Positions 1 to 35,061 of a DNA stretch of 35,061 nucleotides are shown one piece after another (the first letter of the stretch is position 1; every line of letters starts with the position of its first letter). Origin of the DNA: a virus; IMG/VR virus record IMGVR_UViG_3300025809_000056, positions 1 to 35,061 of that record; one strand, 5' to 3'. The position numbers and the translations under genes are program-made. The notes beneath the pieces were generated by a model, which saw only the letters and a list, made by a program, of their open reading frames with translations, was not told the origin of the DNA and ran no database searches.

Positions 1-1119
1 TGTTGCACTTGTTAAGTCTAGTTTATCAGTACCCAACGCGTTAATTTCAGTATGTAATTCGTTAATAGCACCAACGTTATTCGTTGATGTAGTATCTAGT
101 GTTTGGTCTCTTACACCTGCAGTTTCTCCAACACCAGTACGAAGTAACAATGAGTTCACCGCATCTGATAACGTAGTGTCTGCAATCGATAAAACACTAT
201 CGTCTGCGATGAAACCTGCACCAATTCTACTTTGTATTGTTTCTTGGTCAGTGTGTAGTTCGCTAATTGCACCTGTGACGGTTACTGCAGCAGTATCTAA
301 TGCATTTTCATCGGCAATGTAACCAAGACCTAGTCGATTTTCAAGAACTTGTATCTCTTCTTGTGCTGTGTTTAATTCAACCTCTTCTGCGTTAATAGCA
401 GATACCAAATCAGTCTTATCAGTAATATCAACATTTAGTAATGTTATATCACCAATGTCTATCATTAATTCGTTTAATGCAACAACCGCATCGTAATTTG
501 CTAGTTGAATATCATCAGCTACACCAGCTGCTGTAACTAATCGAACAGCACGAGCCTGTCCTGATAACTCTTCAGTTGATAACAGACTTATGCCATTGAT
601 ACTAGTAGCGCCGGCTAACTGAAGCTGATTAGTAGTTGTAAAGTTAGTAGAAGAACCAAATACAACTATAATTGAATCGTCAACATATACAAGTTTACCA
701 CCAGCCCAAGTTGAACCAGACTGGGTAATATCTTCACCAATATGTGTACTCCAATCTTGAGGAGCATTATGATTAATGACAAACGTCTGATGAGGAACAT
801 AATAGTTACCAGCATCGACACCTTGAACCAAGTCGACTGAATTAGAAGATACTAAAACATTGCCCTTATCATAGCTACCAACAGTAACCGAATTGTCGCC
901 AACCGAATCATAGACCGTTTCAGAGTTTAGATTGAAGTTTGTTGTTGTGGCAAAGGCATGGTTACCTGCACTACGAGTAGTTCCAACTTCAGTAACAGCA
1001 TCGGTAAATGTAGATACTAATTCTGAATTAGCGCCAACATCTAACGATATATCATTTAGCTTTTGTCGTAGTTCTTCAACAGAATTAGATGTTACAACTT
1101 GTGTAGTCTTATTTGTCAT
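1..1119 (-). CDS. Tail fibre / virion structural protein, N-terminal part (runs off the left edge)
   Basis: An open frame of 373 codons begins with ATG at 1119 and has no stop before the window edge, so only the N-terminal part is present. The first ~30 residues are helical (VEELRQKLNDISLDVG). A beta-rich, Ser/Thr/Asn-rich section follows at about 40-190, then a section from about 240 with fibre-like repeats: GLGYIADENALDTAAVTVTG and GAGFIADDSVLSIADTTLSD, and two copies of GAI(S/N)ELHT. Such heptad-like ELHTE segments with short repeats are typical of trimeric phage fibres. It overlaps the preceding 73-residue gene by 11 bases and has a perfect late promoter 130 bases upstream, so it is a late virion gene. 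Being last after the baseplate genes fits a fibre. The exact fibre type and its receptor cannot be told. Confidence 0.85.
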   Translation of the reverse strand, partial: MTNKTTQVVTSNSVEELRQKLNDISLDVGANSELVSTFTDAVTEVGTTRSAGNHAFATTTNFNLNSETVYDSVGDNSVTVGSYDKGNVLVSSNSVDLVQGVDAGNYYVPHQTFVINHNAPQDWSTHIGEDITQSGSTWAGGKLVYVDDSIIVVFGSSTNFTTTNQLQLAGATSINGISLLSTEELSGQARAVRLVTAAGVADDIQLANYDAVVALNELMIDIGDITLLNVDITDKTDLVSAINAEEVELNTAQEEIQVLENRLGLGYIADENALDTAAVTVTGAISELHTDQETIQSRIGAGFIADDSVLSIADTTLSDAVNSLLLRTGVGETAGVRDQTLDTTSTNNVGAINELHTEINALGTDKLDLTSAT

Positions 1120-1330
1120 TATTGACCTCAATCAACTTATGTATTAGATTCTTTAGTTCTTGTACTTCATTCTTTAAGTTATTTATCTCATCCCGCCCAA
1201 CACTTCTGGCAGACTTCTGAGCTAACCTTTGAGAATAAGCATCGTTATTAGTATTTATAATAGCAGTCGAGGACAGATCCCTTTTTAAATTAGGATTGTC
1301 CTCAACGATAGCCTTACCTGTCTTTTTCAT
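1109..1330 (-). CDS. Small coiled-coil protein, unknown function
   Basis: 73 residues. A Lys-rich N-terminus leads into a region (SSTAIINTNNDAYSQRL, residues about 21-37) that looks like a motif in small virion-associated proteins of other T4-like marine phages. That resemblance is from memory and untested. The C-terminal ~28 residues (INNLKNEVQELKNLIHKLIE) form a clear leucine-heptad coiled coil. A ribosome-binding sequence (AGGT) sits just before the ATG at 1330. It lies between the giant DUF4815-type protein and the fibre, overlapping the fibre start by 11 bases, so an assembly or virion role is likely. It also carries the late promoter of the next gene. Confidence 0.8.
   Translation of the reverse strand: MKKTGKAIVEDNPNLKRDLSSTAIINTNNDAYSQRLAQKSARSVGRDEINNLKNEVQELKNLIHKLIEVNNDK
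1252..1259 (-). promoter_or_regulatory. Late promoter (TATAAATA) for the left-end fibre gene
   Basis: A perfect TATAAATA octamer on the minus strand, the T4 late-promoter -10 element recognised by the gp55 sigma factor with gp33 and the sliding clamp. It lies inside the coding sequence of the 73-residue gene, about 130 bases upstream of the fibre start at 1119, so it would give the fibre gene its own late transcript. Confidence 0.6.
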
Positions 1331-1339
1331 TTTTACCTA

Positions 1340-4300
1340 TTAAATAGTTGCGATAGCTCTAAAGTCTCTTACTGTAGGTACTGAAGATGAGTTCTGAGAT
1401 TTTAATACAATTTTAACAGCGAACGATTTAAAACCACTTCCATTATCAACGCTGAAATGCGAATCACTATATACATCACCATCATTAGTTTGTAGTGGAG
1501 TAACTGGTGTAATTTCAGTCCAAGCTACGTCGTCAAACGCTACTTGATCTTCAGATACTGCCTTATAGAAAACCTTAATATCTGCTTCTGATGGCTTATT
1601 CAGTGACATATAAATGTCTAACTGATCAGCTTCACTACTAAGATCGACTTGCTTTGTTATATACTTAGCAGCTGAAGTAGTACCTGTTGTTTCAGTATCA
1701 GCAACTAATGTACCATTCACTGAATATTTATTATCAGTATTATCATTGATTCTATTCTGAACAGCAATAACAGAAGCTCTGTTTAAATCAAGTACGGGTG
1801 TTATATTATCAATGCCACTATTTGTTAATGTTGCTGTTACTGAGAATGACTTACCACCTGATAAACGTAGATTTTCGTTTGGCTGTGATGCTACCATATA
1901 CGGACGATCAAAATAAGTATTAGTATTAGCAGCAATCTGATTAAATGTATCTACACTATAGTTAGCTTGACTGTTAGAATCAACAGATGCAGCTTGAGTT
2001 GCCTGAAGTGAATATGTAATAGTTGCTTCTTTAAATTCAATTGACTGTACAGATGGTTTGAATACATCCATTGTTTGATTTTCAGTAGCTTTAACTACGT
2101 TACCACCAAACTGAGAATCTTCAGTAGTTACATTTTGACCAGCTATTTCGATAACATAGGAATCTAATTCAGATGTTTTTACATCATGCGTTCCATTTAA
2201 ACTAGCAGCAGGAATACCATTAACAGTTCCACTAACACCGCTTATTGTTACTTGGTGAGTTGCATCTGTTGTTGAATACATACCATGATTTCTATGTTGT
2301 ACTTTAACTTTAACGTTTGAAGAATCATTAGTTCCAGATAATGGATTATTTGTCAACTTCTTAAGAGGCAACACATCATTAACTAAAGTTACAGTCTGAG
2401 GTGATGTATCGAACACTGCACGCTTAAGGTTAAACTTAAGATCTTTATTTTGCTCTGGAGACCAAGTTGAAGCGTTAGCCGAAGTAAAGAATACACCATT
2501 ATACGGTTGTTTGATTACTCTAAAATCAGCATTAGTTAGATCATATCCACCTGTTTCAGATACGAATACTTTATATATGTCAGAGTTAGACACTATAACG
2601 ATAGCATATTCTGATCCAGTTTGAAGATGAACTGGATAATCGAATGATATTGTCTTAGCTACTGAGGCATCAGCCGAAGTTGTAATTGTATTTGGGTAAA
2701 TGACTACTTCAGTACCAGGAATAATCTTCTGAGTTGGTATTCCATTTTCAGCAGTACGAATAGATACAGAAACTGGTATAGATGTATCAATTGTAGCAAA
2801 GAATAAATCTAATTCGGTAACGTATACTCCACCTGGCTTGTCGATAACAAACGTTTGAGCAAGTGGATCGTAGTATTTAACAATTTCTGTTTTTACTTCG
2901 TATACAGACTCAGTAACTGCTTTACTATCTGATACTTCACGAGTAGCTATACGTGGAATCTTTGTATTTACTATTGTTTTCTCTACTGTTTCAAGTAATC
3001 CCTGAGCAAAGAATGATTCAGATGCTTTCGTGGTTGCGTCATCATCACTATTATTTGCATTATCTATGAGTTTAAATTCACGTGTACCTGTCTTAAACTG
3101 TAGTAGATCATTACGTGGAATAATAAACGAACCTTTAACACTACCAGTTGAATCAGTTATAATAGAAGTTGTTCCATCTGGATGAGCTGTTTCGCCTTCA
3201 TACGTTTCAACCGCAGTTTGATCAGAGAATTCAACAAAAGCAGCTTCTGATCTAGCGTAAGCAGAAATATTTGTACCCGAGAAGTAAGGAAAAACTTGAG
3301 TATCAGGTTTAAGCAGTTGAGCATGAAAGTATACTTTACGAGATCGCATAAAGGGAATAAAGTTAATTTCTAATATTTTATCATCTAATACTTTAGTTTC
3401 AATATCAGAAGTAACGTATGATTCTATACCAGTACGATTCGCAGTACCAGTAAGGGTTCCAGCTGTGATTGTTGTTTTATCAACGCGAATTAAACCTGCA
3501 CTGGATACCGGTATGCCTTGGTTCCTTGCTTGCTTTGCTTCATTTTTTGACACTTTGGTTTTGGAATTAGATGATGTACTTGTTAAATCGCTACCTGTCC
3601 AGTTATTTTCCCATTCATTCCAGACTGTACCAAAAACACCGCTTTCTTCACTCATCTGTACAAATTGGTCATATATGCCATTATCGTCGATAATAACATC
3701 TGGACGACGTTCGACTTCTTTCCATTCGTCTGATTCAGGGGAAAGCTTAATAGTACCTTCCCATACAGCAACAGAATATGGATTAACTAATTGAGCATAT
3801 GTTGAATATGGTTGGTTAACTTCAGAAACATTAGCAGTGATTGGTAATGTTACTATACCTCCAGCATGTTTAGTACACGTACCAGTATCTCCAACTTTAC
3901 GTACTAGGTTAACCGATCGCTCGTCAAACATTGGACGAAGAATACCATTACTTTTATCAACTGAAACAGCGTAATCTTCATTAGCAGAATTACCAACGTT
4001 ATGACCATAGAATGCATCAGTGATAAAACCATTCTTAAAACGCATATCACCTGTAGCACTATCAAAGATTTGCGCTTCTGATGCTGACTTTTCTAATAAA
4101 GATAACGAAGTGTAATATTCAAGAGTGTTAATTCTTTTCTCTAGTTTACCGATATCGTTCATTGAGTATCTACGATTATCTACCATTTTAGGAAGAATAT
4201 CTGTCTCATTAAATACGTATGGGTTAACTCTAATTGTATATAGTGTAATCGAATCTTGTATATTCTCTGGCTCTCTAGGATTAACATCTGAGATACCTTT

Positions 4301-6583
4301 AACAATTTTAAACTCACCGCTCGTGGTCAATGCAAGTTTATCAATTCGAGATAAGTAGAATGTAATATCTGTAGAAACTGTTCCAACTGGCTGAATTGCA
4401 TTAGCCGAAGATGTACCAGTACCAGTAGAGAATTCACTACCTACAGTTGCTCCGCTTCGTGCCTTAGTAGGTCTAAAGTCGATGCAATCACGAAGTTCTA
4501 ATCCACCAAACTGTGGAATATCTTCAAAGGCTGGATATGAATCAACTGAGAAATAATCACCACCTGCTGCCGAATGTTGAAATGCATTATATGTTACAGT
4601 GAAGGTACCAGCTGGTAATGTTTGACCACCTTTAAGAGTAACTGCACCGTTAGTGTAAAAGTTTGAACGTTGACCATTGTCTAATATGAACTTATCAGTA
4701 ACATCAGTGCCTTGTGAATCTACAATCGACGTTAACGATACAATATCAACTTCGCTTAATGCGTAAGTCTGAGTACCACCAACGTAAGTAATAACATCAG
4801 CTACATCTGATTGCAACACCTTAGATTTTGCAGAACCATTAGTAACTTGAACATTAAATATGCCTTGGGCTAAACCACTACCATTTGATGTAATACCACT
4901 AACAGTGACTGTAGATGAACCAACGCCTGCTACATTCGAATCAGCCATTTCAACTGGTACCGTAGCTCCATTGTCATCAACAATAATGACATCATCATTA
5001 TTAGCTAAAGTTGTTCCTGCTGGCATATTAAAGGTAGCTTGATTAGCTGTGATGTTACCAGTAGATTGAATTCGAACACGCGCAATGTAATCTGCAGTAT
5101 GATTAGCACCTGTTTTTAGCGTTTGAATGGCATCAGCTGGTAGTTTATAAACTAATGTATTTTCGCCTGTTTCGTATAACGTAACATTACCACCAAGGAA
5201 GTTACCGTCGAAACCAGTAGAAGACTGCACAAATTCATGAACTTGAGAAAAGGTTTTTCCTGCATTCATAGATAAGTCAAAGATATACATGCGATACTCG
5301 CCGCCTGTGATTTCAAAACCACGAGCTCGACATGTACCTATAACAGCGTTACCTACGTCTTCTAAATTAATGACTGTATAGTTATCAATATCAGGAGTAC
5401 CACTAACACCTGTAAGTTTAACATAGTTACCAAAGCCAGTAGAACTTACGACACCGTTTGTTGTTTTTTGGTCTTCACTACTACGAGTCTTATCGACTTC
5501 AACATAACGAGTAGCTAAATTTTCAACCCTAAAACCTTTTACGTATGCAACAGAAGGCTCAACTCCAATAGCAATCTTTAGAACATCTCCACCTTCCGCA
5601 GCGGTTAAATAACCACCATTTCCGGCTTCGTTGTTTAAATGCTCACGCATATCTAAAACATATGGTCTAACTACATAATCACCTGACTCTTCGAATGTAC
5701 GTCTGGCTAAACGATCAGTAAGTTCAGTATCTATTTTTTCAGTTACTTGCGACTGAATGATACCAGAATTAATTCTGAGTAACACTACATAGTCATTAAC
5801 AGTACGTGCAGTAAGATCTAAAGATTCCTTTATTAGCGAAGTTTCAATCTTATATCTATTTGCACCAGGAGCTGCAGAGTTAGGAACTCCGGCTGCGTTA
5901 TCAAGTAGGTTGGTATCTTCTGCTGAAGATACTAGAGACTCAGTAACCTGAAGACCAACGATATAGCTTGGAGTATTTGAATACTTATCTAAGACTAAAG
6001 TAGATTGAGGAACATAAACGAAAGTACCAGATATGAAGTAGATACCTTCTTCAATAGAGGCTAAACTACCTTGCCCAATAGGATCAGCTATTGTAGATCC
6101 ACCAGCGCCGCCAACTGTAGCAGTACGTGGAGTTTCAGCATCATCGCTTGTTAATACTTCGCCCGCAATAAATACCTTTTGAGTATTTGAAGTACCTGAG
6201 CTCGTGTATTGTACAAATAATGTATCAGCATCTGAATTTTCAGATTGGACTACATGTAATACTAAAGCACTAACTCCATTAGTTCCACCTGTAACAGTAG
6301 TACCAACAAATTCACTTAAATATGAATTAGCTGCCGCTTCAACCTTAATATAATCATATGATGTGTTAATTGAAACCTTACCGGCAACAACTCTAGAACC
6401 ATCATTAAAGTTATATTGACCAAATCGGTCGATCTGAGATTGCAATGCAGTTTGCATTTGCGTAAGTTCTCTAACCTGAACTGATTTACCAGGACGAAAC
6501 AAGATTCGATGATAGTTATCAGTTTCATCAAAGTCGTCATAGTATGGGCTAATATTGTAATTTTTTACTTTAGTTATACTCAT
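1340..6583 (-). CDS. Very large virion structural protein, DUF4815 type, baseplate/tail-fibre associated
   Basis: 1747 residues. The N-terminus (NYNISPYYDDFDETDNYHRI followed by LFRPGKSVQVRELTQMQTAL) is the signature of the DUF4815 family of phage structural proteins, common in marine T4-like phages next to the baseplate genes. After a short module of the GTxVTGGTNGVSA type (about 90-160) the protein is long and beta-rich. A later segment (about 1240-1400) contains YYDPLAQTFVIDKPGGVYVT and two further beta domains. In T4 the genes after gp8 are gp9, gp10, gp11 and gp12. This one protein occupies that place, so it may take over part of the wedge-pin or fibre-connector role. That is inference from position; no gp10 similarity is visible to me. 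A late promoter lies at 6623-6630. Confidence 0.88.
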   Translation of the reverse strand: MSITKVKNYNISPYYDDFDETDNYHRILFRPGKSVQVRELTQMQTALQSQIDRFGQYNFNDGSRVVAGKVSINTSYDYIKVEAAANSYLSEFVGTTVTGGTNGVSALVLHVVQSENSDADTLFVQYTSSGTSNTQKVFIAGEVLTSDDAETPRTATVGGAGGSTIADPIGQGSLASIEEGIYFISGTFVYVPQSTLVLDKYSNTPSYIVGLQVTESLVSSAEDTNLLDNAAGVPNSAAPGANRYKIETSLIKESLDLTARTVNDYVVLLRINSGIIQSQVTEKIDTELTDRLARRTFEESGDYVVRPYVLDMREHLNNEAGNGGYLTAAEGGDVLKIAIGVEPSVAYVKGFRVENLATRYVEVDKTRSSEDQKTTNGVVSSTGFGNYVKLTGVSGTPDIDNYTVINLEDVGNAVIGTCRARGFEITGGEYRMYIFDLSMNAGKTFSQVHEFVQSSTGFDGNFLGGNVTLYETGENTLVYKLPADAIQTLKTGANHTADYIARVRIQSTGNITANQATFNMPAGTTLANNDDVIIVDDNGATVPVEMADSNVAGVGSSTVTVSGITSNGSGLAQGIFNVQVTNGSAKSKVLQSDVADVITYVGGTQTYALSEVDIVSLTSIVDSQGTDVTDKFILDNGQRSNFYTNGAVTLKGGQTLPAGTFTVTYNAFQHSAAGGDYFSVDSYPAFEDIPQFGGLELRDCIDFRPTKARSGATVGSEFSTGTGTSSANAIQPVGTVSTDITFYLSRIDKLALTTSGEFKIVKGISDVNPREPENIQDSITLYTIRVNPYVFNETDILPKMVDNRRYSMNDIGKLEKRINTLEYYTSLSLLEKSASEAQIFDSATGDMRFKNGFITDAFYGHNVGNSANEDYAVSVDKSNGILRPMFDERSVNLVRKVGDTGTCTKHAGGIVTLPITANVSEVNQPYSTYAQLVNPYSVAVWEGTIKLSPESDEWKEVERRPDVIIDDNGIYDQFVQMSEESGVFGTVWNEWENNWTGSDLTSTSSNSKTKVSKNEAKQARNQGIPVSSAGLIRVDKTTITAGTLTGTANRTGIESYVTSDIETKVLDDKILEINFIPFMRSRKVYFHAQLLKPDTQVFPYFSGTNISAYARSEAAFVEFSDQTAVETYEGETAHPDGTTSIITDSTGSVKGSFIIPRNDLLQFKTGTREFKLIDNANNSDDDATTKASESFFAQGLLETVEKTIVNTKIPRIATREVSDSKAVTESVYEVKTEIVKYYDPLAQTFVIDKPGGVYVTELDLFFATIDTSIPVSVSIRTAENGIPTQKIIPGTEVVIYPNTITTSADASVAKTISFDYPVHLQTGSEYAIVIVSNSDIYKVFVSETGGYDLTNADFRVIKQPYNGVFFTSANASTWSPEQNKDLKFNLKRAVFDTSPQTVTLVNDVLPLKKLTNNPLSGTNDSSNVKVKVQHRNHGMYSTTDATHQVTISGVSGTVNGIPAASLNGTHDVKTSELDSYVIEIAGQNVTTEDSQFGGNVVKATENQTMDVFKPSVQSIEFKEATITYSLQATQAASVDSNSQANYSVDTFNQIAANTNTYFDRPYMVASQPNENLRLSGGKSFSVTATLTNSGIDNITPVLDLNRASVIAVQNRINDNTDNKYSVNGTLVADTETTGTTSAAKYITKQVDLSSEADQLDIYMSLNKPSEADIKVFYKAVSEDQVAFDDVAWTEITPVTPLQTNDGDVYSDSHFSVDNGSGFKSFAVKIVLKSQNSSSVPTVRDFRAIATI

Positions 6584-6622
6584 TTTGTCTCTCTAAAATG
6601 GGTTATTGAATATCTATGTTAT

Positions 6623-6630
6623 TATTTATA
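6623..6630 (-). promoter_or_regulatory. Late promoter (TATAAATA) for the DUF4815-type gene
   Basis: A perfect TATAAATA octamer on the minus strand in the 54-base gap between gp8 and the large structural gene, 40 bases upstream of its start codon. Position and sequence match T4-type late promoters. Confidence 0.75.
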
Positions 6631-6637
6631 ACAGCTC

Positions 6638-7993
6638 CTAGAATTCAATAATTAGCTTAATGTCTTCAATCTGTGATGCTGATCGACTGATCGGATCTCT
6701 GTTTTCTAAGAATATCATTTTTCCAGAATTATCATCAAAACTAGGAGCAATCGCATGTGATACACTAATCAATCCGACCGTTGCACCGCCAGTTGATGTT
6801 ACTGTTTCAGATGCATCGAATTCTTCGTAACCAGTTTTATCATTTTGTGTATAGTATATAAGACCACCTGGAGTATCAACATAAGCGATGAACGCTTGAG
6901 CTCCACTTGTTCCACCTGTAAGTACCTCATCTTTTACAAAGGTACCTGAAGGAGCGTTACCAGAGTAACTAACAGCCTTTAAAGTTTGAACAGTATCAGC
7001 AGTAATCAATGAACTACTAAAGGTTGGATTCTTAATTAAACAAATCTGTCTAAAATCATTAGCAACAGTAATGTCGCCAGAAGCTCCATCTAGAACAGCA
7101 CGTAGAGATACAAAGAAACCACCGAGTTCTTTAACTGGGTCAGTACCGTGACCAGCACCAGGTTCGATAATCGCAACGGCTTCAGCGCCGGTACCATCAC
7201 CTGTAATAACTACATCAGTTTGAGTATAGTTAGCACCAATCGTATTAACAGTAATACTTGTTATTTGTCCACCTACGATATTAGCGGTGGCTGTTGCTCC
7301 AGTTCCATCTCCAGTAATACCAATCGTAGCTGAAGTATAACCAGAACCAACTTCAGTAACCTTAATATGCTGAACGCCTTGAGCTCCAGCCAAAGCGCCA
7401 GAAGCGTCTTGCGCTCCATGCTGTGCAGTATCAAACGCATCTAGACCTTGACTTGCTGCTGTGGTTGATATATCTAATGTCTTGACCGGCATATAAGAAG
7501 TAGTTAAAAAGTTAGTAACGTCGGTAGTACCTAACGTATACATATACTTCCAGTTATAGCCGTCTGAATCAGACGAAGGAGAAGCATCAGTATGTGTTGG
7601 TTGAATAGTACTAGTAGTCGCTGTTGATGATACACCAACTAACTTGTATATTTTAAATTCTGAAGTGATTACATAGAAAACTCTATCGTATATCAAGCTA
7701 TCACTTGAATCCCAAGGAACATATGTTGAACCAGCCGTCCAGTTATGACGAGGAACTACATTAGAAACAGAACCACCTGCAACTTTAGTTATACCTACAA
7801 GCTGTTCATACGCTTCGTTAATCTCGTCAATTGTATCACGAGGTACTGGAGGAGCGCTATCAGTTACATCTGACGTTGAATCAGACCAGGCATCAGTTTT
7901 GCCTATTCCGATATACATGTTGTTTGCTGATATATCAGATTTGAAATTCTCAGCATTCAGAAATCTGAAGTTTGAAGTTACTATTGCTGCCAT
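6638..7993 (-). CDS. 8: Baseplate wedge subunit gp8
   Basis: 451 residues, against 334 for T4 gp8. Landmarks of T4 gp8 are in order: AIVTSNFR at the N-terminus, MYIGIGKTDAWSD (T4 has ITFGRSEPWSS), VVPRHNWTAG (T4 AVIPRRDWGD), NWKYMY, FRQICLIKNPTF (T4 FRQISIITNPL) and near the end SGKMIFLENRDPI with a terminal IKLIIEF. gp8 is a wedge protein that binds gp10, gp7 and gp6 in the baseplate. The extra length comes from two inserts: a GxGYTxxxIxITGDGTGA repeat module at about 210-280, and a GTSGAQAFIAYV module at about 360-420. Both also turn up in neighbouring baseplate proteins. A late promoter lies 57 bases upstream. Confidence 0.93.
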   Translation of the reverse strand: MAAIVTSNFRFLNAENFKSDISANNMYIGIGKTDAWSDSTSDVTDSAPPVPRDTIDEINEAYEQLVGITKVAGGSVSNVVPRHNWTAGSTYVPWDSSDSLIYDRVFYVITSEFKIYKLVGVSSTATTSTIQPTHTDASPSSDSDGYNWKYMYTLGTTDVTNFLTTSYMPVKTLDISTTAASQGLDAFDTAQHGAQDASGALAGAQGVQHIKVTEVGSGYTSATIGITGDGTGATATANIVGGQITSITVNTIGANYTQTDVVITGDGTGAEAVAIIEPGAGHGTDPVKELGGFFVSLRAVLDGASGDITVANDFRQICLIKNPTFSSSLITADTVQTLKAVSYSGNAPSGTFVKDEVLTGGTSGAQAFIAYVDTPGGLIYYTQNDKTGYEEFDASETVTSTGGATVGLISVSHAIAPSFDDNSGKMIFLENRDPISRSASQIEDIKLIIEF

Positions 7994-8017
7994 GGTGATT
8001 TCCTTTAATAAGAACTA

Positions 8018-10432
8018 TTATATTGTGATAAATGTATTTGTGTTTATATTATTTATATCGTCCGACCCGAAGTTTTCAATTAATATATCACCAATTTGAT
8101 GAATTGGAATATTCATATTGTATGGTCTATTGCGAATCGAGTCACCCTTTCTGTTGTGATAATCTATGTTGCTGCCATGTACAAATGTTTTGACGACAGA
8201 ATCACCATATGCTAAAACTTCATCTCTGTATGACGTTAGACGTCTAATATTTGGTTCAGAGTAGTACTCAGTACCAGAGTTGTCAAAATATGCATATTCT
8301 ACCGATGTTGGAACAAAGAATGGAGTAAACGTAATGTCTGTTTCGCCTGCTATGGATACAGTTGGCAATTCTTGATATCCTGCACCGCCTGACTCTAGCG
8401 TTATGCCTGTAACATGACCATTAGAATCGAGTACTGAAGTTGCTATTGCTCCATTTGAGCCAACCTGCGGTCCACCAATTGTTACTACAGGTGGAGTTGA
8501 ATATGTCGCTCTAGGTCCGCCTGGTACTTTAACATCAATTTGTGCAATTGAAGTTGCGGCCATTATTGTTCTTATTGTAGCTTGCTGACCGCCTTGTAAG
8601 GGTGCGGATACACGATAATGGGGATTAGCTCTATACTTTGCTGTGTTCTTAGAAAACTCACCATAGCCTCCAACCTTTATAACTACAGTATCTCCGCTGC
8701 TTATTGTTGGAAGTGCACCAACTGCTAATTCAAGTATCACATCATTTGATATACCAGGATAAGCTACAAGAGATTCCTGTGGGTTTAGTGTGTCGATTTC
8801 GAATATGGTATCAGTGCTATTATGAATATAAGTAACATACGGCTTTATCGATTTAGTTAATTCATTCGTTGTTATTATAGTTTCAACACCATTAACAGAA
8901 ATCGAAAGATAATCGAAACCAAGTTTAGGCACATCTGGAGCAACATACGTTTCATTATCATATTTGCTATTAGTATCTAGCAACGTATCAGCTATAATAA
9001 TCTGAGCAACATCGCTATATGGGTAGTATATGAAACCAGAGAAGTAACCATTTACTATATTTGTTGCACCCCAAGAAGTATCAATTGGTTTTGTACTAAC
9101 ACTTGTTACTCCTTGAATTGCTGGATACGTGTCAGTTAAGAAATCTTCTGATCTTGAATCTATGCTGCCAACTGCAGTAAGACCAGCTCCACCATCGTCA
9201 ATAGCTATATTGCCTATTGTCATAGTAACAGATAAGTCTACTGGATTAATTGCACCAACTGTATTTGATGGTGTGTTTTTTGCAGTTATAGCTCGGCCAA
9301 ATGTAGGAGCAAGAAGCTCTATGATTAACGCAAGATCTTCAATACCAATTAATCCTGGCTGTGTTCCTGGCATAGATGACAATGTTAATCTATTAGTCCG
9401 CGGATACAGACCATTGTCATCTCTAATGTTGTCTCCTAATATGTTACGTACTAGTTGAGTTACTATTAAGATCTCTCCAAAGAATATAAATCCAGCTGGA
9501 TGAACTAAGCGCGTAAATATATCTTCCCACTCTTCAATGTTTCGACCAGTCTTAATAACATACGAAAACTTCTGATAAAAATATGAATCATGTAGTTTAA
9601 TATTATCTGACAAAAAGCCTTTAGTGTCTAAGTATAAATCCTGAGATTCATCATAATTACCAGAAGACGGAATTAAAGTAGACTCATATGGATATTCAAC
9701 TTCTACTTCATCATTGTATAGTAACCTAAAGAATGTCTGAACTGAATCAGAAGAGCCACGAATTTTATAGTACTCAATAATCTTCTTATATAAGTTTCGT
9801 TTGTTTGCTGTTAGATTCTTAGGAATATGAGCTGCGATTTCTTTTTGCATCATATCTAAGAAATCTTCATCTGCTTTATCAATGTTCAAAGCATCATTGA
9901 TAGTGTTGAGAACTGATGATGGACCTTCTTTGCGATAGTTTATAGTTTGAGTTGTAAGCGTTATTATTTTGCCAACTAGTGATGATGATATACCATATAA
10001 GGTTAGAGATTTACCTTTATTAAACCCATCTTCTAAAAGTTTAGGTATATTATTACCGTTAGACCAAACCATAAGAGTAGAAACTACAACAGAACCATTC
10101 TGATCAATTATAGTTTGTTCATCGACCTGACTTTCACTAAAGAATTTGTCATTGTTTAGTTCAGGATCAGAAATTCTAAAGTTAGCAGTGTTATCGTCTA
10201 ATACTAAAGCAGTGTATGTCTCATCTTGCAAGAATGTGAATTCATCAAGATTCATAAACCTATAGTACGCATCTAGAAGAGTTTCAATACCTCGAGAAGT
10301 AGGACCATCATCACTTGCATCTTGCAGTATTTGTGATGGTATTAGCTCCTGTACTCGTATATCTTCCTTAGATCGACGTCGAGTGCTAGCACCCGTTTCG
10401 ATATAACCTTTAGTAAATTTATCGTCTGACAT
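8018..10432 (-). CDS. Baseplate wedge protein, gp7-like by position
   Basis: 804 residues, between gp6 and gp8 exactly where T4 has gp7 (1032 residues). The N-terminal ~330 residues are mainly helical with a conserved-looking start (ELIPSQILQDAS, then IETLLDAYYRFMN). The middle (about 290-350) contains VIKTGRNIEEWEDIFTRLVH and PAGFIFFGEILIV. The C-terminal half is beta-rich and includes a Gly-rich module (TYSTPPVVTIGGPQ ... GITLESGGAGYQELPTVSI, about 650-710) related to the module inserted in gp8. I do not recognise direct T4 gp7 sequence identity, so the gp7 name rests on gene order. It starts one base after the gp6 stop, so translation is probably coupled. Confidence 0.85.
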   Translation of the reverse strand: MSDDKFTKGYIETGASTRRRSKEDIRVQELIPSQILQDASDDGPTSRGIETLLDAYYRFMNLDEFTFLQDETYTALVLDDNTANFRISDPELNNDKFFSESQVDEQTIIDQNGSVVVSTLMVWSNGNNIPKLLEDGFNKGKSLTLYGISSSLVGKIITLTTQTINYRKEGPSSVLNTINDALNIDKADEDFLDMMQKEIAAHIPKNLTANKRNLYKKIIEYYKIRGSSDSVQTFFRLLYNDEVEVEYPYESTLIPSSGNYDESQDLYLDTKGFLSDNIKLHDSYFYQKFSYVIKTGRNIEEWEDIFTRLVHPAGFIFFGEILIVTQLVRNILGDNIRDDNGLYPRTNRLTLSSMPGTQPGLIGIEDLALIIELLAPTFGRAITAKNTPSNTVGAINPVDLSVTMTIGNIAIDDGGAGLTAVGSIDSRSEDFLTDTYPAIQGVTSVSTKPIDTSWGATNIVNGYFSGFIYYPYSDVAQIIIADTLLDTNSKYDNETYVAPDVPKLGFDYLSISVNGVETIITTNELTKSIKPYVTYIHNSTDTIFEIDTLNPQESLVAYPGISNDVILELAVGALPTISSGDTVVIKVGGYGEFSKNTAKYRANPHYRVSAPLQGGQQATIRTIMAATSIAQIDVKVPGGPRATYSTPPVVTIGGPQVGSNGAIATSVLDSNGHVTGITLESGGAGYQELPTVSIAGETDITFTPFFVPTSVEYAYFDNSGTEYYSEPNIRRLTSYRDEVLAYGDSVVKTFVHGSNIDYHNRKGDSIRNRPYNMNIPIHQIGDILIENFGSDDINNINTNTFITI
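8050..8057 (-). promoter_or_regulatory. Late promoter (TATAAATA) for gp8
   Basis: A perfect TATAAATA octamer on the minus strand, lying within the last codons of the upstream gp7-like gene and 57 bases before the gp8 start at 7993. It allows gp8 to be transcribed independently of the gp25-gp6-gp7 block. Confidence 0.7.
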
Positions 10433-10433
10433 A

Positions 10434-12272
10434 TTATCTCATTCTCGAGTTTGTTGTATAGTCAATCGTACCAGATGCACCAACCAGAGCGATCTTATCC
10501 ACTTGACCAGTTACGAAGATTCTAGAAGAATCAATTGACAACAAAGCTTCACGTTTTGGTGCAATATCTAATGAATCAGGAGTAACAGTAATACGTATAT
10601 TATCAGCATTATCTGGTATAAAGTTATTGAGTGTTACAATACCTTCACTTAGATCAATAAGTCCTGCGTCATTAATAACAGTGACATTATTATTAGATTC
10701 TACTTTATATATTATAACTGTCCGCTTAGTTGCATCATTTGATACTGCTTTATCACCAAAGTAGTGTTCAACTCCATTAATTAGGAAAGGAGTACTTGAC
10801 ACGTGGAAAACATTACCACCTTGATCAAAAATAGAACCAGCAAACTTAAGATCAAAGTTATTTGTTCCAACATTTGGAGTTATATCTTTAAACATGAATG
10901 GACGAATAGTAGCACTAGTAATAGAGGTATCAGATTCTCCAATTTGAGTAATGAGCTCAGAATGTCTAAATACTCCATCAAACTTGTTTAAGTTATTAAA
11001 GTTGTATTCCTGAATTACGTCTTTTACTAGAGATGACATTTCAACCGGAGATCTATCAGTTAAGTTAGAATTGTATTTAAACAAGACATCTAACTCAATT
11101 TTAGTAAAATCAGCATCAACGAGAGTAGGAGTTATTGATACTACATTCTTTCCTTTTAAAATATCCTTTATTTGCGACTTCTCATCAATTGTTAATACAT
11201 CACCATTGACAGGTTTAACACTAATGAAGACTGACCCAAAATCAGGAACATCATTGTCTTCTCCACCCCATGTAGAGATAGATTCAATATTAGAGAAAGA
11301 TTTACCAATAATAGCACGATAGTCATCAGCTGTTACTGCTCTATTCTGCGTAATGAATGTTAATGGTGCATTGTATCTAACTGATTCCGTTGTTTCTTGA
11401 GCTACACCACCACCAGACGATTGTACTGTCGAAACAGCAGCAACGTCATATCCGTTAATAGTATCAGACAATGTAAATATAGATGCGCCATTAGCTTCTT
11501 CTGCATCTGTAATAACATAATCTAATGTTACTATATTATTATCAGATGGTCTCTTACCAATAACACCATCACCGAAATAAACTTCATAGAAACTACTAGC
11601 ATTTTCTTGTAAGAAATAAACCTGACTCGTTGAATCAAGTGTATTTAACGTTTCAAATTGTGTGTATATGTCATAAGCCGATGATTCTTGGTTAAGCTGA
11701 ACTCGTACTCGTAACGAAGTAGTGTCAGCCTCAGAATCACCTAACTGGAATTTTTGATTTTCGATATCATTGTCTACTCTAAATAACGCAGTACGATAAG
11801 AGCCTTGAGATATAGTAACGTTTGTAAAGTTATAAGTTTGTAATGTTTCATTGTATGCAATGCTTTGTGATTCTAAAACTACAAAGTTATATTCTTCGCC
11901 GTCAACAGTAGATATTAACTTAGTTCCTCGTTGTAACTCTAAAATAGGAACTGGGCTAGCTATCTCACTTCCATCAACAGTAATATCAACAACAGCACGC
12001 GAGGCAAGCCTAGATCTAGGTGTATAACCTAGCATGTTTGCTCGCGACACAACATTACCTCTAAGTTGTGCTGAATCTAGAAATGCCTCATTCAAAGCAT
12101 AGTGAGCCGCCATAGCGTTATAGTGAGTATTATATGATAACACATCTAGAAGAATACTCATACCAGAGCCCTCTAAATCATAATCATTAAACTCACTTTG
12201 AGTTTTAAGATAGTTTTTTAAATTAGCCTTGATCTGTTCAAAATCTAATTCGGTTACGTTTAGGTTTGCCAT
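10434..12272 (-). CDS. 6: Baseplate wedge subunit gp6
   Basis: 612 residues (T4 gp6 has 660). The N-terminus (ELDFEQIKANLKNYLKTQSE, then SGMSILLDVLSYNTHYNAMA and RGNVVSRANMLGYTPRSRLA) is the classic gp6 / baseplate J-type signature. Downstream are VYFGDGVIGKRPSDNNIV (about 227-245) and TTESVRYNAPLTFITQNRAV (about 292-311), typical of this family. gp6 dimers form the inner iris of the baseplate that opens when the sheath contracts. The gene follows gp25 with a two-base gap and precedes the gp7-like gene by one base, forming a compact wedge operon. Confidence 0.93.
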   Translation of the reverse strand: MANLNVTELDFEQIKANLKNYLKTQSEFNDYDLEGSGMSILLDVLSYNTHYNAMAAHYALNEAFLDSAQLRGNVVSRANMLGYTPRSRLASRAVVDITVDGSEIASPVPILELQRGTKLISTVDGEEYNFVVLESQSIAYNETLQTYNFTNVTISQGSYRTALFRVDNDIENQKFQLGDSEADTTSLRVRVQLNQESSAYDIYTQFETLNTLDSTSQVYFLQENASSFYEVYFGDGVIGKRPSDNNIVTLDYVITDAEEANGASIFTLSDTINGYDVAAVSTVQSSGGGVAQETTESVRYNAPLTFITQNRAVTADDYRAIIGKSFSNIESISTWGGEDNDVPDFGSVFISVKPVNGDVLTIDEKSQIKDILKGKNVVSITPTLVDADFTKIELDVLFKYNSNLTDRSPVEMSSLVKDVIQEYNFNNLNKFDGVFRHSELITQIGESDTSITSATIRPFMFKDITPNVGTNNFDLKFAGSIFDQGGNVFHVSSTPFLINGVEHYFGDKAVSNDATKRTVIIYKVESNNNVTVINDAGLIDLSEGIVTLNNFIPDNADNIRITVTPDSLDIAPKREALLSIDSSRIFVTGQVDKIALVGASGTIDYTTNSRMR

Positions 12273-12274
12273 TG

Positions 12275-12712
12275 TTATCTTAGCCTTTTAAGTATAATTT
12301 CAACTGTTTCTGTTTTTTCAATCTGTTTTATATTAAAACCTACTGTGACTCTGTATGCGTTTTTAGCATCTTCATTTTCAACTAAAACGGTCACATCTGA
12401 TATTCTAGGTTCTCTTTCGTTTAGCACGTTCTTTATAGTATCACGTAAAGCTACTCGAGTAATAACATCGGCTGGCTCGAATAGTAAAGCTCTTAAATTA
12501 GCTCCAAGGTCAGGTTGGAACGGCCTTTCAAAGAAGTTTGTCAAAAGAAGATTTTTAACTGAATTTTTGATCGCGGCATCGTCTTTTAACGACATTATAT
12601 CTTTACGAACTGGATGTAGTGTCAGTTTCAGATTGAGATCTGAGTACGGCTTACTTCGAGCTGTAGTAGATACAACGCCTGTTTTGTCTGATAGATTCTT
12701 TGTATAACTCAT
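12275..12712 (-). CDS. 25: Baseplate wedge subunit gp25
   Basis: 145 residues (T4 gp25 has 132). It has the GPW/gp25 family layout: KDIMSLKDDAAIKNSVKNLL, then FFERPFQPDLGANLRALLFE (the family motif ending in the conserved ...G..L...LFE) and a final beta sheet with EPRISDVTVLVENED. The protein is the sheath-initiator-like piece that joins the wedge to the tail sheath. The ATG at 12712 sits only 5 bases after a perfect late promoter octamer, while an AGGAAGG ribosome-binding sequence lies 14 bases upstream, with the promoter in between. Both arrangements are unusual and are discussed in the findings. Confidence 0.93.
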   Translation of the reverse strand: MSYTKNLSDKTGVVSTTARSKPYSDLNLKLTLHPVRKDIMSLKDDAAIKNSVKNLLLTNFFERPFQPDLGANLRALLFEPADVITRVALRDTIKNVLNEREPRISDVTVLVENEDAKNAYRVTVGFNIKQIEKTETVEIILKRLR

Positions 12713-12717
12713 ATTAG

Positions 12718-12725
12718 TATTTATA
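12718..12725 (-). promoter_or_regulatory. Late promoter (TATAAATA) abutting the gp25 start codon
   Basis: A perfect TATAAATA on the minus strand followed by CTAAT and then the gp25 ATG. With the usual T4 late spacing, transcription would begin at or within a base or two of the A of the ATG, giving a leaderless gp25 message. Readthrough transcripts from upstream would instead contain the AGGAAGG sequence. The octamer could be fortuitous, but the same geometry is repeated at 21112-21119. Confidence 0.55.
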
Positions 12726-12741
12726 ACCTTCCTGGGGGTGG

Positions 12742-13032
12742 TTAGTATGTACCACCATCTATTTCTGCTGCAAGCTCACTATCAGGACCTGTTCCTAATA
12801 CTGTGAGATTGCCATCGCTTGTAATTCTGAATACTTCAACGCTCGATTGTTTAATAACGAATGATGTAGTATCAAGTTCAATTGAATATGTTCCAAGTTG
12901 TATCTTGCCGTCTTCGTCAGTCGAAGATTGAGCACTATTGACCTTAAGACCGGCAACTCCTAAACTGTAACTATTGTTAGGATCAATGTCAATTGTCTCG
13001 TCTGACGCGTTTGGTATAAATGTAGAAGTCAT
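12742..13032 (-). CDS. Small beta-rich protein between gp5 and gp25, unknown function
   Basis: 96 residues, acidic, with no signal peptide or membrane segment. The C-terminal half (YSIELDTTSFVIKQSSVEVF, then RITSDGNLTVLGTG) looks like short beta-strand repeats of the kind found in phage spikes and fibres. In T4 the gene after gp5 in this part of the cluster is gp5.4, a PAAR spike-tip protein of similar length (97 residues). I see no PAAR motifs here, so homology is not supported. A virion or spike-associated role is only inferred from position. It starts 10 bases after the gp5 stop. Confidence 0.75.
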   Translation of the reverse strand: MTSTFIPNASDETIDIDPNNSYSLGVAGLKVNSAQSSTDEDGKIQLGTYSIELDTTSFVIKQSSVEVFRITSDGNLTVLGTGPDSELAAEIDGGTY

Positions 13033-13041
13033 GTTTATCCT

Positions 13042-13932
13042 TTATTTAGGTGGGCTAGTAGTACCAGCGCCAATTCCAGGAGTATCAGTATGTGTATGAC
13101 CTTTACCTGAGATACCGGCTGAGATATGATCACCTTGCGCCGTTGATGTACCACTTATGGTCAAATCGCCTGTTATGTTTACGTCACCGTTAACGTTAGT
13201 AGTCGGACAGGTAAGGTTTGTAGTACCATCTACGAATATATTTACTGTACCCGTTACGTGTATAGAATCATTACCTTGGGTTACTGTGTAGCGGTTAGAC
13301 GCTGAAGATACCAGGTCACCATTGGGATGGATCTCAACAAATGTACCAGAAGTATGACGAACTCTAATTCGTTCAGCTCCTGGCGTATCATCTATCTCAA
13401 TTAAATGGCCGCTTGTCGTTTCAGTAACTTTATTATGAGGATAGCTAGCAGCAAATGCGCTTTCAGGTTCGTTGATTGTAGTATCTACAGTTCTTGATAC
13501 GGTATTCACACCGCGTGATAACGCGTTAGTATCAATATATCCTTCGTCGCCTTGTTGCTTAGTTGGATACTGTTCATCTGGATCTGAGAAACCAGATATG
13601 CTGCTTGGTGCTTTATCGTATGTAGATCCAATAGTACCCATTATAACAGGGTCTTGAGCTGAAGGTCCATCTCTAAAGAAACCAACAACCCATGTTCCTT
13701 GTACTAAACCATGAACTGTACTGCCGATACCAGAAACGTGAGCAGAGTTTGTTGGTCCCATTACAGTAGACCATGGTAAAGATTCAGTCGCAACTAAACC
13801 CTTATTAGAATCATGAAAACCAAAGCACCGAGCTCTAACTCGTCCTAACATCTCTGGATCATTAACGTCCTCAACGACACCAGTGAACCATACAAAGTTA
13901 CCACCAACAAAATTATCAGATAGTCTATTCAT
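13042..13932 (-). CDS. 5: Baseplate hub spike protein gp5, without a lysozyme domain
   Basis: 296 residues from the chosen ATG at 13932. This start is preferred over one at 13989 because it has GGAGA ten bases upstream, overlaps the hub gene stop by eight bases, and matches the T4 gp5 N-terminus (FVWFTGVVEDVNDPEMLGRV, T4 LNWFVGVVEDRMDPLKLGRV). The OB-fold domain (about 10-125) keeps LPWSTVMGPTNSAHVSGIG and ISGFSDPDEQYP. It then passes directly to the T4 post-lysozyme part (SGHLIEIDDTPGAERIRVRH; T4 SGHIQEFDDTPGQERYRLVH) and a short beta-helix with VNGDVNITGDLTISG. The ~170-residue lysozyme insert of T4 gp5 is absent. The C-terminus, GKGHTHTDTPGIGAG then TTSPPK, carries H279-x-H281, resembling the metal-binding apex of P2/Mu-type spikes. 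Confidence 0.92.
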   Translation of the reverse strand: MNRLSDNFVGGNFVWFTGVVEDVNDPEMLGRVRARCFGFHDSNKGLVATESLPWSTVMGPTNSAHVSGIGSTVHGLVQGTWVVGFFRDGPSAQDPVIMGTIGSTYDKAPSSISGFSDPDEQYPTKQQGDEGYIDTNALSRGVNTVSRTVDTTINEPESAFAASYPHNKVTETTSGHLIEIDDTPGAERIRVRHTSGTFVEIHPNGDLVSSASNRYTVTQGNDSIHVTGTVNIFVDGTTNLTCPTTNVNGDVNITGDLTISGTSTAQGDHISAGISGKGHTHTDTPGIGAGTTSPPK

Positions 13933-15232
13933 CAAAGTCTGTCTCCAGTGAATCTTTTCTAATTGCCATATCCATTGTATATTCTTCACTAGTAAAAACG
14001 TGAGTAATCTCAGTCACTATATAATTACCTGAAAAGTACTGATTTCTTTTAAATGTTCCTTCTTCTATATCGCCTGCTTTATCTATAGCTATCGATATCT
14101 TTTTACCTGGACTCATATCAAAATCACCATGAACGACGATGTCATGAGACATATATCCAAGTCCCTTATAATGTGCTTGTTTCTTTAATATTGTTGGATT
14201 AGCTATATCATGATAGCTATCAGCTTTAAATGCCTTTGAGTTCGTTGATAAGTAATAGTCTTTCCCCTTTGTTATCTCATTATACGCCTGTCCGTTTATC
14301 TTAGCAGTACTTGTAAAGGGTTTATACTTATTTAGTTTGGTATTATTATCGCCATATGTGTATGTCTTAGACGTGTACGACTTATTAGCGTAATCTAGTG
14401 AGTTTACAGTACCGCCATATGCGCCATCTCCAAGTTGATGAAATTGCGATATGTCAAGATCAGAGGATAGTTTCCTTATTGAATTTAATAATACTTCAAA
14501 GTATCCTTGAGAGCCAGGTAATAATCCAGCATCAGGAGTAGATAAGTAATTATACTCCCTATATACATCTTGGTTAACCATAGATTCATATGAGTCTAAC
14601 TCTAAACCGTTATTTAATGATTCATAGAAATAAAATGGCGTAGAATTATCACTTGCATTTCTAAGTAACCACGTTATACAATCTAATGGTCTAAGATTTG
14701 GATATATACCTCGTATGCTTCCTTTCGAATTGCCATTGTATATTCCAAGCTCAGAACTTAAATCCTTAGTAACTATATTACTAATTAGTTTTGATATCGA
14801 TCCAGCAAATGATCTAGAAATGCTTTTAGTCTGGTTAACATATGAATGATAACTAACACATCTAAAAACATATGTTTCAAATCCAGGCTTAAGCCGAGCA
14901 AAACTATCAATAGACGCGATGTGTGTTTCTATGTCCCAGCTTTTATATTCGCCTGAAGGTTCAGTTCTATCAATAAGAATCTGTATTCGTTCAGATCCTG
15001 AAACTCTACCGTCTTCTAATAGGTTTATAGCATCGACTATAGTGAGTTCAACCTCAATAGAAGACTTAAAAATGCCTTCGTTGACTATAATCTCGGTGAC
15101 AAGATTTGTTATATCTATGACGCCATCAGCACCAGGCGCGTTTGTATAAAGCAGAACGTGCTTTGTAGTATATCCGCCTGGACTTATCATGCGACCGTCT
15201 CTGCCCATCGCGCTGTTGAATTGTTTAGACAT
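13925..15232 (-). CDS. Baseplate hub protein, gp27-like
   Basis: 435 residues (T4 gp27 has 391). It directly precedes gp5 with an eight-base overlap, the arrangement expected for the gp27-gp5 hub complex. N-terminal beta domains (about 20-150) include VIDITNLVTEIIVNEGIFKS and SIEVELTIVDAINLLEDG. A helical/beta segment contains IRGIYPNLRPLDCITWLLRN (about 188-207), reminiscent of the 'late control D / gp27' hub fold, in which a similar helix precedes the second beta barrel. The C-terminal barrel ends with YFSGNYIVTEITHVFTSEEY. I base the hub assignment on this pattern and on gene order; sequence identity to T4 gp27 is not obvious by eye. Confidence 0.85.
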   Translation of the reverse strand: MSKQFNSAMGRDGRMISPGGYTTKHVLLYTNAPGADGVIDITNLVTEIIVNEGIFKSSIEVELTIVDAINLLEDGRVSGSERIQILIDRTEPSGEYKSWDIETHIASIDSFARLKPGFETYVFRCVSYHSYVNQTKSISRSFAGSISKLISNIVTKDLSSELGIYNGNSKGSIRGIYPNLRPLDCITWLLRNASDNSTPFYFYESLNNGLELDSYESMVNQDVYREYNYLSTPDAGLLPGSQGYFEVLLNSIRKLSSDLDISQFHQLGDGAYGGTVNSLDYANKSYTSKTYTYGDNNTKLNKYKPFTSTAKINGQAYNEITKGKDYYLSTNSKAFKADSYHDIANPTILKKQAHYKGLGYMSHDIVVHGDFDMSPGKKISIAIDKAGDIEEGTFKRNQYFSGNYIVTEITHVFTSEEYTMDMAIRKDSLETDFDE

Positions 15233-16016
15233 TAATTATGTCCTTAAATTGTTTTATAAAATCACCAATATATGCTGGATCTATTACTCGAATAGCAGAC
15301 CGTTCGTCATTAGTTTCTACAATCTGTTCGTGGGTACTAACATATGAACACAAATGACGAGCAACACCATCGGGAATTATAGTATCTGGAGTAACTGGCC
15401 TTCGATTTGCATCACCTGTTTTATACCAATATGTTGGAGATATATCTTCTGGATAAACTTTAAACGCTGTTACTATATCACCACTAACAGAACCAAGAAT
15501 GCTTTCGTTTTCTTGGAATGTACCATTAACATCGCTAATAGTCAATTGAGATAAGTCTGCGTTCTTTGATTTGACTTTACCTGTTGCTCCACTAAGAGTA
15601 CCTGTTACTATTTCGTTTAATTGAAACCGACCAGACAGAGAGTTTCGATATTCAGTTACTAAGCCATCAGTGTCAAGTATTAGCAGAGGTCTAGTTTCAA
15701 CCGTAGTGCCATTGAAATATTTAGCAATGTATTCATTAAGGGATTCTTGACTCATTGGCCATGCTGTATGACCTTCGTTTAGAAAATCATTAATAAGAAA
15801 GAATGTCCAATAGTGATCGCTTGTACCATACAGTTTCTGTGAAACTATGTCAGGTCTATCGCCATTACTTATGTTATATTTACCATAAGCAGATGGGTTA
15901 TCGATAAAGTTACCTTGGTTACGAGCAGATCTAAATATATCTACTACGTTCTGATTTATACCTAAGGGTTTAAAGTTATATGAAACCTTTGGAAACATAC
16001 TGAAGAAACCAGCCAT
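15225..16016 (-). CDS. 53: Baseplate wedge subunit gp53
   Basis: 263 residues (T4 gp53 has 196). The N-terminal core has the gp53 signature: VVDIFRSARNQGNFIDNPSA and RPDIVSQKLYGTSDHYWTFF followed by LINDF, aligned with T4 PEEVANAIYGNPQLYWVLLM. The C-terminal core (RVIDPAYIGDFIKQFKDIIN) matches the T4 end. An insert at about 110-180 (LNEIVTGTLSGATGKVKSK ... NESILGSVSGDIVTAFKV) is a beta module also seen in gp8 and in the DUF4815-type protein. gp53 is part of the wedge and promotes wedge association around the hub. It overlaps the hub gene by eight bases and shares its first base region with the gp48 stop. Confidence 0.9.
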   Translation of the reverse strand: MAGFFSMFPKVSYNFKPLGINQNVVDIFRSARNQGNFIDNPSAYGKYNISNGDRPDIVSQKLYGTSDHYWTFFLINDFLNEGHTAWPMSQESLNEYIAKYFNGTTVETRPLLILDTDGLVTEYRNSLSGRFQLNEIVTGTLSGATGKVKSKNADLSQLTISDVNGTFQENESILGSVSGDIVTAFKVYPEDISPTYWYKTGDANRRPVTPDTIIPDGVARHLCSYVSTHEQIVETNDERSAIRVIDPAYIGDFIKQFKDIINV

Positions 16017-16903
16017 TATCGTATACCCTTAATAATCGATGAAGTTTTTGAAGCAGCTGACGATACCTTAGATGCTACTCCGCTTTGAATTGAAGATACT
16101 TTACTACTCACTGCACTCTTAATTCCAGCTATACCTGATGGTCTTTGTAGTGGAGTAGCTTCTAAACTGTCAGCATCGTATAAATCACTTCTAATCGTTG
16201 CTCTAACTTCTTGAAAGTTAACTGTTAGATCTATTTCTACCGGAGATCCATCAGCATGATAGGAACTATTAGTCGCGTTATATGACGCAGTTAAGCCAGT
16301 ACAGTACGATTGTATTAGTTTTGGCATAAATGGATTAACACTTTCACCGTCCATGAATCTGATTTCCCATACTGGTGGATATATAACAGTGGCAGAATCT
16401 AACTGACCATCAGGCATCATGAACTTTCTAAACGCGTTTTCGATCTTACGGGCCATTACTGCTTCTTCAGCAGATTGCGATATGAATTTGAACGTGAATC
16501 CAAATGTTCGAATACCAGATGAATTAAACGAAGTAGCTCTGAAGGGATTTGTTGCTTTATTTTGAAACTTTGTTATTTCTCCTTGCTTACCAATAGTTCC
16601 GACCATACTAGATGCAACCTGGGCAGCCGCTTGTTTCATATCAGCAGTACCATCAAGCGTTAAGCCAGCTCCTCCAAAAACGTCTAACTGAGCGCCGCCT
16701 TGAAGCCCGAAGTCAACAGTATCATAGTTAACTACATCACCGAGTGCAAAGCCAGGAGGAGTGTACATCCAGATATTTATTGGAAGCTCGGTAGATTTAG
16801 CATCAGGTATTGTTACGAACTGAACACAAGGATAGCCTGCACCTTGTTGGGATGCAGACTCTAAGCTTGCTCGAAGGTCTAATGGAAAATGATACACCGA
16901 CAT
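16016..16903 (-). CDS. 48: Baseplate tail-tube cap, gp48-like
   Basis: 295 residues (T4 gp48 has 364). It contains FNSSGIRTFGFTFKFISQSA followed by EEA (about 127-149), the tail-tube-fold hallmark (FxFTFKFxPxSxxEA) of gp48/gp54-type proteins, and PPVWEIRFMDGESVNPFMPK. It ends in a Ser/Ala-rich low-complexity helix (about 260-295: VSSKVSSIQSGVASKVSSAA). gp48 sits on the hub and, with gp54, starts tail-tube assembly. It follows the tape measure and has its own late promoter 33 bases upstream. The name gp48 rather than gp54 is chosen for its place after the tape measure, as in T4 (29-48-54). Confidence 0.8.
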   Translation of the reverse strand: MSVYHFPLDLRASLESASQQGAGYPCVQFVTIPDAKSTELPINIWMYTPPGFALGDVVNYDTVDFGLQGGAQLDVFGGAGLTLDGTADMKQAAAQVASSMVGTIGKQGEITKFQNKATNPFRATSFNSSGIRTFGFTFKFISQSAEEAVMARKIENAFRKFMMPDGQLDSATVIYPPVWEIRFMDGESVNPFMPKLIQSYCTGLTASYNATNSSYHADGSPVEIDLTVNFQEVRATIRSDLYDADSLEATPLQRPSGIAGIKSAVSSKVSSIQSGVASKVSSAASKTSSIIKGIR

Positions 16904-16936
16904 GAATTAATCCTTATAATATTAGTAATCTACTAT

Positions 16937-16944
16937 TATTTATA
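16937..16944 (-). promoter_or_regulatory. Late promoter (TATAAATA) for gp48 and the hub/wedge genes
   Basis: A perfect TATAAATA octamer on the minus strand in the 60-base gap between the tape measure stop and the gp48 start, 34 bases before the ATG. It would drive gp48-gp53-hub-gp5. Confidence 0.75.
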
Positions 16945-16963
16945 AGGCCAGCCAGGATGGTTA

Positions 16964-18649
16964 TTAGTTATGAGCCAAACCTGTATCATTATTAAAACCA
17001 CGACGCTGTCTACGAGAAGCGCCTATTGTTGTTGTAGATTTTTGGTTAACATCGCCTTGATTGTTAACAACGGTAATTGGTGAGCTTACATCTTTCATCA
17101 ATTGTGACTTATTCATCTCGTTATCGGCAGATGCGTCGGATATCTCAGAACCAGTAGTCAAGTCCTTGGCTTCAACTCCAGATGGAACTTTATCGGTAGC
17201 CATAGCTTGACTAAATGCTTCCAATGGGCTTAATCCACCAGGAGCAATGGCTCTTAGCGCCGCGGCTCCCGCGGATGCGAGTTTAGTAACAAAGGTTCCT
17301 ATGCTTTCACCTATAGATTTTAATTTAGAACCCATTACATCTAGTCCAGATTTAAGGGTTTCGGGTATTCCCTTAACGAAGTCAACAACAGTATCGATAA
17401 TAAACTGAAGAGCATCATTATAAGCTCCGCCGAGCTTGTCGAATAGAGCAGCAAAGCTAAAACCATCAAGTACTTTTGCAAAATTCTCAAATCCTAGTTT
17501 ACCAGCTACCCAACTTATTATGTTTTTCAATAGGTCTAAGGGAAGAGCAATAAAGCCTTTAAAGAGACCAGTAATTCCACCAACAAAGCCACTTACCAAT
17601 TTCTTAACAAAGCCACCTTCTTGACTAGTGAATCCAGCAATAGCACCCTTTACAGTATCTACTACAGCTAAGATTACAGCTAAAGGTGCAAATAATCTAC
17701 CAAAAACTCTACCTATAGCAAAGAATGCTTTATTAATACTGCCAAAAACTTTAAAAATTCCTTTTACAGTTTTAGTTATAGGTTCAATTATCTTTCCAAG
17801 ATTTCCAAATTTTGGGATTTCGACAGCACCAAACGCGCTTTTAACCGCTTTTACCGACTCTAATATTGGCGTAAATGTGCCACTGTTCATAGCTCTAACC
17901 GAATTAGCTATCTTGCCCATTGTTATGGCCATTCCAATTGCTACCTTAGATAGACCTTTAGCCGATTTAAGAGTCTTGTCGAAGCTTCTTAGTTGTCCTG
18001 TGGCTAAGTTCCTAAATGAAAGAAGACCTTTCGCTTGGGCACTAAAGATAGCAAACACTTGCTTAGATGACATTATAAATCGACCAATTGGTCCACCCTT
18101 AAATAGACCTTTAAGAGCAGAACCTAATTTCTTAATGTCATCTAAAACACTATTGGAAAGTTTGCCTAAGAACTTAATTGATTTTTCTATTCCTATGACT
18201 GGGTATTTAACTAATGGTACTTTTTTGAGAAACTTAGCATAAGACTTAGTCGCATCAGATATACCAAGTAATAATCCAGCACTTAATATCGCAGGTAATG
18301 TAATAAGGCTAGCTATTAGTCCACCAGCAAACTCAATTGGTGCAACATCTTTTTTTGCTTTTGTGTTATTTTCAATACCTGTTAGTTTATCAAGAGTTTC
18401 TTTCGCGATCTTATTAGCTTCTTGTCGATCTTCTAGTTCTGATAACGTATTACCAGTAAGTGTTTCGACTAAATCTTGTAATACTTCAGTCTGTCCGCTA
18501 GAAAGGTTTAACTGTTTGTTCTCTAATGTATTGTTTAGTTGACTTGATAATTCTGTTGTTTCGTTTAGCGCATTGGCTTGAGCCATCTGCTCAGTAAGCC
18601 TAGCTAAATTATCTGAAATTTTCTGATTTGGTTTGTTATCGTCATCCAT
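16964..18649 (-). CDS. Tail tape measure protein (gp29-like)
   Basis: 561 residues, close to T4 gp29 (590). It has the usual tape-measure composition: a helical, Gln/Asn/Leu-rich N-terminus (residues 1-100), then long Ala/Gly/Lys helices with hydrophobic stretches that could cross the host membrane (GGLIASLITLPAILSAGLLL at about 109-128, and APLAVILAVVDTVKGAIAGF at about 317-336). The C-terminus is Ser/Asn-rich and basic. The gene lies upstream of gp48 and downstream of the chaperone-like gp26 frameshift pair, the standard order in tailed phages. Its length sets the tail length. By comparison with T4 the tail should be slightly shorter than or about equal to that of T4. Confidence 0.85.
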   Translation of the reverse strand: MDDDNKPNQKISDNLARLTEQMAQANALNETTELSSQLNNTLENKQLNLSSGQTEVLQDLVETLTGNTLSELEDRQEANKIAKETLDKLTGIENNTKAKKDVAPIEFAGGLIASLITLPAILSAGLLLGISDATKSYAKFLKKVPLVKYPVIGIEKSIKFLGKLSNSVLDDIKKLGSALKGLFKGGPIGRFIMSSKQVFAIFSAQAKGLLSFRNLATGQLRSFDKTLKSAKGLSKVAIGMAITMGKIANSVRAMNSGTFTPILESVKAVKSAFGAVEIPKFGNLGKIIEPITKTVKGIFKVFGSINKAFFAIGRVFGRLFAPLAVILAVVDTVKGAIAGFTSQEGGFVKKLVSGFVGGITGLFKGFIALPLDLLKNIISWVAGKLGFENFAKVLDGFSFAALFDKLGGAYNDALQFIIDTVVDFVKGIPETLKSGLDVMGSKLKSIGESIGTFVTKLASAGAAALRAIAPGGLSPLEAFSQAMATDKVPSGVEAKDLTTGSEISDASADNEMNKSQLMKDVSSPITVVNNQGDVNQKSTTTIGASRRQRRGFNNDTGLAHN

Positions 18650-18655
18650 CTATTA

Positions 18656-18958
18656 TTACTTCCCTTTGTTGTTACTTGAACCTGTATTAACATACAGTCC
18701 AAACCAGGCTGCTCCCGCGCCTATGACGGTTGATATTAAACCAGCCTGCGGCATCGTGGGGTCTTCTAATGCTATAAACCAATTTGTAGTATTATATAGT
18801 AAAACTAGGTAGAAGCATATGAATAAACGCGGAAAGACACGCCACGAATCGAAGGCTTCTGCTAAATCGATAATTTTAGAGAATCTATTTGGTAGCTTTT
18901 CGATAGCACCAACTTCAACCTCTACTTGTACCTTCTTTGTCCAGTTTTCATCATTCAC
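18656..18958 (-). CDS. Two-helix inner-membrane protein, holin candidate
   Basis: 100 residues, starting at a GTG whose last two bases and next base form the TGA stop of the gp26 frameshift extension (GTGA overlap). An in-frame TAA lies just upstream, so no earlier start exists. A soluble N-terminus (1-40) is followed by two membrane segments: FPRLFICFYLVLLYNTTNWF (about 57-76) and AGLISTVIGAGAAWFGLYVN (about 72-95 region, after PTMPQ). The tail is short and basic. Similar two-helix proteins with PxAGLxSxVxGAGAAWFGLY occur in T4-like marine phages and have been called holins, as I recall. It is not related to T4 gpt. A holin role is possible but unproven; its place among tail genes would also allow a structural or assembly role. 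Confidence 0.82.
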   Translation of the reverse strand: MNDENWTKKVQVEVEVGAIEKLPNRFSKIIDLAEAFDSWRVFPRLFICFYLVLLYNTTNWFIALEDPTMPQAGLISTVIGAGAAWFGLYVNTGSSNNKGK

Positions 18959-19146
18959 GTTTTATTATTCTCTTTTTTAATGCGTTCGTTCTCTTCTCTG
19001 ATGTGTTCTTGTAACATAGCAATGTATATTTCCCTTTCCCATGGAACCATATGATCTAATTCAGTTAATGAATAACTATGATGTTGCATTAACGCAAAAT
19101 TAGTCTGATAATGATTTATTAGCGAGTCATGAGAGAGGCTTATGTA
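18955..19146 (-). CDS. gp51-like extension of gp26 made by -1 frameshift
   Basis: A 63-codon open frame in the -1 frame relative to gp26, read from the slippery run at 19146-19152 to the TGA at 18957-18955. It begins YISLSHDSLINHYQTNFALM, continues QHHSYSLTELDHMVPWEREI, and ends with a charged helix (AMLQEHIREENERIKKENNK). It has no good ribosome-binding site before its only early ATG (19086-19084), so the natural way to make it is as a fusion to gp26 (234 + 63 = 297 residues). Pairs of short and frameshift-extended proteins just before the tape measure gene are the tail-assembly chaperones of tailed phages (lambda G and GT). The PWEREIYIAML-type helix matches what I recall of gp26/gp51-type proteins in other T4-like phages. 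Confidence 0.8.
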   Translation of the reverse strand, partial: YISLSHDSLINHYQTNFALMQHHSYSLTELDHMVPWEREIYIAMLQEHIREENERIKKENNKT

Positions 19147-19847
19147 AAAAAAGCTTGTAGGCCTTTTAATTCTAGTGTGTTATCAGTATCGCATGCCGAA
19201 CACTTAAACTCTACTGTATGTTCTAACGATGGCATGTCTTCAAAGAAATCAGTAATCTTGGTTAGTTGACTATTGTTTAAGCTTTCAATAAATGCGCTTA
19301 GTGACTTTTCAGTTTCATCACCTGCTGGATATACATTAGATTCATCGTAAATAGATTCAATACTTAGCGCGATTAGTTTGAGTACGCCTTCAATTGATTC
19401 TAATTCTCCTTCTTTAAAAGAATTCATAACGACAGGAGATGGAAAGTTCATAGTGACACCAACATCGCTTGATAGTTCAATAACTCTACTGCCTTTATCA
19501 AACTCAGCACATTTAACATCATCAAGTAATACTTCAATTTCTGTTTTGTTTTCACATTTCGAGCAGGCTGCCATTAGTTCTATACGTTCGCCTACCGATT
19601 TAGATCGAAGAGCTAAGAACAACGCCTCAATATCAAACATTGCTAAACTATCAACGTCAATATCCTGGTCTATACATTCACCTATAACGTTCTGTATTGC
19701 TGTAAGTATTTGCTTTTGATCTTGAGACTCTAAAGCAATCATTAGGATCTTTTCTTCTTTTACTAAATAAGGTCTATAGTCCACTGTTTCTCCAGTAGAA
19801 GGTATAGTTACCTTATATTTGGAACTTGTCATTGTTGGCAAAGCCAT
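19140..19847 (-). CDS. 26: Baseplate hub / tail assembly protein gp26 (zinc-ribbon)
   Basis: 235 residues (T4 gp26 has 208). It is of the T4_baseplate family: YKVTIPSTGETVDYRPYLVK then EEKILMIALES at 11-41, and DIEALFLALRSKSVGERIEL at 72-91. Two CxxC knuckles, C95-S-K-C98 and C216-S-A-C219, are placed to form a zinc ribbon. In T4, gp26 acts with gp51 in hub assembly. Here the position just before the tape measure, together with the frameshift into a gp51-like tail, indicates a tail-assembly-chaperone pair. The ATG at 19847 is preceded by an AGGAG ribosome-binding sequence. Two products are expected: a 235-residue form and a 297-residue frameshifted form. Confidence 0.9.
   Translation of the reverse strand: MALPTMTSSKYKVTIPSTGETVDYRPYLVKEEKILMIALESQDQKQILTAIQNVIGECIDQDIDVDSLAMFDIEALFLALRSKSVGERIELMAACSKCENKTEIEVLLDDVKCAEFDKGSRVIELSSDVGVTMNFPSPVVMNSFKEGELESIEGVLKLIALSIESIYDESNVYPAGDETEKSLSAFIESLNNSQLTKITDFFEDMPSLEHTVEFKCSACDTDNTLELKGLQAFFT
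19146..19152 (-). promoter_or_regulatory. Programmed -1 ribosomal frameshift site (T TTT TTT)
   Basis: In the gp26 message the last codons read GCT TTT TTT ACA TAA. The seven T's form a T_TTT_TTT heptamer in the correct register, in which both tRNAs can re-pair after a one-base backward slip. Two codons later gp26 ends, while the -1 frame stays open for 63 codons. An AAAAGG sequence about nine bases upstream could act as an internal Shine-Dalgarno stimulator. I see no strong downstream hairpin. Confidence 0.75.
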
Positions 19848-19867
19848 AATATGCTACTCCTAAAAGT

Positions 19868-20512
19868 TTAAAATAAGTTCGTGATGCCTCTAACTGCTTC
19901 ACGAATAGCAGATCCTGTGCTACTTAGCGGTCCTTCTGGTACATAATTATCAAAGCTCAATGTTACACTAAGCTTTTGAGGTGTATTTTCTGAGTTATTA
20001 TCAAGAACTACACTACTAACTGTTGTTGGAAACGCGTTCTCTAATCTAACGCCATAAATCGGTACGTTATTACTATCTAGCTGTTGTATTACTACATCAA
20101 CTGAGAAATCTTTTTTGTACCCTACTCTATATATATCCATGTCTACGATGCTAGCCAGCCAGTCATCCATCATAGTTTTAATGTAATAATCATTAGTTAA
20201 CAAAAAGCTTAGAGTAACATCTTCATTAATCAGAGAATAAGGAACCTTTACGGTGTTCTTATTTGATGTATAATCCATTGAAGTTATCTGTCTACCTGGT
20301 AACGTCGCCGATTCACATAGCATGCTTATATCCCGTGGGTCATTGATAAGTGATTTTACTGACGTTTTACCACGTAGAGCTCCAACCAAGGTTGACGCAT
20401 TTATGTTTAATAGCGACTGACCAGGTGGAGTAAAAATAATCTGAAATCTGTTTTGTTGCGCTAGTCCACCGCGTTTACTTAGCGTTGCTTTAAAATTATC
20501 AATTGTTGACAT
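19868..20512 (-). CDS. Tail-tube-fold protein (gp54/gp19-like)
   Basis: 214 residues. The pattern NRFQIIFTPPG ... CESATLPGRQITSMDY ... VPYSLINEDVTLSFLLTNDY ... MMDDWLASIVD is that of the phage tail-tube fold (PNRFxVxI...C.SaslPGR...f..w). T4 gp19 is 163 residues and the tube initiator gp54 is 320. Here the gene is next to gp26 in the baseplate cluster rather than beside the sheath gene, so a tube-initiator or hub role (gp54-like) is the better guess. The main tube protein gp19 would then lie outside the window with the sheath. A duplicated or second tube protein is the alternative. Confidence 0.85.
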   Translation of the reverse strand: MSTIDNFKATLSKRGGLAQQNRFQIIFTPPGQSLLNINASTLVGALRGKTSVKSLINDPRDISMLCESATLPGRQITSMDYTSNKNTVKVPYSLINEDVTLSFLLTNDYYIKTMMDDWLASIVDMDIYRVGYKKDFSVDVVIQQLDSNNVPIYGVRLENAFPTTVSSVVLDNNSENTPQKLSVTLSFDNYVPEGPLSSTGSAIREAVRGITNLF

Positions 20513-20515
20513 CTA

Positions 20516-21106
20516 TTATTTACCTGTATACTTTTTTCTTGAATATCGCCATACTGACTGAGCTTTAGCACCTTCAAACTGTTCAGTTGGTAAGAATATA
20601 GCAATATCCCATTCAGTCATAGGAACTCTAACTATATTCGATTTTATATGACTTGTCAAATAGTGCTTAAAACATGGTTGGAACTCTTTATATTTTTGTA
20701 CGCCTTTAAGTAACTCGTACGAGATTTTGAGCCTAGAAGTATCGGTTATGCGCTTAGGTGCAGTATCCATCAGCTCATCTAAGAATCGAGCACGAACACC
20801 TGGCGCTAAATAGTGAAGATTGAGACCGTAGAAGCCGCCCTTAGCTGGCTCAATAAAGATAGTTAATGGAAACCTATCATAATGAGGCAATGTATCCTTA
20901 TGCTTTGGATCATACACATAGTGATACATTTGACCAGATATAGGTGTACTTGCCTTAGAAAGTCCGTCATCCTTTAGTATCTTACTAGGAGTAACAGAAC
21001 CTAAGTTTTTAATCTGCTTCTTAAACCAAGTCTGAGCCTGCTTTGTATTCTTTTGAATACCAGCCTTACCGGCTCCCTTGTTTAGCTTTGTGAATAATGA
21101 ACTCAT
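20516..21106 (-). CDS. Conserved T4-like morphogenesis protein (possible DNA end protector, gp2-like)
   Basis: 196 residues, basic at both ends. A conserved-looking core runs ISGQMYHYVYDPKHKDTLPH, then YDRFPLTIFIEPAKGGFYGL and NLHYLAPGVRARFLDELMD (about 56-115), and near the end TEWDIAIFLPTEQFEGA. I recall near-identical proteins in many marine T4-like phages, placed by the gp4 nuclease as here. In T4 the neighbour of gene 4 is gene 2, the DNA end protector, so a gp2-like job is possible, but I cannot show it from motifs. The start codon at 21106 lies five bases from a late promoter octamer. Confidence 0.85.
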   Translation of the reverse strand: MSSLFTKLNKGAGKAGIQKNTKQAQTWFKKQIKNLGSVTPSKILKDDGLSKASTPISGQMYHYVYDPKHKDTLPHYDRFPLTIFIEPAKGGFYGLNLHYLAPGVRARFLDELMDTAPKRITDTSRLKISYELLKGVQKYKEFQPCFKHYLTSHIKSNIVRVPMTEWDIAIFLPTEQFEGAKAQSVWRYSRKKYTGK

Positions 21107-21111
21107 AATAC

Positions 21112-21119
21112 TATTTATA
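21112..21119 (-). promoter_or_regulatory. Late promoter (TATAAATA) abutting a start codon
   Basis: A perfect TATAAATA on the minus strand followed by GTATT and the ATG at 21106, the same geometry as in front of gp25. A GTAAGG ribosome-binding-like sequence lies on the far side of the octamer. A transcript started here would have essentially no 5' leader. Confidence 0.55.
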
Positions 21120-21136
21120 CCTTACGTCAGCGCTGA

Positions 21137-21583
21137 TTAGATTATCTTCATACCCATTGATTTAAGTGTATCTTCAGTCCAAATCTCGAACTTCCAGCCA
21201 CGATCCTTAGCATATTCATTGGCTGCCTTCCATTTACACGTATTGGTTACATATGTAGTAACTTCAGTTATGTACTTCTTGGTCTTACGACGCGTCTTAG
21301 GTGGTCGCGTCTGATTCTTAGGCTTAATCTCAACTAGATACACTTTGCCATTCATTTTGATCTGTAGATCAATAAAGTAACGATGCCGCTTGCCATCAAT
21401 CTCGCTGTAATATGGTACAACAACTTCCTCGCTGTTCCAAGCCTCGACTGAACTCTGAGAGTCACACCATTTGAATGCTACCTTCTCCCATGATGATCGA
21501 TATACTACATTCTTATAGTCTCCGATATACTTACTGGTATTCTTTACCTTATATCTACCACTATATGTCTTGCCCCATGCCAT
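21137..21583 (-). CDS. 4: Head completion nuclease gp4
   Basis: 148 residues (T4 gp4 has 150). The protein begins MAWGKTYSGRYKVKNTSKYI, with a conserved WEKVAFKWCD at 32-41. The nuclease core is of PD-(D/E)xK type: Y69-F-I-D72 and, one strand later, V84-E85-I-K87-P, giving Asp72, Glu85 and Lys87 as likely metal-binding/catalytic residues. In T4, gp4 (also called gp50/gp4) is needed to finish DNA-filled heads before tail joining. It is the first gene after the early/late boundary, with a late promoter 31 bases upstream and GGAG before the ATG. Confidence 0.9.
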   Translation of the reverse strand: MAWGKTYSGRYKVKNTSKYIGDYKNVVYRSSWEKVAFKWCDSQSSVEAWNSEEVVVPYYSEIDGKRHRYFIDLQIKMNGKVYLVEIKPKNQTRPPKTRRKTKKYITEVTTYVTNTCKWKAANEYAKDRGWKFEIWTEDTLKSMGMKII

Positions 21584-21613
21584 CTGTGCATCTCCAACTT
21601 ATCTTATTAGTAT

Positions 21614-21621
21614 TATTTATA
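21614..21621 (-). promoter_or_regulatory. Late promoter (TATAAATA) opening the late tail cluster
   Basis: A perfect TATAAATA octamer on the minus strand, 31 bases upstream of the gp4 start and just downstream of the gp32 terminator. It is the natural entry point for late transcription of gp4 and the genes after it. Confidence 0.8.
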
Positions 21622-21632
21622 AAGCTGTCAGG

Positions 21633-21659
21633 CAAAGAAAAGCCCTCCGAAGAGGGCTT
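21633..21659 (-). terminator. Rho-independent terminator after gp32
   Basis: On the minus strand an 8-bp perfect stem AAGCCCTC/GAGGGCTT closes on a TTCG tetraloop and is followed by TTCTTT. This is a textbook strong terminator with a UUCG loop. It lies about 50 bases beyond the gp32 stop and separates early/middle from late transcription. Confidence 0.92.
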
Positions 21660-21684
21660 ATAAGCTTATTGTTATATTATATTT

Positions 21685-21710
21685 ATTCTTATAGTATTAT
21701 TTATAAGAAT
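21685..21710. repeat. AT-rich inverted repeat overlapping a late promoter, at the gp32 stop
   Basis: A 9-bp perfect inverted repeat, ATTCTTATA/TATAAGAAT, with an 8-base loop, lies immediately after the gp32 coding end. The right arm and loop contain the late-promoter octamer at 21698-21705. As RNA it would form a weak A/U hairpin at the gp32 3' end, which could protect the message or act as a weak terminator. As DNA it could be a protein-binding site over the promoter. Confidence 0.5.
21698..21705 (-). promoter_or_regulatory. Second late promoter octamer, upstream of the terminator
   Basis: A perfect TATAAATA on the minus strand just past the gp32 stop. A transcript from here would run into the terminator at 21633-21659 within about 50 bases, so it would yield a short RNA unless the terminator is bypassed. 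The octamer is embedded in the inverted repeat at 21685-21710. Confidence 0.45.
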
Positions 21711-22639
21711 TAATCATCCTTCTGTGCTAATTTAGCAAAATAAGACAAAGTATCTTCCTCATCGTCTGCAGCTGATGGTGCTGGAGAAGCGTCCGCTTCA
21801 GGCTCAGCTAGAGCAGATGGAGCTGTCGCAGCAATCGTTGGAGCAGCAGTATTTTCAGGAAGAGTAGAAGGAGCGGCAGCATCATGACCAGCTTGAACAC
21901 CTAATACTTTGTTTAGTTTTGCTTTTAGATCAGCGTATGACTTATAGTTCTTAGGATCAATAAAGTCTTGCAAAGAATAAAGCTTATTATAGATTTCTTC
22001 TAAACGTTCATCATCACCATCGAATAGACCTTCAGGTTTAGAGAACTCAGACTTGTCATATGATACCCAACCGTCGACTTTACGAATCTTAATCTTAAAG
22101 TCAGCACCTTCCCAGAAATCGTAAGGGTTTACTGGTTCTTCGTCTTGAAACTCAGGTTGCATTACATCCATAACCTTATCAAAGATCTTTTTACCGAATT
22201 TGTAAAGCATTACTTTGCCTTCATTTTCAGGATTAGATGGATCAGATACTACTAAGATATTAGATACATAATGCAAACGGCGTTTACGATCACGAGCAGT
22301 TTGTTTATCTTCTTCTCGACCAGTATTCCATAGAACAGAATTAGCTTCTGTTACTGGATCATCTTGACCAATTGAAGTTAGAGAGTTTTCGATATACCAT
22401 TGACCAGTTGGTCCTTTAAAACCATGATCAAAGTATTTTACCCAAGGAAGATCTTCACCTTCTTTGGCTGGTAGGAAACGGATTACTGCATAACCATTAC
22501 CTGCTTTATCACGTGTTGGCTTCCAGAAGCGGTCATCACCATATGATTTTTTGCCAGAACTACCTTCAGTAGACGCGACAGCGTTTACCAAATCATCGAT
22601 AGCTTTTTTACGATTGTTTTTGAGATTTGAAAATGACAT
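21710..22639 (-). CDS. 32: Single-stranded DNA-binding protein gp32
   Basis: 309 residues (T4 gp32 has 301). It binds ssDNA cooperatively during replication and recombination. The T4 pattern is clear: DKAGNGYAVIRFLPAKE (about 44-60, T4 DNAGNGQAVIRFLPSKN), HGFKGPTGQWYIEN, SNILVVSDPSNPENEGKVML then YKFGKKIFDKVMDVM (about 125-160, T4 [20 protein letters not shown]). The Lys/Arg-rich N-terminus suits cooperative self-contact, and the Ala/Pro-rich linker ends in an acidic tail (ADDEEDTLSYFAKLAQKDD) that in T4 binds partner proteins. The T4 zinc cysteines (77, 87, 90) are replaced: the residue after WYIEN is Ser86 and no CxxC follows, though His72 remains. The gene follows gp59, as in T4, and ends at a strong terminator. 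Confidence 0.95.
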   Translation of the reverse strand: MSFSNLKNNRKKAIDDLVNAVASTEGSSGKKSYGDDRFWKPTRDKAGNGYAVIRFLPAKEGEDLPWVKYFDHGFKGPTGQWYIENSLTSIGQDDPVTEANSVLWNTGREEDKQTARDRKRRLHYVSNILVVSDPSNPENEGKVMLYKFGKKIFDKVMDVMQPEFQDEEPVNPYDFWEGADFKIKIRKVDGWVSYDKSEFSKPEGLFDGDDERLEEIYNKLYSLQDFIDPKNYKSYADLKAKLNKVLGVQAGHDAAAPSTLPENTAAPTIAATAPSALAEPEADASPAPSAADDEEDTLSYFAKLAQKDD

Positions 22640-22649
22640 ATTTTTACCT

Positions 22650-22668
22650 TTGTATTAACATTGTATTA
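22650..22668 (-). promoter_or_regulatory. Direct repeat in the gp32 leader, possible gp32 translational operator
   Basis: The gp32 leader contains TAATACAA twice, three bases apart, ending directly at the AAAGG ribosome-binding sequence. T4 gp32 represses its own translation by binding an unstructured A/U-rich leader next to the ribosome-binding site. This repeat is in the right place and of the right composition, but the operator role is inference. Confidence 0.4.
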
Positions 22669-22708
22669 GACTGAATTATCCACTATGTACTCATAACATA
22701 AAACGTAT

Positions 22709-22738
22709 ATTATATAACAAAACCATCACTTTGTAAAC
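22709..22738 (-). promoter_or_regulatory. Early promoter for gp32
   Basis: On the minus strand GTTTAC (22738-22733) and TATAAT (22714-22709) are separated by 18 bases. GTTTAC is the T4 early-promoter -35 box. The -35 box lies inside the last codons of gp59, and the start point would be about 60 bases before the gp32 ATG. Confidence 0.8.
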
Positions 22739-23322
22739 TGTTTTAACACTGTTTCTCGTATTTTATTTATATCTGTTTTAACGAATGGAGAATACTTGTG
22801 TATCTTACGAGACAGCTCTGGCCATGCTATAGTTTCTGTTATGTCTTTATCAGCTTTCCTCATAAAGTTAGTTAGCTGATTGAGTAACACAACAGACTCG
22901 AGACATATGCTACCTTGCATATATTCCCTAACAATTGCTGGATGTTGTCCATCCTGTGAAACCAGTAGCTCGTCAAATGAATCATATGTACAACTTAATG
23001 TAGACATGTCGTTCTTAAAGACATATGATATAGAGTCATGACGCTTGACCAAACCATTATAATACTTCTCAGCATTATCGTCGAGCATGTCTCCAACATA
23101 ACTTACGTCATGTATAAAGTTTGATACCATAAACCTGCAAAGGTCTTGGCCATGCCGACGATGCAACTTATCGAAGAAGTACTTATCGCGACGTTTAAAG
23201 AAAGACTTAGAATTGACTCGAGTCTTAAAGTTAAACTTGATAGCGCAGTATTTATCGGTTTCGAAATGCAACTTAAGCGCATTATACATCGTGAAACAGT
23301 TAAACGCAGCTTCGCCAGCCAT
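22726..23322 (-). CDS. 59: Helicase loader gp59
   Basis: 198 residues (T4 gp59 has 217). gp59 loads the gp41 helicase onto gp32-coated forked DNA. The N-terminal domain shows the T4 pattern: MYNALKLHFETDKYCAIKFN (T4 LYLMIKQHMNGKYDVIKYNW) and KRRDKYFFDKLHRRHG (T4 KRRDKYFFQKLSEKYK), followed by FMVSNFIHDVSYVGDM. The C-terminal helical domain has SICLESVVLLNQLTNFM (T4 NIISFETFILLDSFLN). The ATG overlaps the end of the DsbA-like gene by one base, so translation is coupled. The early promoter of gp32 begins inside its 3' end. Confidence 0.93.
   Translation of the reverse strand: MAGEAAFNCFTMYNALKLHFETDKYCAIKFNFKTRVNSKSFFKRRDKYFFDKLHRRHGQDLCRFMVSNFIHDVSYVGDMLDDNAEKYYNGLVKRHDSISYVFKNDMSTLSCTYDSFDELLVSQDGQHPAIVREYMQGSICLESVVLLNQLTNFMRKADKDITETIAWPELSRKIHKYSPFVKTDINKIRETVLKQFTK
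22764..22771 (-). promoter_or_regulatory. Possible late promoter octamer inside gp59, upstream of gp32
   Basis: A perfect TATAAATA on the minus strand within the coding sequence of gp59 (codons for D-I-N-K), about 125 bases upstream of gp32. T4 gene 32 is also transcribed late from within the upstream region, so a role is plausible, but a chance match in AT-rich coding DNA cannot be excluded. Confidence 0.35.
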
Positions 23323-23579
23323 TACTTAAGGCAAGTCTCGTAGAGTGACTGTAGATCATCTGCATCTGTAGTTACTTCAACAAGATTCTGCTTATGGTAC
23401 GTATTAGCCAACCGCTTTAAATGCTTCTTATCGATTCCTACGTTATCGCTTAAGTCTTCAATAGCTTCTTTAATGAAGTCCTTTTCGGCATCAATACGAA
23501 GCATAGAGTTTGAGATTTCTGTCATTGCTGTTTTGATCTTTTGACGATCAGTTTCAGCTGATGGGATAATAATACTCAT
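23322..23579 (-). CDS. dsbA: DsbA-like dsDNA-binding protein (late transcription)
   Basis: 85 residues (T4 DsbA has 89). The C-terminal half, FIKEAIEDLSDNVGIDKKHL then KRLANTYHKQNLVEVTTDAD and LQSLYETCLK, follows the T4 DsbA pattern IKDIRIRAKDELGVDGKMFN, RLLALYHKDN, VELYDTVFSK. T4 DsbA binds late-promoter DNA and stimulates late transcription. The gene order DsbA-like, gp59, gp32 resembles T4 (dsbA-33-59-32), except that the gp33 gene here comes before dsbA rather than after. It should not be confused with the periplasmic disulfide oxidoreductase of the same name. Confidence 0.8.
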   Translation of the reverse strand: MSIIIPSAETDRQKIKTAMTEISNSMLRIDAEKDFIKEAIEDLSDNVGIDKKHLKRLANTYHKQNLVEVTTDADDLQSLYETCLK

Positions 23580-23591
23580 ATGTTGTTTCCT

Positions 23592-23849
23592 TTAGATTGG
23601 TAGTGTATTTCCACCAGTGTCATCCGTATTAATTAAACGGAGGGCACCAGCTTCGGCTTCAAGTTTAGCTGTAAGAGATTTACTCATAAGCTTTTTAATG
23701 TTGTCATAATCCATACCACGCTCTTCAATGATATGGGTTATAGCTTCAAGATACTTCATCCTCTTTTCAAGGACTAATTCTTCGACTAGAATACTAAATC
23801 GCTTCTTAGTCATAATCTTATGTTCTAGCACATTAGGTGGAGGTGTCAT
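23592..23849 (-). CDS. 33: Late transcription co-activator gp33
   Basis: 85 residues from the ATG at 23849, which shares one base with the TAA stop of the upstream gene (TAATG). An upstream in-frame ATG at 23879 would add ten residues but lies wholly inside the previous gene. The layout, RFSILVEELVLEKRMKYLEA ... LMSKSLTAKLEAEAGALRLI ... NTLPI, matches the gp33 pattern (helix, then KxKLExEAxxxN, then a terminal LPV/LPI). gp33 links the gp45 sliding clamp to RNA polymerase at TATAAATA late promoters, which are abundant to the left in this window. The C-terminal tail would bind the clamp. Confidence 0.8.
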   Translation of the reverse strand: MTPPPNVLEHKIMTKKRFSILVEELVLEKRMKYLEAITHIIEERGMDYDNIKKLMSKSLTAKLEAEAGALRLINTDDTGGNTLPI

Positions 23850-25021
23850 TATTGATCCATAACCCTTAATAAGATACAATCCTTATTGATTCTGTTATTA
23901 GGAACCTCAATCTTAGTAGTCAACTGATTAAACAGATTGTCTATTTGACGAGGGGTTTTCTTAAGAACCTCTGGTAAGAAGTCTTGAGGCTTTCGCAGTT
24001 TAGTAGCTCTGCTTAGTTTCTCATCGACATTCTTAAGCGTTGATCCAGATACTTCGAAACCTTTAGCATTATCAGACACATATTCGAATATCTTACGTTG
24101 TTTGACATTATAGACATACAAACGCATTGCAGTTGGAATCTGTATAGGATTAATAGAAGCTAGCTTTGAATCAGCGTCACTTGGTAAGTATTTAAGTTTA
24201 GCTACTTGTTTATCAGATGCTTTAGCTTTAGAAGCTCGTGGCTTACGAACTGCCTTACTTGCGAGTTGTGCTTTTTCAACATCAGCTAAGATTTCGTCAA
24301 GTTGTGATACTGCCTTCTTGAGATTACTTCGCTTTATATGACTATATGCATCTACAATATCTTCGTCTTTCTTATCGTAGGCATCTTGCATTTCAACTCG
24401 CAGGGTTAATACTCGATCAGCAAACATTTTAACGCCAGCACCCTTAATATCATTATTCTTTAATGACTTAAATGCATCGAACTGCGTGCTAAAATTATTA
24501 GCGTGCCAGCCTTCAACAACCATCTCATCAAACTCACTATATACTGTTTCCATCATCTTAACAAACATTCTATATTGAGGAGATACTGTTTTCTTTTCTG
24601 GCTGGCCATCATCTTCAGTAATTTCTTCTACTACAAGCTTACCTTGTTCGACTAAAGCCTGAATTCCAGTTGATATACGAGTTAATTCAGCATCACGATA
24701 AACAAAACCAGTAAACGATACAGCTACTAATTTTGATATAGGAAGACATGCATTATCTGGTACCTTCTTAAGACTCTTAAGATCGTCTTTGGAAAGCTTT
24801 AATACATCCTTAGCGTATGACTGTACATATTTTGCAAAGTCTTTTGGCTTATTAGCATAGTTAAACCAATTTGCTCCTGATGCCCACGCGTTCCAATAAC
24901 CAGCGTCATCAGCTGGAGTAGTGGAAGCATCGAAGACTGGCATCTTGCCTAAATATATACCATCAATAGAGCCGCGATTGGATCTACCTTTAGCTCGTTT
25001 CTTATCTAATTCTACCGACAT
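23849..25021 (-). CDS. Conserved protein of unknown function in the gp33-dsbA-59-32 cluster
   Basis: 390 residues, lysine-rich and soluble. The N-terminal part (about 1-100) has RAKGRSNRGSIDGIYLGKMP and LVAVSFTGFVYRD. The middle is helical with a highly basic linker (SKAVRKPRASKAKASDKQVA, about 255-275). The C-terminal part has LASINPIQIPTAMRLYVYNV (about 288-307) then KQRKIFEYVS and FEVSGSTLKNVDEKLSRATK. I recall homologues of this layout in many marine T4-like phages with no known function. The cluster and the AT-hook-like basic linker suggest DNA binding, but that is inference. It heads an operon, with its own early promoter about 30 bases upstream, that continues through gp33, DsbA-like and gp59. 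Confidence 0.85.
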   Translation of the reverse strand: MSVELDKKRAKGRSNRGSIDGIYLGKMPVFDASTTPADDAGYWNAWASGANWFNYANKPKDFAKYVQSYAKDVLKLSKDDLKSLKKVPDNACLPISKLVAVSFTGFVYRDAELTRISTGIQALVEQGKLVVEEITEDDGQPEKKTVSPQYRMFVKMMETVYSEFDEMVVEGWHANNFSTQFDAFKSLKNNDIKGAGVKMFADRVLTLRVEMQDAYDKKDEDIVDAYSHIKRSNLKKAVSQLDEILADVEKAQLASKAVRKPRASKAKASDKQVAKLKYLPSDADSKLASINPIQIPTAMRLYVYNVKQRKIFEYVSDNAKGFEVSGSTLKNVDEKLSRATKLRKPQDFLPEVLKKTPRQIDNLFNQLTTKIEVPNNRINKDCILLRVMDQ

Positions 25022-25050
25022 TGGTATTCCTCATTTGATTTAATATGGTA

Positions 25051-25080
25051 ATTATAACATAACGGTAAGCAAAAGTAAAC
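25051..25080 (-). promoter_or_regulatory. Early promoter for the 390-residue gene, gp33, dsbA and gp59
   Basis: Minus-strand GTTTAC (25080-25075) and TATAAT (25056-25051), 18 bases apart, in the 79-base gap before the start at 25021. Upstream of the -35 box is an AT-rich tract (TTAAATTAACA), possibly an UP element. Confidence 0.82.
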
Positions 25081-25100
25081 TGTTAATTTAAACAATTCAT

Positions 25101-25409
25101 TTAGCTCCTACCGATATGTTGAATGTCGTCATTTGGAACCACTTGGTAACAGCCTTTATTATATGCAATCGATACAGTATAGTTCTTACTGACCTCTTGC
25201 TTATATGATTCATCAACTGTAGTCTGTATTGGTGAGCCGAGCGGTGCTGACTTATACTCAGGTTGTCCATCGTAGAGTGGGTTATCTTGCTTAGGTTTAA
25301 GTTCAACAAAGGGTGGCTTATATGGTTTACATTTATTCAGAGCTTTGCTTTTACGTTTACGACCAGTATGATCATACCTAAGAGAACCGACAGTAGAACC
25401 TTTCATCAT
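25101..25409 (-). CDS. Conserved small basic protein, unknown function
   Basis: 102 residues. The protein begins MMKGSTVGSLRYDHTGRKRK and has a Pro-rich centre (YKPPFVELKPKQDNPLYDGQ), then SYKQEVSKNYTVSIAYNKGC and YQVVPNDDIQHIGRS at the end. The N- and C-terminal motifs are ones I recall from small proteins conserved among marine T4-like phages, without a known role. The start ATG overlaps the stop of the preceding 49-residue gene (ATGA), so it is the last gene of the five-gene operon read from the promoter at 26243-26271. Confidence 0.82.
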   Translation of the reverse strand: MMKGSTVGSLRYDHTGRKRKSKALNKCKPYKPPFVELKPKQDNPLYDGQPEYKSAPLGSPIQTTVDESYKQEVSKNYTVSIAYNKGCYQVVPNDDIQHIGRS

Positions 25410-25555
25410 TTACTCGCTAATATGTATAGACCAATGTTGGCAAATGAATAACCAAAATATGTTAGTAGCATGGGTAGGTTGCCAAACTTATACCATTGCT
25501 CTAACCCAATATACAGGTAAATGACACCAGTAAATGCTATTAACCATGCGCTCAT
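25406..25555 (-). CDS. Small membrane protein (49 residues)
   Basis: The frame from ATG at 25555 to TGA at 25406 encodes 49 residues with two hydrophobic helices: AWLIAFTGVIYLYIGL (3-18) and LLTYFGYSFANIGLYILA (about 30-47), joined by a short polar turn (EQWYKFGNLP). Both ends overlap the neighbouring genes by ATGA, which is strong evidence of coupled translation and of a real gene. No function can be assigned; it is probably an inner-membrane protein. Confidence 0.8.
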   Translation of the reverse strand: MSAWLIAFTGVIYLYIGLEQWYKFGNLPMLLTYFGYSFANIGLYILASK

Positions 25556-25839
25556 CTGAAATCCTCGCTGCCGGTATCGGTAGCCTTATAGTTGTCATAG
25601 ATATCAGTGCTCTCACGAACATAACGATCTACGTCTTTATAGAACATATTTTCTTCTGAAAATGCATCAATGTCTTTTGCGGTCTGAGTCGCTTCGCAGT
25701 TTTGAGCAATCTTCATTAGACGACGAGTTTCTTTTAGAGCAGCTTTGACTTGACGCTGTTCTTCTCGCATAATGCGCTTATGTGTCTTTTTAATCAACTT
25801 CAATCGAGCTTGTTTTGCTGCTTTAGTCATAATAGTCAT
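25552..25839 (-). CDS. Small charged helical protein, unknown function
   Basis: 95 residues. The first ~45 residues are a very basic helix (AKQARLKLIKKTHKRIMREE then QRQVKAALKETRRLMKIA). The C-terminal half is acidic (VDRYVRESTDIYDN). The start at 25839 shares one base with the stop of the preceding gene (TAATG); a second ATG three codons on is an alternative. I do not recognise the family. The basic helix could bind nucleic acid, but nothing else supports that. Confidence 0.78.
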   Translation of the reverse strand: MTIMTKAAKQARLKLIKKTHKRIMREEQRQVKAALKETRRLMKIAQNCEATQTAKDIDAFSEENMFYKDVDRYVRESTDIYDNYKATDTGSEDFR

Positions 25840-25997
25840 TATTTGTCATCCTCATCGAATTCATTGATTTTTGAATTAATTAAAAATAAGCCAGATAGAG
25901 CTACGAGGAGTCCAGCTAACATAGTAATATTTGACTCATTCTCTATTAGAGGAAACGAGCTGATTAACATTGCAGTACCAAGAATTACTCTAATCAT
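25839..25997 (-). CDS. Small membrane protein (52 residues)
   Basis: ATG at 25997 to TAA at 25839 encodes 52 residues with two hydrophobic stretches: MIRVILGTAMLISSFPLI (1-18) and ITMLAGLLVALSGLFLI (24-40), then a charged tail (KINEFDEDDK). The start overlaps the preceding gene by eight bases and the stop overlaps the next start by one. Probably a small inner-membrane protein; the acidic tail faces the cytoplasm if it forms a hairpin. Function unknown. Confidence 0.78.
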   Translation of the reverse strand: MIRVILGTAMLISSFPLIENESNITMLAGLLVALSGLFLINSKINEFDEDDK

Positions 25998-26205
25998 TAT
26001 TCACCTCAATAGTAACTTTATAAGTCGTACCATTACGATCCATTACTTGAATAGTTCTTTTTGACGAGAGATACTGACCTTCGCTATTTAGATCTAAACG
26101 AGGGTTAGTTGAATCTTCGATATGAGTAGACATCTTAGTTGAATCTTCAATAAGAGTCTTTGATATGACTGCTGCTATGTAATCACAATATTCTAAATTT
26201 ACCAT
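25990..26205 (-). CDS. Small protein of unknown function, first gene of a five-gene operon
   Basis: 71 residues from the ATG at 26205. This start is chosen over 26223 because a TTAGAGAA ribosome-binding sequence lies eight to nine bases upstream, in the same leader pattern used by other early genes here. The sequence begins MVNLEYCDYIAAVISKTLIE and ends QVMDRNGTTYKVTIEVNND, a small beta hairpin. There is an internal duplication of the kind (I)EDSTK...HIEDSTN, about eight residues apart. No family recognised. Confidence 0.72.
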   Translation of the reverse strand: MVNLEYCDYIAAVISKTLIEDSTKMSTHIEDSTNPRLDLNSEGQYLSSKRTIQVMDRNGTTYKVTIEVNND

Positions 26206-26240
26206 AATATGTTCTCTAATCAATTTATTAATTTATAAGT

Positions 26241-26276
26241 GTATTATACACTACTGGTCGAGAAAGTAAACGTTTA
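26241..26276. repeat. Promoter repeat, copy 1 (other copy 30427-30462)
   Basis: 36 bases, matching 30427-30462 at all but two adjacent positions (AA versus TT next to the -35 box). The repeat covers both promoter boxes and the whole spacer, including CTCGACCAGTAGTG, which is not needed for a promoter as such. Shared spacer sequence suggests duplication or a bound regulator. Confidence 0.8.
26243..26271 (-). promoter_or_regulatory. Early promoter for the five-gene small-protein operon
   Basis: Minus-strand GTTTAC (26271-26266) and TATAAT (26248-26243), 17 bases apart. The whole segment 26241-26276 is 34/36 identical to the promoter at 30427-30462. The leader contains ATTGATTAGAGA before the start codon. 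Confidence 0.85.
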
Positions 26277-26318
26277 TTTTCACAAATGTGAATTATTTAC
26301 ATTCCGACCAGATATTGA

Positions 26319-26840
26319 TTAGAAGTTGAAGCCTACGCCTACTCCAGCATTTTCTGCAGTATCAAAGGTAATCGTTACAGTTGCTGATTCATATCGTGCA
26401 CCTAGCGCCACCGCAGCCTCGCCGTTGTAGTAACCAACAGCTCCTCTGAATCCATTAGTACCTCGAATCGCATTGGATGCTGCTATTGAAGCGGCAGTAC
26501 CAGCATTGAAGAGTTTTTCTTGTTTGTTAACTAATGATTCGAAGTCTGATTCGACTTGAGCAATAGTAGAATCAAACATAGATTGCTGAGCATCGACTTG
26601 AGCCTGGAAGTCAGACGACAGTTGATCAATTCGAAGATCGAGTCGATCGATGTTTAGGAAGGTTATGTATTGAAGTTGGCTTCGAGTTTGACCTATCACA
26701 TTGAATAACATTAACACATTGTTACCATCATCAATATTAAGCTTGTCGTGCAAGTCTTGTAGGTCTTGGTCCCATGGATCAGCAGCCAATACTGACGAAG
26801 ATAGTGTTAGAATAGATAGTGCTAATATTGTCTTTTTCAT
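26319..26840 (-). CDS. Exported protein with YadA-like outer-membrane anchor
   Basis: 173 residues. A Sec signal peptide is clear (MKKTILALSILTLSSSVLA, cleavage near 19/20). Residues 25-110 are helical, with heptad-like hydrophobics (RLDLRIDQLSSDFQAQVDAQ then STIAQVESDFESLVNKQEKL) consistent with a coiled coil. Residues 111-173 have the layout of a trimeric-autotransporter (YadA) anchor: a linker helix AGTAASIAASNAI, then four beta strands, including FRGAVGYYNG, EAAVALGARY, ATVTITFD and a final GVGVGFNF ending in Phe, as outer-membrane barrels do. Known YadA anchors end in a similar G-x-GVGYxW/F. There is no head or passenger domain. It is a single-gene unit under its own early promoter. Possible roles are superinfection exclusion or changing the host surface; both are inference. 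Confidence 0.85.
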   Translation of the reverse strand: MKKTILALSILTLSSSVLAADPWDQDLQDLHDKLNIDDGNNVLMLFNVIGQTRSQLQYITFLNIDRLDLRIDQLSSDFQAQVDAQQSMFDSTIAQVESDFESLVNKQEKLFNAGTAASIAASNAIRGTNGFRGAVGYYNGEAAVALGARYESATVTITFDTAENAGVGVGFNF

Positions 26841-26870
26841 AATATAGTCTCTAATTGATTTTATATACTA

Positions 26871-26899
26871 ATTATATACCATCTGACGAGAAAGTAAAC
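26871..26899 (-). promoter_or_regulatory. Early promoter for the YadA-like gene
   Basis: Minus-strand GTTTAC (26899-26894) and TATAAT (26876-26871), 17 bases apart, with TTTCTCG after the -35 box as in two other promoters here. The leader carries CAATTAGAGA before the ATG. Confidence 0.83.
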
Positions 26900-26937
26900 T
26901 AATTTCTTAGATTATTTTAGTAACTATTTCACATTTC

Positions 26938-28236
26938 TTATAACTTTTCGTTCTTATCGAATCCTCTAAAGGTTTTGAACCGAGGGAATCGAAGAGAGTA
27001 ATGATCAGAGTTCTCACCAATAGTAATCGCATCAGCTCTTATCTCGACGACCTGACCCATTGCCTTACCCTTATCATCCCATATTGATCGTCTCATGCTA
27101 TCAGTTAAACCTGATCCAACACTAACGCTGATGAACTTACCATCATCTGAACCCTGACATTGTATCGCTCCAAGATTACCCTTGTATTTACCAGTGCCTT
27201 CTTCTAGATCAATAATATGTAATGATACCTCAATAAAGGGTTTAGCTTTCAACCAGTTGTACGACCGTTTACACTCATACAGTCCACCGATAGGTTTAAT
27301 CATTAGTCCTTCATAACCCTTTTCTAAGGCCACCCGATTCATTTCAGTGTACTCAGCTTGACCTTCTTCGGTATCTAAGTTGATAATACACCAATCAACT
27401 GGTACTAAACAGCTAGTTTTTGTGAAGTCATCTAATTGTTTCTTTCGCTGTACTTGGTCTAGTTTAGATTTTCCAGATTTAAACTCTTCTAATGTGATCA
27501 TATCAAATATTGCCAGATATGCATCGTCAGTCTGAACGTCTTTCTTTCGATTAAGCTGCTTCATTAGAGCCTGAAAGTCACCACTCATTACTTCACCATC
27601 AATAACAACTGCTTCATCAGAAGAACCAACATAGTCTTCTATTGCTCTGTTTATATGAGGGAAGTTACTAAGTACCTTACCATTACGAGAATGTAAAACA
27701 CATTTGCCATCTTGATGAATAGCAATTACGCGAACACCGTCATACTTATATTCTATGACGCATTCTCCAACCATCTTCTTCTCATGTTTAGCTCCATCGT
27801 TAGCAAGCATGCACGTAAAGGTAGGAACTCTAAACTTAATTTTAGATCTCTTAGCTACATTATTAACTGTCTTTTCACTAACACCACATCGAAGATCCTT
27901 TAATAGAATACGACGATACCAGTTGTTCCATTGATCAGATGTTGCTTGACATATAAGACTATCAATAGTATCAATTGCATTGTTTCCAGTTAAGGAGCGA
28001 TCGATTAACGAATGAGCAACCTCTAGGAAGACATTCCACGAAAGGCCACTGCCGTCACTATCTGAGGCTTTAACACTCTTATCACTTACCCCGAATGTAA
28101 CTAATGGATCTAAAGCTAAACACATTGCTTCCTGAAAGATCTCATCCTCGATATATTTAGCTAGTACCTCTTCTTTAAACAAACGGCTATTATTAGATTC
28201 TAACTCAACTACAACTGAAGCGTAATCCAAACTCAT
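26938..28236 (-). CDS. 30: ATP-dependent DNA ligase gp30
   Basis: 432 residues (T4 ligase has 487). It seals nicks during replication and repair. The nucleotidyltransferase motifs are in order: motif I EYKYDGVR with the adenylated lysine K164, motif Ia/III region HSRNGKVLSNFPHI and VVIDGEVMSGDFQ, motif IIIa LAIFDMIT, motif IV EGLMIKP and motif V NWLKAKPF. An N-terminal helical domain (1-140) precedes them, as in T4 ligase, and a C-terminal OB fold (about 345-432) follows. The ATG overlaps the stop of the preceding small gene by ATGA. The ligase is the last gene of the operon read from the promoter at 28719-28748. Confidence 0.95.
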   Translation of the reverse strand: MSLDYASVVVELESNNSRLFKEEVLAKYIEDEIFQEAMCLALDPLVTFGVSDKSVKASDSDGSGLSWNVFLEVAHSLIDRSLTGNNAIDTIDSLICQATSDQWNNWYRRILLKDLRCGVSEKTVNNVAKRSKIKFRVPTFTCMLANDGAKHEKKMVGECVIEYKYDGVRVIAIHQDGKCVLHSRNGKVLSNFPHINRAIEDYVGSSDEAVVIDGEVMSGDFQALMKQLNRKKDVQTDDAYLAIFDMITLEEFKSGKSKLDQVQRKKQLDDFTKTSCLVPVDWCIINLDTEEGQAEYTEMNRVALEKGYEGLMIKPIGGLYECKRSYNWLKAKPFIEVSLHIIDLEEGTGKYKGNLGAIQCQGSDDGKFISVSVGSGLTDSMRRSIWDDKGKAMGQVVEIRADAITIGENSDHYSLRFPRFKTFRGFDKNEKL

Positions 28237-28376
28237 TTCTTATCCTTGTTTTTAGTCTTATCATTATCTTCAGTCTTCTTTTTCTTACCGAATATAGCAT
28301 CAAAGTTGTCATTATACGATTGTTTATCAGTGGGCCTAACACTAGACCCCTTTCCACCATGCCATTGCTTAGTCAT
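28233..28376 (-). CDS. Small conserved basic protein
   Basis: 47 residues from the ATG at 28376, chosen over an upstream ATG at 28448 because it follows the stop of the previous gene by one base, has AAAAAGG seven bases before it, and begins with the recognisable MTKQWHGGKGSSVRPTDKQS. The motif GGKGSxxRPTDxxxYxxNxxxIFGKK is one I recall from small proteins of many T4-like marine phages with no known function. The C-terminus is a run of Lys/Asp. Its stop overlaps the ligase start. Confidence 0.8.
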   Translation of the reverse strand: MTKQWHGGKGSSVRPTDKQSYNDNFDAIFGKKKKTEDNDKTKNKDKK

Positions 28377-28377
28377 A

Positions 28378-28683
28378 TTATGCCTTTTTAGAAGATTTGC
28401 GGGCGTTACCATGTTTGGCATTTGCATATTTTGCCATTTTGCTACCATAACCTTTTAATGCTTTTTCCATTCGAGGGCGATCTAGATTTGGTTGAGCTTC
28501 GATTACCTTTCTTACTGCTCTTAGCTCAGCTTGTCGTGAAGGAGTTTGAGAGAATTTAAGCTTTTCTACTACGATCTCATATAGAGATACTAGTTCTATT
28601 GGACCAAGACCCTTTATAAGATCTTTAGCTTCAGAGTTATAATCTCTATTTGGATTTACTTCGTCTTTTTTAAACTTTGACAT
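28378..28683 (-). CDS. Small basic protein, unknown function
   Basis: 101 residues. An N-terminal polar stretch is followed by two helices (AKDLIKGLGPIELVSLYEIV then EKLKFSQTPSRQAELRAVRK) and a basic tail (GYGSKMAKYANAKHGNARKS). No family recognised. First gene of the ligase operon: promoter at 28719-28748, GGAG-containing leader. The lysine/arginine-rich tail is compatible with nucleic-acid binding. Confidence 0.8.
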   Translation of the reverse strand: MSKFKKDEVNPNRDYNSEAKDLIKGLGPIELVSLYEIVVEKLKFSQTPSRQAELRAVRKVIEAQPNLDRPRMEKALKGYGSKMAKYANAKHGNARKSSKKA

Positions 28684-28718
28684 ATAGGTGTTGCTCCACT
28701 CGATTAAATAATAAGATA

Positions 28719-28748
28719 ATTATAACACATAAATATCACTTTGTAAAC
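28719..28748 (-). promoter_or_regulatory. Early promoter for the ligase operon
   Basis: Minus-strand GTTTAC (28748-28743) and TATAAT (28724-28719), 18 bases apart. The start of the spacer, AAAGTGAT, is shared with the gp32 promoter at 22709-22738. Upstream is GGTTAATATTTACA, a tract that recurs before the promoter at 29468-29497. Confidence 0.83.
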
Positions 28749-28756
28749 TGTAAATA

Positions 28757-28987
28757 TTAACCAAATTCGCGTAGTACCCAGTCTTCGGCCATATCTGTAA
28801 CTTGTTGGATTGTCTTCTCGTTAGAGTCATATAGCACATCAGCAGAGAAAACCCAACCTTTACCGTGAGCTGAACCTCTCCACTTACGATAACCTATATT
28901 ATTTTTGTTTGTTTTAAATACTTCAGCCTTGCGAGTTCCATCATCTGAATATAGTGTTTTGATTTTAGCGTTTGCAAGATACATCAT
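28757..28987 (-). CDS. Small protein of unknown function
   Basis: 76 residues starting ATGATG at 28987, with AGGAAAT as ribosome-binding sequence. The N-terminal part is beta-rich with many lysines (IKTLYSDDGTRKAEVFKTNK and KWRGSAHGKGWVFSADVLYD). The C-terminus is a helix (QQVTDMAEDWVLREFG). No family recognised. It lies 15 bases after the metallopeptidase gene in the same operon. Confidence 0.78.
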   Translation of the reverse strand: MMYLANAKIKTLYSDDGTRKAEVFKTNKNNIGYRKWRGSAHGKGWVFSADVLYDSNEKTIQQVTDMAEDWVLREFG

Positions 28988-29001
28988 ATAATATTTCCTA
29001 T

Positions 29002-29442
29002 TTAGTTACCAGAAGTTAGATCCATATTGAATGGATAACATTTCATAAATAATTCATCTTCTCTACCGTATGCTTCAATTTCCCAAGGTTGTTTACTATA
29101 TGGAACATTATCATATAGTTCACCATACCAGCGTATTCCTTGCTCGTCTAATTCACCCTTTAAGAATTGTTTAATGTGAACCATCTCATGGACGATAGTT
29201 CTCATCTGCATTAAGAAGCCAACCTTCTTACCTTTATGAGTCTTAGCTATCTCAAGTTCACCTTCTTCTTGATCAGCTATAGCCCATCCATATGATTCAT
29301 CACCTTCTTCACCGCATTCAGTGACAAACCGAATCTCGAGGTTTGCTTCATGATCGGCAATACCTAGTTCTTTACATAGTCGAGTCAATAATGTCTCAAC
29401 TACTTTGCGGTTCTTACATCTGCCTGTTATTTCATATATCAA
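29002..29442 (-). CDS. SprT-like / M48-like zinc metallopeptidase
   Basis: 146 residues. A zincin motif H85-E86-M-V-H89 occurs in RTIVHEMVHIKQFLKGEL. The likely third ligand is a Glu in PWEIEAYGREDEL (E121 or E123) about 32 residues on, as in SprT/Wss-type and DUF45-type peptidases. An N-terminal half (LLTRLCKELGIADHEANLEI) precedes the active site. Targets are unknown. SprT-family enzymes cut proteins bound to DNA, and other phage zincins act on host factors, so either is possible. It heads an operon under the early promoter at 29468-29497. Confidence 0.82.
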   Translation of the reverse strand: MIYEITGRCKNRKVVETLLTRLCKELGIADHEANLEIRFVTECGEEGDESYGWAIADQEEGELEIAKTHKGKKVGFLMQMRTIVHEMVHIKQFLKGELDEQGIRWYGELYDNVPYSKQPWEIEAYGREDELFMKCYPFNMDLTSGN

Positions 29443-29467
29443 CTTGATAACCTCATTTAATAGGATA

Positions 29468-29497
29468 ATTATATCATACTATCCCGAGAAAGTAAAC
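29468..29497 (-). promoter_or_regulatory. Early promoter for the metallopeptidase operon
   Basis: Minus-strand GTTTAC (29497-29492) and TATAAT (29473-29468), 18 bases apart. The tract TAAATATTAACA just upstream of the -35 box resembles an UP element. TTTCTCG follows the -35 box as in the promoters at 26243 and 26871. Confidence 0.84.
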
Positions 29498-29506
29498 TGT
29501 TAATAT

Positions 29507-30013
29507 TTACACTTTCTCTAATCTAGACATCAAGCGGTCTGCGCGATTCGTTACTTGTTTATACCATCGTGAATCTCTTCCTTCGACCGCCGCCAACTTC
29601 CAGTTAGCTGATTCTGCAGCCCTAATCATTTTCTTAAACTTAGAGAGTTTACCTCTACCAAGATTAAATGCCATATTGGCAAATACTTGCTTAGCCTCTT
29701 GCGGATAGCTATCCCAACCAGAGAACAACACTTTACAGTCTTCAATAGATACCTTAACGTCTAATATGAATGCTTCATTAACTCTTTCTGGTTCAACAAC
29801 TGTCCCAACTGGCATGCCTTCTTCGAACTCAAACTTTTGAATAAGATGACCAATTCCAAACGTAGGATAACCTAAATGGTCTAGGTAGATTTCGTACTTT
29901 ACGCCTTCGTCTATCTCAAGCTGCGTTCTTAATAGTACCAAATCAATCTCAGTATTCTTATCTCCTGAGCCAAACATGCTGCATGCTTGTCGAATTCTAC
30001 GCGACATTCTCAT
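29507..30013 (-). CDS. e: T4-type lysozyme (endolysin, muramidase)
   Basis: 168 residues (T4 lysozyme has 164). It cleaves the MurNAc-GlcNAc bond of peptidoglycan. The T4 catalytic triad is present: E36 in LEIDEGVKYEIY, D45 in YLDHLGYPTFGIGH and T51 in the same motif (T4 E11, D20, T26). The C-terminal lobe has VFANMAFNLGRGKLSKFKKM and SRWYKQVTNRADRLMSRL (T4 SRWYNQTPNRAKRVITTF). About 25 residues precede the catalytic domain and look basic and unstructured, not like a signal peptide, so a holin would be needed. It is a separate gene, while the hub gp5 lacks the lysozyme domain. It sits third in an early operon one base after the 88-residue gene. Confidence 0.93.
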   Translation of the reverse strand: MRMSRRIRQACSMFGSGDKNTEIDLVLLRTQLEIDEGVKYEIYLDHLGYPTFGIGHLIQKFEFEEGMPVGTVVEPERVNEAFILDVKVSIEDCKVLFSGWDSYPQEAKQVFANMAFNLGRGKLSKFKKMIRAAESANWKLAAVEGRDSRWYKQVTNRADRLMSRLEKV

Positions 30014-30280
30014 CTATTTGTCCTCTACTACTATATTGGCTAGCATTAGTTCAAACTCTTCAATTTTGCCAACTCGATCAGGCCAATGAATGTAATCCTT
30101 TTCAGGATTTTTCTTTAGATTACTTAGTAGAGGTAATATAGCATTATATAGCTTGTTTAATTTCTCTTCAGCATCTTCTGCTGTATGATTTAGATCAGTT
30201 AAATCGGACTGTGCTCTTTGAACCACTTCAAGCTCGTCTTCATCGACTGCAGTAAAACCAAAATCAAATATATCCGACAT
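30014..30280 (-). CDS. Conserved small acidic helical protein, unknown function
   Basis: 88 residues. It begins MSDIFDFGFTAVDEDELEVV and continues as heptad helix (AEDAEEKLNKLYNAILPLLS), then NLKKNPEKDYIHWPDRVGKI and a final helix. The FDFGFT, EDELEVV and KNPEKDYIxWPxR motifs are ones I recall from a protein conserved across T4-like marine phages with no assigned role. It starts one base before the stop region of the micro-peptide gene and ends one base before the lysozyme start. Confidence 0.85.
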   Translation of the reverse strand: MSDIFDFGFTAVDEDELEVVQRAQSDLTDLNHTAEDAEEKLNKLYNAILPLLSNLKKNPEKDYIHWPDRVGKIEEFELMLANIVVEDK

Positions 30281-30391
30281 TTACTTCTCCATTGGAGGAT
30301 TCTTTTTAGATTCCTTCTTTCTATCTTTATGCTTAATTGTTCTAGCATGTGTTGGTGTAGACTTTCTTGGCTTAAAATCTTTAGTCTTCAT
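30281..30391 (-). CDS. Basic micro-peptide (36 residues)
   Basis: ATG at 30391 to TAA at 30281 encodes MKTKDFKPRKSTPTHARTIK then HKDRKKESKKNPPMEK, 36 residues with about 40% Lys/Arg/His. The stop directly abuts the next ATG (TAAATG). It has a promoter and a leader with GATTAGAGA ahead of it, so it is probably real. Such a peptide could bind nucleic acid or RNA polymerase, but no family is recognised. Confidence 0.68.
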   Translation of the reverse strand: MKTKDFKPRKSTPTHARTIKHKDRKKESKKNPPMEK

Positions 30392-30426
30392 ATTATATAT
30401 AACTCTTCTCTAATCAATTTATATAG

Positions 30427-30462
30427 GTATTATACACTACTGGTCGAGATTGTAAACGTTTA
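30427..30462. repeat. Promoter repeat, copy 2 (other copy 26241-26276)
   Basis: 34 of 36 bases match 26241-26276, covering both promoter boxes and the spacer. Here the -35 end is a perfect 12-base palindrome, GTAAACGTTTAC (30452-30463), and a second one, GTTAATATTAAC, follows at 30468-30479. Confidence 0.8.
30429..30457 (-). promoter_or_regulatory. Early promoter for the micro-peptide, 88-residue and lysozyme genes
   Basis: Minus-strand GTTTAC (30457-30452) and TATAAT (30434-30429), 17 bases apart. It lies just after the terminator of the fibre gene, so it starts the early block. Confidence 0.84.
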
Positions 30463-30487
30463 CTTATGTTAATATTAACAAAATTTA

Positions 30488-30517
30488 GGCAAAAGAAAGG
30501 GCGACCGAAGCCACCCT
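30488..30517 (-). terminator. Rho-independent terminator after the large fibre gene
   Basis: Minus strand: an 8-bp stem AGGGTGGC/GTCGCCCT (two G-U pairs) with a TTCG loop, followed by TTCTTTT. It lies about 25 bases past the stop of the 1362-residue gene and has the same UUCG-loop design and trailing TTTCTTT as the gp32 terminator. Confidence 0.88.
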
Positions 30518-30540
30518 AACTGTTGTACTATATAGACTTA

Positions 30541-33500
30541 TTATGGAGTATCTGTTACTAAGTCAGCAGAGCTAAAGTTAACACCAACAAGGTCGGCAGA
30601 ACCGGCTATATCAGCTATAGTCGTTACACTAGTCTCTATCTCGTAGTAGTGAACAGGAGCCGAAGCTAATTGACTTAAGTCCTGCGTAGCACCACTATTA
30701 TAGATAGTCGCTAGGTTAGCACTCTCGTCTGTATCCCATATCGCAATTTGATTCACGCGACCATCAAACGATTGGGGTGATGAGGTACTATACTTACCTA
30801 TTTTAAACTGTTCTGCCTTTATATCTCCGTCATAACCATTACCTGTCTGTTGTACCTGAGATATAGCGTTAGCACCATTTACGCTCATAGTGAATCTAGT
30901 GATATAAGAGGCAATATCAGCAGAGTTAACTCCTGTAGTTCCACCGTCATAAGTAACTAATATGTGATTCCATTGGTTTAAAGGTAGTGTACCTACACCA
31001 AAGAAAGCAATCAAATTATTCGTTTGGCCGAATACGAAACTTATATTGCCACCGCCAAATTGATTGATTGCTATCTGACCATCAGTTGCTACATCAGTAC
31101 CGCCGTAGTAAAACAATGTCTCAGTATTTGTACTTGACGAAGGCTTCATCCACATTGATATAGTCCATGCATCAGAAGCACCAGAACCGTTAGCAGCTCT
31201 CCGAAGTACTGTTACATCAGAAGGATTACCCTGTAGTACTGTTCCTGAAGCAGCAGTAAAGTTAAGAGAGTTAGAGTTAGTATAAACAATTTCGGCAACT
31301 GTTACAGTAATAGTAAACTCAACAGTACCACCGATAGCATTACCAGCTTTGCAGTTAACTACAATAGTATCTGCAGATGTTCCAAGAAAGGCTGGAGCAG
31401 TACCACTTAATACACCAGTATTTTGATTTAATATCATCCAACTCGGAGCATCTAATTCAACATACTGATTAACTATATTATCGCTAGATACGATTTGAAA
31501 GTTTAATGCATCACCTTCTGTAACTGTTACAGTTTGATCAGCAATAGTTGGTACGAAATTAAGATCTGGTTGACTACCTTGACCTATAGTTTGTTTTGAA
31601 ATTACTGGAATAGAGTAATATGCTCTATTACCTTTAACGCCAAAGTATAAGCTAACACTAGAGCCAGGAGCCGGAGACTGTTTAGCGGTAGCTATTTTAT
31701 GACCTTTATCTTCGTCATATAAAGTCAAATCACCATTATCAGTAAATCTTAAACTAAACATACCTTGTATAGTTCCTGCACCACCACCATCTCTATATTG
31801 ATTTAAACTTGCAGAATAGAAATAACCACCAGATGGAGAAGTTGCATTCGTATTAGCATTCCAATCTGAAACTCCAGAAGAAGTATCAAACACGATAGCT
31901 TCATTGGTTTGGTATATGAATATATTATCTAATTGCTCTTCAGCAGTGCTAACTCCACTTGATGCACCAGTATAATTCGTACCAAAGAAATCTCCTTGAC
32001 CAACCTCATCAAGCATAAACATGATCTTTTCGCCTGCGACAATAGATATGTTTGATTTGATTATAGTATGATCTTCAATTCCATTTACGATTCCAGCTTC
32101 AGAGTTATCAAAATCATGAACGATGGTCCAATCTTTTGTCGATATGATTCCGTTAGGTAATACACCATTTGACCAAGTATGCATTTGGACATTGAAAGAT
32201 GTAACAGCTAAAGCTATAGTAGTCTTAGCTATTTCTACTTCAGGACTAACAGATATATCTACTAAAGTTAAGAACCCTAATTCATCAAATCTTAGCGCTA
32301 AAGCATCACCAGTACCTACTACATATTTAGTTCCATTGGTTGTATTAGTCAAAGTAGTATTTGAGCCAGCTATAAAACCACCAGCGTAGGTAAAAGCTGT
32401 ATTCCAATTAGATTGCGTTACCGACCCACCATTATAGGCAGTTGCTACTTCAGGTCCATCCCATATACCAAGTATTAGATTAGCACCTCCATTACTCTGA
32501 AAGTTCCACTTAAATTCATCTCCTTGAGTAAGTGCTTGACCAAAGTAAAATGGTAATTGCTGATTTACTGTAGAGTCATTAGTAGATACTGCTACTTCTG
32601 TATTAGCATTAGTTCCATATGAAATAAACCATTTGTCATTTGTAGCACTTAAAGAAGATCCACTAACCATATTAGAAGCGTCGATAGTAATCTCTGAAGC
32701 ATCTGACATAACTAATATCAAATCGGTTCCAACTACTGAACCACTAACTACGTTAGTGCTAGAACCTGTAGCTAAAGTCGTAGCATCAATAGTGATTATA
32801 GAACCGTTATTTAATGATAATTGAATATCGGTTCCAACTACTGTTCCACCGGTTATAATTGTATCGTTATCTATTGCCAAGCCACCAACGCCAACAGTGA
32901 TAACGCTTGCATCACTCATCGTTAATTCAAGGTCAATACCATTAGCATTCAATGTACCACTTACAACGTATAAGTTTGTATCTACTGCTAATGAAGTAAC
33001 ATCAATCGTAACCGTACTAGAATCACTAGCTGTTAATGTAAGAGTGTTACCAACTAAAGAACCGAAACTAATAGTAGTATTTTCGTCTACTGCTAAACTT
33101 GAAGCATCAACTGTGACGGTAGTAGCATCGTCCATAGTCAATACTAGATCAGAACCACTCAGTACTCCGCTTGCTACAAAGTTATTCGTATCAACACCTA
33201 GTGTAGTTACATCTGTTGTATAAGATGTACCATCATTCAATGTTATAGTTAAGTCGTTACCGCTTAAAACAAAATCAGTTACTGGATTGCCTTGTGATGC
33301 GAACGTTAACGCGTTGCTGAATAAATCGTTTAGTTGAGTTACTGCTAGGTTCAATACAGAGTTAACCAATGTTCCATTAATACTAACACCACTAACTGGA
33401 AGACTTTCAACCATGATCTTTTGACCATCTTTAGCCTTAATCTGTATGTTTGTACCATTAGCCACAGCCTGTAGGGTGTTAACGGGGTGAGGTATTAATA

Positions 33501-34629
33501 GTGAGTCAGCGCCCAAAGATAAGTCTCTAAGTAGGATTGTAGCTCCTGTAGGGTCTAAACCGAAGTCCATTGCTGCATATTTCAAGTAAGGACTGATTAG
33601 CTCAATATCCTTATCTTCAAAGAGTCTGTTATGTACTGTAGCCTGATAACGTAAGAGGCCAGTGTTAGGATCAACAGTATCACCTTGACGTACTTGGAAA
33701 ACACCTAAATCTGCATCATCAGATATACGTACCTTTACGATCTCAGCGAATAATGTAGTACCTGCTCTAACGTCAACAGGGTGATCAAAGAACCATTCAA
33801 TTACATCGTTTGGATATATATGGGCGGCAGCTGATGATCGAGCCGAAGCTCTAGGAAGAACTTGCATATACACCTGTCTACCGCTAATAGTAATACGATA
33901 TTCAAGTCTAATTGAAGAATCTACTTCTTCAGCTGCTGTTGTAGTAATACCAAGACCTGTGATGTTAATACCAAAGTAGTTATCACCACTGTATCCTGTT
34001 GATGTAAGAGGATCAGGACTTCCACCTAAAGGCAGAGAAAACATATCAGTATAAACCCTACCGCTAGGTGGAATAAATCCAGACCCGTCTCGGTTAGCAG
34101 TAATACTTTGATCTTTTAGTCCACCCCACATAGGAAAGAAGTTAATGTCGCTAGTCAAGTTGGTAAAGAATATATTCTCTGAACCTGAAGACATCTTATG
34201 TTGTTGGCCAAGGAAGAGCGAGTTTAGAGTTGTTTCAATTGCTCTATCAGTAATAAGCTTTCGTGATGCTGGGTCGTATCTAAGGTGGTCAAGGGCCAGT
34301 TCTTGTTCTGTTGTTACTTCATTAACAAGCTTGGCGCCTTCAGCATTGATGTAGTCTACAACCTGCTGAGTTGTGTATGATAAGTCATCAACTAAAAACG
34401 TACCATCCTTATCAGTTATACGACGCTCATTACATCGTGATAAAAGTATACGATCATCGCCATTCTCATCTTGTCTATCGGTTCGACGAACAATGATTCT
34501 ATTTAATTGGGTTGGATGCAATTCTGCCGTTACTGTTCCTAAGAACTTTGGCTTTATGCGGGAGTTATCGAAAAAGACACAACCTCTTGTTGTATCTGCA
34601 TAAAGTTTTATAAAATTTGCTACTGACAT
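30541..34629 (-). CDS. Modular tail fibre / adhesin with tandem repeats, Ig-like and LamG-like domains
   Basis: 1362 residues. The N-terminal ~420 residues form a distinct domain beginning MSVANFIKLYADTTRGCVFF, probably the virion attachment part. Six tandem repeats of about 35 residues follow (about 446-656) of the form VSGxLxGxDLxLTMxDxSxxTIDxxxLAVDxN. Next is a beta-rich section (about 660-1020) with two similar halves. A cadherin/He-PIG-type domain follows (TEGDALNFQIVSSDNIVNQY ... NQNTGVLSGTAPAF, about 1032-1105). At the C-terminus is a concanavalin-like LamG fold (AWTISMWMKPSSSTNTETLF ... LNQWNHILVTYDGG ... IKAEQFKIGKY ... FDGRVNQIAIWDTDES). The LamG end suits sugar or receptor binding. 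An AGGAA sequence precedes the ATG. Host range is probably set here. Confidence 0.9.
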   Translation of the reverse strand: MSVANFIKLYADTTRGCVFFDNSRIKPKFLGTVTAELHPTQLNRIIVRRTDRQDENGDDRILLSRCNERRITDKDGTFLVDDLSYTTQQVVDYINAEGAKLVNEVTTEQELALDHLRYDPASRKLITDRAIETTLNSLFLGQQHKMSSGSENIFFTNLTSDINFFPMWGGLKDQSITANRDGSGFIPPSGRVYTDMFSLPLGGSPDPLTSTGYSGDNYFGINITGLGITTTAAEEVDSSIRLEYRITISGRQVYMQVLPRASARSSAAAHIYPNDVIEWFFDHPVDVRAGTTLFAEIVKVRISDDADLGVFQVRQGDTVDPNTGLLRYQATVHNRLFEDKDIELISPYLKYAAMDFGLDPTGATILLRDLSLGADSLLIPHPVNTLQAVANGTNIQIKAKDGQKIMVESLPVSGVSINGTLVNSVLNLAVTQLNDLFSNALTFASQGNPVTDFVLSGNDLTITLNDGTSYTTDVTTLGVDTNNFVASGVLSGSDLVLTMDDATTVTVDASSLAVDENTTISFGSLVGNTLTLTASDSSTVTIDVTSLAVDTNLYVVSGTLNANGIDLELTMSDASVITVGVGGLAIDNDTIITGGTVVGTDIQLSLNNGSIITIDATTLATGSSTNVVSGSVVGTDLILVMSDASEITIDASNMVSGSSLSATNDKWFISYGTNANTEVAVSTNDSTVNQQLPFYFGQALTQGDEFKWNFQSNGGANLILGIWDGPEVATAYNGGSVTQSNWNTAFTYAGGFIAGSNTTLTNTTNGTKYVVGTGDALALRFDELGFLTLVDISVSPEVEIAKTTIALAVTSFNVQMHTWSNGVLPNGIISTKDWTIVHDFDNSEAGIVNGIEDHTIIKSNISIVAGEKIMFMLDEVGQGDFFGTNYTGASSGVSTAEEQLDNIFIYQTNEAIVFDTSSGVSDWNANTNATSPSGGYFYSASLNQYRDGGGAGTIQGMFSLRFTDNGDLTLYDEDKGHKIATAKQSPAPGSSVSLYFGVKGNRAYYSIPVISKQTIGQGSQPDLNFVPTIADQTVTVTEGDALNFQIVSSDNIVNQYVELDAPSWMILNQNTGVLSGTAPAFLGTSADTIVVNCKAGNAIGGTVEFTITVTVAEIVYTNSNSLNFTAASGTVLQGNPSDVTVLRRAANGSGASDAWTISMWMKPSSSTNTETLFYYGGTDVATDGQIAINQFGGGNISFVFGQTNNLIAFFGVGTLPLNQWNHILVTYDGGTTGVNSADIASYITRFTMSVNGANAISQVQQTGNGYDGDIKAEQFKIGKYSTSSPQSFDGRVNQIAIWDTDESANLATIYNSGATQDLSQLASAPVHYYEIETSVTTIADIAGSADLVGVNFSSADLVTDTP
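32660..33293 (-). repeat. Six tandem ~105-base repeats in the fibre gene
   Basis: Six units of about 35 codons. Each encodes two beta strands plus TID(A/V)xxLAVD(T/E)N or close variants: DFVLSGNDLTITLNDGTSYT, NFVASGVLSGSDLVLTMDDA, TTISFGSLVGNTLTLTASDS, LYVVSGTLNANGIDLELTMS, TIITGGTVVGTDIQLSLNNG and TNVVSGSVVGTDLILVMSDA start the successive units. Unit number may vary between relatives by recombination. Confidence 0.85.
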
Positions 34630-34643
34630 TTATATATTTCCTG

Positions 34644-35061
34644 TTATAAAGATACAAAAAAGGTTAATGATAATGCTTCGAATTCTAGATCTTCAGTTGA
34701 CTTTGCTTCAATGGTAAAAGAACCAGCGGTGTCCCAGCTTGTTCCATCTAAAGTATCACCTACGAAAAACGATATTAGTTCCTCATTAGGATATACAACA
34801 GCTGCACCTTGAGACATTTCTAAAGCGTTAGTTGTTGTGACAAAGGTACCTGCACCTAAACCAGTATCTGGAATCGTAGCAACACCGTTAGCGTTACCAT
34901 CAAATCTCAATCTAAGAGATAATGATGATTCATCAACGTCAGGTGTAGCGAGATGAAGAATACGAACAGAAACATAAGATCCTGCGTTTAACCCTGCGCA
35001 GCTAAATCGACCTTCACCTACGTCATAAACGCCGTTTCCATCACCATATGTTGTCCCATCT
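34644..35061 (-). CDS. Virion/fibre-associated protein, C-terminal part (runs off the right edge)
   Basis: The frame is open from the right edge to a TAA at 34644, giving at least 138 C-terminal residues; the start lies outside the window. The visible part is beta-rich: YDVGEGRFSCAGLNAGSYVS, RILHLATPDVDESSLSLRLR, TFVTTTNALEMSQGAAVVYP and TSWDTAGSFTIEAKSTEDLE. No catalytic motif, repeat or membrane segment is seen. It sits 15 bases upstream of the large fibre gene, so it is probably a structural protein of the same assembly, perhaps a fibre connector. I do not recognise a family. Confidence 0.8.
   Translation of the reverse strand, partial: DGTTYGDGNGVYDVGEGRFSCAGLNAGSYVSVRILHLATPDVDESSLSLRLRFDGNANGVATIPDTGLGAGTFVTTTNALEMSQGAAVVYPNEELISFFVGDTLDGTSWDTAGSFTIEAKSTEDLEFEALSLTFFVSL

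Follow-up and report, generated by a model that had tools for sequence, protein, structure and literature searches.

The locus and its promoters

The window, by which we mean the whole 35,061-base viral record, is T4-like phage DNA: its gp32 shares 53% identity with that of a cyanomyophage, and genes for gp59, a gp25-type baseplate protein and a lysozyme can be identified in it. The main genes are all oriented leftwards. The gene analysed here has the coordinates and strand of the original prediction, and the following features frame it:

26319..26840, minus strand: putative minimal trimeric-autotransporter-like protein, 173 aa (ORF; Pfam and phage-anchor profile)
26938..28236, minus strand: ATP-dependent DNA ligase, the upstream neighbour (phrog_114, E=5e-87)
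26871..26899, minus strand: early-type promoter of 26319-26840 (GTTTACTTTCTCGTCAGATGGTATATAAT), one of seven such sites
26243..26271, minus strand: second copy of the promoter, ahead of the next gene (25990-26223; motif search, seven-site family)
29468..29497, minus strand: third copy, with the extended promoter motif, ahead of 29002-29442 (motif search, seven-site family)

The neighbourhood had been called a region of takeover genes, a loose wording for a stretch that holds DNA ligase, gp59, gp32 and small unknown genes; 2.7 kb upstream there is a lysozyme gene. Three other minus-strand genes of the window can be recorded here. The 146-aa product of 29002-29442, whose gene follows an exact copy of the early promoter motif, carries an HExxH-like motif (VHEMVHIKQF) and is probably a metallopeptidase of phrog_16532. 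At 30541-34629 lies the gene of a 1362-aa protein that resembles tail fibres and has a LamG domain as well as internal DLxLTxxDxSxxTIDxxxLA repeats. The 148-aa product of 21137-21583, in the structural block behind a late promoter, has a TnsA-like endonuclease domain (E=3e-17).

The pattern GTTTAC[AT]...TATAAT occurs seven times in the window. All seven sites are intergenic, lie on the coding (minus) strand at positions from 22.7 to 30.5 kb, and are limited to the replication/early region. Three of them contain GTTTACTTTCTCG exactly; for the full form, the chance expectation is none. The promoter of our gene reads GTTTACTTTCTCG-N10-TATAAT at 26899-26871, with 0 expected in shuffles. The T4 late motif, TATAAATA, precedes structural genes at 21.6, 21.1, 16.9, 12.7 and 6.6 kb; none stands in front of 26319-26840, which lies outside the structural block, between the ligase and small unknown genes. 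One exact early-type site serves this gene and another serves the next gene downstream, so that an early transcript is well supported from the promoter sequences and is probably monocistronic. This agrees with the earlier proposal that the gene is transcribed alone from an early promoter. A crude promoter scan of phage relatives found no late TATAAATA and no consistent early promoter.

Anatomy of the protein and its candidate anchor

The 173-residue product very likely consists of a signal peptide, a coiled-coil stalk and a YadA-type anchor, and no head, as originally described. Its parts map as follows:

26784..26840, minus strand: predicted signal peptide, residues 1-19 (MKKTILALSILTLSSSVLA / ADPWD; rule-based scan)
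26469..26726, minus strand: long helix, residues 39-124, comprising predicted coiled-coil stalk and linker helix (AlphaFold2 with and without alignment)
26322..26462, minus strand: YadA-like anchor, residues 127-173, with four predicted strands and a C-terminal Phe (Pfam, model, structural matches)

A rule that looks for a basic n-region, a hydrophobic core and an A-X-A-like site predicts a Sec signal peptide cleaved after A19 (MKKTILALSILTLSSSVLA/A), the only clear one among the 35 predicted genes of the window. The mature N-terminus, DPWDQDLQDL, resembles DQWGPAIQDL of Erwinia phage S6, a likeness that we took as chance. The stalk, a putative coiled coil, is a single helix that spans residues 39-124 in the alignment-based AlphaFold2 model and 36-127 in the model made without alignment. 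No head family appeared in the Pfam scan, and nothing but helix precedes the anchor in the model.

The alignment-based model, a monomer, was built on twelve sequences that included distant relatives. Beyond the helix it places a four-stranded meander (residues 130-138, 141-150, 153-160 and 165-171), each strand short, with pLDDT mostly 77-89 over residues 71 to 170. The single-sequence run returned the same long helix at high confidence and no strands, so the four C-terminal strands of the original description are seen in the former model and not in the latter, and the barrel part depends on the supplied homology. When the model was compared with about a thousand solved chains, the five best PDB matches were all TAA anchors (Z 9.2-10.8): Hia 2gr7 (Z 10.8, rmsd 1.9 over 88 residues), followed by Hia 2gr8, AtaA 9vnj, Hia 3emo and YadA 2lme (Z 9.2). 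The next unrelated chain scored Z 6.5, and matches below rank 5, being common helix or sheet matches, were ignored. In a library of viral models, the named top matches were phage YadA-anchor proteins.

The only notable Pfam match of the protein is PF03895 YadA_anchor, on residues 127-173 (E=6.2e-4) and ending at the last residue. This match to the predicted anchor family reaches 20.2 bits, 2.5 bits short of the curated cut-off of 22.7; the nucleotide-side search gave 6e-6 and 22.1 bits. We gathered anchors from annotated phages (S6, phiEco32, Phynn, fHe-Yen8-01, GAP32, AAM22, XbC2 and TR2) and from viral contigs. The mixed alignment A1 proved too heterogeneous to be searched as a pattern, so the degenerate motif pattern Y[ND]GE.A.A.G was used, and many of its matches, such as S49-like peptidases, were dropped as not being autotransporters. 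A profile of 16 phage and prophage anchors, from which the window protein was excluded, scored that protein at 23.3 bits (E=2.9e-7), against 16.7 at best in 5000 shuffles of the C-terminus. Ten of these 16 anchors had been retrieved through a pattern based on the motif of the window protein itself; as the profile was therefore not blind to it, we repeated the search with 10 anchors from annotated isolates only, which gave 14.8 bits (E=1.4e-4 among the ORFs of the window), against 14.7 at best in 10,000 shuffles. Among the phage YadA-anchor families phrog_17426, phrog_26246 and phrog_8062, the best profile match was a weak one to phrog_8062 (E=0.022), and a single-sequence phmmer search of the PDB ranked Hia second without significance (E=0.73). 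From the conserved motif to the C-terminus the protein has 26 residues, versus 33 in most relatives. Its last residue is Phe, a C-terminal aromatic of the kind involved in BAM recognition; together with the signal peptide and the extreme C-terminal position of the match, this is an independent feature that agrees with a YadA anchor. By sequence alone the anchor signal is real but weak, and the YadA-like C-terminus originally proposed is supported by the Pfam, profile and model results taken together.

Phage relatives and accessory status

The original prediction implied that a phage-placed YadA-type barrel would be new. Phage-encoded YadA-type anchors are already known and have been discussed in papers: tblastn with Erwinia phage S6 gp46 found 89 phage records and with Privateer gp126 found 90. 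The window protein is a very divergent marine member of this group. The same architecture occurs in many lytic phages (Erwinia S6 gp46, phiEco32, GAP32, TR2, Phynn, AAM22, Privateer gp126 and PEi26 ORF152), often away from tail genes. Nine of 11 annotated examples, taken as annotated, satisfy the signal-peptide rule used above; the two exceptions are phiEco32 and XbC2, apparently through their annotated start codons. In Salmonella phages, YadA homologues were reported to be placed away from tail genes (PMC3728262), and the YadA-type genes of TR2 and FSL SP-058/076 adjoin dUTPase. PF03895 is present in 19 N4-like genomes (PMC10654107). In T4-family Serratia phages, viable 6.5-kb deletions take out the YadA-anchor gene ORF145 (PMC5449768), which indicates that this counterpart is dispensable there. 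In our literature search, no published functional test of a phage YadA-anchor protein was found, nor any experiment that places a phage member in the outer membrane or shows exclusion.

Two further members came to light during the searches. A 142-aa phage protein, an even smaller member of the class (L015:841-1266, minus strand; L034:6284-6709, plus strand; also L018 and L033), has a signal peptide, an HHHH cluster, a collagen-like Gly-X-Y repeat and a YadA-like anchor; in L034 its gene adjoins siphophage tail genes. Vibrio phage K354 (L012:3446-5086) encodes a 546-aa protein with a signal peptide and a YadA-anchor-like C-terminus missed by Pfam, with a helicase gene nearby.

Three further contigs from this phage, including one of 70.9 kb, encode identical copies of the window protein, and the frame is intact in at least four assembled contigs. 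A tblastn search of the phage collection with the window protein gave no match. Neither the full-length protein nor its anchor found relatives in genome contigs, and in viral contigs both returned only the identical copies; among the viral contigs searched, one phage population carries this version. Fourteen related-ligase loci were fetched, four of the same phage (L096-L098 and L109) and ten others. In all eight of the other loci whose contigs extend past the ligase (40-56% ligase identity), unrelated genes fill the slot after it. The gene at 26319-26840 is an accessory insertion rather than a conserved component of the replication cluster. In genome contigs (L122-L182), matches to the window's anchor motif were mostly from Psychrobacter, the best single ones weak, and give a weak hint at a donor or host.

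Candidate roles and comparison with known systems

The explanation that we favour, tentatively and at nearly an even chance, is that the phage makes this minimal trimeric-autotransporter-like protein early in infection and uses it to alter the surface of the infected cell. The signal peptide suggests that the protein would be exported by Sec, and homology suggests that host BAM machinery would insert its C-terminus as a trimeric, 12-stranded barrel with four strands per chain. The headless coiled-coil stalk, of ~100 residues, may pass through or stay in the pore and be displayed on the cell surface. The gene would be accessory and probably non-essential, and its most likely benefit would lie in a changed surface at which other phages adsorb or inject less well. 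That this amounts to superinfection exclusion or receptor masking is possible, at somewhat under an even chance.

In order of likelihood, we place such hindrance of further infection at the outer membrane ahead of a surface adhesin, a virion part, a permeability factor and inert cargo. It fits best with the early-type promoter, the signal peptide, the lack of a head, the non-essential counterparts and the scattered distribution. Against it count the sub-cut-off Pfam score, the loss of the strands in the single-sequence model, their shortness and the 26-residue C-terminal stretch, as well as the restriction of this version to one population and the filing of larger relatives under 'tail' in PHROGs; the main item is Yersinia phage fHe-Yen8-01 gp92, annotated as 'phage particle associated'. 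This annotation, the PHROGs category of phrog_17426 and phrog_26246, and the presence of other kinds of YadA-domain proteins in cyanophage virions (PMC9146016) would suit a virion or tail protein, the trimer being a small fibre or receptor-binding part that shares the anchor fold. We consider that quite improbable in view of the signal peptide, the early-type promoter, the missing TATAAATA, the location outside the structural block and the loss of a counterpart in viable T4-family deletions. Virion preparations are, moreover, commonly contaminated by outer-membrane fragments.

A surface adhesin, by which infected cells would stick together or to particles and so keep hosts near progeny or alter settling, is unlikely but less so. 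The bacterial relatives are adhesins, phage relatives are annotated 'agglutinating/autoagglutinating adhesin', and a 'sibling capture' idea exists for curli genes of marine myophages (PMC7029224); the protein, however, has no head domain and only the short stalk, and its relatives owe their names to anchor homology only. We give little credence to an outer-membrane destabiliser or pore that would aid nutrient uptake or lysis: a trimeric barrel of 12 strands might be leaky if unplugged by the stalk, and a lysozyme gene is near, but the long helix would be expected to plug the pore, as in Hia and YadA, and an early-type promoter is unexpected in a lysis factor. Equally improbable is that the gene is passive cargo, left from a degraded bacterial autotransporter and without function in the phage. 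Low similarity to every relative and the single known population would agree with decay, whereas the repeatedly intact frame, a promoter of the phage's own type and the preserved signal peptide and C-terminal Phe argue against it.

A broader proposal, which we regard as unlikely but worth stating, is that minimal headless YadA-anchor proteins form a general, early, superinfection-stopping trimeric plug in the outer membrane, used by lytic phages that infect Gram-negative bacteria, across T4-like, N4-like and jumbo phages and marine siphophages, with the window gene as the most divergent marine form. Most of the ~90 phage records are named 'adhesin' or 'tail protein' from homology alone; if those forms that are early and headless work in the outer membrane of the host, such labels mislead, and a common route of host-surface remodelling by lytic phages would have been overlooked.

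Among the closest known systems is Edwardsiella phage PEi26 ORF152 (138 aa), which also has a signal peptide, a short helix, a C-terminal YadA-like anchor and no head, in a T4-like phage whose gene lies in a non-structural region, between tRNA genes and the ndd.1/e genes. PEi20 ORF152, Yersinia phiR1-RT (122 aa) and vB_YenM_TG1 (90 aa), Serratia phage phiCBH8 ORF145 and Kosakonia 305 are similar as judged from matches or records. Compared with these small T4-like proteins, the window protein lacks the classical 'AM.NIP' anchor start, has one more stalk segment and finds no full-length tblastn match in the phage collection. Privateer gp126 and Cronobacter vB_CsaP_009 (194 aa), of the Grimontviridae, share the signal peptide, coiled-coil-like stalk and anchor, and Privateer gp126 adjoins a sigma-70 decoy in a comparable early-region setting; they differ in phage family, in stalk and in their strong similarity to classical anchors. 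The PF03895 adhesins of lytic phages (S6 gp46, phiEco32, GAP32 and TR2; phrog_17426, phrog_26246 and phrog_8062) likewise combine signal peptide, stalk and anchor, but are longer, in several cases with collagen-like stalks, and score 45-69 bits in Pfam versus 20 here. Bacterial YadA, Hia and AtaA have the anchor fold in common with our model, whereas the window protein is headless, very short in the stalk, phage-borne and under a phage early promoter. The phage-encoded receptor blockers T5 Llp and Cor, and lambda Lom, follow the same proposed logic, in that a phage puts a protein into the outer membrane of its host, but these are lipoproteins or an 8-stranded monomer barrel and not trimeric autotransporters.
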